From Anaerolineaceae bacterium (GTDB lineage: Bacteria; Chloroflexota; Anaerolineae; Aggregatilineales; Phototrophicaceae), in the NCBI GenBank assembly GCA_002699585.1, contig PABP01000009.1, positions 731,750 to 795,749 on the forward strand: 64,000 nucleotides of DNA. Reading direction: 5' to 3'. The notes beneath the pieces are model-generated. The model had not been told where the DNA came from and made no database searches. It saw only the letters and a list, made by a program, of their open reading frames with translations. Every line of letters starts with the position of its first letter. Within the stretch, counting starts at the first letter, position 1. This document shows positions 1 through 64,000 of the stretch, piece by piece. Made by a program: the position numbers and the translations under genes.

Positions 1-1
1 G

Positions 2-298
2 GCGGATTCCTCCTTTGGCCGTGTGCTCAAGTTTGCTAGCTTCGATGCCTACCGCGACCTGAACGGCGTCCCGGAAATAGATGAGAGCCAGCTAGATGAT
101 AGTGCCTATGGCTCTGGCCTGTCCGATAATGGCATCGACCTGCAACTGAATGATGGCGCGGGTGACAGCAACGTCGAAGATGGCAGCATGGGTGACAGCA
201 TGGGTGACAGCGATACGAGCGGTGACATGTCCGGCCAATCAGAGGGTGGTGATGCCGCTGCCGATGGCCAGCAGGCGAGTGACCAGACTTCTGAGTAA
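2..298 (+). CDS. C-terminal end of an unknown protein with acidic, Asp/Ser/Gly-rich tail (5' cut by window)
   Basis: The reading frame is open from base 2 and continues off the left edge, so only the last 98 residues are visible. A GTG at 23 could be read as a start, but the frame upstream is uninterrupted, so this is more likely the end of a longer protein. The first part is ordinary (begins ADSSFGRVLKFASFDAYRDL). From about residue 30 it becomes a low-complexity acidic tail with a repeated G-D-S-M / G-D-S-D pattern ending in DQTSE and a TAA stop. Such tails are usually disordered. I do not recognise the family. It is not RimP, although it lies on the same strand a short distance before nusA. 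Confidence 0.55.
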   Translation, partial: ADSSFGRVLKFASFDAYRDLNGVPEIDESQLDDSAYGSGLSDNGIDLQLNDGAGDSNVEDGSMGDSMGDSDTSGDMSGQSEGGDAAADGQQASDQTSE

Positions 299-375
299 AA
301 TCGTGTCGTCTGCCCTAGATATGTGGCGCAAGTAGTCGCTACTACGTTGACTAATGTTCGAGACTGGATGGTTGA

Positions 376-1080
376 TTATTGATCGACGGGTTTTGTGTCA
401 CGCAAAATCCACCACGCGCTTGCCCATACCCAGGGGGCGTATAGGACAAAGCTTATCAACAATGGGATTGTCGCAAGGGTCGGTAGTATGATGAGTAATA
501 CTGTGGCAATTGTGGCAATTCCCCATTCAACCGTTCCTAGCCATGCTATCCACCTAGGATACGACGGGGTATGAAAACAAGCTGGTAACAACAAGAGGCC
601 AGCAAACGTGTATATCCCAAACGCAGTGACATTTGTCAGCGCTGTAGACAGACTTTCCTGTGATTGAAATACAGAGACTAGAAAAGTGTCCTGATTAAGC
701 ACATAGGCATCTGCAAGTCCTGGCAAAACAACCAAGTTCACAATGATACCAAGGATGTCCACAGCAGCGGCGATGATGGCCAAACCTATAGCAAGATGAA
801 CCCATGTCTGTACCCCGCCGAGGTTGCGACCAAGTGCATAGTAGCTCCACGAAAATGAGAGCGTGACAGCAAACCAGAATAACCAACCTAACTGCCAGAC
901 AAGACTATTCTCGTTGATCCATAGGATGCGTTCGATGATATCCGGCTGGATAGTCGGTGTCCCCGCTCCCACTACTACACTTGCAACGAACGACGCCAAA
1001 AATGTATTAATAAATCCCGCGAGTATTAAGCCAATCACATCCAGTCGAATGGCCGTACTCGCATGACGAAACCGATACAT
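376..1080 (-). CDS. Hypothetical integral membrane protein, 234 aa
   Basis: The 234-residue product is strongly hydrophobic and carries about six predicted membrane segments, roughly residues 14-36, 60-80, 92-115, 150-167, 173-196 and 200-222. The last ends in a Trp-rich stretch before a short charged tail. No catalytic motif is visible. The layout and length resemble the DUF4386-type membrane proteins, but this is only a shape match. Its start codon overlaps the stop of the upstream gene by one base, so the two are probably cotranscribed and may act together. Function unknown. Confidence 0.6.
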   Translation of the reverse strand: MYRFRHASTAIRLDVIGLILAGFINTFLASFVASVVVGAGTPTIQPDIIERILWINENSLVWQLGWLFWFAVTLSFSWSYYALGRNLGGVQTWVHLAIGLAIIAAAVDILGIIVNLVVLPGLADAYVLNQDTFLVSVFQSQESLSTALTNVTAFGIYTFAGLLLLPACFHTPSYPRWIAWLGTVEWGIATIATVLLIILPTLATIPLLISFVLYAPWVWASAWWILRDTKPVDQ

Positions 1081-1928
1081 TAGCTAACGGGTCCAATCAT
1101 CTTTTCTTGTTGACGATACATGAAAATAACAGCTCCGTGCACTAGTATGAACCCCCCGGCAAGTAGTTGAATGGCCAGGAGTCGCCCGTGCATTGCGGGG
1201 TCAATATCTGGTGTGTGGATGATTGTTATGATGATGAGCAGTAAGTTCGTAATCGGTGCTTGCCAAAAGATCGGGCGGACTCGTACCCAATCGCCATCCC
1301 ACAGTGCCCATAGATAAGCTGCGGTGTGCGTGATATACAATACCCCGATTAGGCCACCCACTAATGGCGCGACCTGCCACGGCCAGAATTCGTTGACGGT
1401 TTCAATGCGAAATAGAAAGCCTATCCCCATAATGAGGCTTACAAATGCTGATCCTATTAGCACGATCCGAGCTAGCAGATTTAGCGGCAAGTTTATCGGT
1501 AGCTTGCCACCATAGCGCCTTTCGTGTGTGTAAAAAACATAGGGGGCAGCGAAGAAAAGAATAAGATACATGGTTAGCCAGTAAGCGAGATGAAACCAGG
1601 GATGTGCCAAAAACGGCTTTAGATAGACGAACGTAAGCAAAGTCGCCATGATCGAAAATAACGTAATCACGACCATGATGATGCGGACGTTTGCCCATGT
1701 ACGTTGAAATATCCCGAATGCAACTAATATGATCGCGTTTGAGTACATAACACCTACTAAACGCGCACTTACTGGTGGATTGATGGTCCACACAAAAAGT
1801 GTCTCCGTCAAATGGGGGACAGAGATCAATATAATGAATGCGGGTAGACCATTCGCTAGCAATACTAAGAAGACAAACTTGACCCATTTGGATAGATCAT
1901 TATCCCACCACTCTTGGAGGTAATGCAT
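1080..1928 (-). CDS. Hypothetical integral membrane protein, 282 aa
   Basis: The protein starts MHYLQEWWDNDLSKW with a short amphipathic cytoplasmic head and then has seven to eight hydrophobic segments over the rest of its length. There are several His residues (for example HPWFHLAYW, THTAAYLWALW, IHTPDIDPAMHG) but no spacing I can assign to a known cofactor site. The stop is shared by one base with the start of the next minus-strand membrane gene, which indicates a two-gene unit. An upstream ATG with a purine-rich AGGAG-like site about 7 bases before it supports this start. I do not recognise the family. Confidence 0.6.
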   Translation of the reverse strand: MHYLQEWWDNDLSKWVKFVFLVLLANGLPAFIILISVPHLTETLFVWTINPPVSARLVGVMYSNAIILVAFGIFQRTWANVRIIMVVITLFSIMATLLTFVYLKPFLAHPWFHLAYWLTMYLILFFAAPYVFYTHERRYGGKLPINLPLNLLARIVLIGSAFVSLIMGIGFLFRIETVNEFWPWQVAPLVGGLIGVLYITHTAAYLWALWDGDWVRVRPIFWQAPITNLLLIIITIIHTPDIDPAMHGRLLAIQLLAGGFILVHGAVIFMYRQQEKMIGPVS

Positions 1929-2125
1929 AATTTTGTCCTTTTAATAATAATTTTGACTTTTTTGGGATGGGTTCTATGTGATTTTCGCGGCGATATTATG
2001 ATTGATTCTTCAATCAATATATTTATCATATTGTCTAATCAACCGAAAGACAACTCAATATTGCGCCAATCGATTCGGCAAGTGTGTGCCGCTCTATTGG
2101 CAGTGCTTGACGTACCCTGCCAATC

Positions 2126-2155
2126 TTGACATGCCGTTAGCCAGCATGTTACAAT
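2126..2155 (+). promoter_or_regulatory. Sigma-70-type promoter of the nusA operon
   Basis: TTGACA at 2126-2131 matches the -35 consensus exactly. TACAAT at 2150-2155 is one base off the -10 consensus, and the spacer is 18 bases. Transcription would start near 2162, about 20 bases before the leader hairpin and about 145 bases before nusA. This is the best promoter in the left half of the window. Confidence 0.7.
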
Positions 2156-2181
2156 CTCAACGGATAATATCGACCGTGAAG

Positions 2182-2205
2182 AAGTGGGCAGCCCCCACTT
2201 TTTCT
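2182..2205 (+). promoter_or_regulatory. Leader hairpin with U-tract ahead of nusA (rimP-leader-like attenuator)
   Basis: AAGTGGG at 2182-2188 pairs with CCCACTT at 2194-2200 around a five-base loop, followed by a T-rich run (2199-2210). This has the form of an intrinsic terminator placed at the very start of the transcript. Short GUGGG/CCCAC hairpins with a U-run are a known feature in front of rimP-nusA operons in many bacteria (rimP leader). Here the hairpin precedes nusA directly. It may allow NusA, which acts on pausing and termination, to control its own operon; that role is inference. Confidence 0.6.
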
Positions 2206-2305
2206 TTTATCCCGACATGTCACTTTTCTTGGCATGGTTTCAAGTCCATCGTTTTGGTTCAGAAAAGGGCAATAATTTCCCGAAGTACTTGGGAGACTTC
2301 AATAA

Positions 2306-4306
2306 ATGGCTAACGAACTACAAGTTGCTTTCAAAGAAATCGCAGAAATGCGCGCGCTCCCGCGCGAAATCGTGCTAGAAGCACTGCAAAGTGCGCTGGT
2401 ATCGGCCTATCGACGTGATAGTGGGGCCAGTTCCGCCCAGGCGGTAGAAGCCCGCATCGACTCCGCAACCGGTCAAGCTCAGATCTTTGTCGAAAAGGAA
2501 GTCACCGATGAGGTGATTACGCCCTCGACCGAAGTCTTGCTGGAAAAAGCCCAGGAATTCAATCCAGAAGCCGAACTTGGCGATACGGTGATGGTGCTTG
2601 TTGAGCACACGACCAAGCAGTTTGGTCGCATCGCTGCCCAGACCGCCAAACAGGTTATTCTGCAAAAAATCCGCGAAGCCGAGCGTAAGTCCCTCTATGA
2701 GGAATACATCACGCGCCAGGGCGATCTCATCACGGGTACGGTTCAGAGTATGAACTCGTCGATGGTGACGCTCAGCCTGGGTCGTGCTGAAGCAACGCTC
2801 CCGCGTGCGCAGCAGATCCCTGGCGAGCGCTATCGTCCGCACGATAAAGTGCGTGTCTATCTGCTAGAGGTCAAGCCCAGCACGCGTGGTCCGCAGATCA
2901 TCGTGTCGCGTAGCCATCGCAACATGCTGCGCCGCCTGCTGGAATACGAAGTTCCTGAAATTTACAACGGCCAGGTGGAAATCAAGAGCATTGCCCGCGA
3001 GGCTGGCTATCGCTCCAAGGTCGCTGTTGCTGCGCTGCAAGAAGGCATCGACCCTGTTGGTGCTTGTGTCGGTATGCGCGGTATCCGCATCCAGAATATC
3101 GTCAAGGAACTCAATGACGAGAAAATCGACGTCATCGAATGGAACCCCTCGCCGGAAGCCTTCATTTCCAAGGCACTTAGTCCGGCCCGTGTGACAGGTG
3201 TTTACCTGGAAGAAGACCTTAACCAGGGTCGCACCGCTGTCGTGCTCGTTCCAGAAGATCAACTGTCGCTGGCGATTGGCCGTGAAGGCCAGAACGCGCG
3301 TTTGGCCGCTAAACTTACGGGTTGGCGCATCGACATCAAGAGCGTCACGGAAACAGTCGAAGGTGCGCTGGAGAATCTGGACTTGCCGCCGCTGGATTCC
3401 CTGGCAGCCCGCCACGTTGGCCTCATCGAAGAGGTCCAGGCGATTGTCGCCAAGAAACAGCAGGGCCTCACTGTCATGCAGGAAGAATACAAACGCATGG
3501 CAGAGTTCGCTGACATCGTCGAACGTCGCTTGCTACAGGAACGCGAAGAAGCGCGCCAAGAAGAACTGGAACGCATCAACGCTGTTAAGTCGACCCTGCC
3601 GCAGCAGCTATTCGAGCTGCCGGTTGAGGCGCTTGAATTGGGCAACGACCTGACCGAAGCCATTCGTTCACTGGAAAATGTCGGTACGGTTATGCTGCTC
3701 ACGCTCATCGATGAAGATCGTTTGCAGGCTATGATTGACAAAGTTCCTGGTTCGCCGATGGATGCTATTCAGGTCGCGCTCGATGAAATGATGGAAATCG
3801 ACGACCTCGAAGAAATGGTCACGAACTACGTCGACGAAGACGAAGATGAAGCGGAAGAATCCGAGGCTGAAGAAGCGGTCGAAGAAGCTGCTGAAGCTCC
3901 AGAAGCCGTTGAAGAAGCTGAGACTGAACCCGAGGAAGCGGAAGAACTCGTCGCAGAAGCCCCTGAGGCTGATGAAGCGACAGAAGAAGAGGACGAAGAA
4001 GTCCTCGTGGCTGCCTTTGGTGGTACTATCATCGAAGAACCCTCACCGGAACCCGAATCGGAACCCGTCGCCGAAGCCGAAGAGCCAGAAGAGAAATTGG
4101 CTTCGGCAACGGACTTCGAGAAGATGCTGGTCGACTTCAATTACGAAGACGGTGATGAGTTGTACGATAGTACTGAAGAACAACGTGCCCGCAAAAAGGG
4201 TAAAAATAAGCGTCGTCAACTCGTCTATGATGAGGACATGGGTGAAGTCGTGTCCAAACGGCGTCGTAAGGGCAGCCGTAAACGCAATGAATGGGAAGAC
4301 TTCTAA
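2306..4306 (+). CDS. nusA: Transcription termination/antitermination factor NusA with long acidic-basic C-terminal tail
   Basis: NusA binds RNA polymerase and nascent RNA and controls pausing, termination and antitermination. The order of domains is typical: polymerase-binding N-terminal domain (about residues 1-125), S1 domain (about 138-205), and two KH domains with [10 protein letters not shown] near 255 and [18 protein letters not shown] near 323. A helical region follows to about 500. The protein is 666 residues, longer than the 350-500 usual for the family. The excess is a strongly acidic Glu/Asp/Ala tail (about 510-565) and a Lys/Arg-rich end (about 627-666). It is the first gene of the operon, with GGGAGA about 9 bases before the ATG. 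Identification is secure; the role of the tail is unknown. Confidence 0.96.
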
Positions 4307-4365
4307 AGTGCATGCCCATTCAGGGGCCACGCCTTTTAGCCTGACCATTTTGGTGTTATCAATGG

Positions 4366-4647
4366 ATGGGCCCGATGCCTCATCGTAAGCATATTGCGAT
4401 TCGGACGTGCAGTGCCTGTGGTAAAAAGGCGGACAAACGAGAATTGGTCCGCCTTGTCAGGACTGACGATGGGATTATCGTGGATCTGTCTGGTAAAATG
4501 AAAGGGCGTGGCACCTATGTGTGTCCCGGTATGGAATGCCAGGAAGCATCTGATATGAATGATGTTTTTCGCAAAATCAGTCGTGCACTGCGCGTCGATT
4601 TGAACGACACAGACCGTCTGACCATTAGGCAGTTGGTCTCGTCATGA
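4366..4647 (+). CDS. ylxR: YlxR/RnpM family RNA-binding protein
   Basis: This small basic protein (93 residues, or 90 if the ATG at 4375 is used) has the YlxR signature RTCSACGKKADKRELVRLVR near its N-terminus. It also has GRGTYVCPGMECQEA in the middle. YlxR sits between nusA and infB in very many bacteria, exactly as here. The Bacillus homologue, RnpM, binds the RNA of RNase P and modulates its activity; transfer of that role to this protein is inference. The closely spaced ATGs at 4362, 4366 and 4375 leave the exact start open. Confidence 0.9.
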   Translation: MGPMPHRKHIAIRTCSACGKKADKRELVRLVRTDDGIIVDLSGKMKGRGTYVCPGMECQEASDMNDVFRKISRALRVDLNDTDRLTIRQLVSS

Positions 4648-4739
4648 ATTTTCAAAACCTCTGTATGTGAGGCAGTAACTCGCCCCTTCCAACGGCTTGC
4701 TGCTGTCCTCACTCGAATTAGAATGGAGTAGGAGAGCAT

Positions 4740-6548
4740 ATGGCAGAAGAGCTGCAAGCCGTTCTCGTCCCCGATTACGTTACCGTACGAGAACTTTCAG
4801 ATCTGATAGATGCCAGCCCCATTGATGTGATGAAGACACTCATCGCCAACGGGATTATGGCGTCAATTAACCAGCAAATTGACTTCGACACCGCATCGAT
4901 TGTGCTAGAAGACCTGGGCTACGAAGCGCAATCAGCAACCGCTGCTGCCCAGGAAGAAGAAGCGGAACGTCGTGAAGAAGAGCTGGCCAAAAAATGGGAA
5001 CAGATCTACGCTGGCGAAAAGCCAGAAGACCTTGTTACACGTCCCCCGGTCGTCACTATTCTGGGCCATGTTGATCATGGTAAAACAACGCTTCTCGATA
5101 CAATCCGCGCGGCCCATGTTGTTGATGGCGAAGCTGGTGGTATTACCCAGCACATTGGCGCCTATCGCGTCAAGCATGGAGATCGGTATATCTCCTTCCT
5201 GGATACCCCTGGTCATGAGGCCTTTACGGCCATGCGCGCCCGTGGTGCCCAGGGTGCGGATATTGCCGTGTTGGTCGTCGCTGCCGATGATGGCGTGATG
5301 CCCACCACGCGCGAAGCGCTGGCCCATGCCCGTGCCGCCAATGTCCCGATTGTGGTTGCCATCACCAAGGTGGATAAAGCCAACGCTGGTATCGAAATGG
5401 TCAAGCAGCAGCTTGCTGAGCTAGAACTCATCCCGGATGATTGGGATGGCGATACGCTGATGGTACCTGTAGCTGCCTTGCAAGGCGAAGGCATTGCCGA
5501 CCTGTTGGAAGCCCTCTTGCTGGTTGCCGATGACAACGATTTTGTCGCCAACCCCAAAGGCACGCCCAAAGGCATCGTCATCGAAGCCGAAGTCGATAAG
5601 TTTCGTGGCACGCTGGCGACCTTGCTGGTGCTCAATGGGACGCTCAAAGTCGGCGATAGCATCGTTGCCGGGACGTCCTATGGTCGTATCAAGGCCATGT
5701 ACGATGAATATGGCGAAAATGTTAAAGAAGCGGGACCTTCGGTACCCATATCGATCCTTGGCCTTAACGATCCGCCGCAACCCGGTGATCGCTTTGAACG
5801 TGTCAAAAATGACAAGGTCGCCCGGGGTATCGCTGAAGATCTGATCGATGAACGAGATGCAGTCACTGATACAGGTGGTGGTCCTGCCTTGACGCTGGAA
5901 GAAATCTTCTCGCAGTTCCAAGCTGGCCAAGCCAAGAGCCTCAATCTCGTCATCAAAGTGGATGTATTGGGGTCGTTGCAACCGATTGTCGATTCCCTGC
6001 AAGAGATGTCGGGCAACAACGAAGAAGGCATCACCATTGATGTGCTGTCCGCAGAAGTGGGTGATGTCACCGAGAGCGATATCATGCTTGCTAGCGCGTC
6101 GGATGCCATCGTGATTGGCTTCAATGTCAATGTCGGCAATGCAGCCAAGACGCAAGCCAGTGTGCATGGCGTTGATGTCCGCCGCTATCAGGTGATTTAC
6201 AAACTGCTGGAAGACATCGAAATGGCGCTCCTCGGTATGTTGGAGCCGAAATACGAAGATCGTGTCATTGGCGTTGCGGAAGTGCGCCAGACGTTCAAGA
6301 TTGGTCGCGGCATGATCGCTGGTTGCTACATCAAAGAAGGCGAAGCGCGTCGTAATGCCAAAGTGCGCGTCGTCCGCAAACGCGAAGTCATTTTTAAAGA
6401 AGGCCGCGTTGGTTCACTCAAGCGCTTTGAGGACGACGTCCGCGAAGTGCGCACCGGCTTTGAATGCGGTGTCAGCATCGATGGCTTCAACGAGTTTGAA
6501 GAAGGCGACCTGATTGAGTTCTTCGTTGTGGAAAAAGTGACAGCGTAA
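4740..6548 (+). CDS. infB: Translation initiation factor IF-2 (short form)
   Basis: IF-2 is the GTPase that brings initiator fMet-tRNA to the 30S subunit and promotes subunit joining. An IF2N-type domain occupies about residues 13-62, followed by a short charged linker. The G domain begins with GHVDHGKTT near residue 108; GGITQHIGAY (switch region), DTPGHEAF and TKVD follow. Domains II, III and IV run to the end. At 602 residues it lacks the long N-terminal extension of proteobacterial and Bacillus IF-2, a form common in Chloroflexota. The ATG at 4740 has GGAGTAGGAGAG just upstream. rbfA begins 3 bases after its stop. Confidence 0.97.
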   Translation: MAEELQAVLVPDYVTVRELSDLIDASPIDVMKTLIANGIMASINQQIDFDTASIVLEDLGYEAQSATAAAQEEEAERREEELAKKWEQIYAGEKPEDLVTRPPVVTILGHVDHGKTTLLDTIRAAHVVDGEAGGITQHIGAYRVKHGDRYISFLDTPGHEAFTAMRARGAQGADIAVLVVAADDGVMPTTREALAHARAANVPIVVAITKVDKANAGIEMVKQQLAELELIPDDWDGDTLMVPVAALQGEGIADLLEALLLVADDNDFVANPKGTPKGIVIEAEVDKFRGTLATLLVLNGTLKVGDSIVAGTSYGRIKAMYDEYGENVKEAGPSVPISILGLNDPPQPGDRFERVKNDKVARGIAEDLIDERDAVTDTGGGPALTLEEIFSQFQAGQAKSLNLVIKVDVLGSLQPIVDSLQEMSGNNEEGITIDVLSAEVGDVTESDIMLASASDAIVIGFNVNVGNAAKTQASVHGVDVRRYQVIYKLLEDIEMALLGMLEPKYEDRVIGVAEVRQTFKIGRGMIAGCYIKEGEARRNAKVRVVRKREVIFKEGRVGSLKRFEDDVREVRTGFECGVSIDGFNEFEEGDLIEFFVVEKVTA

Positions 6549-6551
6549 CCC

Positions 6552-6938
6552 ATGTCACTGAAACAAGAACGGGCTGCGGAGCGTATCCGCACGATACTGA
6601 GCGACTTGCTGCTGCGTGAGATTGAAGATCCGCGTTTGCAGCAAGTCACCATTACGGAAGTCAAGCTGGATGGTGACATCCAGTTTGCGAATGTGTACGT
6701 CAATGCGCTTGGTGATGAAAATCGCCGTGATGAAGTTATGCAGGGCCTGGAGCGTGCCAAAGGCTTTTTGCGGCGACAGGTTGGGCGTCATATCCGCCTG
6801 CGCACCACCCCTGAGCTGATTTTCCATTGGGATACCACCCTGGAATACGGCGAGCGTATCAACCAACTCATTGATAGCCTGGAAATTCCCCCGGAAGACG
6901 AAATAGACGATGACATTGAATCAGACGAATTGGACTGA
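6552..6938 (+). CDS. rbfA: 30S ribosome-binding factor RbfA
   Basis: RbfA is a single KH-fold protein that binds the 30S subunit and helps mature the 5' end of 16S rRNA. The 128-residue product has the family pattern: an N-terminal RIRTILSDLLLREIEDPRL helix, then VTITEVKLDGDIQFANVYVNAL, then a C-terminal LRTTPELIFHWDTTLEYGERI stretch. An acidic tail (PPEDEIDDDIESDELD) follows. It lies 3 bases after infB and overlaps the next gene by 29 bases, consistent with translational coupling in the operon. Confidence 0.95.
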   Translation: MSLKQERAAERIRTILSDLLLREIEDPRLQQVTITEVKLDGDIQFANVYVNALGDENRRDEVMQGLERAKGFLRRQVGRHIRLRTTPELIFHWDTTLEYGERINQLIDSLEIPPEDEIDDDIESDELD

Positions 6939-7899
6939 GGCGACCCAGGCCGTAGAGGCCGCACAATCCATCTTGATTGTGACGCATATCAGCCCGGATG
7001 GCGATGCCATCGGTTCCGCGTTGGGCCTGTATAACATGCTCATCAAGAAGTGCCCCAGCGTAACTGTGGCTGTCGATGGTGGTGTGCCGGATTTCCTCGA
7101 ATTTCTGCCACATGCTGACCATATCCGGCCTGTGCTGACCGATGGTGAGTGGGATCTGATGATTTCCACTGACGCCAGCGACGAAGAACGCACCGGCAAA
7201 GCCGGGGAATATGGCCGGGCGCATAGCAAGACAGTCATCAACCTGGACCATCATGCGACCAACACGGGCTTTGGCGATATATACGTCGTCAACCCGGATG
7301 TTGCGTCTGCCGCGGAGGTCGTCTACCAGTGGTGGAAGCATACCGGCTATGAGTTGGACCGCAATGTGGCCCAACCTCTGCTGACGGGCATCGTCACCGA
7401 TACCATCGGCTTCCGCACCAGTGCTGTTAAGCCGGGTACGCTCTTGGCGGCCCAGGAATTGATGTCTCATGGTGCGTCTCTGACCCAGATCACGGCGCTG
7501 ACGCTCGACTCCCGCCCCTACAAGGTGGTAGATGTCTGGAAGCGGGCCTTGCCTTCGGTTGAATTGGCCGATGGGGTGATTTCTGCAAATATCACCCTGG
7601 CTGACCAGGAAAATGTCGAAGACCGTGAGCGCATGGAATATGGCCTCGTGGGGTGGTTACGTCAAGTCGATGAGTCTATGGTGGCTATCGTCTTTACGGA
7701 AGACACCCCCAATCAGATCAAGCTGAGTATGCGCTCCAAACGCGGCTTCGATGTCTCGAAGGTTGCCCTGGCAATGGGCGGCGGTGGTCATCAGCAGGCA
7801 TCTGGCGCGACTGTTCAGGGTACCCTGGCAGAGGTCCGTGCGAAGGTATTGCCGCTGCTGGCGCAGGCTGTTAAAGAGGGCAAGCTCGACATTGTCTGA
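6910..7899 (+). CDS. nrnA: DHH/DHHA1-family oligoribonuclease / pAp phosphatase (NrnA-like)
   Basis: NrnA-type enzymes degrade short RNA oligonucleotides and dephosphorylate 3'-phosphoadenosine 5'-phosphate. The N-terminal DHH domain shows HISPDGDAIGS near residue 27 and the metal-binding DHH triad in INLDHHATNTGF near 111. The C-terminal DHHA1 domain ends with the glycine-rich MGGGGHQQASGAT near 300. The 329-residue length fits the family. The start overlaps the end of rbfA by 29 bases, and the next in-frame choices would cut into the conserved first strand. Its place in the infB-rbfA-truB operon is the usual one. Confidence 0.92.
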   Translation: MTLNQTNWTEATQAVEAAQSILIVTHISPDGDAIGSALGLYNMLIKKCPSVTVAVDGGVPDFLEFLPHADHIRPVLTDGEWDLMISTDASDEERTGKAGEYGRAHSKTVINLDHHATNTGFGDIYVVNPDVASAAEVVYQWWKHTGYELDRNVAQPLLTGIVTDTIGFRTSAVKPGTLLAAQELMSHGASLTQITALTLDSRPYKVVDVWKRALPSVELADGVISANITLADQENVEDRERMEYGLVGWLRQVDESMVAIVFTEDTPNQIKLSMRSKRGFDVSKVALAMGGGGHQQASGATVQGTLAEVRAKVLPLLAQAVKEGKLDIV

Positions 7900-8797
7900 T
7901 GATCAGCTTGCTTACTACGGTTTTCTGAATATCAATAAGCCGCTGGGCATGACCAGCCACGACGTTGTGGCCCGTGTCCGGCGGTTATTGCGTCAGGCGA
8001 TTGGCTCCAAAAAAGTGGGCCACGCCGGAACACTTGATCCCCTGGCGACGGGGGTATTGGTCGTTTGCGTACAGCAGGCAACCCGCCTCAGCGACTATGC
8101 CATGCATGGGACCAAGCAGTACCGTGCGGAAATTACCCTGGGCATCTCCACAGAAACCTACGACGCAGAAGGTGACATCACCGCCCAGGTAGATGCCAGC
8201 GCCATCACCCTCGATCAAATCATGGGCGTTTTGCCGCAATTCACGGGTGATATTCAGCAACTGCCGCCCATGTACAGTGCCATCAAAAAAGAGGGTAAAA
8301 AGCTGTACGAACTGGCCCGCGCTGGCAAAACGGTCGAACTCGAAGCTCGCCCGGTGACGATCCACAATGTTGAGGTCCTCGACTGGCAGTCGCCCCAGTT
8401 GACCGTTACTGTCACATGCAGCCCCGGAACCTATATTCGCAGCCTTGCCCATGATCTGGGGCAGGCGCTGGGTGTTGGTGCCTATCTCAGCGGATTGATC
8501 CGCACGCGCAGTGGCACATTTTCTCTAGAAAATGCCGTTGAACTGGATGCGCTGATGGACGATGACAAGTGGCAGCAGCATATTATCCCGCCGCGCATTG
8601 CCCTGGCTGATTTGCCTGCTATCCACACAACAGCCGACCAGTGGCAAGAACTTGTGCATGGACGCTATATCGAGCGCCAAGAGGATGATCCCAGCGAACG
8701 GGCCTTTGCCTATACCCCGGATGGTCAACTGGGCGCGATCCTCCAGCAGCGTGGCAGTCACTGGAAGCCAAACAAGGTCTTGCTCCCCCAGGCATAA
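7892..8797 (+). CDS. truB: tRNA pseudouridine(55) synthase TruB
   Basis: TruB makes the universal pseudouridine 55 in the T-loop of tRNAs. The family core is clear: FLNINKPLGMTSHDVVARVR, then KKVGHAGTLDPLATGVLV with the catalytic Asp in GTLDP, then QLPPMYSAIKKEGKKLYELA, and YIRSLAHDLGQALGVGAYL later. An open frame extends back to 7751, but that would overlap nrnA by about 150 bases. A TTG at 7892, preceded by AAAGAGGG and giving a product beginning MSDDQLAYYGF, yields the normal 301 residues and overlaps nrnA by only 8 bases, so I prefer it. Confidence 0.93.
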   Translation: MSDDQLAYYGFLNINKPLGMTSHDVVARVRRLLRQAIGSKKVGHAGTLDPLATGVLVVCVQQATRLSDYAMHGTKQYRAEITLGISTETYDAEGDITAQVDASAITLDQIMGVLPQFTGDIQQLPPMYSAIKKEGKKLYELARAGKTVELEARPVTIHNVEVLDWQSPQLTVTVTCSPGTYIRSLAHDLGQALGVGAYLSGLIRTRSGTFSLENAVELDALMDDDKWQQHIIPPRIALADLPAIHTTADQWQELVHGRYIERQEDDPSERAFAYTPDGQLGAILQQRGSHWKPNKVLLPQA

Positions 8798-8891
8798 TAC
8801 CGTTCTTACTGCTACAATACGCCCCGCACTCATGTGACCCAACTCATTTGAAGTGACACATACCTACGCGGATACACGTACAAGGATACTC

Positions 8892-9830
8892 ATGACACAC
8901 GTCTACGCGCTCGCAGATGCCCACCTGGATAGTCCCTCATTGGTGACTATTGGCGTCTTTGACGGGGTGCATAAAGGCCACCAGGAATTGATTCATCGCG
9001 TTGTGAGTTCGGCCCAGGCTAACGGCTGCGCGTCGGTCGTATTGACCTTCCACCCGCATCCTGACGTGGTGATGGGCGGCATCAACGAACGTTACTACCT
9101 GACGACGCCCGAACAACGTGCTCAACTCCTCAAGGATATGGGCGTTGATCTGGTCGTGACCCAGACATTTGACCTCGACCTGCGCCAGATGCGTGCTGCT
9201 AACTTCGTTGACCAGCTTTTAGAGCACCTCAATATGAAGTGGCTGTGGGTCGGTGAGGATTTCGCCTTGGGGTACCAGCGCGAAGGCAATGTGGATTTTT
9301 TGCGGCAATACGGTCAGGATCACGACTTCAGCGTAGAAGCCGTGCCGCTGCTGCAATACCGCTCTGGTGATACCGTTGTTAGCAGCAGCCGCATTCGTGA
9401 AATGCTCGCGGCGGGAGAAGTCGATACCGTGCATGAATGGCTCGGACGCGCCTATTCAGTTATGGGCGAGGTCGTCAAAGGCGACCAACGTGGCCGTACC
9501 ATCGGCTTCCCGACAGCCAACCTCAACGTCTGGCAGCAGCAGGTCGTTCCGGCGCATGGCGTCTATGCTGGTTGGGCAATCCTTGATGGCGAACGACATA
9601 TGGCTGTGACGAACATCGGTACGCGCCCCACCTTTGAGGGTGACTATGTCACCGTGGAAGCCCATTTGCTCGATTTTGACCGCGATATTTATGGTCACAC
9701 CGTCGAGTTGAGCTTTGAGAAGCATTTGCGCAGCGAGATGAAATTCAGCGGCATTGATGCCCTGGTTGCACAAATCAAGTCCGATGCCGAATCAGCGCGC
9801 ACCTACCTCAGCCAGCAGGCTTCAGGCTAG
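8892..9830 (+). CDS. ribF: Bifunctional riboflavin kinase / FAD synthetase
   Basis: RibF converts riboflavin to FMN and FMN to FAD. The N-terminal FAD synthetase domain shows VTIGVFDGVHKGHQELI near residue 18 and an S-S-S-R-I-R motif near 165. The C-terminal flavokinase domain shows GDQRGRTIGFPTANL near 200 and NIGTRPTFEG near 240. A longer frame could start at a GTG at 8853, but the ATG at 8892 has AAGGA five bases upstream and gives the usual length of 312 residues. It is the last gene of the nusA operon and is followed by two terminator-like hairpins. Confidence 0.95.
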   Translation: MTHVYALADAHLDSPSLVTIGVFDGVHKGHQELIHRVVSSAQANGCASVVLTFHPHPDVVMGGINERYYLTTPEQRAQLLKDMGVDLVVTQTFDLDLRQMRAANFVDQLLEHLNMKWLWVGEDFALGYQREGNVDFLRQYGQDHDFSVEAVPLLQYRSGDTVVSSSRIREMLAAGEVDTVHEWLGRAYSVMGEVVKGDQRGRTIGFPTANLNVWQQQVVPAHGVYAGWAILDGERHMAVTNIGTRPTFEGDYVTVEAHLLDFDRDIYGHTVELSFEKHLRSEMKFSGIDALVAQIKSDAESARTYLSQQASG

Positions 9831-9897
9831 TTTCAATTACAGGTTATGTGTTGCTGGTCTAATCGGCCTTTTAAAATAGCCAAATGAGGAAATATAT

Positions 9898-9978
9898 CGT
9901 AGGGACGCAGCCGCTGTGTCCTTTTTTGCATGATGAAAAGACCCGCGTAGGGACGCAACATTGTGCTGCGTCCTTTTT
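9898..9978. repeat. Two tandem GTAGGGACGCA hairpin repeats, terminator-like
   Basis: Two related units stand in the gap between converging ribF and era. In the first, GGACGCAG (9903-9910) pairs with CTGTGTCC (9914-9921) and is followed by six T. In the second, GGACGCA (9951-9957) pairs with TGCGTCC (9967-9973) and is followed by five T. Both begin with the same CGTAGGGACGCA. Either can end ribF transcription. The shared sequence and tandem order suggest a dispersed intergenic repeat family that also serves as terminator; that is inference from two copies only. Confidence 0.65.
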
Positions 9979-10029
9979 GCTTGAAAAATTTATGCGCAGG
10001 GTCACAATATATTGCACCCGACGGGTACG

Positions 10030-10968
10030 CTACTTGTCTTCCTTCTTGGGGAACCGATAACCGACCCGCCGCATAAAGCTCTCATTAGTGCGCCAGTTCT
10101 TGAGCACCTTGACCCGCAAATCCAGATGCACCGGGCGCTCAATCGTGTCCATGATTTCATGGCGAGCTTGGGTGCCGATCTGCTTGATCATCGAGCCACC
10201 CTTGCCGATCACGATGCCTTTTTGAGAGTCGCGCTCGACGTAAATGATCGCGTCGATGTTGGTGCGTGCTTCGTTGTCTTTATAGTCAAATATTTCGACA
10301 GCCACCGCATGCGGGATCTCTTGTTCGGTATTCATCATCACTTTTTCGCGGATGATCTCAGCAGCGATGAAACGCATGGTCACATCGCTGACCTGATCGA
10401 CCGGATAATAGCGCGGGCCTTCTGGTAGCAAGTCAATCAGATGGTTCACTAGCGCTTCGATGCCGTCACCCTTAAGCGCACTGATGGGGTAGGCTCGCTC
10501 ATGTTCGATCAACTGCGTGAAGGCGCTGTAATCATCGCCCTGATGCTGGTCGATCTTGTTGAGCGCCAACACCAGCGGAATATTAGGTGCCAGATCCTTC
10601 AGCGTCTGCGCGATATAGCCATCGGCAGCGCTCGGTGGTTCGCTCGTGTCCAATATCCACAAATTGACATCGGCATCTCTGAGTGCGAACTCGGCCTCGT
10701 TCATCATATACTCGCCCATGCGGTTACGCGCCTTATGTAACCCTGGCGTATCAACCAGCATCATCTGCGCTTGCTGTATCGTGTAGATGCCCATTTGCGT
10801 GCGCCGTGTGGTCTGCGGCTTTGGCGTCGCAATGGCGATCTTCTGGCCCAGGATGGCATTAATCAACGTGGACTTGCCCACATTGGGCCGCCCAATAACG
10901 GCTACCACACCCGACTTATGATCGTCAGGCCATTCGTCTTGCAAAATCGGATTGCTGTCTTCAACCAT
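10030..10968 (-). CDS. era: GTPase Era
   Basis: Era is an essential GTPase that binds the 3' end of 16S rRNA and checks assembly of the 30S subunit. The G motifs are all present: GRPNVGKST near residue 27, a TTRRTQMGIY switch, DTPGLHKARN near 74, NKID near 137 and SALKGDG near 165. A C-terminal KH domain includes VIGKGGSMIKQIGTQAR near 258. The 312-residue length fits the family. Its start overlaps the end of the upstream hypothetical gene by 8 bases. Confidence 0.96.
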   Translation of the reverse strand: MVEDSNPILQDEWPDDHKSGVVAVIGRPNVGKSTLINAILGQKIAIATPKPQTTRRTQMGIYTIQQAQMMLVDTPGLHKARNRMGEYMMNEAEFALRDADVNLWILDTSEPPSAADGYIAQTLKDLAPNIPLVLALNKIDQHQGDDYSAFTQLIEHERAYPISALKGDGIEALVNHLIDLLPEGPRYYPVDQVSDVTMRFIAAEIIREKVMMNTEQEIPHAVAVEIFDYKDNEARTNIDAIIYVERDSQKGIVIGKGGSMIKQIGTQARHEIMDTIERPVHLDLRVKVLKNWRTNESFMRRVGYRFPKKEDK

Positions 10969-11461
10969 TGCGTGTCGCCTGCCAGGTTTCTATATTTTCA
11001 AAATGAGGGAGAAAAGATTGTGCTCGTTCCGGGAGCGTATCAAACCCAGGGCCGATAAAGCCGCGTACCCATGCGATTGGCGTATGTTCATTCGGCGCTG
11101 AGAAGGCCGTGACAGCCACCGGGGCCATCAAATCCAACCACTTCACAACGATCATGTCATCGACGCCATCGTTGCGGTAGCCCACGACATCCGCACGCGG
11201 ATACAAATTGCTGCGTTCAAACAGAAATTCCCAGGCTTCGTCACCAGCCAGAGCATCGCCATAGTCCATTACGACCAGTTCCGGCATGATGCAAAACTGC
11301 GGCTTACCCAGGTACTCAACCCCGTAGCGCAGCGTCATTGCTCCGCTGTATGAGAGAACAGCATCATCAATCGATTCAGTCGCCAAGAAGGCCACGTCAT
11401 TAAAGACGAAGATGGACCCCTCGAAAGCGTCCTGTACCGGCTTGCGCTCAGGTAATTTCAT
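10961..11461 (-). CDS. Hypothetical protein upstream of era, 166 aa
   Basis: This 166-residue soluble protein begins MKLPERKPVQDAFEGSIFVF and has no signal peptide, membrane segment or motif that I recognise. Its composition is ordinary, with two paired stretches ending in aromatic and acidic residues (MIVVKWLDLMAPVAV, PIAWVRGFIGPGFDTLPE). The end overlaps the era start by 8 bases, so it is probably cotranscribed with era and shares its promoter. Function unknown. Confidence 0.6.
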   Translation of the reverse strand: MKLPERKPVQDAFEGSIFVFNDVAFLATESIDDAVLSYSGAMTLRYGVEYLGKPQFCIMPELVVMDYGDALAGDEAWEFLFERSNLYPRADVVGYRNDGVDDMIVVKWLDLMAPVAVTAFSAPNEHTPIAWVRGFIGPGFDTLPERAQSFLPHFENIETWQATRNG

Positions 11462-11490
11462 TGGAACTTCGGCAGGGAGGGAATCACGCT

Positions 11491-11766
11491 TTAGTGATGT
11501 TCCTCTTCAAGCGGTTGGTTGATGTCATCGAAGTGCTTGTGCGGCTGCACGACGAAGAACCAGCCGATAATCGCGGAAATCAATAGCAGAAGCCCACCGA
11601 GCACAAACATGCCCACGACATTTGGATTTTCCGGCGGGGCGACCACTGCAATACCCAGCGTGATAAAGATCGTCACCAGGCCGATGCCACCAATGTACGA
11701 CAGCCCATTTGTTACCGCAGGGCTAACAGGTGTCACGTTTTCAGGGGTGGAATGTTCATCTGACAT
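11491..11766 (-). CDS. Small hypothetical membrane protein with two membrane segments
   Basis: The product begins MSDEHSTPENVTPVSPAVTN, a polar head, and then has two hydrophobic helices (about residues 22-43 and 51-72). A His/Glu-rich cytoplasmic-type tail ends EEEHH. A longer frame begins at 11814, but no ribosome site precedes it, whereas GTGAGGT lies upstream of the ATG at 11766. That gives 91 residues. It lies about 30 bases before the next minus-strand gene. No family recognised. Confidence 0.55.
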   Translation of the reverse strand: MSDEHSTPENVTPVSPAVTNGLSYIGGIGLVTIFITLGIAVVAPPENPNVVGMFVLGGLLLLISAIIGWFFVVQPHKHFDDINQPLEEEHH

Positions 11767-12036
11767 GTGTGCTGCGACCTCACTTTTGACAAAATGGTAA
11801 ACAATGAACGCCATTTGAAACCGAATGCGGTATAAATTCGATACAATTACATCAACACAATGACATATTGAAGAGCACGCATCGATTTCATCTATACTGA
11901 ATGAACTTAATTGTGCCGCTGTTGCGGTGATGCGTCAAGGTTGGCTGATCATAAACAGATGCCGAATCGTCATACATGGATAATAGGTATCGGCCATTTA
12001 GCCAGCATGACTTTTGGCAATCACACAAAACGGATA

Positions 12037-12648
12037 ATGTATATGACTTTACGTCGAGCCTTATTTGTTCGTCATGGAGAAACAGACTACAACGCTGAGC
12101 GCCGTATCCAGGGGCACTTAAATGTTGCCCTCAATGAAACCGGACATTTACAGGCGGCAGCACTGGCCGCCTACTTGGCTGATCTGCCGCTTGGAGCCAT
12201 CTATAGCAGCGATCTGATCCGCGCGTATCAAACGGCGGAACCTATTGCTGAAAAACAGGGTTTGCCCATCCATACCGATGAACGCCTGCGCGAAATCAAC
12301 CTGGGTGTTTTCCAGGGCATGACGGGCGATGAACTACGTCGCTCACATCATCATGCCGATGCCTATGAAATGTGGCGTACTGACGATAGCTATGCGCCTA
12401 ATGGGGGCGAATCTTACGGGCAGTTAGGCGACCGAACATTGGCTGCCTGGGAGCAAATTGCGGAGGAAAGTGAAGCGGAAACAGTGCTTATCGTGACGCA
12501 TGGCGGCAATATTAAGAGCCTTATGATGCGACTTTTCCCGGCATATGATCGACCTCGCGTCCTGAATACATCCGTCACGGAAATTGTTAAAGAGGACAAA
12601 CAATGGTTTTTACGCCGCTATGCTGAGTTACCGCATCTAAAATCTTAG
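12037..12648 (+). CDS. Histidine phosphatase (phosphoglycerate mutase-like) family protein
   Basis: The phosphohistidine motif LFVRHGETDYNAERRIQGHL lies at the N-terminus. The partner residues are there as well: YSSDLIRAYQTAEPIA, then E-I-N-LGVFQGM, and the second catalytic His in VLIVTHGGNIKSL. The 203-residue length fits the cofactor-dependent mutase / GpmB / alpha-ribazole phosphatase group. The substrate cannot be told from sequence and no cobalamin genes lie nearby. The open frame extends further upstream, but the part before the ATG at 12037 does not look like this fold. An ATG at 12043 is also possible. Confidence 0.85.
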   Translation: MYMTLRRALFVRHGETDYNAERRIQGHLNVALNETGHLQAAALAAYLADLPLGAIYSSDLIRAYQTAEPIAEKQGLPIHTDERLREINLGVFQGMTGDELRRSHHHADAYEMWRTDDSYAPNGGESYGQLGDRTLAAWEQIAEESEAETVLIVTHGGNIKSLMMRLFPAYDRPRVLNTSVTEIVKEDKQWFLRRYAELPHLKS

Positions 12649-12675
12649 AGTTATGGTTAGGCTAAGGTTTTCACT

Positions 12676-12691
12676 TGTGACAAATATCACA
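12676..12691 (+). promoter_or_regulatory. CRP/FNR-family operator-like palindrome upstream of pckA
   Basis: The sequence TGTGACAAATATCACA is an exact TGTGA-N6-TCACA palindrome, the consensus of cAMP receptor protein sites in enterobacteria. Its centre lies about 64 bases before the start point predicted from the -10 element at 12736. That is close to the -61.5 position of class I CRP activation. Binding by a CRP-type protein of this organism is inference. Confidence 0.55.
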
Positions 12692-12732
12692 AAAATAACT
12701 TGCGAGTGTCAATAACACAGATTTCGTGCGTC

Positions 12733-12741
12733 TGGTATAGT
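12733..12741 (+). promoter_or_regulatory. Extended -10 promoter element of pckA
   Basis: TGGTATAGT combines an extended TGn with TATAGT, one base off the -10 consensus. No good -35 hexamer stands 16 to 18 bases upstream, which is typical of activator-dependent promoters and fits the palindrome at 12676-12691. The pckA start codon follows about 75 bases downstream of the predicted start point. Confidence 0.5.
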
Positions 12742-12822
12742 CTTTGTTGTATGGGCAGTTGGCCGCCCAACATTTTGACCGCAAAAGTTTTCCCAACCAA
12801 AAACCCATTGATGGAGGGGATA

Positions 12823-14436
12823 ATGTACGCCAAACCGCATGTCCATAGTTCTGTTGGCCTGGATGAAGTAGGCCTCAAGTCTGCTGACGTAAGGGGTGTT
12901 CACATTCACTGGAATCTGAACCCTGCCGAATTGTACGAACACGCCGTTCGTAATGGCGAAGCCGAAATTACGAAAGACGGTGCAATCCGCGTCCTGACAG
13001 GTCAATATACAGGTCGTAGTCCTAAGGACAAATACTTCGTAGAACAATCTCCCTCAAAAGAAAAAATCTGGTGGGGTGATATCAACCAGCCGTGCTCAGC
13101 CGAGCTATTCGACCACATGCACGAAAAAGTCCTGGGTCACCTCAGCCATGCGCGTGATCTCTACGTTCACGATGCCTTCTGCGGCTCCGACGAGCGTTAT
13201 CGCTTGCCCATCCGCGTCGTCAGTGAAGTGGCTTATCACGCACTTTTCTCTTGGAACATGTTCGTTCGCGCGACACTTGAAGAACAGGCCAACCACGTTC
13301 CTCAGTTTACTGTGCTCGCTGCCCCGCGCCTGATCGCCCGCCCGGATGTAGACGGTACCCGTACCGGCACCTACATCGGCGTTAACATTGAAAAGCGCCT
13401 GATCGTTATCGTTGGCACGATGTACTCTGGCGAGGTCAAGAAGGGCATCTTCTCGATCATGAACTACCTGCTGCCAGAGCGCAATGTGATGCCGATGCAC
13501 TGCTCGGCCAATATCGGCAATGATGGCAACACGGCTGTATTCTTCGGCCTCAGCGGCACGGGTAAGACCACGCTCAGTGCCGACCCGGAACGTACCCTCA
13601 TCGGTGACGATGAACACGGTTGGTCAGACGAAGGTGTCTTCAACTTTGAAGGCGGCTCCTACGCCAAGACCATCAACCTGAGCGAAGAGCAGGAACCGCT
13701 CATTTACGCGACGACCAAGATGTTTGGCACCATCCTAGAAAATGTGCCTTTGAACGATGATCGTTCACCTGATTTTGACGATACGCGCTATACGCAGAAT
13801 ACGCGCTGCTCTTACCCGCTGCACTTCATTCCGAACGCCAGCGAAGACAACAAGGGCGGCGTGCCTAAAGATGTCGTCTTCTTGACAGCCGATGCCTTCG
13901 GCGTCTTGCCACCAATCAGCAAGCTGACGCCCAGTCAGGCTATGTACCACTTCATCAGTGGCTACACCGCCAAAGTCGCTGGTACAGAGCGCGGTGTCAC
14001 CGAGCCGCAAGCGACCTTTAGCGCGTGCTTCGGCGCACCCTTTATGCCGCTACACCCGACTGTTTATGCTGAACTGCTCGCCGACAAGATCAAAGAAAGT
14101 GGCGCATCCGTATGGCTGGTCAACACTGGCTGGACCGGTGGCCCCTATGGCGTCGGCAGCCGCATGAAATTGTCCTACACGCGCCGCATGGTCAACGCCG
14201 CCCTCAATGGTGAGCTGGAAGACGTCGAATTTGTGGAAGAACCCTTCTTCGGCCTGATGATCCCGACCGCTGTCGAAGGTGTTCCTTCAGAAATCCTGAA
14301 TCCCCGCGCGACCTGGGAAGATGGCGAGGCCTACGACGCACGCGCCCAGCAACTGGCCGAGATGTTCCGCAAGAACTTCGTCCAGTTTGAAAGCCAGGCC
14401 AGTGAAGATATCCTCGCCGGTGGTCCGAAAGCATAA
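12823..14436 (+). CDS. pckA: ATP-dependent phosphoenolpyruvate carboxykinase
   Basis: This enzyme converts oxaloacetate and ATP to phosphoenolpyruvate, CO2 and ADP, the entry step of gluconeogenesis. Characteristic motifs are LTGQYTGRSPKDKYFVE near residue 65, KRLIVIVGTMYSGEVKKG near 192, the P-loop GLSGTGKTTLS near 243 and IGDDEHGWSDEGVFNFEGG near 260. Its 537 residues fit the ATP-type enzyme. An upstream frame to 12700 exists, but the ATG at 12823 has GGAGGGG eight bases before it. mdh follows on the same strand, so the two oxaloacetate enzymes sit together. A CRP-type palindrome lies upstream. Confidence 0.97.
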   Translation: MYAKPHVHSSVGLDEVGLKSADVRGVHIHWNLNPAELYEHAVRNGEAEITKDGAIRVLTGQYTGRSPKDKYFVEQSPSKEKIWWGDINQPCSAELFDHMHEKVLGHLSHARDLYVHDAFCGSDERYRLPIRVVSEVAYHALFSWNMFVRATLEEQANHVPQFTVLAAPRLIARPDVDGTRTGTYIGVNIEKRLIVIVGTMYSGEVKKGIFSIMNYLLPERNVMPMHCSANIGNDGNTAVFFGLSGTGKTTLSADPERTLIGDDEHGWSDEGVFNFEGGSYAKTINLSEEQEPLIYATTKMFGTILENVPLNDDRSPDFDDTRYTQNTRCSYPLHFIPNASEDNKGGVPKDVVFLTADAFGVLPPISKLTPSQAMYHFISGYTAKVAGTERGVTEPQATFSACFGAPFMPLHPTVYAELLADKIKESGASVWLVNTGWTGGPYGVGSRMKLSYTRRMVNAALNGELEDVEFVEEPFFGLMIPTAVEGVPSEILNPRATWEDGEAYDARAQQLAEMFRKNFVQFESQASEDILAGGPKA

Positions 14437-14474
14437 GGTATAGCCCCACCACAAAATGGAGCCTTACGCACTAG

Positions 14475-14502
14475 TCAGGGATTGGGTAAACTCAATCCCT
14501 GA
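14475..14502 (+). terminator. Perfect 10-bp stem between pckA and mdh
   Basis: TCAGGGATTG (14475-14484) pairs perfectly with CAATCCCTGA (14493-14502) over an eight-base loop. The following bases are T-rich but broken (TTTAATTGATATTGTT), so termination would be partial. It may separate pckA from mdh or act as a processing or stability element that lets the two be expressed at different levels. Confidence 0.5.
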
Positions 14503-14539
14503 TTTAATTGATATTGTTGTTAGTTAAGGAGTAAACCTC

Positions 14540-15526
14540 GTGAAAGACCCCATCCGTGTAGCCGTAACAGGCGGTGCTGGCCAGATCGCATACAGCCTGC
14601 TGTTTCGCATCGGTAATGGCGAAGTCTTCGGTCCCGACCAACCCGTTATCCTTCAAATCCTTGAAATCCCGGAAGCTCTCGGCGCGCTACAAGGCGTCGT
14701 AATGGAACTTGACGACAGTGCCCAACCGCTGGTGCAAGGCATCGTCGCCACTGATGATCCCAACGTTGCTTTCAAAGATGCCAATTGGGTCGTGCTTGTC
14801 GGCGGTAAGCCCCGTGGTCCTGGCATGGTTCGCGCTGACCTGATCCGTGCCAATGGTCCGATCTTTGTCGGCCAGGGTAAAGCCATCAACGATAACGCCG
14901 CTGACGATGTTCGCATTCTCGTTGTCGCTAATCCTTGTAACTCCAATGCGCTTGTCGCTATGCACAACGCCCCTGACATCCCCAAAGATCGCTGGTTCGC
15001 CATGACGCGCCTCGATGAAAATCGTGCTCGCGCCCAGATCGCAGCCAAAGCTGGCGTCAAGACCACCGATGTGACCAACGTCGGCATCTGGGGCAATCAC
15101 AGCGCATCCCAGTTCCCCAACTTTGAGCAAGTTCTGGTTGAGGGCAAGCCCGCGACAGAAGTCATCGACGACCGCGACTGGTTCGAGAACGACTTCCTCA
15201 CGACCAATCAGGGTCGTGGTAAAGCCATCATTGAAGCGCGTGGTAAGAGTTCAGCTGCTAGCGCTGCCAACGCCGCCCTGGATACCATTCGTTCGCTGGT
15301 TAACCCGACGCCTGAAGGCGACTGGTTCAGCGCTGCCGTTATCTCCGATGGCAATCCTTATGGCGTCGAAGAAGGCATCATCTATGGCTTCCCGCTGCGT
15401 AGCACTGGCAATGGCGACTGGGAAATTGTCGAAGGCCTGGACATCAGCGACTACGCTCAGGGCAAGATCACAGCGACCCAGGATGAACTCGTGGGTGAGC
15501 GCGAAGCAATCGCTGACCTGATCTAG
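14540..15526 (+). CDS. mdh: Malate dehydrogenase (NAD-dependent, MDH type 2)
   Basis: The enzyme interconverts malate and oxaloacetate in the citric acid cycle. The N-terminal nucleotide-binding fold is [20 protein letters not shown]. The substrate-binding arginine loop is [20 protein letters not shown] follows, and the catalytic His is in [15 protein letters not shown]. The 328-residue length and these motifs fit the cytosolic-type/Thermus-like MDH rather than the lactate-like group. The start is a GTG at 14540 with AAGGAG seven bases upstream. It lies 103 bases after pckA and is followed by a strong terminator. Confidence 0.96.
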
Positions 15527-15558
15527 TTCTAGACGACCTGCACAAGCAGTAAATGATA

Positions 15559-15590
15559 AAGGCATGGCTTTTTGGCCATGCCTTATTTGT
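15559..15590 (+). terminator. Rho-independent terminator after mdh
   Basis: AAGGCATGGC (15559-15568) pairs perfectly with GCCATGCCTT (15575-15584) around a TTTTTG loop and is followed by ATTTGTTT. Confidence 0.8.
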
Positions 15591-15673
15591 TTCTTCTACC
15601 ACGGTTGCCACCCAGGCGCGGATAGGGCGGTTCCGTTATACTTAGAACAAATGGCCATTTTGCAAGTTGTGTT

Positions 15674-16729
15674 ATGTCGGACATCGTAAAACGTCAGCCG
15701 AGCTTTAATGTGAGCATGTTGCTCGCGGATACCCTGGAAAAAGACGAACATCATCGTATTGCCACCTATGCCCGCTGGCTGGACGATGCTGGCGTCATCT
15801 GGTTACAGCCCAATCTGGCCAAATACCGTGATTTCCTACTCAATGATTACCGTGGGCGTGATGGCAAGCCACTGTCGCCAAACAGTGTTAAAGCGCACTT
15901 ATCGTCCATTCGCGGGCGCTACAAAGCCCTGCTGCGTGATAACGATACCCGTGACCGTCTCTACAACATGACGCCAACTGATGCTTCGCCATCGGATCGT
16001 AAAGCGCTGGTAGACGAAGTGCTAAAGCGCCTGTCTAATGCCATTGACCCGGGTACGGCCCCTGTCAAGGTCGTTACGCGCCAGGATGTCAGCGATGATG
16101 AACATCTGCGCCTGACCAGCAGTCAGGCCAGCCAACTGTTGACCCTGCCCGGTTTGACGACCCTGACGGGTCTGCGTGATACGGTTGTCATTGCGCTGAT
16201 GTTGTGTACGGGCATTCGTGAGGCCGAACTGTGCGCTCTCAATGTCCCTGACCTGCGTCAACGCCTGGGTGGATCGCTGGCGCTGCATGTGCGGCATGGT
16301 AAAGGCGCTAAAGAGCGTCTGATTCCTTATGGTGAGTTGGAATGGTGCTTGGCGATTGTTGATCGCTGGCTGGAGACCGCGGGCATTGAGAATGGCCCCG
16401 TCCTACGCGGTTTTTACAAAGGTGGCAAAACAGTACGCACGACCCGCTTGACCGTGCGCGCCATCAACCAGATTTTGGATCGCTACCCGGTCATGATTGA
16501 TGGGGAACTACGCAAAGTGCATCCCCATGATTTACGCCGCACCTATGCGCGTCGCCTGTACGAAGCCGGTATGGACTTGCTTGCCATCCGCGATAACCTG
16601 GGCCATGCGGATAGCCGTACGACCCTCAAATATATTGGCACAATGGATATCGACCGTCGCAAACCCCCGACCGTCTATACATTTGACCTCAATGCGCTCA
16701 TGCAGACCCTGTCGGCTGATGAATCTTGA
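15674..16729 (+). CDS. Tyrosine recombinase / integrase (XerC/D-like), orphan
   Basis: Site-specific recombinases of this family cut and join DNA through a tyrosine. An N-terminal core-binding (SAM-like) domain covers about residues 15-115. The catalytic domain shows the first Arg in LCTGIREAEL near 182, the beta-hairpin Lys in RHGKGAKERLIPYGE, H-D-L-R near 285-288, the second His in LGHADSRTT near 310 and the nucleophile Tyr in TLKYIG near 320. All catalytic residues are kept, so it should be active. It is 351 residues, longer than chromosomal XerC/XerD (about 300). No excisionase, phage or transposon gene lies next to it, so it may be a chromosomal resolvase or a remnant of an element. Confidence 0.88.
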   Translation: MSDIVKRQPSFNVSMLLADTLEKDEHHRIATYARWLDDAGVIWLQPNLAKYRDFLLNDYRGRDGKPLSPNSVKAHLSSIRGRYKALLRDNDTRDRLYNMTPTDASPSDRKALVDEVLKRLSNAIDPGTAPVKVVTRQDVSDDEHLRLTSSQASQLLTLPGLTTLTGLRDTVVIALMLCTGIREAELCALNVPDLRQRLGGSLALHVRHGKGAKERLIPYGELEWCLAIVDRWLETAGIENGPVLRGFYKGGKTVRTTRLTVRAINQILDRYPVMIDGELRKVHPHDLRRTYARRLYEAGMDLLAIRDNLGHADSRTTLKYIGTMDIDRRKPPTVYTFDLNALMQTLSADES

Positions 16730-16754
16730 CGGGATACATCTTAACGGGATACAT
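16725..16754 (+). repeat. Two adjacent 15-bp direct repeats at the integrase 3' end
   Basis: TTGACGGGATACATC (16725-16739) is followed directly by TTAACGGGATACATC (16740-16754), one mismatch between copies. The first copy contains the stop codon of the recombinase gene. It could be a local duplication or a recombinase binding site. Confidence 0.5.
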
Positions 16755-16834
16755 CATAGTCGCACTGATGGGGCGTCCTTTATAATGCGAACTTGATTGT
16801 TCAAATGACTTTACTCTGTCATAGGATAAACAAG

Positions 16835-17836
16835 ATGCAATACCCACGCGCAGTAGACCTGAATAGCGGCACAGCGATGGTCGTCACCGATTTGCATGGT
16901 AATGGTGAGGTTTACGCACATCTACGTCAGACCTTTATTGAAATGAAAAAAAAGGGTCAGGCTGATTATTTTGTGCTCTGTGGGGATATGGTGCATGGCT
17001 ACAATGACGAGGAAGAAGATCAGAGCATCCCTATTTTACTCGATATCATGCGCTTACAGCAGCACTATGGGCCAGGGACCGTCTATATGTTGTTGGGCAA
17101 TCACGAAATGCCGCATATCTACAGCACAACGCTGGCCAAAGGCGACCGCGAATTTACGCCTCGTTTTGAGCGTGCCCTGGCGCGCTCCAAGCAAAATGAT
17201 GCGATCCGTCAGTTCTTGCAGTCATTGCCCTTTATGGTGCGTACCAAAGCCGGGGTACTCATCAACCACGCCGGAGCGACGCCTGCTATCAAGTCTGCTG
17301 ACATCGCTGAGCACATTCTTACCTTTGATCACGATGCGCTGTTGCGCTTGGCCGATGACAAGATCCTCAATGGGTACCCGCTGGAAAAACTCACTGACAA
17401 CCGCGAATATATGGCGCAGTCCATGTATTATCTGGCCATCAGTGGGCCAGATGACCCGCGTCTGACGCACTTTTTGCGTGGTCAGCTTATCGCCCAGACC
17501 AGCAATGAATTTGAGCTTTTATGGGAATTTCTTTTTACGCGCAATGAATTGGGGTGGTCGCTGGATGCCTATGAATTCGTGCTCTCGGAGTATCTTAAGC
17601 ACATTTCTACAGTCAGCCCCTATGAACAGCGGGTGCTGGTCAGTGGGCATATTCCAGTGCGTGGAGGGTACGCACTAATCGGCAAGCAACAATTACGGTT
17701 GGCCAGCTATGCGCATGCCAACCCGCCAAAAAGTGGGGCTTATCTGTTGTTGGATTGTGGGCAGCCGGTATCGCTCGCTGCCCATCTCATTCCGTTCATT
17801 CGTCCGACATTTGATGACAATGACGGCGCGAATTAG
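16835..17836 (+). CDS. Calcineurin-like metallophosphoesterase
   Basis: The metal-binding motifs of the calcineurin-like phosphoesterase fold are in order: VVTDLHGNGE (D-x-H) near residue 16, VLCGDMVHG (GD) near 46, LLGNHEMPH (GNHE) near 87, and VSGHIPVRGG (GHxP) near 270. These residues hold a two-metal centre that hydrolyses phosphoesters. The 333-residue length and the HGNGE variant resemble protein serine/threonine phosphatase relatives, but the substrate is unknown. A TTG at 16793 opens the frame earlier; the ATG at 16835 has AGGAT eight bases upstream and is preferred. It converges with the PspC gene one base after its stop. Confidence 0.85.
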   Translation: MQYPRAVDLNSGTAMVVTDLHGNGEVYAHLRQTFIEMKKKGQADYFVLCGDMVHGYNDEEEDQSIPILLDIMRLQQHYGPGTVYMLLGNHEMPHIYSTTLAKGDREFTPRFERALARSKQNDAIRQFLQSLPFMVRTKAGVLINHAGATPAIKSADIAEHILTFDHDALLRLADDKILNGYPLEKLTDNREYMAQSMYYLAISGPDDPRLTHFLRGQLIAQTSNEFELLWEFLFTRNELGWSLDAYEFVLSEYLKHISTVSPYEQRVLVSGHIPVRGGYALIGKQQLRLASYAHANPPKSGAYLLLDCGQPVSLAAHLIPFIRPTFDDNDGAN

Positions 17837-18103
17837 TTAGACCAGGTCTTCGTACAAATCTTCATCGTACAGGTCGTCGTTCTTGCGCTTGGTTTTTGCC
17901 CCAACGCGGACGTCAGATTCTTCTGGCATGACCATCCACAATACGACGTAGAGGATGAAACCATTGCCCATACCGAAGAACAGCAGCAAGAAGATAATAC
18001 GGACCAGTGTGGGGTCGACGTTGAAGTAGTCGGCGAGGCCGCCGCAAACACCAGCAACTTGGCGATTTGTTTGCGAACGGTACAGTCGTTTTTGTGTGCT
18101 CAT
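17837..18103 (-). CDS. PspC domain membrane protein (copy 1)
   Basis: PspC domains are about 60 residues, with a positively charged head and a GG-containing membrane helix. The signature is complete here: RLYRSQTNRQVAGVCGGLAD, then YFNVDPTLVRIIFLLLFFGM and a second helix VLYVVLWMVMPEE-like. A charged tail ending DDLYDEDLYEDLV follows, giving 88 residues. In enterobacteria PspC belongs to the phage-shock response to membrane damage; solo copies such as this are common in other phyla and their role is unsettled. The ATG at 18103 has AGGAG seven bases before it. Confidence 0.85.
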   Translation of the reverse strand: MSTQKRLYRSQTNRQVAGVCGGLADYFNVDPTLVRIIFLLLFFGMGNGFILYVVLWMVMPEESDVRVGAKTKRKNDDLYDEDLYEDLV

Positions 18104-18184
18104 GTATATTCTCCTGATAGCGGATATGTCAATGGATGGCATATCTGTGTAGTCTAATACAAGTTGGATGGGGGATCTACTGGC

Positions 18185-18370
18185 CTAGTAGTTGGGCATT
18201 ACCAACGACATCACGAAGTAAACCAGGATGCCAGGGCCACCCGCTAGCGCGAAAACCACAAATAGCAAGCGTACCAGAGTCGGGTCCACGTCGAAGTATT
18301 CTGCCAGCCCACCGCAAACACCTGCGATCTTGCGGTCATTTGATTTTGTCAGTCGTTTTGTTGATTGCAT
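18185..18370 (-). CDS. PspC domain membrane protein (copy 2)
   Basis: This 61-residue protein is almost only a PspC domain: RLTKSNDRKIAGVCGGLAEY, then FDVDPTLVRLLFVVFALAGG and a final helix ending LVMPNY. It is a close paralogue of the PspC protein about 80 bases downstream but lacks the acidic tail. The ATG at 18370 has AGGAT upstream. The two probably arose by tandem duplication and may form one membrane-stress unit. Confidence 0.82.
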   Translation of the reverse strand: MQSTKRLTKSNDRKIAGVCGGLAEYFDVDPTLVRLLFVVFALAGGPGILVYFVMSLVMPNY

Positions 18371-18499
18371 GATGCTCTGTATCCTTTTTATCAAGCGCTT
18401 AATCTGCGCTGTTTTTTGTTCGATCTATTGACTTATACGCAGATGTCACGCTTGCGTTGCGCAAGATACACGCTCTTTACGAGATTTTTGCAATTGTCT

Positions 18500-19039
18500 C
18501 TACAGGTGTTTATCAATGCCTGCATCAACCAGGGGCTGCAATTTAAGCAGCAGGTTGAGAATGATGGGGCATAGGGCTGCACCTTCGATCAGGTCATCCA
18601 GCACCCAGCGGAAATCTGGCGTGAATTGTGGATAGCGTCGGCAGCTATCTGGTCGGGCATCGTAAACGCTGCACAGTTTGCCTTTGAGCAGGGCACAGGG
18701 CTGCTGTTTGAAACATCCCCATTCATCGTTCGCCTGGGCGCTTTCATGGTCAATATAAGCTGCCTGGAAAGCCACTTGCGTCATACCCAGATGTTGGCCC
18801 AGCCGCTGGCTATCGTCTTCCGTCAGATAGACCGTCAGGTTGTGGCAGCAGTTGGCGCATTGGGTGCAATCGATAGCAGCCACAATCGGGGTCGCCAGCC
18901 TATCGATGAAGGCATCAAGTGCCGTATCATCCAGGTCCTCATCGAATTGCAGCATATAGCGCATGACCTCGAACGCATCTTGATGGGCTTTCGCCACCTC
19001 AGCGACGGTATCCAGGTCGGTGATGAGCATGTCAGACAT
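18500..19039 (-). CDS. YkgJ-family cysteine cluster protein
   Basis: The cysteine pattern of the YkgJ / CxxCxxCC metal-chelating family is present: CTQCANCCHNLTVYLTEDD near residue 58. Later come GCFKQQPCALLKGKLCSVY and RPDSCRRYPQ. The family is thought to bind zinc or an iron-sulfur cluster, with no agreed function. The N-terminal 55 residues are helical and acidic. The gene begins one base after the fmt stop, so it is probably cotranscribed with fmt. Confidence 0.85.
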   Translation of the reverse strand: MSDMLITDLDTVAEVAKAHQDAFEVMRYMLQFDEDLDDTALDAFIDRLATPIVAAIDCTQCANCCHNLTVYLTEDDSQRLGQHLGMTQVAFQAAYIDHESAQANDEWGCFKQQPCALLKGKLCSVYDARPDSCRRYPQFTPDFRWVLDDLIEGAALCPIILNLLLKLQPLVDAGIDKHL

Positions 19040-19040
19040 G

Positions 19041-19976
19041 TTAATCCGCAGTTGCTTTCAGTTGGCTGCCGACGAACGCCGGATAGCCATTGACGAACTC
19101 TGCCACCGGGACGCGCTTTTTCCCGGCGAGCTGCACCTCATCCAGTGCCAGTAACCCATCACCTGTTCCCACAGCGATCACGCTATCTTGCTCGATGACG
19201 GTTCCAGCAGGGGCCTTGCCAGTCAGCACGTGGCCACCCAGTATCTTGATCTGTTTGCCATCCCAATAGCTGAACGTCCCCGGCCAGGGGGTAAACGCCC
19301 GGATACGCCGTTCGATGGTCGCTGCGGGTTGCGTCCAGTCGATGTTGCCATCCTCCCGGCTGATCTGTGGTGCGTAGGTAGTGGCATCATCATCCTGTGC
19401 TACGGGCTGGATTGACCCGTCCAGGTATCCCGGCAGGGTATCAATCAACAGATCCGCACCCAGTTCGGCCATTTTGTCGTGCAGGCTCTCGCCTGTTTCA
19501 TCATCTGTGATGGGGATGGCCCGCTTGCTCAACATCGGGCCTGTATCCAACCCGGCATCCATCAGCATGATGGTGATGCCCGTTTCTGCATCTCCGGCAA
19601 TAATCGATGCCTGTAAGGGGGCCGCACCACGCCAGCGCGGCAGCAGCGATCCATGCACATTGATGCAGCCCTTATGCGGAATATCCAGCACCGCTTGCGG
19701 CAATAGCTGCCCGAAAGCCGCGACCACATACAGATCAGGAATGCCCATCTCCTTGAGTTCGGCGATGGCACTTTTACGGCGCACTTTTTCCGGTTGGTAC
19801 ACGGGGATGCCCGCTGCTTCTGCTGCCACTTTGATCGGTGGCGGCTTCAAGTCACCGCGGCGACCTGCGGGACGGTCTGGTTGGGTGACGACGCCTATCA
19901 CGTCATGGTGTTCGATGAGCGCTTTTAGTGTGGGCACGGCAAAATCAGGTGTGCCCATAAAAATGATGCTGGCCAT
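19041..19976 (-). CDS. fmt: Methionyl-tRNA formyltransferase
   Basis: Fmt formylates the initiator Met-tRNA using 10-formyltetrahydrofolate. Signatures are IIFMGTPDFAVPTLKALI at the start, VTQPDRPAGRRGDLKPPPIK near 35-54, and the catalytic region NVHGSLLPRWRGAAPLQASI near 108 with ITIMLMDAGLDTGPML after it. The C-terminal OB-like domain runs from about 205 to the end. The 311 residues fit the family. It is divergent from recJ with a 127-base gap, and the YkgJ gene follows. Confidence 0.96.
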   Translation of the reverse strand: MASIIFMGTPDFAVPTLKALIEHHDVIGVVTQPDRPAGRRGDLKPPPIKVAAEAAGIPVYQPEKVRRKSAIAELKEMGIPDLYVVAAFGQLLPQAVLDIPHKGCINVHGSLLPRWRGAAPLQASIIAGDAETGITIMLMDAGLDTGPMLSKRAIPITDDETGESLHDKMAELGADLLIDTLPGYLDGSIQPVAQDDDATTYAPQISREDGNIDWTQPAATIERRIRAFTPWPGTFSYWDGKQIKILGGHVLTGKAPAGTVIEQDSVIAVGTGDGLLALDEVQLAGKKRVPVAEFVNGYPAFVGSQLKATAD

Positions 19977-20103
19977 GGGGCCTTCTTTCTAGTTGAGTGC
20001 AAGCGTAGTTCGGTATAAGTTTGGTTTTCGTTTGCGCTTGTGGCGCATTTCGCAGCGTGGTAGTATCGAGTCATTCTTAGCCAAAGTATACGTATTGCAC
20101 CCT

Positions 20104-21831
20104 ATGATAAGCAAACGTTGGACAATCGCTCCGGCGGTTCCCCGTGCATTGTTGGCAAAATACCAGGGCATCAGTCCCATTCTGGCACAGATTCTCTACA
20201 ATCGCGGCCTACAAACGCCGGAAGAAGCCCATCACTTCCTGTATGATCGTGAGATCAATACCGATCCCTTTGCCTATAAAGACATGGAAAAGGCTGTTGA
20301 GCGCATAACGACGGCCATTAAACAGCACGAGAAAATCGCCGTCTATGGCGACTTCGATGCCGATGGCGTGACATCCACCACCCTGATGATGCAGGCCCTT
20401 AATGCCCTCAAAGCCGATGCTATCGCTTATATTCCCCATCGTGTCGATGAAGGCTACGGCCTCAACAGCCCAGCCTTGTATGAATTAGCTTCCCAGGGCG
20501 TCAAGCTGGTGATTACCGTTGACTGTGGCATTCGCTCTGTGCAAGAAGTTGCTGATGGCAAAGCGGCTGGCCTTGATATTGTTATCACCGATCATCACTC
20601 CGTCGGCCCAGAAATCCCGGAAGCCGATGCGGTCGTCAATCCGCAGCAGGAAGATTGCCCAGGGGATACCAGTCTGGCCGGGGTTGGTGTGGCTTTTATG
20701 GTTGTGCGTGCCTTGCTGCTCGATGGCTGGCGGCGCAATGGCGGCAGCTTCGCGCCCTATAAAACGCTGGTTGATGACTTGCTCGACCTGGTGGCCATTG
20801 GTACCGTTGCCGATATTATGCCGCTTAACACGCCCATGAACCGGAATCTGGTCCGGCGCGGCCTGGAAGTACTCAACACGGCCCAGCGACCCGGCATACA
20901 AGCTTTGCTGGAAGTCGCAGGTGTCAAGCCGGGGCAGGCGACAGCGATGACCATCGGTTTTGGGCTGGGGCCGCGTATCAATGCCGCTGGTCGCCTCGAT
21001 AGCGCTCTGACCGCTTACAAAGTCCTATCAGCCCCCACGCTGAAGCAAGCCCGCATCTATGCCGAGGAACTTCAGCATCTTAACAGTGAGCGCCAAACGC
21101 TGACGCGTGATGCCCAGCGTCGCATTCAGGCTTACATAGAAGATAGTGGCCTGGGAGAGGGCAACTTGCTCTTCGCTGCGGATAATGCCGTATCACCGGG
21201 AATTGTCGGGTTGGTTGCGGGTCGCCTGACGGAATCCTACTATCGGCCTGCTGTCGTCCTCGACCAGGGTGATACAGAAAGCCATGCATCCTGCCGCAGC
21301 ATACCGGAATTCCACATTACGCACGCGCTGGATGCCTGCGCCGAATTATTAGTTCGGCATGGTGGCCACGCAGCGGCAGCCGGCTTCACCATCCTCAATG
21401 AAAATATCGACCGCTTACAAAGCCGTCTCATGGAGATGGCCGAAGCCGAGTTAGCAGGTCGTGAATTGCTGCCAGAGCTAGCCATCGACATGGAATTGTC
21501 CATGCGTCAGCTTTCTATGGCCCTGATTGAAGAACTCAGCGTGTTAGAGCCAACCGGTAACGGCAACGAACAACCTATTTTCCTGACGCGCAACGTTCGC
21601 GTGGTGGAATCACGCACGGTCGGTGCCGATGGTCAACACCTCAAGTTACGTGTCGCCGCCGATAATGAGCCGCCGATTGATTGCATCGGCTTCCGGCTCG
21701 GCCACTGGAACGACAATATGCCCGATTACCTCGATGTGGCCTATTGCCTGGAAGTCAATGAGTGGCATGGCCGCCGTAACCTTCAGCTCAACCTTAAGGA
21801 TGTGCAGCCCGTTAAGGTTGCCAAAGCATGA
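20104..21831 (+). CDS. recJ: Single-stranded-DNA-specific exonuclease RecJ
   Basis: RecJ degrades single-stranded DNA 5' to 3' in recombination and mismatch or base repair. DHH-family motifs are clear: VYGDFDADGVTSTTLMMQAL near residue 80, VITVDCGIRSV near 137, VITDHHSVGPEIPEADAVVN near 160, and the DHHA1 motif RHGGHAAAAGFT near 420. An OB-like C-terminal domain follows. A frame opens at 19993, but the ATG at 20104 gives 575 residues, the usual size, and begins just before the conserved region. The stop overlaps the start of the next gene by 4 bases. Confidence 0.95.
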   Translation: MISKRWTIAPAVPRALLAKYQGISPILAQILYNRGLQTPEEAHHFLYDREINTDPFAYKDMEKAVERITTAIKQHEKIAVYGDFDADGVTSTTLMMQALNALKADAIAYIPHRVDEGYGLNSPALYELASQGVKLVITVDCGIRSVQEVADGKAAGLDIVITDHHSVGPEIPEADAVVNPQQEDCPGDTSLAGVGVAFMVVRALLLDGWRRNGGSFAPYKTLVDDLLDLVAIGTVADIMPLNTPMNRNLVRRGLEVLNTAQRPGIQALLEVAGVKPGQATAMTIGFGLGPRINAAGRLDSALTAYKVLSAPTLKQARIYAEELQHLNSERQTLTRDAQRRIQAYIEDSGLGEGNLLFAADNAVSPGIVGLVAGRLTESYYRPAVVLDQGDTESHASCRSIPEFHITHALDACAELLVRHGGHAAAAGFTILNENIDRLQSRLMEMAEAELAGRELLPELAIDMELSMRQLSMALIEELSVLEPTGNGNEQPIFLTRNVRVVESRTVGADGQHLKLRVAADNEPPIDCIGFRLGHWNDNMPDYLDVAYCLEVNEWHGRRNLQLNLKDVQPVKVAKA

Positions 21832-23210
21832 AACGCCTGCTCATCGTCGTCGTATGCCTGTTGGTGCTGATGCCTGCCTCGGCTCAGACGGATGGCACGC
21901 CCAACCGCTTTGGCGTCGTTGAAGGCTTCTGGTATCCTGAACTGGCTTGTGACCTGGGTGTTGGCTGGGAACGTATTATCTTCGATTGGGCGCAGCATCA
22001 ACCCACAGGCCCCGATGACTGGCATACGCTCAATGTCGATGACCGCTGGCTAAAAGCCGCCGATGCTTGCGACCGCGAAGTCGTTGCTATCTTCAAGAAT
22101 ACGCCTGCCTGGGCCACCGATGGCACTGCTGGACCCGGTGTCCCGCGTGGCTTGTACTTGCCGTATGATGACCCTGAAAACGCCTGGGGGCAGTTCGTCC
22201 ATAAAACCGCCGCATACTATGCCAGTCGTGGCGTTTCGCGCTTTATCATCTGGAACGAGCCAGACATCGAACCCGATGTCTACGGCTTTGAATTTGAAGG
22301 TGATCTGGAAGATTACTTCCGTCTGCTGAAAGTCGCCTATCTTGCTGCCAAATCGGCCAATCCTGCTGCACAGATCCACCTCGCAGGCACAACCTACTGG
22401 CATGACGTTAACGAGGGCCGCACGCCCTTTATCGAGCGTTTGCTGGACAGGATAGACCAGGACCCCGAAGCTCAGCAGTACGATTATTATTTCGATGTCC
22501 TCAGTCTGCACATCTACTTTCGCTCACAGACTGTCTACGATCTGGTGCGGCGTGCCCGTACCGCCCTCGATGAACATGGTTTGCAGCATAAAGCCGTCTG
22601 GATTAACGAAACCAATGCCGCTCCTACTGACGACCCGGATTGGCCTGTTGATCGTCCTGTATATGACCTCGACCTGGCGCACCAATCTGAATTTTTGGTG
22701 CAGTCCGCTGTATTGGGGTTGGCCGCAGGCGCGGAACGCATCGCTGTCTACAAACTTTACGATCAGGCTTTGCCACCTGCTGCGGAGTCGTTTGGTATCC
22801 TCAGCCCAGCCGATGCCTCTCGACGTCTGGCATTCACCACCTGGCAGATGATCGCGACTCAGTTTGCTGATGTCACCGAGGTCGAACTGGCCCAAACCAG
22901 TACGCTGACAGCCGCGCGCCTGCATCATGCCAATGGCCGTTTCACGCTGGTGCTGTGGGCCGTAGATGCCAATGGAACGGCGGTAGACATCACCCTGAGC
23001 GAGAATAAGGCCACTCTTATTGGCCTGGATAACCAGTTCACAATTGTCCAGTTAGACGACAATGTGTATAGTGTGACATTAGCTGCCGCACACTGTACGG
23101 AAGTCGATGGATGCTTTATCGGCGGCACGCCCATCATCCTCACAACCTACGGAGATGTGGCCATCACAGAAAGCACACCCACAGGTGTGCAACCCATAAC
23201 GTTTAATTAG
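21828..23210 (+). CDS. Secreted TIM-barrel glycoside hydrolase-like protein (GH39/GH5-like, clan A type)
   Basis: A signal peptide covers residues 1-20 (MKRLLIVVVCLLVLMPASAQ). The body looks like a clan A glycosidase barrel: FIIWNEPDIEPDVYG near residue 140 holds the N-E-P acid/base Glu of this clan. AVWINETNAAPTDD near 258 could supply the nucleophile Glu. A C-terminal beta-sandwich-like part follows from about 370. No carbohydrate-binding module or anchor is visible. The sugar substrate cannot be stated. It overlaps recJ by 4 bases (ATGA), an odd partner for a secreted protein, and the DUF1385 gene follows after 10 bases. Confidence 0.75.
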   Translation: MKRLLIVVVCLLVLMPASAQTDGTPNRFGVVEGFWYPELACDLGVGWERIIFDWAQHQPTGPDDWHTLNVDDRWLKAADACDREVVAIFKNTPAWATDGTAGPGVPRGLYLPYDDPENAWGQFVHKTAAYYASRGVSRFIIWNEPDIEPDVYGFEFEGDLEDYFRLLKVAYLAAKSANPAAQIHLAGTTYWHDVNEGRTPFIERLLDRIDQDPEAQQYDYYFDVLSLHIYFRSQTVYDLVRRARTALDEHGLQHKAVWINETNAAPTDDPDWPVDRPVYDLDLAHQSEFLVQSAVLGLAAGAERIAVYKLYDQALPPAAESFGILSPADASRRLAFTTWQMIATQFADVTEVELAQTSTLTAARLHHANGRFTLVLWAVDANGTAVDITLSENKATLIGLDNQFTIVQLDDNVYSVTLAAAHCTEVDGCFIGGTPIILTTYGDVAITESTPTGVQPITFN

Positions 23211-23220
23211 GAGCACAATC

Positions 23221-24300
23221 GTGGGCGAAGCAAAAAAAGTTCCACAAGAGATCAAATTTTCCTACGGCGGGCAGGCTGTTATTGAAGGTGTCCTCATGCG
23301 AGGTGCCAATAACGCCGCCATTGCTGTCCGTAACCCGGAAGGCGAAATCGTCGTCCACGAGCAGCCTTTGAACAAGGCCATCTATCGCAGTTGGATTGCC
23401 AGGACGCCCTTTGTGCGCGGTCTGGTCGGCCTCTGGGATGCCCTTGGCCTGGGCATGCGTGCCCTGATGTGGGCAGCCGATGTGGCCCTTGGCGAAGAAG
23501 AAGACATCAGCTTCAATGGGCCGATTGGTTTTGCGACTGTCGCCGTGTCACTCGTCCTGGGGATTGGCCTGTTCTTCCTGCTGCCGACGACATTGGCCAC
23601 AGGCATCGGCAGCGCGCTCGGGATTTCTGCGCCGGAACCTGTTTTCGAAGAAGCCAACCCTGACGCTACCGAGGCTGCGGTTGAAGCCGACGATGGCGGG
23701 CAGCTATTTATCTTTTACGAAGCGCTGCCTATCGGCGTGGAAGCGACCATCATTAACTTCATTGAAGCGGTCGTGCAACTTGGCATCCTGATTATCTATA
23801 TTTCCGTGATTGGCCAGCTTAATGATGTTAAGCGTCTGTTTGGCTATCATGGCGCGGAACATAAGACGATCAACGCTTATGAAGCTGGCGATGAACTTAC
23901 GCCGGAGATCGTCAGCACGTACCCGATTGAGCACCCACGCTGTGGTACAGCCTTCCTGCTGACTGTCGTTTTCGTCAGTGTGTTTGTTTTCTCGCTGCTA
24001 GGACGTCCGCCGTTCATATGGTTGATTATCTCGCGTGTTGTATTGATTCCGGTCATTGCCGGCATTGCCTATGAATATCTAAAATGGTCAGCCGATAACC
24101 TGCATCGGCCCTGGGTGCGCGTCATCGTTAAGCCCAACCTCATGCTCCAACACCTGACCACTCGTGAGCCGGACCTGACCATGTGCGAAGTGGCTATCAC
24201 CAGCTTTAAGCGCGTGCTTTACTCAGAAGGCTTGATTGACGAAGCCGAAGCCGCCATCCCGGAACCGAACCCATTGGCGGTTGCTCCCGCTGGTGACTAA
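23221..24300 (+). CDS. DUF1385 (YqhQ-type) membrane protein
   Basis: The family marks are SYGGQAVIEGVLMRGANNAA near residue 14, FGYHGAEHKTINAYEAGDEL near 217 and YPIEHPRCGTAFLL near 236. Several membrane helices lie at about residues 98-120, 180-205, 244-262 and 268-290. DUF1385 proteins are widespread in Firmicutes and Chloroflexota and have been described as predicted metal-dependent enzymes, but no activity is established. The H-G-A-E-H-K and H-P-R-C-G-T motifs could hold a metal. The start is a GTG with GGAG nearby, 10 bases after the preceding gene. A bidirectional terminator follows. Confidence 0.88.
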   Translation: MGEAKKVPQEIKFSYGGQAVIEGVLMRGANNAAIAVRNPEGEIVVHEQPLNKAIYRSWIARTPFVRGLVGLWDALGLGMRALMWAADVALGEEEDISFNGPIGFATVAVSLVLGIGLFFLLPTTLATGIGSALGISAPEPVFEEANPDATEAAVEADDGGQLFIFYEALPIGVEATIINFIEAVVQLGILIIYISVIGQLNDVKRLFGYHGAEHKTINAYEAGDELTPEIVSTYPIEHPRCGTAFLLTVVFVSVFVFSLLGRPPFIWLIISRVVLIPVIAGIAYEYLKWSADNLHRPWVRVIVKPNLMLQHLTTREPDLTMCEVAITSFKRVLYSEGLIDEAEAAIPEPNPLAVAPAGD

Positions 24301-24326
24301 GCCACGCAGCCGTAAAGTCTAAATAC

Positions 24327-24356
24327 AAAAGGCGCATTCGATATGCGCCTTTTTGT
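24327..24356. terminator. Bidirectional rho-independent terminator
   Basis: AAAAGGCGCAT (24327-24337) pairs with ATGCGCCTTTT (24343-24353) over a five-base loop, with A-run and T-run on the two sides. It can end both the DUF1385 gene (plus) and the methyltransferase-like gene (minus), which converge here. Confidence 0.82.
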
Positions 24357-24383
24357 GTTCTGATGTTTAGGGAAAATCGCGCC

Positions 24384-25022
24384 TTAAATATCTTCCGCGT
24401 ATTTAATCCCGCTGACGATATACAACGGGTCGCCATCCGATGGCGTCACCTTTTTATGCTTGATGTTGATGAAACCGCCAGCGAGCACATAATATTGCTG
24501 CACCAGATCAATGAGTTCATCATCTGACGAGTTCATGAACACGGAAACAGTCTTGGTGGGGAAGTATCGATTGGAGAAGCTGACAATGAAAATGCCGTCT
24601 GGCTTCAGCACCCGGTACACATCTTTGAATACCTTCACCGGATGTTTAAGGTACTGCACGCTGACCGCACACAACACCGCATCATAACGATTATCCGGGT
24701 AGGGCAGCATCGGCGTGACGTTCAAATCGTGGATGATGAACTCATCCAATTGCGGATTATCGTCCATCTCCTCGGCATTCATCCCCAGCCCGACCACAGA
24801 AATGGGGTCAAGTGATGGCGGGATATGGGAGCGCCAACTGCTCATCATGTCCAGGTAGATGCCATGCGCTGGCACATGCCGCGCATAGTAATTTTCTAGG
24901 GCAGCTATCGCAGGTCCATCAATATGAACAACTTTGCGTGGCTCATTATAAAATTCATGATCGCTACTGTCATCTAGCCGCGTAAAGTAGCTCTCTGGTA
25001 AGGTGTTTTCTCTCATAGTCAT
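24384..25022 (-). CDS. Class I SAM-dependent methyltransferase-like protein
   Basis: The 212-residue product resembles methyltransferase type 11 proteins. YLDMMSSWRSHIP near residue 56 is a weak motif I, VVGLGMNAEEM follows, and FIIHDLNVTPMLPYPDNRYD leads to VLCAVSVQYLKHPVKVFKDV near 115 (motif IV/post). VYRVLKPDGIFIVSFSNRYF near 137 is motif VI. The glycine-rich SAM loop is poorly kept (DMMSSW in place of DxGxG), so activity should not be assumed. The start could also be the ATG at 25016. The preceding gene is hypothetical and lies 33 bases away. Confidence 0.72.
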   Translation of the reverse strand: MTMRENTLPESYFTRLDDSSDHEFYNEPRKVVHIDGPAIAALENYYARHVPAHGIYLDMMSSWRSHIPPSLDPISVVGLGMNAEEMDDNPQLDEFIIHDLNVTPMLPYPDNRYDAVLCAVSVQYLKHPVKVFKDVYRVLKPDGIFIVSFSNRYFPTKTVSVFMNSSDDELIDLVQQYYVLAGGFINIKHKKVTPSDGDPLYIVSGIKYAEDI

Positions 25023-25055
25023 CCACGCATTGCCTTCTGGATTGGAAGCTGCAAA

Positions 25056-25880
25056 TTAGTAGTTGGGTTTGTATCGCTTTGCAACTGCCTCTAGCATATC
25101 ATATGCTTTGCTGACATTCCTGAAAAAAGGCCTATTTTCGTCCCATTGGCCGTGTACTTCGTTCGATGTTTCGCTGTTTTGTATGGCCAATTTGCGATAG
25201 GCATTTACCGTTTGCGGGTAAAGCCCCGGTGTTTTTTCGTAAGCCGCGCACAAAAAGCCCAACAGATCCACCGCCGCCCAGGCTTCTTCCATGCCGTAGC
25301 TGATGGCAAACGTCCACTTTTCCGACGAATGATAATAAATCACGACCTGTTCCAGGTGCTTAATCAGGTCGTCAACGACCTGGCTGGTACGCACTTTAGA
25401 CTGGCCAAACTCATTTTTCCATTTGTGTTTAGAGAACATCGGCAGCGGGATTGCCGGGATTTTCGTCTCCTGTGATAACACATCATGTTCGAGAAAGCTT
25501 GCTTTATCCCGCAAATAGTCGAAGAGTTGGACAACTGTGGACCGATATTTCTCGCGGAAAGCTTGCTCGTTATACGGCAAACGCTGCGTCTTATCCGTTT
25601 CTTCGACGTTCCAGTCGGCATCCCACACGGTCATGAAGATGTCTCGCCAGCGTTTGACGGACTTTTCTGGGAAGACATAGTCTTCATTACCGTGTTTATG
25701 TCGATCACACAGCAATAATACCTCAACAAGGCTGATGACTTCCAATACCCAGCGGCTATGATACTGAATATTTTCAGGAGAAAGCCAATAAGCGAGTTCG
25801 CGTTCCAGACGATCCGTTATCGTCGTATAGAAGTCGAGGGCTTCGTCACTATCGTAGATACCATCTGACCAACGTGCCAA
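25056..25880 (-). CDS. Hypothetical protein, N-terminus resembling DUF4259-type proteins
   Basis: The best start is a TTG at 25880, preceded by AAGGA with an eight-base spacer; it gives a 274-residue product beginning MARWSDGIYDSDEALDF. The frame opens 7 codons earlier at another TTG. The first lines recall the W-G-x-G-x-F-x-x-D opening of DUF4259 proteins. The rest is helical and rich in Trp and Tyr, with no motif I know. No signal or membrane segment is present. Function unknown. Confidence 0.6.
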   Translation of the reverse strand: MARWSDGIYDSDEALDFYTTITDRLERELAYWLSPENIQYHSRWVLEVISLVEVLLLCDRHKHGNEDYVFPEKSVKRWRDIFMTVWDADWNVEETDKTQRLPYNEQAFREKYRSTVVQLFDYLRDKASFLEHDVLSQETKIPAIPLPMFSKHKWKNEFGQSKVRTSQVVDDLIKHLEQVVIYYHSSEKWTFAISYGMEEAWAAVDLLGFLCAAYEKTPGLYPQTVNAYRKLAIQNSETSNEVHGQWDENRPFFRNVSKAYDMLEAVAKRYKPNY

Positions 25881-26056
25881 CGTATTATTCCTTAATAACA
25901 AATTTCAAACCTAACACAATTGTTACATGGCCAACTTGCATAAAACTTGCACAGATTAGCCAGTAATAGGCTTGGGAACATTAACGACTATGACAGATTG
26001 TAGTCCGGTATTTGGATTAGTGGAAGCCTGACGTGAGTATTACGAAGCGTATAACA

Positions 26057-28675
26057 TTACGTCTCGTCAATCAGACGTTTTAGCTCGTACAGTTTAGTCA
26101 GGGCTTCCAGTGGGCTGAGGTGATCAACTTCGATCTGACGTAACGCTTCCAGTGCCGGGTTGGCCTTGGGGGCGAAGAAGCTCAACTGCTGCGGTGTTTC
26201 TGATTTGGCCTCAGGTTGGCTGCTGCTCAATGTAAAGTCGCTGCCTTCAGCTTCTAATTGGGCCAATAGCTCGCGTGCCCGGTCCACAACGGGCTTGGGC
26301 ATCCCAGCCAATTGTGCGACGTGCACGCCATAGCTCTGGTCAGCGCCACCGGGAACGACGCGATGCAAGAAGACTATGTCTTCGCCTTGTTCTGCGACAG
26401 CCACGTTGTAATTGCGGCAGCGGGGTAGGATGTTGGGTAGTTCTGTAAGCTCGTGATAGTGTGTCGCAAACAGCGTCCGGCATCCCAGGCGCGGATTATT
26501 ATGAATATACTCGATGACTGCCCGTGCAATCGCCAGCCCATCATAGGTCGATGTACCACGGCCAATTTCATCCAGAATGACCAGGCTCTTCTGGCTGCTG
26601 CCCGTCAACAGACGTGCCGTCTCGACCATCTCCACCATGAACGTACTCTGTCCGGCATGGATTTCATCCTGTGCCCCAATGCGGGCGAAGATACGATCCA
26701 CCAGGCCGATGGTTGCTTCATCCGCTGGCACAAAGCTGCCGATCTGGGCCATCAGCGTGATGATCGCTACCTGACGAATATAGGTGCTCTTGCCGGACAT
26801 GTTCGGCCCGGTGATGATATGAATGCGTGATTCAGTGTCGAAGTGCGTCTCGTTGGCCACATAGCGTGTGCCACTGTCGAGCAATTTTTCCACCACTGGA
26901 TGCCGCCCGCCCTGGACGGTCAGCGTGCTGTCTTCGGTTAGAGTGGGGCGGATATAACCCTCACGCACGGCCACCGTCGCCAGCGATAAAAACGCATCCA
27001 GATGGGCGATAGCTCGCGCTGTCCGCAGCAGACGACCACTTTGTTCAGCAATCGACTGGCAGACCTCCTCGAAGATACGGCGCTCTGTCTGCAAAATCTC
27101 TTCTTCTGCGTTCAACACCAGCGTTTCATACTCTTTGAGTTCCGGCGTGATGTAGCGCTCGGCATTGACTAGCGTTTGCCGCCGGATGTAATCGTCAGGG
27201 ACGCTATCCGTATTGGCTTTGGTGACTTCGATGTAATAGCCGTGTACTTTGTTGTAGCCAACTTTAATCGTCGCGATGCCCGTGCGGCGGCGCTCATGTG
27301 CTTCCAGATTGGCGATCCAGTCACGAGCGTGGCGCGTGCTCTCCAGAATATCATCCAGCGTTTCCGAGTATCCTGGCCGGATGATGCCGATATTATTCAA
27401 CGTTGCCGGGGGTTCGTCCGTCAGCGCGTTGATAATCAGCTCGTAAATTTCGTCACACGGATCGAGCCGTTCCAGCAATGCGGCCAGCGCAGGCATGCCT
27501 TGTAGCAAATCAACCAACTGTGGAATCGCCGCGAGGCTTTCGCGTAGGCCGATTAAATCGCGCGGACCCGCTTTGCTAATCAGCAGGCGGTTAATCAGGC
27601 GCTCAATGTCAGCGATCTGGCCCAGTGTTTCTACTAGTTCTTGCCGCAGCACTTCGTCGCTTGTCAACGCTTCGACCGCATCCAAGCGTGCTGTGAGTCG
27701 CCGTAGTTCCAGCAAGGGTTGTGTGATCCAGGTGCGCAGCAGCCGTGCGCCCATCGATGTCACCGTGCGATCCAGTACGCCTAAGACGCTGCCGCGCGTT
27801 TTGCCACTGCGGATCGTCTGCGTGATTTCCAGGTTGCGCCGCGTGAAGGGGTCCAGCACCATAAAACTTGCCGTCGAATAGCTGCGGATGGTCGTGATCT
27901 GCGCCAGCGAGTTCATTTGCGTCGTGCGTAGATAGTGCAGGGCTGCACCTGCGGCACAAACGGCATACGGTTGCTCACCCAATCCAAAACCCTCCAGCGT
28001 ACTGACGCCAAAGTGCATGCGCAGCGTTTCATCGGCGGTGCGATAGTCACTGACCCAATCGTCCACAGGCGTCAGGTGCATGCCTTCCGGCAGCGATACC
28101 CCCCGCGAGGCCCAGCTCTCCGGCATGATGATCTCGCGCGGGTTCAGCCGGGCCAGTTCTTCCAGCACGAGCACGCCCGCATTATCACCCTGCAACTGTG
28201 TTGCCGCGAATTCCCCTGTAGAAACATCGACATAAGCCACACCCGCCCGCTGCCACTCGCCGGATTCCGCATTGCCATCAGGTACAATACATAGCAAATA
28301 GTTGGCTTGGTCTTCCGCCAGCAGTTCCGGCTCGATGACTGTACCCGGTGTAATCACCCGCGTGACTTCGCGGTCGACGATGCCGCGCCCGTTGGGTTCG
28401 CTCACCTGGTCACAGACGGCAACATGGTAGCCTTTTTCAATCAATCGGGCGACGTAATTCTCGACGGCATGATAGGGAACGCCTGCCATCGGGATTGGGT
28501 TGGACTTGGGGTTGGTCTTGCGTGATGTCAGCGTGATGTCCAGTTCCCGCGCAGCGACGACAGCATCTTCGTCGAACATCTCGTAAAAGTCACCCATTCT
28601 GTAGAACAGCAGGCAGTTGGGGTACTGAGCTTTGATTTCGAGATATTGTCGCCGGGCTGGTGTTACCTTCGCCAT
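26057..28675 (-). CDS. mutS: DNA mismatch repair protein MutS
   Basis: MutS recognises mismatches and small loops and starts repair. The N-terminal mismatch motif is LLFYRMGDFYEMFDEDAV near residue 22, with the Phe-x-Glu reading residues. Connector, lever and clamp domains fill the middle. The ATPase has Walker A ITGPNMSGKSTYIRQVA near 620, a STFMVEMVETARLL segment, Walker B LVILDEIGRGTSTYDG near 695 and LFATHYHELTELP near 730. The 872-residue length is normal. No mutL lies in the window. It is divergent from the ROK gene, with a 206-base gap in which I found no clear promoter. Confidence 0.97.
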   Translation of the reverse strand: MAKVTPARRQYLEIKAQYPNCLLFYRMGDFYEMFDEDAVVAARELDITLTSRKTNPKSNPIPMAGVPYHAVENYVARLIEKGYHVAVCDQVSEPNGRGIVDREVTRVITPGTVIEPELLAEDQANYLLCIVPDGNAESGEWQRAGVAYVDVSTGEFAATQLQGDNAGVLVLEELARLNPREIIMPESWASRGVSLPEGMHLTPVDDWVSDYRTADETLRMHFGVSTLEGFGLGEQPYAVCAAGAALHYLRTTQMNSLAQITTIRSYSTASFMVLDPFTRRNLEITQTIRSGKTRGSVLGVLDRTVTSMGARLLRTWITQPLLELRRLTARLDAVEALTSDEVLRQELVETLGQIADIERLINRLLISKAGPRDLIGLRESLAAIPQLVDLLQGMPALAALLERLDPCDEIYELIINALTDEPPATLNNIGIIRPGYSETLDDILESTRHARDWIANLEAHERRRTGIATIKVGYNKVHGYYIEVTKANTDSVPDDYIRRQTLVNAERYITPELKEYETLVLNAEEEILQTERRIFEEVCQSIAEQSGRLLRTARAIAHLDAFLSLATVAVREGYIRPTLTEDSTLTVQGGRHPVVEKLLDSGTRYVANETHFDTESRIHIITGPNMSGKSTYIRQVAIITLMAQIGSFVPADEATIGLVDRIFARIGAQDEIHAGQSTFMVEMVETARLLTGSSQKSLVILDEIGRGTSTYDGLAIARAVIEYIHNNPRLGCRTLFATHYHELTELPNILPRCRNYNVAVAEQGEDIVFLHRVVPGGADQSYGVHVAQLAGMPKPVVDRARELLAQLEAEGSDFTLSSSQPEAKSETPQQLSFFAPKANPALEALRQIEVDHLSPLEALTKLYELKRLIDET

Positions 28676-28881
28676 ATAAACGCACCTATGTGGGTTGGTT
28701 CAATCGTGGGGATTATGGACGTTTGACACAATGCCAGTTATTCTAACAGGGCTTAAAATCTCCTTCAACGGATGTTAAGCCTGATTTAGAACAAATTTAC
28801 GATGAGTCAGTCAATTTCTGGCTCTAAACTTGCTTAAGTAGTGAATACAGATAGCGGAATACAGATAGAGAAAGGTAAATC

Positions 28882-29868
28882 ATGGGTGATGTGGTCATTG
28901 GTCTGGATTTAGGTGGTACGCAGATACGCTCAGCGCGCCTGGACCCGGCCCTCAACATTCTCCAGCGAGAAAATATGCTGACGCTGGCCGACGAAGGTCT
29001 GGAACCCACGTTGCAGCGCATCAAAGAAGCGATTTACAAAGTTCTGCCAGAGGATCGCTCGACGGTGAAGGGTATCGGCATTAGTGCGCCGGGACCACTC
29101 AACCCGCTGACGGGCGTCGTCGTGGCCCCGCCTAATTTGCCCGGTTGGCATGATGTCCCTCTAGAAGACATCTTACATGAAGAATTCGATTTGCCTGTCT
29201 ATGTCGGCAACGATGCCAACGTCGCTGGCCTTGCGGAAGTGACGCGCGGTGCGGCCAAAGGCTATCGCCATGCTATCTTCATCACCGTGAGCACTGGCAT
29301 CGGCAGTGGCATTATTTATGATGGACGTCTGCTGCTGGGTAAAGAGGGCCTGGGGGGTGAGGTCGGCCATACAATCATCATCAACGATGACACGGTCTCC
29401 ACACTGGAAAAATCGGCTGCTGGGCCTGCACTGGCCCGTCGTGCTCGTGCCGCCATCGAAGCAGGCCGCGAAAGCAGCATTCTGGAACTGGCTGGTGGCG
29501 ATCTCAAGAAGATCGATGCTCGCATCATTGGCGAAGCTGCCAAACAGGGTGATGCCCTCGCGTTGGAGATTGTTGACTTTTCAGCCAAGATCGTCGGCCT
29601 GGGGATTGTTTCTCTGCTGCTCCTTTTTAACCCGGAAGTGATCGTCATTGGGGGCGGCGTCAGCAAATTTGGCCCGTCCTGGTTCGAGAAAATCTGGGAT
29701 ACGGTGCGTGAATACACCCTGGATGATAGCTACTGGCGTGATCTAGAAATCGTACCTGCTGATTTGGGTGGGGCGGTCAGTATCATTGGCGCGGCAGCCC
29801 TGGTGTTGACGCGCGGCGGCCAAACCGATGTGGCTGAGTTCGCCACAACGCTGGATATGTACGACTAG
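28882..29868 (+). CDS. ROK-family sugar kinase-like protein lacking the zinc motif
   Basis: ROK proteins are sugar kinases or sugar-sensing repressors; the absence of a helix-turn-helix here argues for a kinase. The phosphate-binding loop VIGLDLGGTQIRSARLD is near residue 4. ISAPGPLNPLTGVV is near 71, YVGNDANVAGLAEV with the catalytic Asp is near 111, TVSTGIGSGII is near 137 and GLGGEVGHTIII is near 157. After that His, where ROK kinases normally have the zinc-binding CxCGxxGCxE, this protein reads NDDTVSTLEKSAAG with no cysteine. The C-terminal VIVIGGGVSKFG is kept. Glucokinase-type activity is plausible but untested. AGAAAGG precedes the ATG. Confidence 0.85.
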   Translation: MGDVVIGLDLGGTQIRSARLDPALNILQRENMLTLADEGLEPTLQRIKEAIYKVLPEDRSTVKGIGISAPGPLNPLTGVVVAPPNLPGWHDVPLEDILHEEFDLPVYVGNDANVAGLAEVTRGAAKGYRHAIFITVSTGIGSGIIYDGRLLLGKEGLGGEVGHTIIINDDTVSTLEKSAAGPALARRARAAIEAGRESSILELAGGDLKKIDARIIGEAAKQGDALALEIVDFSAKIVGLGIVSLLLLFNPEVIVIGGGVSKFGPSWFEKIWDTVREYTLDDSYWRDLEIVPADLGGAVSIIGAAALVLTRGGQTDVAEFATTLDMYD

Positions 29869-29988
29869 GGCCAGTCATCGGCCTGCGCAGTGCGGATTTG
29901 GGCGCTGATGGCAGTAATTGCATAAGAAGACTACAAGAATTCTCGCGTCAGGCGACGACTGTACCGTGCCCTATGCTAGAATTGGCCT

Positions 29989-31569
29989 ATGCTTTCTTTA
30001 CCTGATTTCCCAGTCCGCCAGCGCGATTTTCTCTTAGAAATTTCGCGCGCGATAACAGCCCAACTTGACCTGAGCGAGGTTTTGCGCCGCGTTCTGGAAG
30101 CGTCGGTCATCATGATTGCTGGCCGGGTGGGTGTTGTCGCCCTACACGATCCCAAAGATGGCAGCTTCCGAGTGCGGGCCTATAAAGGCATTCAGCGCGA
30201 GCAGGTCGCCGCCCTGAACGAGAAGCTCAACGCTTTTATCAAGACGGTTAGCACCGGTATCGAGCGCCGCCACCTCGACCAACAGCTCAAGGACATGGCG
30301 GCTAGCCTTAATGACGATCTGGTGCAGGCTGTCGCTATGCCGCTGGTCTTCGCGGAAAATCCATTGGGCTTGTTGATCGTATTTCGTTCTTACGAAGCTA
30401 GTGTCACGCCCAATGACATGCAAATCCTACAGAGCTTTGCTGATCAGGCCGCCATCGCGGTCAACAATGCGCAGATGTTCCAGCGCATCAAGCAGGATCA
30501 ACAGCGTCAGGCTGCGATCTTACAGCACAGTGCCGATGGCGTCATCATCCTTGATGCCGATCTGGAAATTCTTCAAGTCAACCAGGCCTTTGAGCAAATG
30601 ACAGGCTGGTCTACCGAGAATGCTGTTGGTCAATCACTGGAAGACGTCATCGTCTGGAAGCAGCTCGAAAGTTTAGATTTGCAGGATGCTGTGGCCCAGG
30701 GGTGGCCGACCCGCCGCGATCAAACCGGAGCCCAGTCGGACACCTTTTATGTGGAAGGCGACTTGTTGCGTCAGGATGGTCTGACGCTCAGTGTCGGCAT
30801 TACCTATGCGCCCTTGTTTAGCCAAGAGGGCAAGCTCACCAATATCATTGGTAACTTGCGCGACATTACCAATTTCCGTCGCGCCCAGGAAATGCAAAAC
30901 GTCTTCATTTCGACTGTTTCGCATGAACTGCGTACCCCGGTCGCCTTGATTAAGGGCTATGCCAGCACGCTCATGCGGCCCGATGCCCAATGGAACAAAG
31001 AGGTCATTCTTAACAGCCTTCAGGTTATCGAAGAAGAATCCGACCGCCTGACATCGCTCATTGACGACTTGCTCACGGCCAGCCGCATTCAGGCTGAGCG
31101 CGGCGTTCAGCTCCAACTCTCCGATGTGAGTCTGGACCATATGGCCGCTAATGCGGTCGAGCGTTTGCAACTGCAAACGGACAAGCACCGCTTTACAGTC
31201 AGCTTCCCCTCGGATTTTCCATCCGTACAGGGGGATGCCAAGTTGCTGCGTCAGGTGATCGAAAACCTGATTACCAATGCTATCAAATATTCGCCGCAAG
31301 GTGGTACGATTACGGTAGGGGGCCGCGCAACCGATGAAGATGTTACCTTCTTCGTGCGCGATGAAGGCGTCGGCATCCCGGAACGAGAATTGAGCCGGGT
31401 ATTTTCACGCTTTTATCGCGTAGATAACAAGTGGGCAGCGACCACCAAAGGTACTGGACTCGGTCTCTACCTGGCGAAAGCCATTATCGAAGCGCACGGA
31501 GGCACGATTAACGTCAAAAGTCAGGTCAATCAAGGCTCGACGTTCTTCTTCACCATCCCACGAGATTGA
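29989..31569 (+). CDS. Soluble sensor histidine kinase, GAF-PAS-HisKA-HATPase
   Basis: Domain order is GAF (about residues 15-165), PAS (about 174-295), the dimerisation/phosphoacceptor helix with FISTVSHELRTPVALIKGY (His near 312), and an HATPase with ENLITNAIKYSPQGG (N box) near 422. RDEGVGIPERELSRVFSRFY follows near 457 and KGTGLGLYLAKAIIEAHGG near 487. No membrane segment or signal peptide is seen, so it should sense a cytoplasmic or diffusible cue. No response regulator gene is adjacent; the nearest in the window is at 38111. The CpXC gene follows after about 58 bases and could be in the same transcript. Confidence 0.92.
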   Translation: MLSLPDFPVRQRDFLLEISRAITAQLDLSEVLRRVLEASVIMIAGRVGVVALHDPKDGSFRVRAYKGIQREQVAALNEKLNAFIKTVSTGIERRHLDQQLKDMAASLNDDLVQAVAMPLVFAENPLGLLIVFRSYEASVTPNDMQILQSFADQAAIAVNNAQMFQRIKQDQQRQAAILQHSADGVIILDADLEILQVNQAFEQMTGWSTENAVGQSLEDVIVWKQLESLDLQDAVAQGWPTRRDQTGAQSDTFYVEGDLLRQDGLTLSVGITYAPLFSQEGKLTNIIGNLRDITNFRRAQEMQNVFISTVSHELRTPVALIKGYASTLMRPDAQWNKEVILNSLQVIEEESDRLTSLIDDLLTASRIQAERGVQLQLSDVSLDHMAANAVERLQLQTDKHRFTVSFPSDFPSVQGDAKLLRQVIENLITNAIKYSPQGGTITVGGRATDEDVTFFVRDEGVGIPERELSRVFSRFYRVDNKWAATTKGTGLGLYLAKAIIEAHGGTINVKSQVNQGSTFFFTIPRD

Positions 31570-31627
31570 TTTAGCTCGTAGCATAGAGCTTGTATCAAAC
31601 AGCTAATTCCTATTTTGAGGAGACTTC

Positions 31628-32989
31628 ATGACATCACCCAATACTCAGACCATTCGCTGTGCGAGCTGCGGCAATCCAATGCCCGCACCTGTCCGTAGCA
31701 TTGTCGACGCCCAGCAAGATCCACAGGGCAAAGCCCTGCTCATCAGCGATCAGATGAACAAATTCCAATGCCCGAACTGCGGCACGATGAACGTTGTAGA
31801 CGCACCCTTGCTGTATCATGATGCAACCAAAGAAATGCTAATTGCTTACGTACCAATGGGCGTTTCCGCCCAGCAGGGCAAGAGTGATGAGCGCATCATC
31901 GGTGACTTGATGAACATGCTCACTGCCAACCTGCCCAAAGACCAGTTCAAAGCCTACATGTTTAACCCCAAGCGCGCCCTGACCATGAACGGCCTGATTG
32001 ACCAGGTTTTGGAAGCGGATGGCATCAGTCCGGAAATGATGGCCGAGCAGCGTGCCCGTGTCGATCTCATCCAGCGCATGTTGCAGTCGGATTCGCCGGA
32101 TGCGATGGTGGCGCTCATCAAAGACAACGACGACAAAATCGACGAGCAGTTCATGCAGAGCTTCAGCCTGATGATTCAGCGCGTTATGTCGCAGGGGCCG
32201 CAGGATATGGCCCAGGTCATGATGAGTTTGCAGGAAGCACTGCTAGAGCACAGCACCTACGGGCGCGACATCGTTGCCCGCCAGGAGCGCCAGCAGCAGT
32301 TGGTACAGGAAGTCGCCAACGACATCGAATCGATGGACGATAACGCCACCCGTGCCGATTTTATCCAACTAGCGCTGCGTTATGGCAACGATGATGAACG
32401 CTTGCAGGCACTGGTCGGTTTGGTCCGTCAGGCCTTTGATTACCAGTACTTCCAGGAATTTACTGATCTAATCGAAAATGCGCCTGAAGAAGACCGTGAG
32501 GAAATGAATGCCATCAAGGATCGGCTGGTGTCCTTCACGCAGATGATCGACGAGCAGGCACGTCAGGCGATGCAGCAGACCACCAACATCCTGCGCCAGA
32601 TCGTGGAAAGCCCTGACCCGGCGGCTGTGCTGGATGCCAACGCCCATCTGGTCGATGATCAGTTCATGGCAGTGCTCTCCATGAACATTCAAGAAGCCCA
32701 GAAGCATGGACATCAGGAGATGGCCGACAAATTGACCGATCTCTATAACCATGCCGTCGAAATGCTGCGCTCGCAGATGTCGCCGGAATTGGTCATGCTC
32801 AATGACTGGCTCAACATCGAAGATGATGCTGAATTGGCCCAGCAAATCCAGGCCCAGGCCCCGCAATATGGCCCCGACCTGCTGCGCTTGATGGATGCCG
32901 TCGAGAATATGCTCAAAGAGCAGGGTCAGGCCCAGGCCCTCAACAAGTTGCAGTCGATCCGGCAGATAGTGGCACAGGCTGTACAATAA
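31628..32989 (+). CDS. CpXC domain-containing protein
   Basis: The N-terminal domain has two cysteine pairs, C11-A-S-C14 and C48-P-N-C51. TMNVVDAPLLYHD follows, the layout of the CpXC domain, a probable zinc-ribbon of unknown role found in many bacteria and archaea. The rest (about 120-453) is a long Gln/Met/Glu-rich helical region, probably coiled coil or repeat-like, with many QA and MM pairs. No signal or membrane segment is found. The ATG at 31628 has TGAGGAGA upstream. It follows the histidine kinase closely and may work with it; that is inference from position only. Confidence 0.8.
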   Translation: MTSPNTQTIRCASCGNPMPAPVRSIVDAQQDPQGKALLISDQMNKFQCPNCGTMNVVDAPLLYHDATKEMLIAYVPMGVSAQQGKSDERIIGDLMNMLTANLPKDQFKAYMFNPKRALTMNGLIDQVLEADGISPEMMAEQRARVDLIQRMLQSDSPDAMVALIKDNDDKIDEQFMQSFSLMIQRVMSQGPQDMAQVMMSLQEALLEHSTYGRDIVARQERQQQLVQEVANDIESMDDNATRADFIQLALRYGNDDERLQALVGLVRQAFDYQYFQEFTDLIENAPEEDREEMNAIKDRLVSFTQMIDEQARQAMQQTTNILRQIVESPDPAAVLDANAHLVDDQFMAVLSMNIQEAQKHGHQEMADKLTDLYNHAVEMLRSQMSPELVMLNDWLNIEDDAELAQQIQAQAPQYGPDLLRLMDAVENMLKEQGQAQALNKLQSIRQIVAQAVQ

Positions 32990-33177
32990 GGTCATGCACT
33001 CGTGCGGAAGCGGTTGCTAGCTGACGATTGTCCTACTCAGACGACTGAGGCTGGTAAAACAGCGCATTTCACGCTAGGCTTTTGCGCGATCTATGCGGCG
33101 AAGCCACCGTGAAATTGTCGTCAGGCCGCCGTATCCGTCCAGAGTCACATTTTGACATTGGCAATGAGAGGAATCCT

Positions 33178-34623
33178 ATGAATCGTTTGAATATGCGTTA
33201 CGGCCTGTTTGCAGCGTTGCTGTTGATGTTGACCGTAATCTTGGGCTTTAGCCTGGTAACACCATCACCTGTCAGCGCACAGTTTGAAGAACCAACCGCC
33301 ACGCCGACCGACCCGGTCTGGCTGGCATTCAACGTCGCTCGTGATGCCATCACCGAAGCGGAAGGCGTCAACCTGAACCTGGTCCTGAAATGGGACTTCT
33401 GGCAGGATGATTGGTCCAATCCGAATCCAGCTCACCCAGAAAATGCAGCCGGTATTGATAGCTGTGTCTCCACAGTGGGTATCGCCCAGGGTCGCCCGAT
33501 TTACTTCGGCTGGACCTTCCAGATTCGCAGCATGCGTGCGGTAGACTATGAAGCGCGCGTCAGCTTCGATCTGTCAGAGGTTGCCGTTTGCGACATCATC
33601 ACTGAAACCGCCTCGACCAGTGCACCTGCAGCCGTCGACAACCCCGACCTGCCGGCCCCGGTTGCTGGCGCTGCCGCTGCTGGTGACTTCGAAATCGGTG
33701 GTCACGTCATCGGCCTGACAGGTGCTGCCCAGAATGCCATGAACACGGCGGGTATGCGCTGGGTTAAATACCAGCTCTCGACTGCCGCTGGTGTTCCCAA
33801 AGGTTATGAACTGATCGAAAGTACCCAAGCCGCTGGCTTCAAGATTCTCATCAGCGTGGTCGGTAACCAGGAAGAACTGGCTGCGGACCCGGCGGGTTAT
33901 GCTCAGAATTACGCTACGTTCGTCCGCGCCTTGGCAGAAGCCAATGCCGACGCTATCGAAATCTGGAACGAGCCGAACATCGACCGTGAATGGCCAGCGG
34001 GCCAGATCAGCGGGGCCAACTATACAGCACTGCTGGCAGTTGCCTACAATGCCATCAAAGGTGTGAACCCCAACACGCTGGTTATCAGTGGCGCTCCGAC
34101 TCCGACAGGCTTCTTTGGTGCTGCTGGATGTACCGATGCCGGTTGTAACGACGATGTCTTCCTCCAGCAGATGGCTGCTGCGGGTGCCGCCAACTATGCT
34201 GACTGCATCGGCCTGCACTACAACGAAGGTGTCATGCCGCCGACCGCTTTCAGCGGCGATCCGCGTGGCGAATTCCCGACCTACTACCTGGATGGTAACA
34301 CCAATCGCGCTGCGTCGGCCTTCCCTGGCAAGCAAATCTGCTTGACCGAGCTGGGCTACCTCAGTGGCGATGGCATGGGCACAGCGATTCCCGCTGCTTA
34401 CAACTGGTCACCGAATGACCCCGTGACAGTCGAAGAGCAGGCTGCCTACCTGGCGGGTGCTGCGACGCGCCTGTCCCAGCGTGGCGATGTCCGCCTGATG
34501 ATCGTCTGGAACATCAACTTTGAAGCCTGGGACCCGGACCCGATGGGTGGTTACGCCATCATCCGGCCTGATGGTAGCTGCCCGGCCTGTTCCGCACTCG
34601 GTACAGTCATGAGCGGTGGCTAA
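33178..34623 (+). CDS. Secreted TIM-barrel glycoside hydrolase-like protein (second copy type)
   Basis: A signal peptide covers about residues 1-37, ending LVTPSPVSAQ, followed by a short TP-rich stretch. An unannotated domain of about 120 residues comes first. The barrel starts near residue 178, with AIEIWNEPNIDREWPAGQ near 260 (N-E-P acid/base Glu) and KQICLTELGYLSGDG near 384 (likely nucleophile Glu). This pattern resembles GH39/GH5-type clan A enzymes. An ATG at 33178 with GAGAGGA upstream fits; the longer frame from 33082 would bury the signal peptide. The protein belongs to the same broad type as the one at 21828 but is clearly diverged. Substrate unknown. Confidence 0.75.
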   Translation: MNRLNMRYGLFAALLLMLTVILGFSLVTPSPVSAQFEEPTATPTDPVWLAFNVARDAITEAEGVNLNLVLKWDFWQDDWSNPNPAHPENAAGIDSCVSTVGIAQGRPIYFGWTFQIRSMRAVDYEARVSFDLSEVAVCDIITETASTSAPAAVDNPDLPAPVAGAAAAGDFEIGGHVIGLTGAAQNAMNTAGMRWVKYQLSTAAGVPKGYELIESTQAAGFKILISVVGNQEELAADPAGYAQNYATFVRALAEANADAIEIWNEPNIDREWPAGQISGANYTALLAVAYNAIKGVNPNTLVISGAPTPTGFFGAAGCTDAGCNDDVFLQQMAAAGAANYADCIGLHYNEGVMPPTAFSGDPRGEFPTYYLDGNTNRAASAFPGKQICLTELGYLSGDGMGTAIPAAYNWSPNDPVTVEEQAAYLAGAATRLSQRGDVRLMIVWNINFEAWDPDPMGGYAIIRPDGSCPACSALGTVMSGG

Positions 34624-34648
34624 ACTCCGCTAGCAAATTAGCAAATCT

Positions 34649-34680
34649 AAAAAGAGCGTGGCTTAGGCTGCGCTCTTTTT
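34649..34680 (+). terminator. Rho-independent terminator
   Basis: AAAAAGAGCG (34649-34658) pairs with CGCTCTTTTT (34671-34680); the loop can pair further. The T-run closes the stem. It ends the secreted glycosidase-like gene. The following 200 bases up to 34884 hold no gene that I can support. Confidence 0.78.
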
Positions 34681-34883
34681 AATTAATGCATGCGTATGTG
34701 AATTATATTATTGAGAAGATGCGCAAGATGCTTGTCACGCAGCCGATTGAACATCTGCTGGAGCTAGCACCCTTTCCAGGGTCGGGTCAGCCAGCCACTC
34801 TTAAGCGTAAGCGGGCTTTTTAGACGCGAATAGGCGCTGTATATTTTCGTTGCTAGGGTGGTGTGCCGCTTCAGCGATGAGGC

Positions 34884-36413
34884 TTACCAGCGCCACACCC
34901 ACAAATTATCAAACTGGCAACTCGTATCCCCAGGATCATAGTTGATGACCGCTTGGCCGATGCTGCCGCTGTCGTTTACGCTGGTGATGTCACCCACGCG
35001 CTGTCCATTGACGAATAATGTGACCTCGCCGCCGCTGGCGATCAGCAGCAGATTGTAGGTGCTGTTGGTAGGTAGGGTCAGGTCTTCCCTGAAGACGGTC
35101 TCTGTAAAAGTCTCACCTTCGCGCTGGCTAAGCCCAACGGCGCCCGTACTATCGACAAAGCCCACGACATAGGTATCGTCGTCGCTGTCGTATGTCACCA
35201 GCCCACAGCCGTTGACGCGCTCGCTAAAGGGCCAACTCACGTTTGCGCCAATGACGACATCCTCAAATTCGAGGTCGCTGGCCAGACTAAAACGGCTCAC
35301 ACCGGCGTCCAGATAGCGTGCTGTGCTTTCATCCAGCGATAGAATCTGCTCGCCACCCGCTTCGATGACATTGCGCCGTTCCAACTCGCGTACCATGTCA
35401 CTGGCATTAGAGACGATGATCGAATCGACGGCAATCGGCGCATTGTTCTCGACCAGTGGCACGGTTACTATCAGGTCATCCAGCAGGACACGGGTCCGGC
35501 TGCCTAAGGCATTGACCGTATTGGCGATAAATCCTAGTTGGCCGCGCCCTTCGATCGCGTCATCATGCACCATACCAATGACTTGCCCATCGTAAAGGAA
35601 TTCGTGGCGGTCATTCTTGATGAAAATGCTCAGGTTAAAGCGCGTGGTACCGGCCACAATCGCTGGATGGGGCGACCAATCGCTCAGGATGCGCTGTTCG
35701 TCATCCTCAACGGCAATCGCTCGCCAGTAACCGCGATGGTCAATTAGATAAGCATAGTAGGTCGTGTTGTCCTGCTGTCGATACGTCAGCCCGACTTGCC
35801 AGCCATTGCGCCCGGTCACATTGTCGATGACCAACTGGGCGAAAAACTGCGCGGGTGCGTCCAGCGTGCTGCGGCTGATGCGCGCCGTTTGCTGGATGCC
35901 TTCGACCTCAAGCTGGAGCAGGCTGTCTTCTGTATTGAACTGGGCTTCATCGCCTTCTGTTGTCGTAATGAGGTTCCAGGGCTGCGGCTCGTTAAATTCT
36001 TCATGCAGGGAGATGGCGGCATAACCGGGCAGGGTTGTCAGCCGATAGTCGCCGGACGTATCGCCATAGCCACTGATGCGCACCAGATAAGTTCCATTGC
36101 GCGGTACAGTAAATCCCTCGATAGCCGCATTGTGGCTCGTTGGTGTGTAATCGTCATTCTGAATGAGGACGTTCTCGCTAGTATCTTCAATCGTGATGAT
36201 GGGATCTAGTTCGCCGTTGATGCTCTCTGCGATGAACGAGAACATGGCACCATCACGCGCAGGCAAACGCCAAACGGCGGATTCACCCGCAGCCAACGAT
36301 TCCGTAATGGTCTGGCCAACGACGAGGTCTTCCTGGGCACGGGTAGGACCCCACATGAAGGCGAGTAGGGCAATGGGAATGAGCCAGGCCAGGGGCCGGG
36401 ATTGTCGGGTCAT
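34884..36413 (-). CDS. Secreted protein with PPC-like and two lectin-like (concanavalin-fold) regions
   Basis: A signal peptide occupies about residues 1-26 (ends MWGPTRAQ). A bacterial pre-peptidase C-terminal-like (PPC) domain follows at about 28-130, with SAVWRLPARDGAMFSFIAES and the closing NGTYLVRISGYGDTSGDYRL. Two beta-rich regions (about 140-330 and 345-505) have the look of laminin-G/concanavalin-like jelly rolls, for example LYDGQVIGMVHDD and LFVNGQRVGDI. No catalytic motif or cell-wall anchor is seen, so it is probably a binding or surface protein. Its start overlaps the stop of the upstream membrane gene by 4 bases. Confidence 0.7.
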   Translation of the reverse strand: MTRQSRPLAWLIPIALLAFMWGPTRAQEDLVVGQTITESLAAGESAVWRLPARDGAMFSFIAESINGELDPIITIEDTSENVLIQNDDYTPTSHNAAIEGFTVPRNGTYLVRISGYGDTSGDYRLTTLPGYAAISLHEEFNEPQPWNLITTTEGDEAQFNTEDSLLQLEVEGIQQTARISRSTLDAPAQFFAQLVIDNVTGRNGWQVGLTYRQQDNTTYYAYLIDHRGYWRAIAVEDDEQRILSDWSPHPAIVAGTTRFNLSIFIKNDRHEFLYDGQVIGMVHDDAIEGRGQLGFIANTVNALGSRTRVLLDDLIVTVPLVENNAPIAVDSIIVSNASDMVRELERRNVIEAGGEQILSLDESTARYLDAGVSRFSLASDLEFEDVVIGANVSWPFSERVNGCGLVTYDSDDDTYVVGFVDSTGAVGLSQREGETFTETVFREDLTLPTNSTYNLLLIASGGEVTLFVNGQRVGDITSVNDSGSIGQAVINYDPGDTSCQFDNLWVWRW

Positions 36414-37108
36414 TGCTCAGGCATCCACCGCGGGAAGTTAACCTTTAGCGTAGCGACATAATCAACGAATTGATCTAATTGGAGTTCGGCGCCATTCATA
36501 CCCCGGTCGCGCTCCGCTTCGTGCAGACGGCGCTGTGCGCCTGCTTGGCGCATATCTCGGATGGATGAGCTACCTTCATCAGGCTTTTTGCTTTTGGGTT
36601 CCAGCATCTTAAACTGGCTGCTGAGCGGAATGTTCTCAAAATCATCTGGGGAAACGAACGAGTAAACCGGGATGACGTTGTCCTCTTGCTCTAGGGCGCA
36701 AGCAATGACATACCAGCCACGCTTGACCCGTTGGCTCTTCTTGACCGCAAAACGCCAGAATAGCACGTTTACATGCTGCTCAGGGTCTACCACGCGCTCG
36801 ATCTTCTCATCGCGCGTCAGGGCGATGCGCTCCCGATTGATGTGTAGCATACGGCCACTGGACCAACGCCCCGTCAGATAGCGGTCCGTCACATAGGTCG
36901 CCAGCCCGCCGATGCCCATCGCAATCATCATATTCAGCAAAAGTCCACCAGGGAACACGAAGCGGTCGAGAATAAAAAAGCCAATAATGGTTCCGGCTAC
37001 CAGGGTGGCACAACCCGCAGCGCGGATGCCGTTATGCTCAATATCGACGGCGTAAGTGCGTTCTTTCTCAGTTTGCGCGATAGGTGGTACGCTGGTTGCT
37101 TCAGTCAT
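36410..37108 (-). CDS. Hypothetical protein with two N-proximal membrane helices
   Basis: The 232-residue product has a short polar start (MTEATSVPPIAQTEKERTYA). Two adjacent hydrophobic helices lie at about residues 32-52 and 56-76. The cytoplasmic-type domain that follows contains RMLHINRERIALTRDEKIER and an LFWRFAVKKSQRVKRGWYVI stretch. The C-terminal region is charged and helical. No known family. Its end overlaps the start of the secreted lectin-like gene by 4 bases (ATGA), so the pair is cotranscribed and may form a membrane-secretion or surface unit. Confidence 0.6.
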   Translation of the reverse strand: MTEATSVPPIAQTEKERTYAVDIEHNGIRAAGCATLVAGTIIGFFILDRFVFPGGLLLNMMIAMGIGGLATYVTDRYLTGRWSSGRMLHINRERIALTRDEKIERVVDPEQHVNVLFWRFAVKKSQRVKRGWYVIACALEQEDNVIPVYSFVSPDDFENIPLSSQFKMLEPKSKKPDEGSSSIRDMRQAGAQRRLHEAERDRGMNGAELQLDQFVDYVATLKVNFPRWMPEQ

Positions 37109-37231
37109 GGTGGATAAAGTCCTCTGCTTGTTAGCGACTTATGCGGCATATAACCCAATATTGCCAAAGAATAGCATCAATGTATTAAAAGTTGATGTGG
37201 ATTTGCTACGGTTACTGACTACTGAACCCGG

Positions 37232-37987
37232 CTAGATAGCCTTTGCCAGCATGATAACCCGTTCTGTATTGGGCTTGCCAGGTTGGTATGGTGCCAAATC
37301 AGGCGTAATAATTGTGTGGATATCAAAATTGGCGCGTTTGGCCAATGCCACGACTGCCTGGACCGGATAAGCTCGCATGGTGCGCGAAGCCTTCTGGCGC
37401 TGCCAGACATCGTTCTCCCGTCGCGTGTAGATATAGTAATCGCGCACCTGGATTTGGCGCTCAAAGTCGTAGTGATTTTTAGCAAACACAGTCAGGTCGT
37501 CAGTATCGTAAATTAATCTATCCCCCGTCTGGTAACGGATAACCAGGCCTTCAATCGTATATAGATCGAACATGAACAGGCGACCTTCATGCAGGGTCTT
37601 GCGGATGCATTGGAAGGCGGCTTCTAATTGCTTCAGGCTGTCCATCTCACCCAGCACATTCAGGGCCAGGGCCATATCCATCCCGCTGATGCCCTCTAAT
37701 GATAGAATATCCTGCTGCTGCCAATCGACGGACCCACGTCCGCCGCTGATAGACGCTTTGGCTTGTTCCAGCATCGCTTCAGACTGGTCGACCCCAGTAA
37801 GCAGGTACCCATGTTGCGCCAACCATTGTAGGCCTTTGCCAGTGCCACAGCCCAGGCTGATGATGCGGCGTCCCATCCAATCGTTACGCAACGCATAATC
37901 TACCAGGCGCGGCGTGAGCGCCTCGGCAAAGTTGCCAAAGTCCAGTTTGTCATAAACGGAGGCTAAAATATCGTAGTTTGGGGCCAT
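37232..37987 (-). CDS. Class I SAM-dependent methyltransferase
   Basis: The protein begins MAPNYDILASVYDKLDF, the usual opening of type 11/25 methyltransferases. Motif I is RIISLGCGTGKGLQWLAQHG near residue 41, the acidic end of strand 2 is LLTGVDQSEAMLEQAKAS, and MDMALALNVLGEMDSLKQLE is near 104. SAM binding is therefore well supported. The 251 residues continue into a C-terminal beta region with YDTDDLTVFAKNHYDFERQI, often seen in small-molecule methyltransferases of this group. The substrate is unknown and the neighbours do not suggest one. Confidence 0.8.
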   Translation of the reverse strand: MAPNYDILASVYDKLDFGNFAEALTPRLVDYALRNDWMGRRIISLGCGTGKGLQWLAQHGYLLTGVDQSEAMLEQAKASISGGRGSVDWQQQDILSLEGISGMDMALALNVLGEMDSLKQLEAAFQCIRKTLHEGRLFMFDLYTIEGLVIRYQTGDRLIYDTDDLTVFAKNHYDFERQIQVRDYYIYTRRENDVWQRQKASRTMRAYPVQAVVALAKRANFDIHTIITPDLAPYQPGKPNTERVIMLAKAI

Positions 37988-38110
37988 GCGCTTCGCTTTG
38001 ATCGTCTTACACGCAGTCCAATAGTCGTATAGCGCACTCTAGCATATCCTGACGTCTGCTGCCAGAGAAAACGGGTAGTCACGCTATGAGGTTTGTTTTT
38101 CCGAACGAAC

Positions 38111-38815
38111 TTACCGCTTGATTGGCATCCAGTAGCCTTGTGACGGTGCCGTCACGATATACGAAGGGCGACGTGGATTTTCTTCTAGTTTTTGCCGCAG
38201 CCGAGAGATATTGACCCGCAGAACGGAAAAATCGCCACGATATTGCTCTCCCCATACCGAGCGCAGGAGTTCATCATGAGAGACGACGCGACCCGAATTG
38301 CGCATCAGCATGACGAGAATGCCATACTCAATCGGCGTCAGATGCAGCCGACGACCACGAATCATGGCTTGCCGACGGGGCATATCCAATTCCAGGTCAC
38401 GCACTTTTAGGCGCGTTTCCGGCTTGGGTGTCCATTCGACACGACGCAGCAGCGCACGCACGCGGGCTACCAGTTCTTCAGGTGAAAAAGGCTTGGACAT
38501 ATAGTCATCTGCACCGGCCTCCAAAGCGATGACGCGATCATTATCCTGGCCATAACCGCTCAAGATAATCATCGGCAGGAACGAATGCGTCCTGACGTTG
38601 CGCAGCAAGTCGATGCCATTGATGTCGGGCAGATCAATATCGAGTAACACGAGATCAGGCGTATTCGACGTAATTTCACTGAGTGCGACCTCGCCCTGTG
38701 CGACAGATTCCGCATTGAAGCCCGCATCTTCTAAAAGGGTACACACGACCTCGGCGGTGTCTTCATCATCTTCTACTATGAGAATATTGAGGTCACGCTG
38801 CTGGACAGTTACCAT
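38111..38815 (-). CDS. OmpR/PhoB-type response regulator
   Basis: The receiver domain (about residues 10-122) has ILIVEDDEDTAEVV at its start and the phosphoacceptor Asp in LVLLDIDLPDINGIDLL near 54. The switch residues are in MIILSGYG and the Lys in DDYMSKPFSPEELVARVRAL near 105. The winged-helix DNA-binding domain follows from about 140, with LTPIEYGILVMLMRNSGRVV and VLRVNISRLRQKLEENPRR. The ATG at 38815 is preferred to a TTG two codons upstream. No sensor kinase is adjacent. Two palindromes upstream (38945-38961 and 38973-38992) are candidate operators. Confidence 0.93.
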   Translation of the reverse strand: MVTVQQRDLNILIVEDDEDTAEVVCTLLEDAGFNAESVAQGEVALSEITSNTPDLVLLDIDLPDINGIDLLRNVRTHSFLPMIILSGYGQDNDRVIALEAGADDYMSKPFSPEELVARVRALLRRVEWTPKPETRLKVRDLELDMPRRQAMIRGRRLHLTPIEYGILVMLMRNSGRVVSHDELLRSVWGEQYRGDFSVLRVNISRLRQKLEENPRRPSYIVTAPSQGYWMPIKR

Positions 38816-38944
38816 ACTCAAACGCCTGATAAACTAATATGTAACACTCTTGAAACCTGTTATACCACAGGAAGTGTGAGTGTACAACTAAATAAGCCCA
38901 CCCTAACTATTCAAACACAATTATACATTAAGCGCAAAAGCACA

Positions 38945-38992
38945 TACAAACTCAGTTTGTACGAACTTGTCGACAATATTAAAGAATATTGT
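38945..38992. promoter_or_regulatory. Two palindromes upstream of the response regulator gene
   Basis: TACAAACT-C-AGTTTGTA (38945-38961) is a perfect palindrome with 8-bp arms about one central base. ACAATATT-AAAG-AATATTGT (38973-38992) is a perfect 8-bp inverted repeat with a four-base centre. Both lie in the 218-base gap before the regulator, neither has a T-run that would make it a terminator, and the region is AT-rich. They look like protein-binding sites, possibly for the regulator itself. Confidence 0.5.
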
Positions 38993-39033
38993 GGCAAATT
39001 ATTCGCACGATTATCTCTTTCAAAAGGTACACT

Positions 39034-39927
39034 CTAAGTGATGTCCAAATGCTCATCTATGAAGTGTGCAATGGCATCCAGTGATTGGACAGCTTGCGGT
39101 AGTGACAAGAAAAGTTGCCATACATGCCACATACGCGGATAGATCTCCAATTGCACGCTGACGCCGACTTCTTCTGCTAATGTCGCGATACGAACCGCAT
39201 CGTCACACAGTACTTCCTCTTCACCCACGTGGATCAGCATCGGCGGCAATCCCTGTAAGTCGCTAAATACAGGTGAAATCAACGGGTTGCGTGCGTCCTG
39301 GCCTGCCAAATACGATGCATTCATGAATCGGGTTGCTCTTGGATGCAACACGGCATCATACTGCTGTTGAAACAGGCCTTGCTTGTTGGACAAATCCGTC
39401 ACGGGGGAAAGACAGGCAGCCGCCCCAGGCAGGGGAATATCGTTGTCTCGCAGTTGTAGCATCGTTGTGATTGTCAGATTACCACCAGCGGAGTCTCCTG
39501 CTATAGCGATATGATCGCCAGCAAATCCCTGTTGCAGTAGCCAGCGATAAGCCGTCACGCAGTCATCTAACGCAGCCGGAAAAGGATGTTCAGGTGCCAG
39601 TCGATAGTCGACCATCAGCACCCGAATCCCTATCTTTTTGGCGAGATACGCGGCCATCTCCAGATGCATTGAGGTCAAACCATAAATAAATCCACCGCCG
39701 TGTATGTAGAGCAGCACCCGGTCGCCGAGGCTATCATTTGGAGTGAGCCACTCACAGCGGACACCATCGGCATTGACAGCCTCACGCTGGATGTTATCAC
39801 CGAGACTGACGCGCTCGGCGCTTTTTCTGATGCCCCATTGTGCGATTGAAACGGGTACATAGGCGGTCAGGGTACGGGTTAACGCCAAACCGGCACGGAT
39901 GCGCTTTTCAGCAGGGGAGATGGCCAT
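39034..39927 (-). CDS. Alpha/beta hydrolase of the HSL (hormone-sensitive lipase) type
   Basis: The oxyanion motif LLYIHGGGFIYGL is near residue 72 and the nucleophile elbow IAGDSAGGNLTIT is near 145. The catalytic Asp region is LIHVGEEEVLCDDAVRIA near 237, and the His is in MWHVWQLFLSLP near 268. This is the complete triad of the HSL/bacterial family IV esterases, which hydrolyse short acyl esters. It is 297 residues, as usual. The next gene upstream is an SDR oxidoreductase about 70 bases away on the same strand, so the two may share a pathway for a lipid or ester. No signal peptide. Confidence 0.9.
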   Translation of the reverse strand: MAISPAEKRIRAGLALTRTLTAYVPVSIAQWGIRKSAERVSLGDNIQREAVNADGVRCEWLTPNDSLGDRVLLYIHGGGFIYGLTSMHLEMAAYLAKKIGIRVLMVDYRLAPEHPFPAALDDCVTAYRWLLQQGFAGDHIAIAGDSAGGNLTITTMLQLRDNDIPLPGAAACLSPVTDLSNKQGLFQQQYDAVLHPRATRFMNASYLAGQDARNPLISPVFSDLQGLPPMLIHVGEEEVLCDDAVRIATLAEEVGVSVQLEIYPRMWHVWQLFLSLPQAVQSLDAIAHFIDEHLDIT

Positions 39928-39998
39928 TTACTTATCTTTCTAGATGCAACACACAAAACTAAATAGTCGGACAGAACGACGCGGCAAGAAGATCGGCC

Positions 39999-40811
39999 TT
40001 ATTGTGAAAGCAAGCCCTTCATCTGATTGTACATAAACTTGGTTGCCCGCAGCGGGCTGATGCGATAGAAGACGTTCATAAGTTTGGCATCGTTGCCTAC
40101 ATAAACCTGGAACTTATCCCGTTCGATCCCGTCAATAATCGCTTGAGCGGCATCTTCAGCCGATGTAGCACGCATGGGTGACGCGTTTTCCATATCGGCG
40201 GCTGCGGCTGGCATATCTACTCCTGAATTCTCTGTGATATTGGTGGCGATGGCACCTGGGAATACGACTGTAACGCCCACATTTGTGTCGATTAATTCAG
40301 CATACAGTCCCTCTGTCATCAGCTTGACCGCAGCTTTTGATGCGCCGTATATTGTTTGCCCCGGTACAGGGAAGAATCCACCCATGCTGGAAACATTTGT
40401 AATATGTGCTTCAGGACGCTTCAGCAGATGGGGGAGAAAAGCCCGTGTCATATAGATGACGCCATACAAGTTGACGTTGAGGACGCGCTCAATGATCTTA
40501 TCATCCAGGTCAGCTAATTTCACAAACGGCTGGATAATGCCTGCGTTATTGATGAGGCCATCGACTGTGCCATGCGCATTGATCACAGCCTGCGGCAGAT
40601 TATCGACTGCTCCCTTGTCGCTGACGTTGACAATATGGGTGCTGATTTTTCTCTTGTTTGAACCCGCCAGATTGACCGTCTCGGCCAGTGTATCCGGGTT
40701 GAGGTCCACCGCAGCGACCTTTGCGCCCATCGCAACCAGCTTCAGCGTCAAAGCACGACCTATGCCACTTCCGGCCCCTGTCACAACAATAACTTTATTT
40801 TGCATCTTCAT
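39999..40811 (-). CDS. Short-chain dehydrogenase/reductase (SDR)
   Basis: The NAD(P)-binding loop is VVTGAGSGIGRALTLKL near residue 10. DLNPDTLAETV after strand 2 has an Asp, which favours NAD(H) over NADP(H). NNAGIIQPFV is near 89, the catalytic Ser is in NVSSMGGFFPVPG near 139, and Y-x-x-x-K is in TIYGASKAAVKLMTEG near 154. The 270 residues fit classical SDRs, with a C-terminal extension typical of the acyl-chain SDR group. AAAGGGGG precedes the ATG. The lipase-like hydrolase follows downstream. Confidence 0.9.
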   Translation of the reverse strand: MKMQNKVIVVTGAGSGIGRALTLKLVAMGAKVAAVDLNPDTLAETVNLAGSNKRKISTHIVNVSDKGAVDNLPQAVINAHGTVDGLINNAGIIQPFVKLADLDDKIIERVLNVNLYGVIYMTRAFLPHLLKRPEAHITNVSSMGGFFPVPGQTIYGASKAAVKLMTEGLYAELIDTNVGVTVVFPGAIATNITENSGVDMPAAAADMENASPMRATSAEDAAQAIIDGIERDKFQVYVGNDAKLMNVFYRISPLRATKFMYNQMKGLLSQ

Positions 40812-40902
40812 GGGATGCCCCCTTTATAACTCTTGCAATAAACACACTGTAATAATTTGCAACTTATTATACTACTCTACTTTGGGATTTACCCCTAAAA
40901 GC

Positions 40903-40927
40903 AAAAAATCCAGCACAAGGCTGGATT
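40903..40927 (-). terminator. Terminator of tRNA-Val (minus strand)
   Basis: On the minus strand AATCCAGC (40927-40920) and GCTGGATT (40914-40907) form an 8-bp stem over a five-base loop, followed by a T-run (40908-40903). It stands just downstream of tRNA-Val. Confidence 0.72.
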
Positions 40928-40933
40928 CTGATG

Positions 40934-41007
40934 TGGGCGGTGAGGGACTTGAACCCCCAACCCCTCGCTTGTAAGGCGAATGCTCTGGCCAATTGAGCTA
41001 ACCGCCC
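40934..41007 (-). tRNA. tRNA-Val (anticodon UAC)
   Basis: On the minus strand the acceptor arm GGGCGGT pairs with ACCGCCC. The D arm is AGCTCAATTGGCCAGAGCA. The anticodon loop CTTACAA, with stem TTCGC/GCGAG, carries UAC, read as Val (GUA). The T arm is GGGGTTCAAGTCCCT. Discriminator base A follows; CCA is not encoded in full (ACA). Length 74. Confidence 0.95.
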
Positions 41008-41017
41008 ATCAAAGGTC

Positions 41018-41047
41018 AGTATACAAGGGAGCCTTCCCAATGGTCAA
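41018..41047 (-). promoter_or_regulatory. Promoter of tRNA-Val (minus strand)
   Basis: On the minus strand TTGACC (41047-41042) and TATACT (41023-41018) are separated by 18 bases. The start point would fall about 4 bases before the mature tRNA. Confidence 0.6.
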
Positions 41048-41050
41048 TAG

Positions 41051-41734
41051 TTAGTCCAGCCAATTGGGTTTAGAGATGCCCACATATTCTTGGATAGCGC
41101 CATAGATATGTTGCACGTACCGAGTACTGCTAATTTCGATGCGACAAACACCATAAGGTAATTTATGAGATTTAGCTAGACTGCTCTTGGGTCTGTTGTT
41201 GATCGTGCTTTTCCTGATTTGAGATGCGTCAAGTTGAAGAACTTCTAGCCAGTATTGTTTGATTCTCTCGAAGTCCTCTGGCTGATTGACATAACAATTG
41301 ATGCGAATGGTAATCAGGTCTTCTGGCACACTGAGGGATTCTCTAATGAATTTGATGAACAAGGTCATCATATCGCTATCGGAATTGGCAAACCCCAAGA
41401 CATTTCGATTTTTCGTGCCCTCTGCCCAGTAGAGCATGCAGCCCCACGAGTGCAGTAGATCGCCTTCGCGAGCTTTGAGCCGCCCCTCTTGCTGATACTG
41501 CTCACGTTGCTGGCGATGTTTAGCTTTGTTGGCTTGACTGCCGTTACGCTGTGCCGGATGATGCTTATTGCGATCATCCAGGTGCGCTTGCTGCTGTGCT
41601 GTGAGAGCAATATCGCGTCCCCACAGGCTAACAGACGAGCGAGCCACGCTCAGCTCTGCGGCGATTTCTTTGATTGACAGCCCCTGTTGCTGACGAAGGT
41701 ACCTTGCGGCCCGCCGTTCTTCGGGTTTCGCCAT
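41051..41734 (-). CDS. HTH protein with possible LAGLIDADG-like domain
   Basis: The first 45 residues form a resolvase-type helix-turn-helix: YLRQQQGLSIKEIAAELSVA then RSSVSLWGRDIALT. A basic, Gln-rich linker follows to about 88. The rest (about 92-227) begins LLHSWGCMLYWAEGTKNRN and continues GFANSDSDMMTLFIKFIRES, an INCYVNQPEDFERIKQYWLE helix and KLPYGVCRIEISSTRYVQHI. This lay-out recalls stand-alone proteins with weak likeness to LAGLIDADG homing endonucleases, but the canonical motif is not intact. The assignment is tentative; a DNA-binding protein is well supported. It sits 44 bases from tRNA-Val, whose promoter lies just after its stop. Confidence 0.6.
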   Translation of the reverse strand: MAKPEERRAARYLRQQQGLSIKEIAAELSVARSSVSLWGRDIALTAQQQAHLDDRNKHHPAQRNGSQANKAKHRQQREQYQQEGRLKAREGDLLHSWGCMLYWAEGTKNRNVLGFANSDSDMMTLFIKFIRESLSVPEDLITIRINCYVNQPEDFERIKQYWLEVLQLDASQIRKSTINNRPKSSLAKSHKLPYGVCRIEISSTRYVQHIYGAIQEYVGISKPNWLD

Positions 41735-41813
41735 TTGCGTATGGCCTCCCTTGTTGCTGAGACTTGCCTACAGGTATCATACCCTAATTGATACTCACGA
41801 ACTCGGAGAAGCT

Positions 41814-42521
41814 ATGGCGACCCTCTACCAAGATAAATTACGCGAACGCGGCCTCTCGCTAGCACACGATTTACAGCAGCAAGGTTACAAAACGGCTCTG
41901 ATTGAGGACTCGTTCCGCGATTATATGGTCAAGCTGCAAATCGCAGCCCAGGATGGCAGTGACGCAGGCAAGCTGAACCTGTACTACAGTCCCAAGCGCA
42001 AAGAGTTCACCCTCAAAACGCATGAGATGAAGAACAAAAAGCTGGCGCAGGAGCTGGAGTCGCTCTGGCATGAGCTGAACAACACCACCCCGGCAGCCGA
42101 CATCAACCTGCCGACCAAGGGCTACGTGGCGTTTGTCGACGGGGCGCATATCAATGGCATGGTGGGCTACGGCGCGGTGATCCTGCGCGATGGCAAACCT
42201 GTGACGGAGCTGTTTGGCCGCGTGTTGGATCATCAGGATACACGCCAGGTCGCTGGGGAATTGGCTGCCACGCTAAATGTACTCGAATGGTGTGAGCAAG
42301 AAGCTGTTGATACCATCACCATCATCTATGACTACAAAGGCATCGAGCAGTGGGCGACCGGGGGCTGGAAAACAAACAAGCCGCTGACACGTCAATACGC
42401 GGCAGCGGCTAAAGCATCACCTGTTGATGTCACCTGGCTCAAGGTGAAGAGTCATACCGGCGTCAAATGGAACGAACGCGCCGATAGACTGGCCAAGAAG
42501 GGCGCTCAACAGCGCGTGTAA
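41814..42521 (+). CDS. rnhA: RNase H type 1 domain protein with an unknown N-terminal domain
   Basis: The C-terminal half is an RNase HI fold. The catalytic carboxylates are the Asp in YVAFVDGAHINGMVGYGAVI near residue 107, the Glu in GELAATLNVLEWCEQ near 147, the Asp in IIYDYKGIEQWATGGW near 168 and the Asp in NERADRLAKKGAQ near 226. It should cut RNA in RNA-DNA hybrids. The N-terminal 95 residues (MATLYQDKLRERGLSLAHDL onward) are not a hybrid-binding domain that I recognise and may bind the substrate. The ATG at 41814 has TCGGAGAAG upstream. Its stop abuts the stop of dcd, which converges. Confidence 0.85.
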   Translation: MATLYQDKLRERGLSLAHDLQQQGYKTALIEDSFRDYMVKLQIAAQDGSDAGKLNLYYSPKRKEFTLKTHEMKNKKLAQELESLWHELNNTTPAADINLPTKGYVAFVDGAHINGMVGYGAVILRDGKPVTELFGRVLDHQDTRQVAGELAATLNVLEWCEQEAVDTITIIYDYKGIEQWATGGWKTNKPLTRQYAAAAKASPVDVTWLKVKSHTGVKWNERADRLAKKGAQQRV

Positions 42522-43076
42522 CTACAGGCGTGGGGCCGTGACCCCAGTCTGGCCTTGGTACTTGCCTTTTTTATCGGCATAGGATGTGGTGCACGGCTCG
42601 TCGGCTTCAAAGAACAAGACTTGCGCGAGACCTTCATTGGCGTAGACCTTGGCAGGCAAGGGCGTCGTGTTGCTGATTTCTAATGTGACGTGGCCTTCCC
42701 ATTCCGGCTCGAAGGGCGTCACATTCACGATTAGGCCGCAGCGCGCATAGGTCGATTTGCCCAGGCAGACCGTCAGCACTGACCGCGGAATGCGGAAATA
42801 CTCAATGGACCGCGCCAGCACAAACGAGTTCGGCGGGATAATGCACACCTCACCGCGAAAATCCACGAACGACTCCGGCGCGAAGTTCTTGGGGTCGACA
42901 ATCGCCGAGTGTACATTAGTAAAGATTTTGAACTCGTCGGCTACGCGCAGGTCATACCCATATGAGGACACCCCATAGCTGATGACATCCTGGCGCACCT
43001 GGCCATCGACAAATGGCTCGATCATGCCGTGTTCCAATGCCATCTCGCGTATCCAATGGTCGGGCTTCAGTCCCAT
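42522..43076 (-). CDS. dcd: dCTP deaminase
   Basis: The enzyme deaminates dCTP to dUTP for thymidylate synthesis. Family signatures are [20 protein letters not shown] near residue 33, [20 protein letters not shown] near 82, [20 protein letters not shown] near 106 with the catalytic Glu after it, and [34 protein letters not shown] closes the protein. The 184 residues are typical. A bifunctional dCTP deaminase/dUTPase is possible from sequence alone. It lies downstream of argS on the same strand, with a 169-base gap containing a long hairpin. Confidence 0.95.
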
Positions 43077-43190
43077 GTTTGTCTCCTATTTGATGTCACA
43101 TAGCTAGGTTCTGTTGATATGGGAAGAAAGAGGTTTTTCTCAGGCCTCAAACTTAGCCGTTGAAAATCTTCGATTCCCACAACTAGAATT

Positions 43191-43232
43191 TTTTGGTGTC
43201 ACCTTTTTTGCAAAAATGGTGACAATCCAAAA
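43191..43232. repeat. Long imperfect hairpin between argS and dcd
   Basis: TTTTGG-TGTCACC (43191-43203) pairs with GGTGACA-AT-CCAAAA (43218-43232), 13 base pairs with a two-base bulge. The loop TTTTTTGCAAAAAT can also pair with itself. It has no T-run placed as in an ordinary terminator on either strand. It could be a weak terminator for argS, an RNA-processing site or a binding site. Confidence 0.45.
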
Positions 43233-43245
43233 GTGAATATATCTG

Positions 43246-44967
43246 TTACATGCGTTCCGGGGCGCTCATACCCATCAGGTCCAGCACCCGCTTGAATATA
43301 ATGCGGGCAGCGTGATAAAAGCGCAAGCGAGCACGGGTCACATCTTCAGGAATGCCTTCGCCAATGGCCCGGACGTTGTCATAAATGGGATGGAAGGTTC
43401 CGGCCAGTTCCTGCGCGTAAAAGGCGATTTTGTGCGGCTCATACAATTTGGCCGATGCTTCGATCACTTCGCCCATTTCCAGCGCTTTACGGATGAATGC
43501 CAATTCTTCATCGTCCAACAGGTTGATGTCGGCGCCCTCGTCACTCAGGCCCCGCGCCTCTGCTTCGCGTTCGATGCCACAGCAGCGCACATGCGCATTC
43601 TGAATGTAATAGACTGGGTTGTCGTTGCTCTGCTTGACGACTTCCTCAACGTTGAAATTAAGGTGTGAACCCGGGCTGCGCGCCAGCATATGATAGCGGA
43701 TAGCATCGGCGCTGGTCATTTCGACCAGTTCATCCAGCGTATCGTAGACGCCGCGCCGCGTGCTCATCTTGATCTCTTCTAGTTCGCCCGTTTCCGGGTT
43801 TTCCCGCACAGCCCGCACCATCTGGTTGATAATCACATGAATGCCGGACGGGTCCATGCCCAGCGCTTCGATACCCATCTGCACGACCTTATACTGCTGG
43901 CCATGATCGGCCCCCAGCACATTCACCATGATGTCGAAGCCGCGCTCGATTTTGTTCTTATGGTAGGCGATGTCTGGCAGGGTATAGGTCGGTACACCAT
44001 CGCTCTTGACCATCACGCGGTCTTTTTCATCACCAAACTTTGTCGTGCGGAACCAGATAGCCGGGTCCAGGTTGGCGGCTTTGGCTTTTTCCTCATCGGT
44101 TGCGCCTTCCCATTCGGACGCTTTATAGGTGTAGCCGCGTGTCTCTAGCTCTTCGAGTACATTCCAGATGGAGCCATCCTGGAACAAACTGTCCTCGTTG
44201 AAGAAGTTATCATGCACGATGCCGATCTGTGCCAATGTCGCCCGGATCCACTCGAACATTTTGGCTTCCGCGAATTCCTTAAAAGGCTTCCAGTCAGCAT
44301 CGACCAGCTTATCGCCCTCTTTTTCGGCCATTTCCTTGGCGAAGTCGATCAGGTACTCGCCCTGGTAGCCGCCTTCCGGCAGCGATACATCCTGGCCGAG
44401 CGCCTGCAAGTAGCGCGCTTTCAGACTTTTGCCGAGCATGACCATCTGCATACCGGCGTTGTTGAAGTAATACTCGCGCTGGACATCAAACCCGGCAGCT
44501 TCTAGCAAACGGGCCATCGTATCGCCGATGATGCCGCCCCGGCTGCGCCCAATCGTAATCGGGCCGCTGGGGTTGGCGCTGACGAACTCCACCTGCGCTT
44601 TGCGACCTGTGCCCAGGTCCAGCGAGAAGTAGCCTTCACCGTCAGCGATGATCTGTTCGATTTGCTGCCGCAGCCAATCCTGGCTCAGCGTAAAGTTGAT
44701 GAACCCCGGTCCCGCGATTTCGACATCGGCCACGAATGCGGCTTCTGGTAGGTGCTTCACAATCGCTTCAGCGATGTCGCGCGGTTTTTTCTTGGCGACT
44801 TTAGATAGTGCCATCGCTACCGGGCAGGCATAATCGCCCTGACCATCGCGTTTGGTTGGCCCAATCGGAATTTCAGGAATCTCAAATTCTGGTAAATCAC
44901 CTGCGGCCTGGGCCGCTTGGATCGCTGTCTCGATAAGGTTAGCGTGTAACTCTGGGAGCAATTTCAC
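43246..44967 (-). CDS. argS: Arginyl-tRNA synthetase with altered HIGH motif
   Basis: ArgRS attaches arginine to its tRNA. The order is an N-terminal additional domain (KLLPELHANLIETAIQAAQA), then a class I Rossmann core with VEFVSANPSGPITIGRSRGG near residue 113 and REYYFNNAGMQM after it. The KMSKS equivalent is IKMSTRRGVYDTLDE near 410, and a C-terminal anticodon-binding helical domain ends DLMGMSAPERM. The HIGH signature reads T-I-G-R, with both His positions changed, though the rest of the motif is intact. The frame opens at a TTG at 45021; the GTG at 44967 matches the family start and gives 573 residues. Confidence 0.94.
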   Translation of the reverse strand: MKLLPELHANLIETAIQAAQAAGDLPEFEIPEIPIGPTKRDGQGDYACPVAMALSKVAKKKPRDIAEAIVKHLPEAAFVADVEIAGPGFINFTLSQDWLRQQIEQIIADGEGYFSLDLGTGRKAQVEFVSANPSGPITIGRSRGGIIGDTMARLLEAAGFDVQREYYFNNAGMQMVMLGKSLKARYLQALGQDVSLPEGGYQGEYLIDFAKEMAEKEGDKLVDADWKPFKEFAEAKMFEWIRATLAQIGIVHDNFFNEDSLFQDGSIWNVLEELETRGYTYKASEWEGATDEEKAKAANLDPAIWFRTTKFGDEKDRVMVKSDGVPTYTLPDIAYHKNKIERGFDIMVNVLGADHGQQYKVVQMGIEALGMDPSGIHVIINQMVRAVRENPETGELEEIKMSTRRGVYDTLDELVEMTSADAIRYHMLARSPGSHLNFNVEEVVKQSNDNPVYYIQNAHVRCCGIEREAEARGLSDEGADINLLDDEELAFIRKALEMGEVIEASAKLYEPHKIAFYAQELAGTFHPIYDNVRAIGEGIPEDVTRARLRFYHAARIIFKRVLDLMGMSAPERM

Positions 44968-45067
44968 AGTGGACTTGCCTTGATTTGTCTCTTGGATATG
45001 GAATGGGGCAGATTGTAACAAAAGGGCGTTTATAAAGGTATCCCAGGCTTGATGCCTGTTTGGTGGG

Positions 45068-45907
45068 CTACGTAGCGCGTAGGACCTCGATTACACCCTC
45101 ATCGGCAGTCGGCATCCCCAGATTGCAATTGCTGCATTGCCAGCCCGCAGCTTGGGGGACGATTGTTTGCTGCTGGCAGCGTGGGCAGATCATAGACTCA
45201 TGGGCAGGCATCGCCCCAATAAAGTCCGATTCCCCGCCTTTTTGTGCCCATACGAGGTCATAGTCCGTATGCCACACATGGAACGTCGCGCCGACGATAC
45301 CGCGCTCGCTTAGCATATCGGCCATTTCGGATTCATCCCACAGTCGCCCCGGCATATACGTATTGACGCGCCGCGTCGTCAGCAGCAGGCCGCCCGGTCG
45401 CAGCACGCGGATGATCTCATCCAGTCCGGCTTCTGGCTGCGGCATAAACTCCAGCGCTTCCATACACGACACCACGTCGAAGCTATCATCCGGGAAAGGT
45501 AGATCGGTGCCATCGGCCCATAGCAGCGTAACATACTCATCGAAGTGCTCGTTAGCAATTTTTTCCGCCGCCCGTGCGATCATCTTGCGACTGCGTTCTA
45601 CGCCGATGATGTGTCCCTCAAAGCGGGCATGTTGACACAGCGCCAGCGGCATGCGGCCTGTGCCCGTCGCGACATCTAGCACCAACGGGTCCGTCGCTGG
45701 GATCTTGGCCAAAAGCGGTTGCGCCAGATAAATATGCTCTTCGACATCATCATACTGCTTGATGTTGTCATAGCGGCTGGCGTAGACATCATACAGCCAG
45801 ATGACGACGCGCTTGCCCAGGTAAACGCCTTCGGTATCGATCAACAGCCACCAGGCTGCAAAGCCCACGATGAAGATCAGGACCAGCGCTGTCACCAGCG
45901 GACTCAT
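45068..45907 (-). CDS. Membrane-anchored SAM-dependent methyltransferase with C-terminal zinc ribbon
   Basis: Starting at the ATG at 45907, which overlaps the epimerase stop by 4 bases, the protein has one N-terminal membrane helix (about residues 3-22). The methyltransferase domain follows with VLDVATGTGRMPLALCQHA near 75, IGVERSRKMIARAAEKIA and DSFDVVSCMEALEFMPQPEA near 140. The C-terminus carries ICPRCQQQTIV and WQCSNCNLGMP, a four-cysteine zinc ribbon. The substrate is unknown. The link with an NAD epimerase and argS in one minus-strand run does not clearly point to a pathway. Confidence 0.8.
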   Translation of the reverse strand: MSPLVTALVLIFIVGFAAWWLLIDTEGVYLGKRVVIWLYDVYASRYDNIKQYDDVEEHIYLAQPLLAKIPATDPLVLDVATGTGRMPLALCQHARFEGHIIGVERSRKMIARAAEKIANEHFDEYVTLLWADGTDLPFPDDSFDVVSCMEALEFMPQPEAGLDEIIRVLRPGGLLLTTRRVNTYMPGRLWDESEMADMLSERGIVGATFHVWHTDYDLVWAQKGGESDFIGAMPAHESMICPRCQQQTIVPQAAGWQCSNCNLGMPTADEGVIEVLRAT

Positions 45908-46896
45908 TTTAGAAGGCCTTCTTCCTGTAGATAGGGCACGCAGCGATTGACGCCATCTTCCAGGCTGACCTGCGGCTGCCAATCCAAGAGACGCTTGGCC
46001 TTTTCTGTGGAATACATGGTTTCGCCGATCATCTGGTCAATTAGTGCGGGCAATCCTTGCGGTTCACCGCGTAGTTTGAGGAAAAATTCAATTACCGGGG
46101 CGGCGATAATCGCCACGCTTTCCGGGATGCCCAGCCAGCGGTGGTGCCCCGCCAGCCGTTGATACTGTCCCATGAATTCGCGCCATGTCGGCGAGGGGTT
46201 CGGCGCGCAGTTGAAGGCTTCGCCAACTGCCGCCGGATGTGTCGCCAGCACAGTCATCAGATCGACCACATCATCGACGTAAATCGGGAAGCAGTTGCCT
46301 TCCCCCTGGCCGATGAAAATCGTCGGTTTGCGTTTTGCTAGTGAAAAGAATTGCTTTGTCCAGAAGGTGCTGCGCGGCCCATAAATCATGCTGGGCCGGA
46401 TGATACTATAAGCCAGGTCATGGGCTTCTGCGATTTGCTTGAGGGCTGCTTCTGCCAGCGATTTGGTGCGATTGTAAGGCGGCGCGCCCGGTAACTGCGG
46501 TCGATCTTCCGTGACAGTGCCCTGGTTGCGATAACCATATACGGAAACCGTGCTGACATGCACCAGTCGTTCGACGCCAGCCTGGGCAGCAGCTAACGCG
46601 ACGTTGCGCGTACCCTCAACGTTGACTTCTCGCTGCTGTTCCAGATTGCCGAATGCAATCGCCGCTACATGGAAAACAACGTCCACGCCGTGCATATGCG
46701 CTTCTAGGCTGGCCACATCGCTGACGTCGCCTGTGACAATGTCGACCGAATCTAGGTCACGGATGTAGTCTGCACGGGCCGGATTACGCGCCAGCGCCTT
46801 GACCTGTGCGCCTTCTTTTGCCAGCCGATGCACCAGTGCGCCACCCAAAAAGCCAGTCGCGCCAGTCACGAATACGGTCTTGCCTGCTAACGACAT
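45904..46896 (-). CDS. NAD-dependent epimerase/dehydratase (extended SDR)
   Basis: The cofactor-binding loop VFVTGATGFLGGALVHRLAKE opens the protein. VDVVFHVAAIAFG is near 73, HVSTVSVYGYRNQG with the catalytic Ser/Thr is near 117, and PYNRTKSLAEAALKQIAEAH (Y-x-x-x-K) is near 142. The 330 residues and motifs fit the extended SDRs acting on sugar nucleotides or sterol-like substrates (3-beta-HSD-like branch). A sugar-nucleotide substrate cannot be shown. It overlaps the following methyltransferase gene by 4 bases. Confidence 0.88.
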   Translation of the reverse strand: MSLAGKTVFVTGATGFLGGALVHRLAKEGAQVKALARNPARADYIRDLDSVDIVTGDVSDVASLEAHMHGVDVVFHVAAIAFGNLEQQREVNVEGTRNVALAAAQAGVERLVHVSTVSVYGYRNQGTVTEDRPQLPGAPPYNRTKSLAEAALKQIAEAHDLAYSIIRPSMIYGPRSTFWTKQFFSLAKRKPTIFIGQGEGNCFPIYVDDVVDLMTVLATHPAAVGEAFNCAPNPSPTWREFMGQYQRLAGHHRWLGIPESVAIIAAPVIEFFLKLRGEPQGLPALIDQMIGETMYSTEKAKRLLDWQPQVSLEDGVNRCVPYLQEEGLLK

Positions 46897-46980
46897 AAAT
46901 CCCCCTCAACTGACTCACTCATTTTATGGGTGACAATCCCCTTGTGGGAGCATGCGGGTAAAACCCTCGTCATCTATAGA

Positions 46981-48051
46981 CTAGATAGGCTTGGTGGCTT
47001 TGACGACCAGATATTTCTCATTGGCGCCCAGCACCTCCACCGAGCGAAAATGTTCTTCAGCAATTTGCTCATAGCGCAAAAAGGCATTCGCCACCCAGAT
47101 CAGTGCCCCATCTTTTTTGAGATGCTTACTAGCTTCCCGGATGATGCGATGGGCCACATTGGTCGTCACATCGAATTTTTCATGGAAAGGTGGGTTCGTC
47201 AGGATGAGGTCGAAGGGTTGGCTATCTAGGGCGCTGAAAACATCGCTGGCCAGCACTTGCGCGTTGTCGATGCCGTTATGCTTGAGTGTTGCCTCGCTGC
47301 ACTCGACAGCCAGTAAATTGTTGTCGATTAGCGTCACATGCTCGGCGAATGCCGCTGCACTCGCTCCGATAACACCTGTGCCACAACCGACATCCAGTAC
47401 CCGCTTGCCTTCGGCTACTGTCGCCAGATCGACCGTTTCCAGCAGCAGTTGTGTGCCTTCATCCAGCTCTTGCCAGCTAAAGACTCCCGGCATAGTCCCG
47501 ACCGTCAGCGAACGGCCATCGGGCAGATTGAACGTGCGCTGTTGCATATGCGTCGGGTCGGCACCCCAATCCGATGGATAACGCTTGGCGGTCGGCTTGC
47601 GAATACCACCCACGCGGTGGCGCTTCTTGTAGATCAATGTATTGACTTCGCCAAATAGGTCAGCCGCATCTTTCAGGACGCTTTTTGCGCCGCCTTTGGT
47701 CGGCCCGCAGACATAGATCATACCGTTCTCAGCTAGCGATTGTGCCGCTGACCACAACTGCGCCCGTGCCACATCGCGGCCTTTCGGCACAAAGATAATG
47801 ACCTTGTCATACTGTGCTTGCCCTTCTGGGAACACGGAGCGATGTACGGTCATATTATCTAGCGAGGGCAGCGCATGTAGGTGGCTGTAGTCCAGGTCAT
47901 ACACATCCAGTTGAGCCACCTTATTCGCCAATTGACGCAGCAAAGCAAATGGCTCAGCGGTCAGGCTCAAGACGCGGTCATCAGCCCCAAATTGGGCGAC
48001 TTCCTGGAGTAAAGTGGTGCTAATCGAAACGGAATCGGTTGCTTTTACCAT
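46981..48051 (-). CDS. RsmC/RlmG-like rRNA (guanine-N2) methyltransferase
   Basis: The C-terminal half is a methyltransferase small (MTS) domain: GKRVLDVGCGTGVIGASAAA near residue 210, a short VTLIDNNLLAVECSEATL stretch, and the catalytic N-P-P-F in LILTNPPFHEKFDV near 279. The N-terminal half is a degenerate methyltransferase-like domain (GADDRVLSLTAEPFALLRQL), the two-domain plan of RsmC and RlmG. These enzymes methylate the N2 of guanine in 16S or 23S rRNA; which base is modified here is not decided by sequence. It directly abuts the stop of the ABC exporter gene. Confidence 0.82.
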   Translation of the reverse strand: MVKATDSVSISTTLLQEVAQFGADDRVLSLTAEPFALLRQLANKVAQLDVYDLDYSHLHALPSLDNMTVHRSVFPEGQAQYDKVIIFVPKGRDVARAQLWSAAQSLAENGMIYVCGPTKGGAKSVLKDAADLFGEVNTLIYKKRHRVGGIRKPTAKRYPSDWGADPTHMQQRTFNLPDGRSLTVGTMPGVFSWQELDEGTQLLLETVDLATVAEGKRVLDVGCGTGVIGASAAAFAEHVTLIDNNLLAVECSEATLKHNGIDNAQVLASDVFSALDSQPFDLILTNPPFHEKFDVTTNVAHRIIREASKHLKKDGALIWVANAFLRYEQIAEEHFRSVEVLGANEKYLVVKATKPI

Positions 48052-49863
48052 CTAATTTGCCTCAGTTGCCAGCAGGTCGGCATTACGGAACTGCATATCG
48101 TACAGTCGCGCGTATAGGCCGTTGTTGGCCATTAGTTCGTCATGTGTGCCCAGCTCAACGATGTTTCCGGCTTCGATCACCGCAATGCGATGCGCGACCC
48201 GTACCGTGCTCAGTCGATGGGCGATAATCAAGGTCGTGCGATCTTGCATCAAGCGCCCCAGCGCCTCTTGCACCAGATGTTCGCTTTCATTGTCCAGGCT
48301 GCTGGTAGCTTCGTCCAATAGCAAGATGCGCGGATCTTTCAAAATAGCACGGGCGATAGCGACGCGCTGTCGCTGCCCACCACTCAGCTTGACCCCGCGC
48401 TCCCCGACCAGCGTGTCGTATTGTTTGGGCAGCGCCATGATGAACTCATGGGCGTTGGCCGCTGCCGCTGCTGCCATCATCTCGTCTTCGCTGGCATCCA
48501 GACGCCCATACAGGATATTGTCGCGTATCGTTCCACCAAATAGCAGCGTTTCCTGCGGCACGATGCCGATATGCTCGCGCAGGCTTTCCTGGGCGATTTC
48601 GCGGACATCCGTGCCATCCACCCGGACAGCGCCATGCTGTACATCATAAAACCGTGGAATCAGGTTGAAGATCGTGCTCTTACCAGAACCGCTTGGACCA
48701 ACCAGCGCCACAATCTCGCCCGGTGCGACGTCCAGTGAAATATCGTGCAGTACGTCGAGGTCCTCCTCATAGGCGAAGCGTGCATTATCCAATGTGATGC
48801 GGCCTTCGACGCGATTTAAATGTTGGGCATTAGGAGCATCTTCCACATCCGGCGCAGAATCCAACAGGTAGAATACGCGCTTAGATGCGCCCAATGCTTC
48901 CTGGAAGGTGGCATACAGCCGCACCAGTGAGGCGAAGTTGGCCGCCACAGTCAGCCCATAGATCAGGAACGAAATCAGCGCGCCGCCCGTCAGCCGCCCA
49001 TCGAGCACTTCACGACCACCGAACCACAGCACCAGTGATAGGCCACCGAAGCCCATGAACGCCACAAATGGGCCAAACACGGCCCGTATCCGCAGCAGCT
49101 TAACAGTCGCGTCAAAGGCTTCCTGGATAGCACCCCGATAACGGCCCTTTTCATAGGGTTCTCTAGCGAAGCTCTTGACCTCGCGTATGTTCTGGAAAAC
49201 TTCCTCGGCGACGATCGTCGCCTCCGCAATGCGCTCCTGTACGCGCTCGCTGTAGCGCCGAAACCCCAATCCGAAGAACAGACTGACGAACACAGTGATT
49301 GGCACCATGACTAGGATGAACAGGCTCAAGCGCCAATTGATAACGAACATGATCGTGATAGCCCCAACCATCGTCAATGACTGTGATAAGAGCTGAGTCA
49401 GGCTGCTCGTTAGGGCGCTTTGCATGCGCCCCACATCGTTCGACATGCGGCTGATGAGTTCGCCCACGCGCGTATTGGCGAAGAATCCCAGCGAAAAGCT
49501 CAGTAGCCGATTGTAAAGCGCTACACGAATGTCCATCACCACGCGCTCACCCGCATAATTGGTGGCGTATGTTTCGACTAGCGACGTCAGCGACCGCAGC
49601 AAAAATACAGCCAGCAGCAGCAGCGTGATCTGGTCAAGCAGGGCAAGATCGCGTTGTTCCAATACGCTGTCGACGACTTGCTGGATGACTGCCGGGAACA
49701 CCAGCCCCAAGACGGAACTCATCACCAGCGCGACGATAGCAATGGCCAACCAGCCAAGGTAGGGTCGTATATAGCTGACTAACCGTCGCCATTGCACCGG
49801 GACGTCGGGTGTGAAAACTTCTTGCGAAAGACGACGGCGTCGGAAATTTCGCATGATACCCAT
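48052..49863 (-). CDS. ABC exporter, fused permease and ATPase
   Basis: The protein combines a six-helix transmembrane domain (about residues 30-320) with an ATPase domain (about 355-595). Walker A is ALVGPSGSGKSTIFNLIPRF near 387, the signature is KLSGGQRQRVAIARAILKD near 490, and Walker B is ILLLDEATSSLDNE after it. The H-loop is LIIAHRLSTVRVA. It should act as a homodimer or with a partner to export lipids, drugs or peptides. No peptidase domain is present. It begins a minus-strand run of six genes ending at dcd. Confidence 0.93.
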   Translation of the reverse strand: MGIMRNFRRRRLSQEVFTPDVPVQWRRLVSYIRPYLGWLAIAIVALVMSSVLGLVFPAVIQQVVDSVLEQRDLALLDQITLLLLAVFLLRSLTSLVETYATNYAGERVVMDIRVALYNRLLSFSLGFFANTRVGELISRMSNDVGRMQSALTSSLTQLLSQSLTMVGAITIMFVINWRLSLFILVMVPITVFVSLFFGLGFRRYSERVQERIAEATIVAEEVFQNIREVKSFAREPYEKGRYRGAIQEAFDATVKLLRIRAVFGPFVAFMGFGGLSLVLWFGGREVLDGRLTGGALISFLIYGLTVAANFASLVRLYATFQEALGASKRVFYLLDSAPDVEDAPNAQHLNRVEGRITLDNARFAYEEDLDVLHDISLDVAPGEIVALVGPSGSGKSTIFNLIPRFYDVQHGAVRVDGTDVREIAQESLREHIGIVPQETLLFGGTIRDNILYGRLDASEDEMMAAAAAANAHEFIMALPKQYDTLVGERGVKLSGGQRQRVAIARAILKDPRILLLDEATSSLDNESEHLVQEALGRLMQDRTTLIIAHRLSTVRVAHRIAVIEAGNIVELGTHDELMANNGLYARLYDMQFRNADLLATEAN

Positions 49864-50041
49864 AGTGGTTTATCCTGCTTCGCGTAACGATTTAATGTAA
49901 GTATTGGCGGGTTAATGATCTGTAACGATTGTACTCGCCTTAGGCTATCACATCATGGGGCGATTTCGAGAGTGCAATCAACACTCTGATATTCTTCTTA
50001 CTGTGTAATCTATTACTTAATCGACGGATCTATGCGCTTTG

Positions 50042-50947
50042 TTATGCTGATTGCATCATGCTAATGACGACGCCCTGGGTATCCATCGGCAGCACCCGCA
50101 CCTGCGCTGGAATCCGAATATTCTCGAAGGCGATTTCGATGGCTTCTGCGATGCGATCATGATGATCCTGCGCCAGGAAGACCATCGCGGGGCCACCGCC
50201 GCTGGTCGTCACGCCCAGCGCTCCCGCCAATCGTGCGACTTCTGCCACATGGGCAAAGCCGCCAATACGCCGCTGTATGGCATCGTTCATAATGCCTTTT
50301 TGCAGTGTTGCTACCAGCGCAGGCAAATTCCCTTCACCAAAGGCGTCGATCAGGATAGGCAGACTGTGTAAACTGGCCAGCATATCAGCCATCTGCACCC
50401 GTTCTGGCATTCGAGGACGTTCAAAGCTTTCATCAAGGCGTATCGCGACGATCAGCTTAAACGGTGACAGCGCCAATGAACGATACATCACCCGGTCGCC
50501 ATCGTAAGCGTGGGCTGCCAAGCCGCCTACAATCGATGTAATCGCATGGTCGGGCCGTTGGGTAGCCGCTGCCGCTAACTGGATCAGTTGGGATCGATCA
50601 TATGGATTATCTAGCAGGTTGTTGCCACCGATGATGCCTGCCGTCATAAAGGCCTGCTCCGCGCCCAGCCCGCTATTCAACGGAATATCATTGTGGATGC
50701 GGATCGTTATGCCCTGTGGTGCGCGCTCAAACGCCTGGAAGATACGCATCATGCCCAGCACCACCGGATGCCGCAAGCCCATTGCATAACTGCCTGCACC
50801 TTCGCCAGATGTCTCGACGATTAATTTGTCATCATCGCGCGGGGTGATTTCCACCTGCGTATACAGGCCCAGGGCCAGGCCCAGCGTGCGTAAATTGGGG
50901 CCGAAGTCCGTCATGGTGGCGGGTAGCCGAATTTTGATCTTTCGCAA
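50042..50947 (-). CDS. thrB: Homoserine kinase (GHMP family)
   Basis: The kinase phosphorylates homoserine on the way to threonine. The family features are LPATMTDFGPNLRTLGLAL at the start, PLNSGLGAEQAFMTAGIIGG near residue 92 (the ATP-binding motif), and GALGVTTSGGGPAMVFLA near 255. The usual G-L-G-S-S of the ATP loop reads G-L-G-A-E here, a marked change that may affect nucleotide binding. A frame starts at 50974, but the TTG at 50947 has AAAGGGA five bases before it; it gives 301 residues, the normal size. No other threonine genes lie in the window. Another GHMP kinase cannot be excluded. Confidence 0.82.
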   Translation of the reverse strand: MRKIKIRLPATMTDFGPNLRTLGLALGLYTQVEITPRDDDKLIVETSGEGAGSYAMGLRHPVVLGMMRIFQAFERAPQGITIRIHNDIPLNSGLGAEQAFMTAGIIGGNNLLDNPYDRSQLIQLAAAATQRPDHAITSIVGGLAAHAYDGDRVMYRSLALSPFKLIVAIRLDESFERPRMPERVQMADMLASLHSLPILIDAFGEGNLPALVATLQKGIMNDAIQRRIGGFAHVAEVARLAGALGVTTSGGGPAMVFLAQDHHDRIAEAIEIAFENIRIPAQVRVLPMDTQGVVISMMQSA

Positions 50948-51014
50948 GGGGTTCCCTTTGGCGCATATCGGCACTCAGTTGATTTTACAGTTGGATCTGG
51001 CGTAGGGCCACTGA

Positions 51015-52028
51015 TTAGAGTTGAACCACCGGAAGCACAAAGGTCACGCTGGTGCCTTCATCGAAATTGCTCGATGCCCACATATCACCACCATGTCGCT
51101 GGATAATCGTCCGCGCAGTTGTCAGGCCTAGTCCGCTGCCAGGGATTGCATTGACGCGCGCATCCCGGCTGCGATACATCCGGTTGAAAATGCTTTCCAG
51201 TTCATCGTCGCTAATGCCGATGCCCTGGTCGGCCACACTGCAATACAAATCGGTGACATCGCCCCAGGCATGGATGGCAACCGGATGCTCTGCATGCGAA
51301 TACAAAATGGCATTGGATAGCATATTTTCGATGACGATTTGCAGCCGTTCCGGGTCGCCCATGACCACGGGTAGCGGCGTCTGTAGCGACGTTGCAATGC
51401 TGATGTCGTGCTGTCGTGCCACCACGTGCATATTCGTCACAGCCGCTTTGATGGTATCATCCAACCGAATCGGCAAGTGACGTAGCGGCATACCTGCTTC
51501 AACCCATGCCAGGTCCACAAGTGGCCCGACCACGTTTTGCAGCTTGTCACTGGTATCGTGCAACCGCTGCAAAAAGCGATCCTGATGCTCATTGAGATCC
51601 CCATAGCGTCGGATGAGGTCCGCGAACCCCGTAATGGCGGAAATGGGACTGCGCAGGTCATGTACGATGGCTTGCGTCAATGCCGAACGCCGCGTTTCCA
51701 GCTCACGCTGTTCGGTGACATCCCGTAGTAGCACCACTCTTTCGCCCGTTTCGACAGTCGTAGCGATGCCCTCTGCTAACCGCCGCCGGGGTAGCCGCAC
51801 ATCGAGCTGCTGCGTACCGTCCCGTTGCAGCAAATTGAGCAGGGCATGGTTGCTCTTGAAGGCTTGGCGATAGTTTTTTCCTGTCAGGGCTTCCGGTGAG
51901 GTACTCAGCATAGCGGCCGCCGCTGGATTAGCATGCGTCAATTGCTCGTCTTTGGCAATCAGGATGCCTTCGCCGCTGCTTCGAAACAGGAATTCAAATA
52001 AGGTGGCTGTGTTGACGGCTTGTGTCAT
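51015..52028 (-). CDS. Soluble PAS-type sensor histidine kinase
   Basis: An N-terminal PAS domain covers about residues 5-115. The dimerisation helix has ALTQAIVHDLRSPISAITGF with the phosphoacceptor His near 142. The HATPase has the N box VIENMLSNAILYSHAEHPV near 232, a DQGIGISDDELESIFNRMYR box near 268 and GSGLGLTTARTIIQRHGG near 300. There is no membrane segment. A phosphatase or kinase role cannot be told apart. No response regulator is adjacent, so it is an orphan in this window. Confidence 0.9.
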   Translation of the reverse strand: MTQAVNTATLFEFLFRSSGEGILIAKDEQLTHANPAAAAMLSTSPEALTGKNYRQAFKSNHALLNLLQRDGTQQLDVRLPRRRLAEGIATTVETGERVVLLRDVTEQRELETRRSALTQAIVHDLRSPISAITGFADLIRRYGDLNEHQDRFLQRLHDTSDKLQNVVGPLVDLAWVEAGMPLRHLPIRLDDTIKAAVTNMHVVARQHDISIATSLQTPLPVVMGDPERLQIVIENMLSNAILYSHAEHPVAIHAWGDVTDLYCSVADQGIGISDDELESIFNRMYRSRDARVNAIPGSGLGLTTARTIIQRHGGDMWASSNFDEGTSVTFVLPVVQL

Positions 52029-52073
52029 GACTTCAGCGATCTTCTAAATAGGATAAATATTGAGTCTTATGGT

Positions 52074-54623
52074 CTAATCTTCAATATCAACATGGATGAC
52101 CACGCGCTCGGTAGGTTGTTCTGCTGTGTCATCCACCTCAGTGGCTTCAGCTTGGGTGGAAATTTCAGCCTTTACGGCTTCATTGACCGTTGGCGTTGCC
52201 CATTTTTGCACAGGCTGAACAGGCTCGCCATCCGGGTCGATGATGGACTGCCAGCGGGCATCACCCGCTAACTCATGTGTCGTCCCACTGGGGAACTTGA
52301 CCGTGATCTTTTTCCGTGTTCGGCGCACACTGACGCCGTACTGTCGCACGGTAATTGCTCGGTCCCATCCGAACAAGCCCCCAACCCAGACTTTGCTCTG
52401 GCTGATGATGCGCACACCCATCAACTTATGCAGCAAATGCAGCGGCACAATCCCGGCCAGATGGTCGCCTTCGCCCAGGCCAATCGGCTGCTCGGCATGG
52501 TAAAACTGGCTGAACGCATTGTCGGCTTCCGTGACAACTGCCTGTGCATCCAGCAGCGCCTTGAGTAGTTCACCCGCTTGTTTGGCCGCATCCGCCGCGA
52601 TCAAACCTTCGCCAACCAGTGTCAGCCAGAATGGCCAGATACCACCTGCGCCGTCCGCATTGCTAGGGTCATAATAGCGGCTGTTCGCTGGGACCATTGT
52701 CAACCCATTTGGCCGCATAAAGGTATCCGTATTGCTGGCCAGTTTCACCAGCGCCTTACGTTGATTTTCCGGCAAATCACCGACCCACAGCGGCAGCAGC
52801 GTATTCACGTCGATGCCTGTCGTGTCCAGTGTCGTCGCACTGATGGTATAGACGCGGCTGAGGCCATCGCACCAGATGCGGTCAATCTTACTGTAGGTCT
52901 TTTCTGATGTCAGCACGCCGTGCCGATGATACCAATGGACATCTTCAGAGTTGTGGCTCTCGCTGATGGGACGGTCCTGGTCGTCCAGGCCTTCGATGTG
53001 CAGCCGGATGCGCGGTACATGCTTGACGCCGCCTTCAATGCGCACGACGACCCTGTTGGGAATTAGCAGCGTATGATTGATGTCGTGGACGATGTCACCT
53101 GCGCCGTTTTCTAAAATGCGCGTGCCGCTGGTCGTGATATGTGTATCCCGGTCACGATATACAAAATGGCCATCCTGCCACAGCGCGTCGAGTTTCTTTT
53201 GCATCACGCTGATGATCTCAGTCAGCATCGGCAGTAGGGACTTTTTGTCCAGATGTTTGGCCATATGCTGGAGCGTTTTGGCTTCTGCCAGTAGGTAAGC
53301 CAGTAAATCTGGCCCTTCTACATAGCGAATATCTGCGCCCTGCGCCCAGGGTTGCCAGGTGGCAAAGGTCGGGAACGCGACATAGCCCGTTTGCCGTTCA
53401 TCCTGCCATTCTGGGTGCTGATCGTGATCGGCATCTAGGTCTTTAGCCAGCCACCGCTCTAAGAAGCTCAACAACGCCGGGAAAACCGTCTCCAAGAAAG
53501 CATTGTCTTCGCTCTGCTGGAAGATATGCCACGCCATCCGCGCCAGGATCGGCAAACAGAGTAGGCCTTGCTGCTCACCACTTATGGCGGGCCGATTGTC
53601 GATAGCCCCGTCACTGGTCTGCGAGGATAGATAATTCTGGATCACACCCTCGGCAATTTTGGGGGCAACCGCTGCCATCGCTGGTGCTGCCAGATACGCG
53701 CTTGTCGGGTCCTGACCATCCCACCCCCGTGGGTAGTCGCTGCCATCGCCATTTGCGCTGTAGCCATATTCCGGCAGTCGTTTGGCAGAAAAAGTCGGCT
53801 TGGGGAAAGCCCCTGCACCCTCGAAGAAGGCTTGTATCAGTCGATTATAGGAGGCCGCAATCAGATAATCCCAGGCGAGGTTGCTGGTCTGCACCTGCGG
53901 GATCATCAGCGCCGCGTCGTCAATTTGCTGGAAGTAGGGTTCCCAATCTTGGGCCAGCCATGCCAGCACCCGTTTGAGCGAATCACGGCGGTCTTTGCCA
54001 CCCACATGCACCCAGCGGACTGTTGAGCTGCCCTGGCCATCGATGTGAACATCACAGCCCACCTTCGGCCGATCATCGCGTGCATGTCCACCGTCGACCA
54101 TAACAATCGGCGCGAGTTGTGGCATGTCACCCATATACAAGGCCTGACCATCTGTCAGGTCAATCAAGCCAAGTGGCTGCTCTTTATTCTTACGGATAAC
54201 GTGGCCGTATAGGTCAAAGCGCAAGTCGATGGCGGGGTCAGCGCTGTTGGTCACGGTCATGGCGCAGCCCACCGACTGCGAATCCATCGCCCAGAATTGC
54301 AGCGTGATGGCCACTTCAGGCAGCAGTGCACCCTCAAGCTGAATGTAGTTGGGGGCGAATGCCGTCACCTTTGGGACGTTGTGGTAGGCGGCCCCTTCAT
54401 AAAGCAAACGGCCGTCGTGCTCCCACATGGGGACCAGGCTAACCAGCCCTGCACGACCGCCGTATTGTGTTTGTAATGCGATTGCTGCTTGATCTCCGTC
54501 GCTCAGCCGGACTTGCCAGCTCTGGTCATCGAAGTAATCCGTTTCGCTCAGGCGGCTATCTGCCGCCAATATCAGCAGTGTGGATTGCTTGGTGTCCAGT
54601 TCCCAGCGACGGAGGTTTTTCAT
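52074..54623 (-). CDS. Six-hairpin (alpha/alpha-toroid) glycosidase-like protein, 849 aa
   Basis: An N-terminal beta-sandwich region (about residues 1-245) is followed by a helical toroid region. The toroid contains YLIAASYNRLIQAFFEG, then YPRGWDGQDPTSAYLAAPAM and GAIDNRPAISGEQQGLLCLP near 345. DADHDQHPEWQDERQTGYVA, near 400, carries a likely catalytic acid. GGIWPFWLTLVGEGLIA lies late, as in GH63/GH15/trehalase-like enzymes. The end (from about 790) is a charged tail. No signal peptide is visible, so it is probably cytoplasmic. It overlaps the lipoprotein gene by 4 bases. The substrate is unknown and I cannot assign a CAZy family. Confidence 0.65.
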   Translation of the reverse strand: MKNLRRWELDTKQSTLLILAADSRLSETDYFDDQSWQVRLSDGDQAAIALQTQYGGRAGLVSLVPMWEHDGRLLYEGAAYHNVPKVTAFAPNYIQLEGALLPEVAITLQFWAMDSQSVGCAMTVTNSADPAIDLRFDLYGHVIRKNKEQPLGLIDLTDGQALYMGDMPQLAPIVMVDGGHARDDRPKVGCDVHIDGQGSSTVRWVHVGGKDRRDSLKRVLAWLAQDWEPYFQQIDDAALMIPQVQTSNLAWDYLIAASYNRLIQAFFEGAGAFPKPTFSAKRLPEYGYSANGDGSDYPRGWDGQDPTSAYLAAPAMAAVAPKIAEGVIQNYLSSQTSDGAIDNRPAISGEQQGLLCLPILARMAWHIFQQSEDNAFLETVFPALLSFLERWLAKDLDADHDQHPEWQDERQTGYVAFPTFATWQPWAQGADIRYVEGPDLLAYLLAEAKTLQHMAKHLDKKSLLPMLTEIISVMQKKLDALWQDGHFVYRDRDTHITTSGTRILENGAGDIVHDINHTLLIPNRVVVRIEGGVKHVPRIRLHIEGLDDQDRPISESHNSEDVHWYHRHGVLTSEKTYSKIDRIWCDGLSRVYTISATTLDTTGIDVNTLLPLWVGDLPENQRKALVKLASNTDTFMRPNGLTMVPANSRYYDPSNADGAGGIWPFWLTLVGEGLIAADAAKQAGELLKALLDAQAVVTEADNAFSQFYHAEQPIGLGEGDHLAGIVPLHLLHKLMGVRIISQSKVWVGGLFGWDRAITVRQYGVSVRRTRKKITVKFPSGTTHELAGDARWQSIIDPDGEPVQPVQKWATPTVNEAVKAEISTQAEATEVDDTAEQPTERVVIHVDIED

Positions 54624-55363
54624 TCTCGATTATTTCCTATCCTAGACCAGGTTCGTGTGGCCTCGTCAATCAATAGTATATCGCCGTTGTAGGCTTGTAA
54701 CACATGGTACCCAGGGGCCGATACATAATTACCATCAGCATCGACTTCGCCCCCATGATGGAACTCATAACGGGTGACAAAGCCCAATTCTGGGTCGACG
54801 GCCCAACCGATTAAGTTGCGCAGGTCGTCATTTTCCCGCCACAACTTGCCAAAACCACGGATCGGCTGCTGCAAACCTGGCTCCGGTGGGACCAGCGAGG
54901 CGTCTGTTTCAGGGTCGCCTTCTTCCCATGTATCATTATATACGAGCCAAACCTGGTTTTCGTTTTCATCTTTAGTCAAAACCCATATCTGCTGGACGGG
55001 TTCTAACCAGAACATACGCCCATTCTGGAAGGACTGTTCCGCCATAAATACCTGTCCAATAGTCGGTGTCGGGAAGCCTTCTGGTAGCGGGGTGCTCATG
55101 ATAGTTTCTGTAGCAGCGGGATCATTGCTGGTGGTTTGGGCATCGGCGGGTTGGGTGGCTACAGCCTGCGGCGTTGCATCCGCGCTGGTGACATCCGGCT
55201 CCGCTGTTGCCAGTGATTGACTTTCAGGGGTGACGACCATCGTATGGACGACTGTCACTTCGCGCGTTACTTCAATGACAAACTGTGTGGCCGGTTCGCC
55301 AACCTGGCAAGCCGCGATGATTGCCATGATAGGCACGAGTAACAAGACTAAACGATTTCGCAT
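54620..55363 (-). CDS. Predicted lipoprotein with TP-rich linker
   Basis: From the ATG at 55363, with GGAG seven bases upstream, the product begins MRNRLVLLLVPIMAIIAAC. Its lipobox A-I-I-A-A-C has Cys at residue 19, so it should be lipid-anchored after signal peptidase II cleavage. A Thr/Ala/Asp/Gln-rich linker extends to about 95. The globular part (about 100-247) has several Trp, for example QNGRMFWLEPVQQIWVLTKD. It overlaps the toroid protein by 4 bases (ATGA) and is transcribed before it. The family is not recognised. The anchor and the glycosidase-like partner suggest a surface carbohydrate role, which is inference. Confidence 0.72.
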   Translation of the reverse strand: MRNRLVLLLVPIMAIIAACQVGEPATQFVIEVTREVTVVHTMVVTPESQSLATAEPDVTSADATPQAVATQPADAQTTSNDPAATETIMSTPLPEGFPTPTIGQVFMAEQSFQNGRMFWLEPVQQIWVLTKDENENQVWLVYNDTWEEGDPETDASLVPPEPGLQQPIRGFGKLWRENDDLRNLIGWAVDPELGFVTRYEFHHGGEVDADGNYVSAPGYHVLQAYNGDILLIDEATRTWSRIGNNRE

Positions 55364-55697
55364 GTTCTTCTCCACGTTTTGCGTCACATTTGTGTTGATG
55401 TACTACCATAAAAGTAGTGTTTATTCGCTTATTTGCCGCGCCATAATAGCCCGTAAGACGGCCAAAATGACGTCTTGACCAACAAGCACGTCATTTTATC
55501 AGACACCTAATCAAACGCAACCGTTCCTGATTGCTACACGCCAAAGCGCATATGAATCGTTGTTTTGGTGGCTCATAAACAGGGTTTGAGACAGTACTTT
55601 TGGCCTGCTTTTTATAGAATACCACCTGTCGTAAACACTTGTCACTGCGTTACAATACCCGTATCTTGACACGAAAATCCCCAAATAGGAGCGAATT
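55364..55697. other. 334-base divergent intergenic region
   Basis: This gap separates the minus-strand lipoprotein from the plus-strand 42-residue membrane protein. It has no gene that I can support; a minus-strand frame across 55511-55786 has no ribosome site or recognised content and overlaps the small plus-strand gene. The notable feature is the hairpin at 55464-55497. The two divergent promoters must lie here, but I could not pick clear hexamers. Confidence 0.5.
55464..55497. repeat. Fourteen-base-pair hairpin in the divergent gap
   Basis: AAAATGACGTCTTG (55464-55477) pairs with CAAG-C-ACGTCATTTT (55483-55497) around an ACCAA loop, with only one bulged C. A and T runs on the flanks would allow it to terminate transcription in either direction. 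In a divergent gap it could also be an operator. Confidence 0.55.
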
Positions 55698-55826
55698 GTG
55701 GACGAAGAACGCCAGGGTTGTAGCATGGTCGTCTTTGGGCCGATTGTCTTTATCATGGTCTTGGTGATGGTGCTGCTGGTGACCATTGTGACAGCGGTTG
55801 TGATTGGGGCGGGTGCGGTCGCTTAA
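55698..55826 (+). CDS. Small single-span membrane protein, 42 aa
   Basis: A GTG at 55698 with AGGAG six bases upstream opens a 42-residue product. It begins MDEERQGCSMVVFGPIVFIM and continues as one hydrophobic helix of Val, Ile, Met and Leu, ending AVVIGAGAVA. The composition, ribosome site and 18-base gap to the following gene make a real gene likely. No homology can be claimed. It is probably cotranscribed with the DUF971 gene. Confidence 0.5.
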   Translation: MDEERQGCSMVVFGPIVFIMVLVMVLLVTIVTAVVIGAGAVA

Positions 55827-55844
55827 AATTGGCCAAGCCTCATC

Positions 55845-56180
55845 ATGAATATTCGACCGACAGGCGTCACCCTCAACAAGACCGAAGGCTATTTAGAAAT
55901 TTCATGGTCCGATGACCGAGTATGCCAGTATCCCTTATCCCACCTGCGCGAGGCTTGCCCGTGTGTAGAGTGTCGTGGTGGCCATGAAAATATGGGTATG
56001 GAACACGCTCCCGACAATCTGCTGGAACTCAAACCAGCCCGTGACTACACCATGAACGAGCTGAATCCTGTCGGGAATTATGCTCTCCAACCCGTCTGGA
56101 ACGATGGGCATGATTCAGGCATCTATACCTGGGAATACTTGCGCCATCTATGCCCGGAACCTGCACCGACTGACGAGTAG
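55845..56180 (+). CDS. DUF971 domain protein
   Basis: The 111-residue product has the DUF971 pattern: MNIRPTGVTLNKTEGYLEIS, W-S-D-D at the end of strand 2, YPLSHLREACPCVECRGGHE with the conserved cysteines near residue 35, then VGNYALQPVWNDGHDSGIYT and YLRHLCPEP. The domain is also found at the N-terminus of gamma-butyrobetaine hydroxylase-like proteins. Stand-alone forms are often linked to iron-sulfur cluster carriers of the Mrp/ApbC group, but none is near here. The role is unproven. It ends at a bidirectional terminator. Confidence 0.88.
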   Translation: MNIRPTGVTLNKTEGYLEISWSDDRVCQYPLSHLREACPCVECRGGHENMGMEHAPDNLLELKPARDYTMNELNPVGNYALQPVWNDGHDSGIYTWEYLRHLCPEPAPTDE

Positions 56181-56208
56181 TTACTCAAGTCGATACATGC
56201 AGAATAAT

Positions 56209-56242
56209 AAAAAGGCGAGATCACAGCGATCTCGCCTTTTTT
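56209..56242. terminator. Bidirectional rho-independent terminator
   Basis: AAAAAGGCGAGATC (56209-56222) pairs with GATCTCGCCTTTTT (56228-56241) over a short loop. It ends the DUF971 gene (plus) and the beta-lactamase-fold gene (minus), which converge here. Confidence 0.87.
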
Positions 56243-56262
56243 GATAGCTTAGCTAAACAGCT

Positions 56263-57996
56263 TTAGTCATCCCACACAGGCTGCCGAATATCCGTAATCA
56301 GCGGCGTATTGGCGAAGTTACAGGTTGTCGCCTCCGGGATGAATCCTTCTCGAATCTGGTCCATTTGCGCATCGGGATTAAAGTAATTGTAAACCGCCCG
56401 TGACGACTCCGCGATGACCGGCAGAGATTCACTGTAGTCCAACCATTCCGGCTGATGCAGCATCATCACCATGACGTAATCGCCACCTGGTGTAAAGAAC
56501 ACCGCCGCGTTGCCATGCGTATCCGGTATCCAACCATGCTTATGCGCGACGCGCGTATCTTCCGGCACGCCCGCTTTCAGCAGCGCATCGACATTGTTAT
56601 TGGACATCACATGCAACATCTGTCGACACTCGCGCGGCTCAATTGCGCCATTCAGCAGCGGCTCGTCGTTGTAGCCGCAGTTGTAGATGTCGGCCAGTAG
56701 GATGCCCATATCTTCTACCGTAATCTGATTAGAGAAATCGGCATTGCTCTTAGTCGCATCAACCGACGTTTCTGGGATATTTAAGGCCCGCGGCGGCAGC
56801 GGCGGATTATTTGGATCGAGCGTGTAAGGGGCTACCAGGAAGCTGTTATCCAGGCCCAACTGCTGGTACATCTGCGTGACAGCTTCGGCGCCATCCCATT
56901 CATCACCATCGCCGATGCTACTCAGCAGGCGGTTGGTGGCTGCATTTTCACTGCAAATCATCGTATTGGCGATGTCGGTCGCTAATCTTACATTCGGCGG
57001 ATTATCGAGCGTGGCATACAATTCCGCCAGGATAGCAACCTTGTTGATGCTCGTCCCGCTGAAAGCGTAGTCATTGCCATAAGTAATCGATTCGCCTGTT
57101 TGCAGGTCCATCAAGAACATCGCACCGAAGCGGCTCGTAGCCGGGTCAAACCCGCCGTTGAGCGCGATGCGTGCCAGTTGCTCGCCCAATTGGGCCAATC
57201 CTGGGCTGACCGATTCGCCATCCTCGCTTGTGCTGCTGATGACCGATGGTGTCGGCGTCAATGTCGGCAGATTGAGCGTATTGTCGGAAATGGGGTCCGT
57301 GTTGTAGTAATTGCCCTGTATCTCTAGCAGGTCAATCGCTACCCAGGCGAACCCGGTCGGCGAATTCGGGTAGCGGATTTGCACCCAGGGGAATTGCGTA
57401 TGATAGCCAGTAATCTCGTAGCGCTCCCCGGCCTGGGCGACGCCCACGCGCGGATACTGTGTCCCTGGACCATAGCGCACATTGATCTCGCCCTGCACGA
57501 CACCCGCTACATTGAATGTCGGTTGGCTGGTGAAGGTTGCTGTTGGCGTCAGCGTGACTGATGGGCTGCTACTATCGGTGGTGCTGCCCTCCGTGCTGTT
57601 CGTTGGTGCGCTGATGGTCATAATTGGTGTGGTTGTTGGCTGTTGAGGTGCGTTCACAGCCGCCGGGTCGATGATCTCTTCTGAAATGGGCAGCGTATTC
57701 GGATCACCCGTTACGGTCACAATCTCCTCGTAAATCCAGCCAATCGGCTGCAAAGTGACCGGGTCAGCGATCAGCAGCCAGGGGTAGAATTCGCTCTGGG
57801 CGACTACTGGGTAAGATGTGCCCTCAATCATCTGGCCGACCTGGTCGAAATCGATGCCCGTCCCTGCGCGGATATTCACCTGATTATTGGCGGTTGCATG
57901 CACATTGCTAATCTGTGCCTGGGCCGTTTGCAGGACGACCACCAGCATCATCATAAGCATCATCGCAAGGATTAAGAGTTGCTTCAATCGCTGCAT
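56263..57996 (-). CDS. Secreted serine hydrolase of beta-lactamase fold with SH3-like domains
   Basis: The ATG at 57996 gives a signal peptide (MQRLKQLLILAMMLMMMLVV onward, to about residue 28). Two SH3-like domains follow, at about 35-95 (NNQVNIRAGTGIDFDQVGQM) and 165-230 (GEINVRYGPGTQYPRVGVAQ). They are separated by a Thr/Pro/Ser-rich linker, TPTATFTSQPTF. The C-terminal domain resembles class A beta-lactamase: S-I-N-K near 316 (nucleophile Ser), S-E-N in MICSENAATN, and VAHKHGW in place of the K-T-G box. The SH3 domains favour cell-wall binding. The changed K-x-G box and S-E-N leave resistance activity doubtful; a wall or peptidase role is more likely. Confidence 0.78.
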   Translation of the reverse strand: MQRLKQLLILAMMLMMMLVVVLQTAQAQISNVHATANNQVNIRAGTGIDFDQVGQMIEGTSYPVVAQSEFYPWLLIADPVTLQPIGWIYEEIVTVTGDPNTLPISEEIIDPAAVNAPQQPTTTPIMTISAPTNSTEGSTTDSSSPSVTLTPTATFTSQPTFNVAGVVQGEINVRYGPGTQYPRVGVAQAGERYEITGYHTQFPWVQIRYPNSPTGFAWVAIDLLEIQGNYYNTDPISDNTLNLPTLTPTPSVISSTSEDGESVSPGLAQLGEQLARIALNGGFDPATSRFGAMFLMDLQTGESITYGNDYAFSGTSINKVAILAELYATLDNPPNVRLATDIANTMICSENAATNRLLSSIGDGDEWDGAEAVTQMYQQLGLDNSFLVAPYTLDPNNPPLPPRALNIPETSVDATKSNADFSNQITVEDMGILLADIYNCGYNDEPLLNGAIEPRECRQMLHVMSNNNVDALLKAGVPEDTRVAHKHGWIPDTHGNAAVFFTPGGDYVMVMMLHQPEWLDYSESLPVIAESSRAVYNYFNPDAQMDQIREGFIPEATTCNFANTPLITDIRQPVWDD

Positions 57997-58084
57997 GAGT
58001 TTTCCCGTATCAATGGACATCACGCGGGCCATTATAGCACGGGCCATTTTCTCGATAACCCGCGTTTTTCCTACGTTTTGGCTG

Positions 58085-58112
58085 TTGACATTGGCCCGAC
58101 TTCTGATATGAT
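58085..58112 (+). promoter_or_regulatory. Promoter of tRNA-Leu
   Basis: TTGACA (58085-58090) is an exact -35 and TATGAT (58107-58112) a near-consensus -10, with a 16-base spacer and an extended TGA. The start point falls about 5 bases before the tRNA. Confidence 0.75.
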
Positions 58113-58123
58113 TTCGGGACTTA

Positions 58124-58208
58124 GCCGAAGTGGCGGAATTGGCAGACGCGCTACGTTCAGGGCGTAGTTCTCTTCACGGGAGTGTGGGTTCGACTCCCAC
58201 CTTCGGCA
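58124..58208 (+). tRNA. tRNA-Leu (anticodon CAG)
   Basis: The acceptor GCCGAAG pairs with CTTCGGC. The anticodon stem CTACG/CGTAG encloses TTCAGGG, giving CAG for Leu (CUG). A long variable arm (TTCTCTTCACGGGAGT) marks a class II tRNA. The T arm is GTGGGTTCGACTCCCAC. The 3' end continues A, then CA, without a full CCA. Length about 85. Confidence 0.96.
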
Positions 58209-58214
58209 CAAACA

Positions 58215-58241
58215 GCGTCAGACACATGTCTGGCGTTTTTT
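58215..58241 (+). terminator. Terminator of tRNA-Leu
   Basis: CGTCAGAC (58216-58223) pairs with GTCTGGCG (58228-58235), one G-T pair, over an ACAT loop, followed by six T. Confidence 0.82.
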
Positions 58242-58348
58242 GTTTGGCACATGTTGAGCATTTGAATCCAATGTCCACTTTTGGAAAACGGCAGATCAGC
58301 GTATAGTAAGCACAATGAGATGACCGTGTTTGTGACCATGCCTTGCCC

Positions 58349-58807
58349 ATGTCAGTAGAAACGCGCCAACAAACTCAACAGCCTACTCGGCCTGAAAGCA
58401 AACGCCGCGCGCGCCAGCTTAGCAGCACGCAGGTGATGTTTGCCATTATCATCGCCATCGGCCTCATGCTGGCCATTAACTTCAGCACGCGCATTCTGGC
58501 GGATCGTGACTTGCAGACCATCAAAACAACGGTCGAGAACGAAATCGAGGATTTGCGCCGCGAACAAACCGAACTTATCAGCGAACGCAATTTTGCCCAG
58601 AGCGATGACTATGTTGCCTTATGGGCGCGTAGCGAAGGCCGTATGATCCGTGAAGGCGAAATATTGGTCGTGCCTGTTCCCCTGCGCTCGACACTGGAAA
58701 TTCAATCCAGTCCTATCGAACTGGCGGAAGCAGAGACTTCTTTGCCGCGCCCGGAAAACTACCAGCTCTGGTGGAGCTTGTTCTTCGATTCCGAACCCCC
58801 ACAGTAG
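58349..58807 (+). CDS. FtsB/DivIC-like septum formation initiator family protein
   Basis: From the ATG at 58349 the product has a short basic head (to about residue 24) and one membrane helix (about 29-48, VMFAIIIAIGLMLAINF). A coiled-coil stretch follows with QTIKTTVENEIEDLRREQTE at about 55-80. The bitopic plan with a leucine-zipper-like region just after the helix is that of FtsB/DivIC, which joins the FtsL-FtsQ complex in division. The 152 residues are longer than FtsB (about 100) because of a C-terminal tail. No other cell-division genes are near, so the assignment is moderate. Confidence 0.65.
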   Translation: MSVETRQQTQQPTRPESKRRARQLSSTQVMFAIIIAIGLMLAINFSTRILADRDLQTIKTTVENEIEDLRREQTELISERNFAQSDDYVALWARSEGRMIREGEILVVPVPLRSTLEIQSSPIELAEAETSLPRPENYQLWWSLFFDSEPPQ

Positions 58808-58843
58808 CGATTCTGTTCTGAATGAAATTGAATAGCGTTGAGG

Positions 58844-59908
58844 TTAGCCATGTAAAGCGGCTGATGCATTATCGTCGTGGCTTGGCCCATAGATGCTCAT
58901 GAGTAGCAGAACGAACCCCACGCTGAAGAAAATGGCCGCGATGACCAGTAAGGTGGCGCTGGAACTCAAGAAGGCAGACCGCATCAGCGCTAGAATAATT
59001 TCACCAATGAAGCGCTCCTGCGCATCTGCAAGCTGCCAGTTGGCCGTCAAGCTATTGAGTGTAATCGCTTGCAGCCCCAGTAGTGACACCAGCACCATCA
59101 ATCCACTCAGCATGATAATCCCGCCCGTCCATCGTCCGAAGCTCCTCAGCGACTGCACCACCAATAGCACAATCAGGCTCAATATGGCCAGCGGACACAC
59201 GAACAGCAGTGCAATCCCTTGCTGGTTGATGTTGACGAGCAGGTTCATCGCCTGTAAGTCGATGGCTTCCACATCCAGCGAACTGAGCGTGACTGTCTCC
59301 GGTAGTTGTGCCCCAATCGACTCAATCCATGTACTGATCCGACTAGCGGCAGCATCATAGAGTGTCTCAGGAGGTTGGCACATCGGCATCAACAAATCAC
59401 CACCACTAAAAAACTGTTGCATGGTGGCAACCTCATCGTCGCTACAGGCTGGTAGAGTAGCCAGTAGGGCATCAACTGCTGCTTCCTTGGGGGGGCCTGT
59501 CAGGCTGTTCTTCAGGGGGCGTAGGTCAATGGGTTGGTCAATAATGCCAAATTGACCGCGTGTCACGCCATCAATGACTGCGATCACCAGATCGACTTGC
59601 TCGCCAATCCAGGTTGGTGGAATCAAATCAGCGGTGATGGTATGCCAGTCATCGTCATCAAGGCGCTCTGACAGGGTGGCCAGATCAAATGGGAAACCAT
59701 GTTGGGGGTTATTATGTGCATCGTCAACCATGATGGAGAGCAGGTTTGGGACCAGTTCTTGGTAAACTTGTTCCCGGCTGAGGGCCGCACGGTAGGTATC
59801 TGCGTTGAAGATGGCCCGCGACATAGCCAGGTCCATTGCCGCCAGCAGGAAGAACAGGATGGCACATGGAACCAGCATCAAGGCGAATAAACGCGCGAGC
59901 CACTTCAT
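58844..59908 (-). CDS. Hypothetical integral membrane protein with extracellular domain
   Basis: The 354-residue protein has one N-terminal helix (about residues 5-28) and then a large polar region to about 225. That region includes two cysteines (near 153 and 177) that could form a disulphide. At least three further helices lie at about 230-252, 258-280 and 315-340. The polar loop is probably outside the cytoplasm. No family or catalytic motif is recognised. It lies 34 bases after ygfZ on the same strand and may be cotranscribed with it. Confidence 0.6.
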   Translation of the reverse strand: MKWLARLFALMLVPCAILFFLLAAMDLAMSRAIFNADTYRAALSREQVYQELVPNLLSIMVDDAHNNPQHGFPFDLATLSERLDDDDWHTITADLIPPTWIGEQVDLVIAVIDGVTRGQFGIIDQPIDLRPLKNSLTGPPKEAAVDALLATLPACSDDEVATMQQFFSGGDLLMPMCQPPETLYDAAASRISTWIESIGAQLPETVTLSSLDVEAIDLQAMNLLVNINQQGIALLFVCPLAILSLIVLLVVQSLRSFGRWTGGIIMLSGLMVLVSLLGLQAITLNSLTANWQLADAQERFIGEIILALMRSAFLSSSATLLVIAAIFFSVGFVLLLMSIYGPSHDDNASAALHG

Positions 59909-59941
59909 AAACGTAGATGATTTCTCATAGTCAGTAAGAGG

Positions 59942-61012
59942 TTAAGATGTTGAAGGCTGCGTATCTACCTGTAAAAAGGGCGGTGGTGTTCCCGCATAGC
60001 CCAGGACATTGGCATTAGCCTCACCAATAGATAAGCTACCCGTCAGGTCGCTGCTGCTCTTGACCACGCCCAGGCCATAGATAATCCCATCTGGCGCTTG
60101 GGCACAACTGGTCAACGTACCGATCTTCTGCCCATCAGAAAGAATATCCAACGGGGCCGCTTGCGCCTCGCTGAGCTGCAACCGGACGAGCACACGGGCA
60201 ATCCGTTCGCGGCTGTCCATCCGGGCGATGATCTCCTGGCCCGTATAGCAGCCCTTATTGAAACTGACCTCGTCATACAAGCCAATCTCCAGCGGAATTG
60301 CGTTTGCAAATTCTGGGGCCGCTGGTTGTCCCGCCCGGATGCGCAGAACGTTATAAGTCAATGACCCTGCCGGACTTAACCCAGACGCCTTACCTGCTTC
60401 CAGGATATGGTCATATACGGCTGAGGCGTCATCAATGTTGCATACGATCTGCCAGTGCCCACCGACCAGGGGCTTGTTTTTCAGCAGCGTGACGTCTTGG
60501 CCTGATATAGAAGTCGGCTTGGCTAGCAAGCCTTCAGTCTGTGGAATGTCTGCCGCCAGGTCGGTTGCGACGGTATCGGCGTTTGGCCCGTGTAGCCCGA
60601 ACATGGCCGTTTGCTCTGTGATGTCCGTAATCTGTACATCGTCGCCAAAGAAGATATGCCGCTGCAAATACTGCGCGACGGCTGACGCACGCCCTGGCTC
60701 TGTTACGAGCAGAAAGGCGTCATCCAACGCATAGACCACAACCCGGTCGATGATGCGCGCGTTATCAGTGGTAAAAATCGTAGGACGGCCTTCGTATGCA
60801 TTTAGATCGACCAGCTTATTGGTTGACATCCGATTGAGGAAATCGGCACGCTTTTGGCCTATCAGCCGAATGCGCCCCTGATGCGAGCGGTCTAGAATGA
60901 CAGCCTGATTCAGGGCGTGGTCATATTCACGGGTCTGGTCTGCATAGTGCAGTGGAATGCCATCGCCAGCGAGGGTGGCACCGTGTCGCAAATGGGTTTC
61001 TCTCATACTCAT
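59942..61012 (-). CDS. ygfZ: Folate-binding protein YgfZ (GcvT-like)
   Basis: YgfZ proteins bind tetrahydrofolate and help in assembly or repair of iron-sulfur clusters. The protein has the GcvT/aminomethyltransferase fold, with RIRLIGQKRADFLNRMSTNK near residue 48. It also has the hallmark K-G-C-Y-T-G-Q-E in VSFNKGCYTGQEIIARMDSR near 251 and a C-terminal beta domain. The intact KGCYTGQE argues for YgfZ rather than the glycine-cleavage T protein, and no gcv genes are adjacent. Its start overlaps the gmk stop by 4 bases (ATGA). Confidence 0.93.
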   Translation of the reverse strand: MSMRETHLRHGATLAGDGIPLHYADQTREYDHALNQAVILDRSHQGRIRLIGQKRADFLNRMSTNKLVDLNAYEGRPTIFTTDNARIIDRVVVYALDDAFLLVTEPGRASAVAQYLQRHIFFGDDVQITDITEQTAMFGLHGPNADTVATDLAADIPQTEGLLAKPTSISGQDVTLLKNKPLVGGHWQIVCNIDDASAVYDHILEAGKASGLSPAGSLTYNVLRIRAGQPAAPEFANAIPLEIGLYDEVSFNKGCYTGQEIIARMDSRERIARVLVRLQLSEAQAAPLDILSDGQKIGTLTSCAQAPDGIIYGLGVVKSSSDLTGSLSIGEANANVLGYAGTPPPFLQVDTQPSTS

Positions 61013-61644
61013 GAGTGAACCCGTGTCGTATCACGATGGGCCGCACGCTCCTGCCGGATAATGCTGAGCAGTTCAGCCGCCGCTTCATCACGGTCGGAAT
61101 TGACGATGGTATGGTCACATTCGGATTGGAAGGGGAGTTCGAGTATCTTGGCCCGGCTCAGGCGCTCCTGAATGACATCTTCGGGGTCGTTGCGGTCTTC
61201 CATCCGGGTGCGCAAATTAGCCAGGATTTCTGTTTCGGTGTCACCGGGAACAGTGACGAATACCAGTACCGTAGTAGCAGGGTACGATTCTTTGAGGATG
61301 CGAGCGCCCAATACCTCAATGTCAGCGATAATATCGCGCCCTTGTTCCAGCGATTGCTCGACCGTTGCGCGGGGCACGCCATAAAAATTACCCGGTGTCA
61401 CTTCCTGATGCTCAACTAAAGCATTGTTGGCGATCATCTGCCGGAACTGCTCGTCGCTCAAGAATAAATAGTCAACCCCATCGATTTCTCCGGGGCGTCG
61501 TTCGCGAGTTGTGGCTGTCACCAGGTCATTTAAGTCGTCCATGGATGCCAGCGCGGCGTTCATCAGCGTATTTTTGCCAGCGCCACCAGGGCCGACTATG
61601 ACGAATAACAAACCTCGCTCGACTTCGTTTTCTAGCATCTGCAC
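61009..61644 (-). CDS. gmk: Guanylate kinase
   Basis: Gmk phosphorylates GMP to GDP. The P-loop is VIVGPGGAGKNTLMNAALAS near residue 16, with GGAGKNT in place of the common GSGVGKGT but with all the needed glycines and Lys. TTRERRPGEIDGVDYLFLSD near 44 binds GMP. HQEVTPGNFYGVPRATVEQS is near 78, and the lid RMEDRNDPEDVIQERLSRAK is near 148. The 211 residues are normal. The start is a GTG at 61644 or an ATG two codons later. It overlaps ygfZ by 4 bases. Confidence 0.95.
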   Translation of the reverse strand: MQMLENEVERGLLFVIVGPGGAGKNTLMNAALASMDDLNDLVTATTRERRPGEIDGVDYLFLSDEQFRQMIANNALVEHQEVTPGNFYGVPRATVEQSLEQGRDIIADIEVLGARILKESYPATTVLVFVTVPGDTETEILANLRTRMEDRNDPEDVIQERLSRAKILELPFQSECDHTIVNSDRDEAAAELLSIIRQERAAHRDTTRVHS

Positions 61645-61758
61645 CTATCCCTTTACCTGCGTAGATACAGTGTAGCATCATCACCTTGCGACGACCAGAC
61701 ATCAACCTGATAGCAAAGTAAGGATTGCCTAACCAATGGCAGCTAATAGTGTGCTGAC

Positions 61759-61787
61759 AAAAAAAGACTGCCCATGTGGGCAGCCTT
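61759..61787 (-). terminator. Terminator of the PA14-like surface protein gene (minus strand)
   Basis: CTGCCC (61768-61773) pairs with GGGCAG (61778-61783) over ATGT, and the flanks extend the pairing. On the minus strand seven T follow (61765-61759). Confidence 0.78.
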
Positions 61788-61816
61788 CTCTTACTTCTGC
61801 GTATTGCGTCGCCGGT

Positions 61817-64000
61817 TTACGGCTCGGCAATGGTGATGTCGGTAATCCACCAGCTCTCTTTGAAGTTGAATGGACTTTGATTCCTGATCTGGAAGTCGTC
61901 ACCTTCATCCGGCCCCTTCTGGTTTTGTCGATCAAACCGGAATCGTAGGCTGATAAACTGACCTGCATAGAGTGATAGGTCATGGGCTTTAGAAACCCAG
62001 AGGTCTGGGATCTCTGCTGTATTATCTGGCATCTCAATGCCGCGATAGGTCGGATCATCAAAGGCCACACCAGAGTTCGTGCTGTAGATGGTCATACCTA
62101 CGACCGCATTGCTGGTTGCTTCATAGTAGTCCAGCCAGATTGTGTGGTTGCCCGCCGGGATCGTTCGCAACACAGTATTGTATCTGACGCCTTGGTTTCG
62201 CCAATTGTCAACCAACAGGCATTCCGTATTGTCTGGCGATGGATAGGTGTCATTTGTGCCGGTCGTATACTCACCACTACGGCCCTTGTCCACGCAATTC
62301 GGATCATCTTGATCGTAGTCGATCCATAGGCGGACGCCATCATCAGCCCATGTCTCAAAGACAAACGTGGTCGGCGCATCCAGCGTGAACGTCCGCATAA
62401 AGCGTATGGACACATTATCCCTGCCCCAACTATCCGACACACCCGCGAAGTCCCTACCGAGTTGGTCGCTACCAAAGGTGAAATCGATGGATGTACCAAC
62501 CGGGATATTGGCGTAGTCACGATTGTAACCCGTCTCATTTCTACCGGAGGAACTGTTATAGTCCAGTTCTCGACCGTCGAAGAGATCAGCCGTCCAGTCA
62601 CTGGTCCACATACCGGTGGGGTAGGTACCAACGGGTGGTGCACCTTTTAAGCCGTTTTGTGTCCAGCTAAAACCACCATCCGTGCTGACTTCAACATTGG
62701 GGTAGCCATTCCAGCCCGTTTCGTAGTACGTCCAGTACTGGACAACCGGGTTGACAGCACCTGTCAGGTCGAGCACGCCATCCAGTAACAAGGACGAGTT
62801 GCTGCGTTGGACGGCACCCACATCTTCGTCTTCCGTCGGGCCATATTCCGGGCTATCCGTAAACGATGTATTACCGGACGTACCCTGGGTCATGATGATG
62901 GTTTCACCACCACCGCCTTCGAACCACTGCATTTCAAAGCGATAGGTACAACCGGACTGGAGTACCGCACGGCCCGTATTCGTCTGGTCACCATGATAGT
63001 TCCAGTCGTCGATCATGTTCCATTCGTTTTCAGCCATCGGTAGGTCCGGCGTGGCTGTGATCGTACATGGGCCACTGGCGACCTCATAGCGCATGCGTGC
63101 GCCATCATCGCTGATAGTCTGGAACAGATAAGTACCGGGATCAACCACACCACCGATAGATGCTGGGCCAACCAGACCTGTGGTGACAATCCAACGGCCA
63201 GCGATGCGATCAGAATCAATATCTTGTGCACCTGGTTGCGCGCGCATATCCTGGTAATCGCGATAAATGATGGAACTGTCGAAGTTCACGAAACTAAAGC
63301 TGCTGCTTGAGTTTGGCATGGGCGTATTGTCGAAGTACCAATCCGCGCAATCATCATGATTACCGCTGCCCATTGGGCAACCAACGTCACGTAGATTGAC
63401 AAACTCACGGTGCCAGGTCAATTGACCCAAACCGGCAGTCGCACTTTGCCCACGTCCAAACGTCTGGCTGATGCCCCAGATACCTTCCGGGATCCAGTTG
63501 CGCATATTTTTCGCGCTGTCGAAGAATTGGCCTTCAGCCAGGTCACGGTCGATCACATAAACATCTGGATCGTTGTATTCCACGCGGACCTCATCAATGT
63601 ACCAACCATCCCACTCGGTACCATTGCGCAAGGCATCCAAGACGAAACGGATACGGATGATGCGGCCTGCGCCTGTCGTGCCACCCTTGGCATAGTCGGA
63701 TAGATTGACCCGTTCATATTGCCATGTATAGGTACGCTTCTGGCTGCGCTGTTCCCACAGCACATTCCACTCGCTCCAACCGTAGTTTTTCTCGTAGCAC
63801 TGCTCATAGCCGTTCAAGCAGTAGTCCATCAAACTATCATTAGCATACTTATCTGGCTCGAAGTACGCGACTTCGACACGGGCACGGTGATTGCTACCTA
63901 CAGCAAACCGTGACCAGAAGTCCAACATCGGCACATCCGTCGCATCGACACCGCGCAAGTCAATCCATGTCGCTAGCTCAATGACCTGGAAAGAATCCTC
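61817..64000 (-). CDS. Large surface/secreted protein with PA14-like regions (5' end cut by window)
   Basis: The frame is open to base 64000, so the start lies beyond the window; at least 727 residues are visible. Two stretches resemble the PA14 beta-barrel: YLFQTISDDGARMRYEVASG and VFETWADDGVRLWIDYDQDD, each the D-D-G-x-R-x-W/Y pattern of sugar-binding PA14. Between and around them are jelly-roll-like segments (VPMLDFWSRFAVGSNHRARV, VQYWTYYETGWNGYPNVEVS) of the sort found beside immune inhibitor A-type metalloproteases. No HExxH appears in the visible part. It is probably an adhesin, a glycan-binding surface protein or the end of a secreted protease. A terminator follows. Confidence 0.7.
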   Translation of the reverse strand, partial: EDSFQVIELATWIDLRGVDATDVPMLDFWSRFAVGSNHRARVEVAYFEPDKYANDSLMDYCLNGYEQCYEKNYGWSEWNVLWEQRSQKRTYTWQYERVNLSDYAKGGTTGAGRIIRIRFVLDALRNGTEWDGWYIDEVRVEYNDPDVYVIDRDLAEGQFFDSAKNMRNWIPEGIWGISQTFGRGQSATAGLGQLTWHREFVNLRDVGCPMGSGNHDDCADWYFDNTPMPNSSSSFSFVNFDSSIIYRDYQDMRAQPGAQDIDSDRIAGRWIVTTGLVGPASIGGVVDPGTYLFQTISDDGARMRYEVASGPCTITATPDLPMAENEWNMIDDWNYHGDQTNTGRAVLQSGCTYRFEMQWFEGGGGETIIMTQGTSGNTSFTDSPEYGPTEDEDVGAVQRSNSSLLLDGVLDLTGAVNPVVQYWTYYETGWNGYPNVEVSTDGGFSWTQNGLKGAPPVGTYPTGMWTSDWTADLFDGRELDYNSSSGRNETGYNRDYANIPVGTSIDFTFGSDQLGRDFAGVSDSWGRDNVSIRFMRTFTLDAPTTFVFETWADDGVRLWIDYDQDDPNCVDKGRSGEYTTGTNDTYPSPDNTECLLVDNWRNQGVRYNTVLRTIPAGNHTIWLDYYEATSNAVVGMTIYSTNSGVAFDDPTYRGIEMPDNTAEIPDLWVSKAHDLSLYAGQFISLRFRFDRQNQKGPDEGDDFQIRNQSPFNFKESWWITDITIAEP

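Follow-up and report, generated by a model that had tools for sequence, protein, structure and literature searches.

A probable CRP-type operator upstream of pckA in an Anaerolineaceae bacterium and a candidate regulator with a non-canonical ligand pocket

The window analysed here is a 64-kb stretch of DNA from an Anaerolineaceae bacterium (Chloroflexota). It carries the genes for phosphoenolpyruvate carboxykinase and malate dehydrogenase, preceded by a palindrome and promoter elements:

12675-12692, no strand: putative CRP-type operator TTGTGACAAATATCACAA, an exact palindrome that is kept 5' of pckA in relatives
12712-12717, plus strand: weak -35-like hexamer ATAACA with an 18-nt spacer (promoter scan)
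12733-12741, plus strand: extended -10, TGG-TATAGT (promoter scan), whose distance to the operator is kept in 7 of 10 genomes
12823-14436, plus strand: pckA, ATP-type phosphoenolpyruvate carboxykinase of 537 aa with its start codon, ATG, at 12823 (PF01293, PEPCK_ATP, 726 bits; NF006820 and TIGR00224 above cut-off)
14540-15526, plus strand: mdh, malate dehydrogenase, the next gene 3' of pckA (NF003916 above cut-off)

The initial annotation of this DNA had pointed out an exact CRP-type palindrome before pckA, and the sequence bears this out. Positions 12676-12691 read TGTGACAAATATCACA, an exact TGTGA-N6-TCACA, that is, the TGTGA inverted repeat with 6-bp spacer of CRP-type sites. This 16-bp core lies inside an 18-bp palindrome of perfect mirror symmetry, TTGTGA-N6-TCACAA. 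No second exact 16-mer occurs in the window (shuffle mean 0.01), and further matches to the 18-mer, found there once two mismatches are allowed, do not exceed chance. A genome-wide search for further TGTGA-N6-TCACA sites, proposed as a check, was positive: the 6.70 Mb in 42 contigs hold 14 exact 16-mers, part of them intragenic, versus 3 in a reversed control. For the 18-mer with at most one mismatch the corresponding numbers are 37 and 4. A promoter-like match on the minus strand (TTGACA, 18 nt, GATATT; 12683-12712) overlaps the palindrome. It is probably a chance match and, if used, would transcribe away from pckA.

The start point of pckA is predicted at about 12746-12749. A start upstream of the palindrome would have counted against the initial proposal; judged by the predicted -10, the start would lie downstream of it. 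The centre of the palindrome (12683.5) is 52.5 bp upstream of the -10 hexamer and would lie at about -64.5 if this hexamer begins at -12, which agrees with the distance of about 64 bases originally given. The extended -10 on the plus strand stands as annotated; the accompanying statement that the promoter has no -35 was nearly right, the scan giving a weak ATAACA. Downstream, mdh is possibly co-regulated with pckA, and the two genes are also adjacent in G001, a genome of the same genus, and in G015 (3 of 30 loci in total). Between them we noticed a perfect 9-bp stem (CAGGGATTG / CAATCCCTG) with an 8-base loop and a T-rich tail at 14476-14501. It may attenuate read-through from pckA into mdh; the terminator scan did not have this stem among its reports.

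Nine matches to the cNMP-binding domain were found in the genome. A Pfam scan of six cNMP-binding proteins detected a Crp helix-turn-helix in five (L016, L017, L019, L020 and L022) and no such match in L018. The recognition helices read GTVPDVLNR in L016, ATDADKVER in L017, NTTPQTISV in L019, GTTLETVNR in L022 and GTTREVVGR in L020. L020 (231 aa; C28:670596-671288, minus strand) is thus the only one of the five HTH-bearing CRP-family proteins found that has the R-E-x-x-G-R helix of the CRP pattern. The stretch TREVVGR is kept in 28 of 30 L020 orthologues with loci; L226 has S for T, and in L206 the second V is A. CRP of E. coli recognizes TGTGA through R180ETVGR185 (PMC11253593). The nearest solved relatives of L020 by sequence are GlxR and MtbCRP (E 6e-24 with phmmer, 2e-30 with a profile), and Foldseek with a moderate L020 model (pLDDT 81.9, pTM 0.56) returned Thermus CAP first, followed by GlxR and MtbCRP. 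As for autoregulation, the best score upstream of L020 in its own genome was 6 of 11, and no clear site was seen among the 30 orthologues.

The proposal of CRP-like control had been made to depend on a CRP-family protein in the genome, of which several, including L020, are present, and on conservation in relatives. The latter was examined in 41 genomes (the own genome and 40 relatives), 24 of which have pckA. We inspected the upstream regions of 30 of the 36 pckA matches, namely those with loci, the second copies of G027 and G034 being outside the set, and scored a site when at least 10 of 12 consensus positions agreed within 450 bp upstream of pckA. Ten genomes have such a site (G000, G001, G004, G009, G010, G012, G015, G016, G023 and G024); the best upstream scores in the remaining pckA genomes are 7-9 of 12. 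All ten carry an L020 orthologue (at least 57% identity). Among the genomes with both pckA and L020, all from the window's family, the site is kept in 10 of 12, or in 9 of 12 if G015 is excluded, whose site scores weakly (shuffle p 0.03) and departs from the clean CRP type. G003 and G022 have pckA and L020 but no site, and none of the 12 pckA genomes that lack an L020 orthologue has one. Fisher's p for site versus L020, calculated by hand, is about 3e-5; this value ignores kinship, the 12 L020 genomes being one family. The footprinting supports a real operator upstream of pckA at the level of sequence. In 80 pckA relatives, mostly from other phyla, the exact 16-mer occurred in one locus, L104, where it lies some 2 kb beyond the gene, and no footprint was seen. 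A second PEPCK paralogue with 38% identity is encoded in G000 (C7:1048787-1050322; L117/L122), and a palindrome, TTGTGACAAAAATCACTA, lies about 0.6 kb before the matched part of this paralogue.

The distance between site and promoter is also kept. Measured between the centre of the site and the first base of a -10-like hexamer, it is 52.5 bp in G000, G004, G012 and G024, 53.5 in G001, 51.5 in G009 and 50.5 in G010. Seven of the ten sites therefore fall within 50.5-53.5 bp (mean 0.8 over all distance windows; 0 of 2000 shuffles at any of them). With the hexamer taken to begin at -12, these seven operators would be centred at -62.5 to -65.5 relative to the predicted starts, upstream of the core promoter and thus in an activator-like position. 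A survey of four genomes covered 91 site-gene arrangements. Seven strong -10s put the site at -62.5 to -65.5 versus 1.7 expected (0 of 500 shuffles), and three of these seven belong to pckA. Exactly -41.5 was observed three times versus 0.48 expected, with 4 of 500 shuffles as high. The sites before ndh, before a carboxymuconolactone-decarboxylase-like gene and before a citrate-type transporter are at -41.5. This peak would carry no weight had the position not been known in advance: -26.5 reached five strong -10s, and some position reached three in 278 of 500 shuffles. Before the carboxymuconolactone-decarboxylase-like gene there are two palindromes 22 bp apart (L124:3188 and L124:3210; C28:10687 and 10709), at -41.5 and -63.5 from TACAAT.

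For the regulon outline we retained genes that adjoin sites in at least two of four genomes:

pckA: site in G000, G001 and G009
ndh with divergent purH: site in G000, G001 and G009
hoxE-like gene: site in G000 and G009
CitMHS-family transporter gene: site in G000 and G009
DoxX protein gene: site in G000, G009 and G015
UDP-glucose dehydrogenase-like and SCO-like genes (names assigned by eye): site in G000 and G001

The composition resembles a carbon-redox set more than one for sugar uptake. The carbon control suggested by the initial annotation would be at best a part of it, since several of the accompanying sites are at respiration and redox genes such as ndh and hoxE. A match at an aldehyde dehydrogenase gene (TTGTGAAAATCTTGACAA and a variant, three genomes) was rejected as a regulon member because it looks like a -35 box. 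We also observed a CRP-type site 5' of a gene for a Fur regulator-FeoA domain fusion protein (L115, C7:543226).

Which protein uses the pckA site can be weighed from the half-sites and from the company they keep. A Rex operator was the reading first prompted by the Rex gene and the sites at ndh, hoxE and rex. NADH-sensing Rex would bind TTGTGA-N6-TCACAA and, at low NADH, repress pckA, perhaps with mdh, as well as ndh and a Hox-like diaphorase. The genome does encode one full-length Rex, exact 18-mers flank ndh and hoxE too, and sites at ndh, hoxE and rex are what is typically seen for Rex. Moreover, CRP-type palindromes lie directly 5' of rex in G000 (TAGTGATAGTTATCACGA; L131, C23:849206-849223) and G001 (ATGTGATGCTTATCACGA; L171). 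They are compatible with rex being controlled by L020 as well as with a looser autoregulation of Rex, and a link between the two regulators via these sites is possible; the rex promoters of relatives mostly have the half TTTCACAA (rows picked by eye). Rex operators (TTGTGAA-N4-TTCACAA; given as TTGTGAAW4TTCACAA in the part of PMC2883068 available) share the outer halves TTGTGA/TCACAA with the pckA sites, but differ at half-site position 7. The A of the Rex operator is found there in none of the 16 half-sites of the eight clean pckA sites (without G015 and G016), all of which have C or T (TGTGAY), as do 17 of 20 when all ten sites are included. Rex is present in 74 of 81 relatives, yet pckA sites are missing wherever L020 is missing. 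In 49 genomes of the window's family, 38 with and 11 without L020, the motif excess is 3.13/Mb versus 1.01/Mb, that of the TGTGAY subset 1.08 versus 0.21 and that of the Rex-type subset 0.68 versus 0.32 per Mb. Both motif types drop without L020, with the greater contrast for the CRP type, in a comparison that contains few independent losses and ignores kinship. The GC content of the three L020-lacking genomes for which it could be estimated (0.57-0.59) overlaps that of the L020-bearing ones. For Rex, absent from only 5 of the 49 family genomes by tally, motif number versus presence gave p 0.085. Finally, Rex is a repressor, and an operator at a fixed distance 5' of the core promoter is unlike that of a simple repressor. 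The TGTGAY half-sites, a motif excess that tracks L020 and the position of the site made us drop Rex as the lead reading; we keep it as the main rival and regard it as rather unlikely. A chance palindrome without function seems very improbable. The reversed control predicts about three exact 16-mers genome-wide, and the intragenic copies would fit chance, but the site is kept 5' of pckA in relatives with a fixed spacing to the -10.

The initial annotation had spoken of cAMP/CRP-like control, and the cAMP part of this is not supported. In 30 of 30 L020 orthologues, NP[YFV][NS]A replaces the PRTSSA phosphate cassette, so that the arginine and serine/threonine by which a cAMP receptor is recognized are lacking in all of them. 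Across an alignment of 18 L020 sequences, C43, F77, N78, D84, G85, N88 and P89 do not vary; in L227, a sequence outside this alignment, C43 is replaced by S. L020 thus has a conserved pocket, though one that departs from the canonical cAMP site. A true cAMP-CRP site would require an unusual mode of cAMP binding by L020, or another cNMP-type regulator, for example L017 with its PRTGT pocket, that binds both cAMP and the site. The nearest solved relatives of L020, GlxR and MtbCRP, are cAMP receptors, and a PRT-type pocket sequence is kept in L017 and L018. However, N-P-[YFV] stands where R-T-S would be in L020, the HTH of L017 does not contain an R-E-x-x-G-R helix, and L018 lacks the HTH match. 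We therefore consider this reading slightly less likely still than Rex.

Several known systems resemble the arrangement proposed here. With the cAMP-CRP operators of E. coli, where pckA is a CRP target, it shares TGTGA-N6-TCACA, the R-E-x-V-G-R recognition helix and the placement of sites, class I-like near -64 and class II at -41.5, here relative to predicted starts. It differs in the L020 pocket without the cAMP arginine, in co-targets that are mainly redox genes and in an operator centre (-64.5) about 3 bp off the classical class I position of -61.5, known from E. coli lac. GlxR of Corynebacterium and CRP of Mycobacterium tuberculosis, the best PDB sequence matches, also have R-E in the recognition helix, but keep GPRTSSA in the cAMP pocket where L020 has NP[YFV][NS]A. 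DdrI of Deinococcus radiodurans is a CRP-family protein that binds TGTGA-N6-TCACA without cAMP; its helix ends in T-K, not G-R (available part of PMC11253593), and it is set beside L020 by description only. RedB was rejected as a relative, its motif being given as a non-palindromic AT-rich 12-mer in the accessible part of PMC9603854. The Chloroflexi collection of RegPrecise 3.0, as far as its description was accessible, comprises 5 genomes and 30 regulogs and may already contain a prediction of a similar regulon. CRP/FNR sites have been sought in a reactor microbiome with Anaerolineales genomes (PMC8510549), and pckA is not named in the accessible parts of that paper. A literature search in one library, with the terms used, returned no paper on a CRP-type pckA operator in Chloroflexota.

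What was computed directly is the site with its conservation and half-site type, its fixed spacing to the -10, and the sequences of helix and pocket. We consider it likely that the palindrome serves as a CRP-type operator and that a CRP/FNR-family dimer bound to it, most likely L020, activates pckA; here we infer the binder, the activating effect and the nature of the signal from sequence. The L020 dimer would bind the palindrome, its recognition helix T-R-E-V-V-G-R reading both TGTGAY half-sites. Positioned near -64.5, it would act like a class I CRP and assist RNA polymerase where the promoter combines an extended -10 with a poor -35. Since L020 lacks the phosphate-binding arginine, canonically bound cAMP is probably not the signal, which may instead be another ligand, or binding may be ligand-free. 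Of the cAMP/CRP-like control originally proposed, the CRP-type part is thus retained on account of helix, half-sites and spacing, and the cAMP part is not.

More tentatively, and with somewhat less than even confidence, we suggest a family-wide CRP-type regulon in Phototrophicus-like Chloroflexota, in which the CRP DNA code has been kept, the cAMP pocket has been replaced by a different pocket that is strongly conserved, and gluconeogenesis is joined to NADH and hydrogen metabolism. If true, this would give a phylum with few worked-out regulons a CRP-style operator of the textbook kind, with both class I-like and class II spacing, and a named regulator for it. L020 would then be a case of a CRP-family protein that has retained the CRP DNA code and lost the contact to cAMP.
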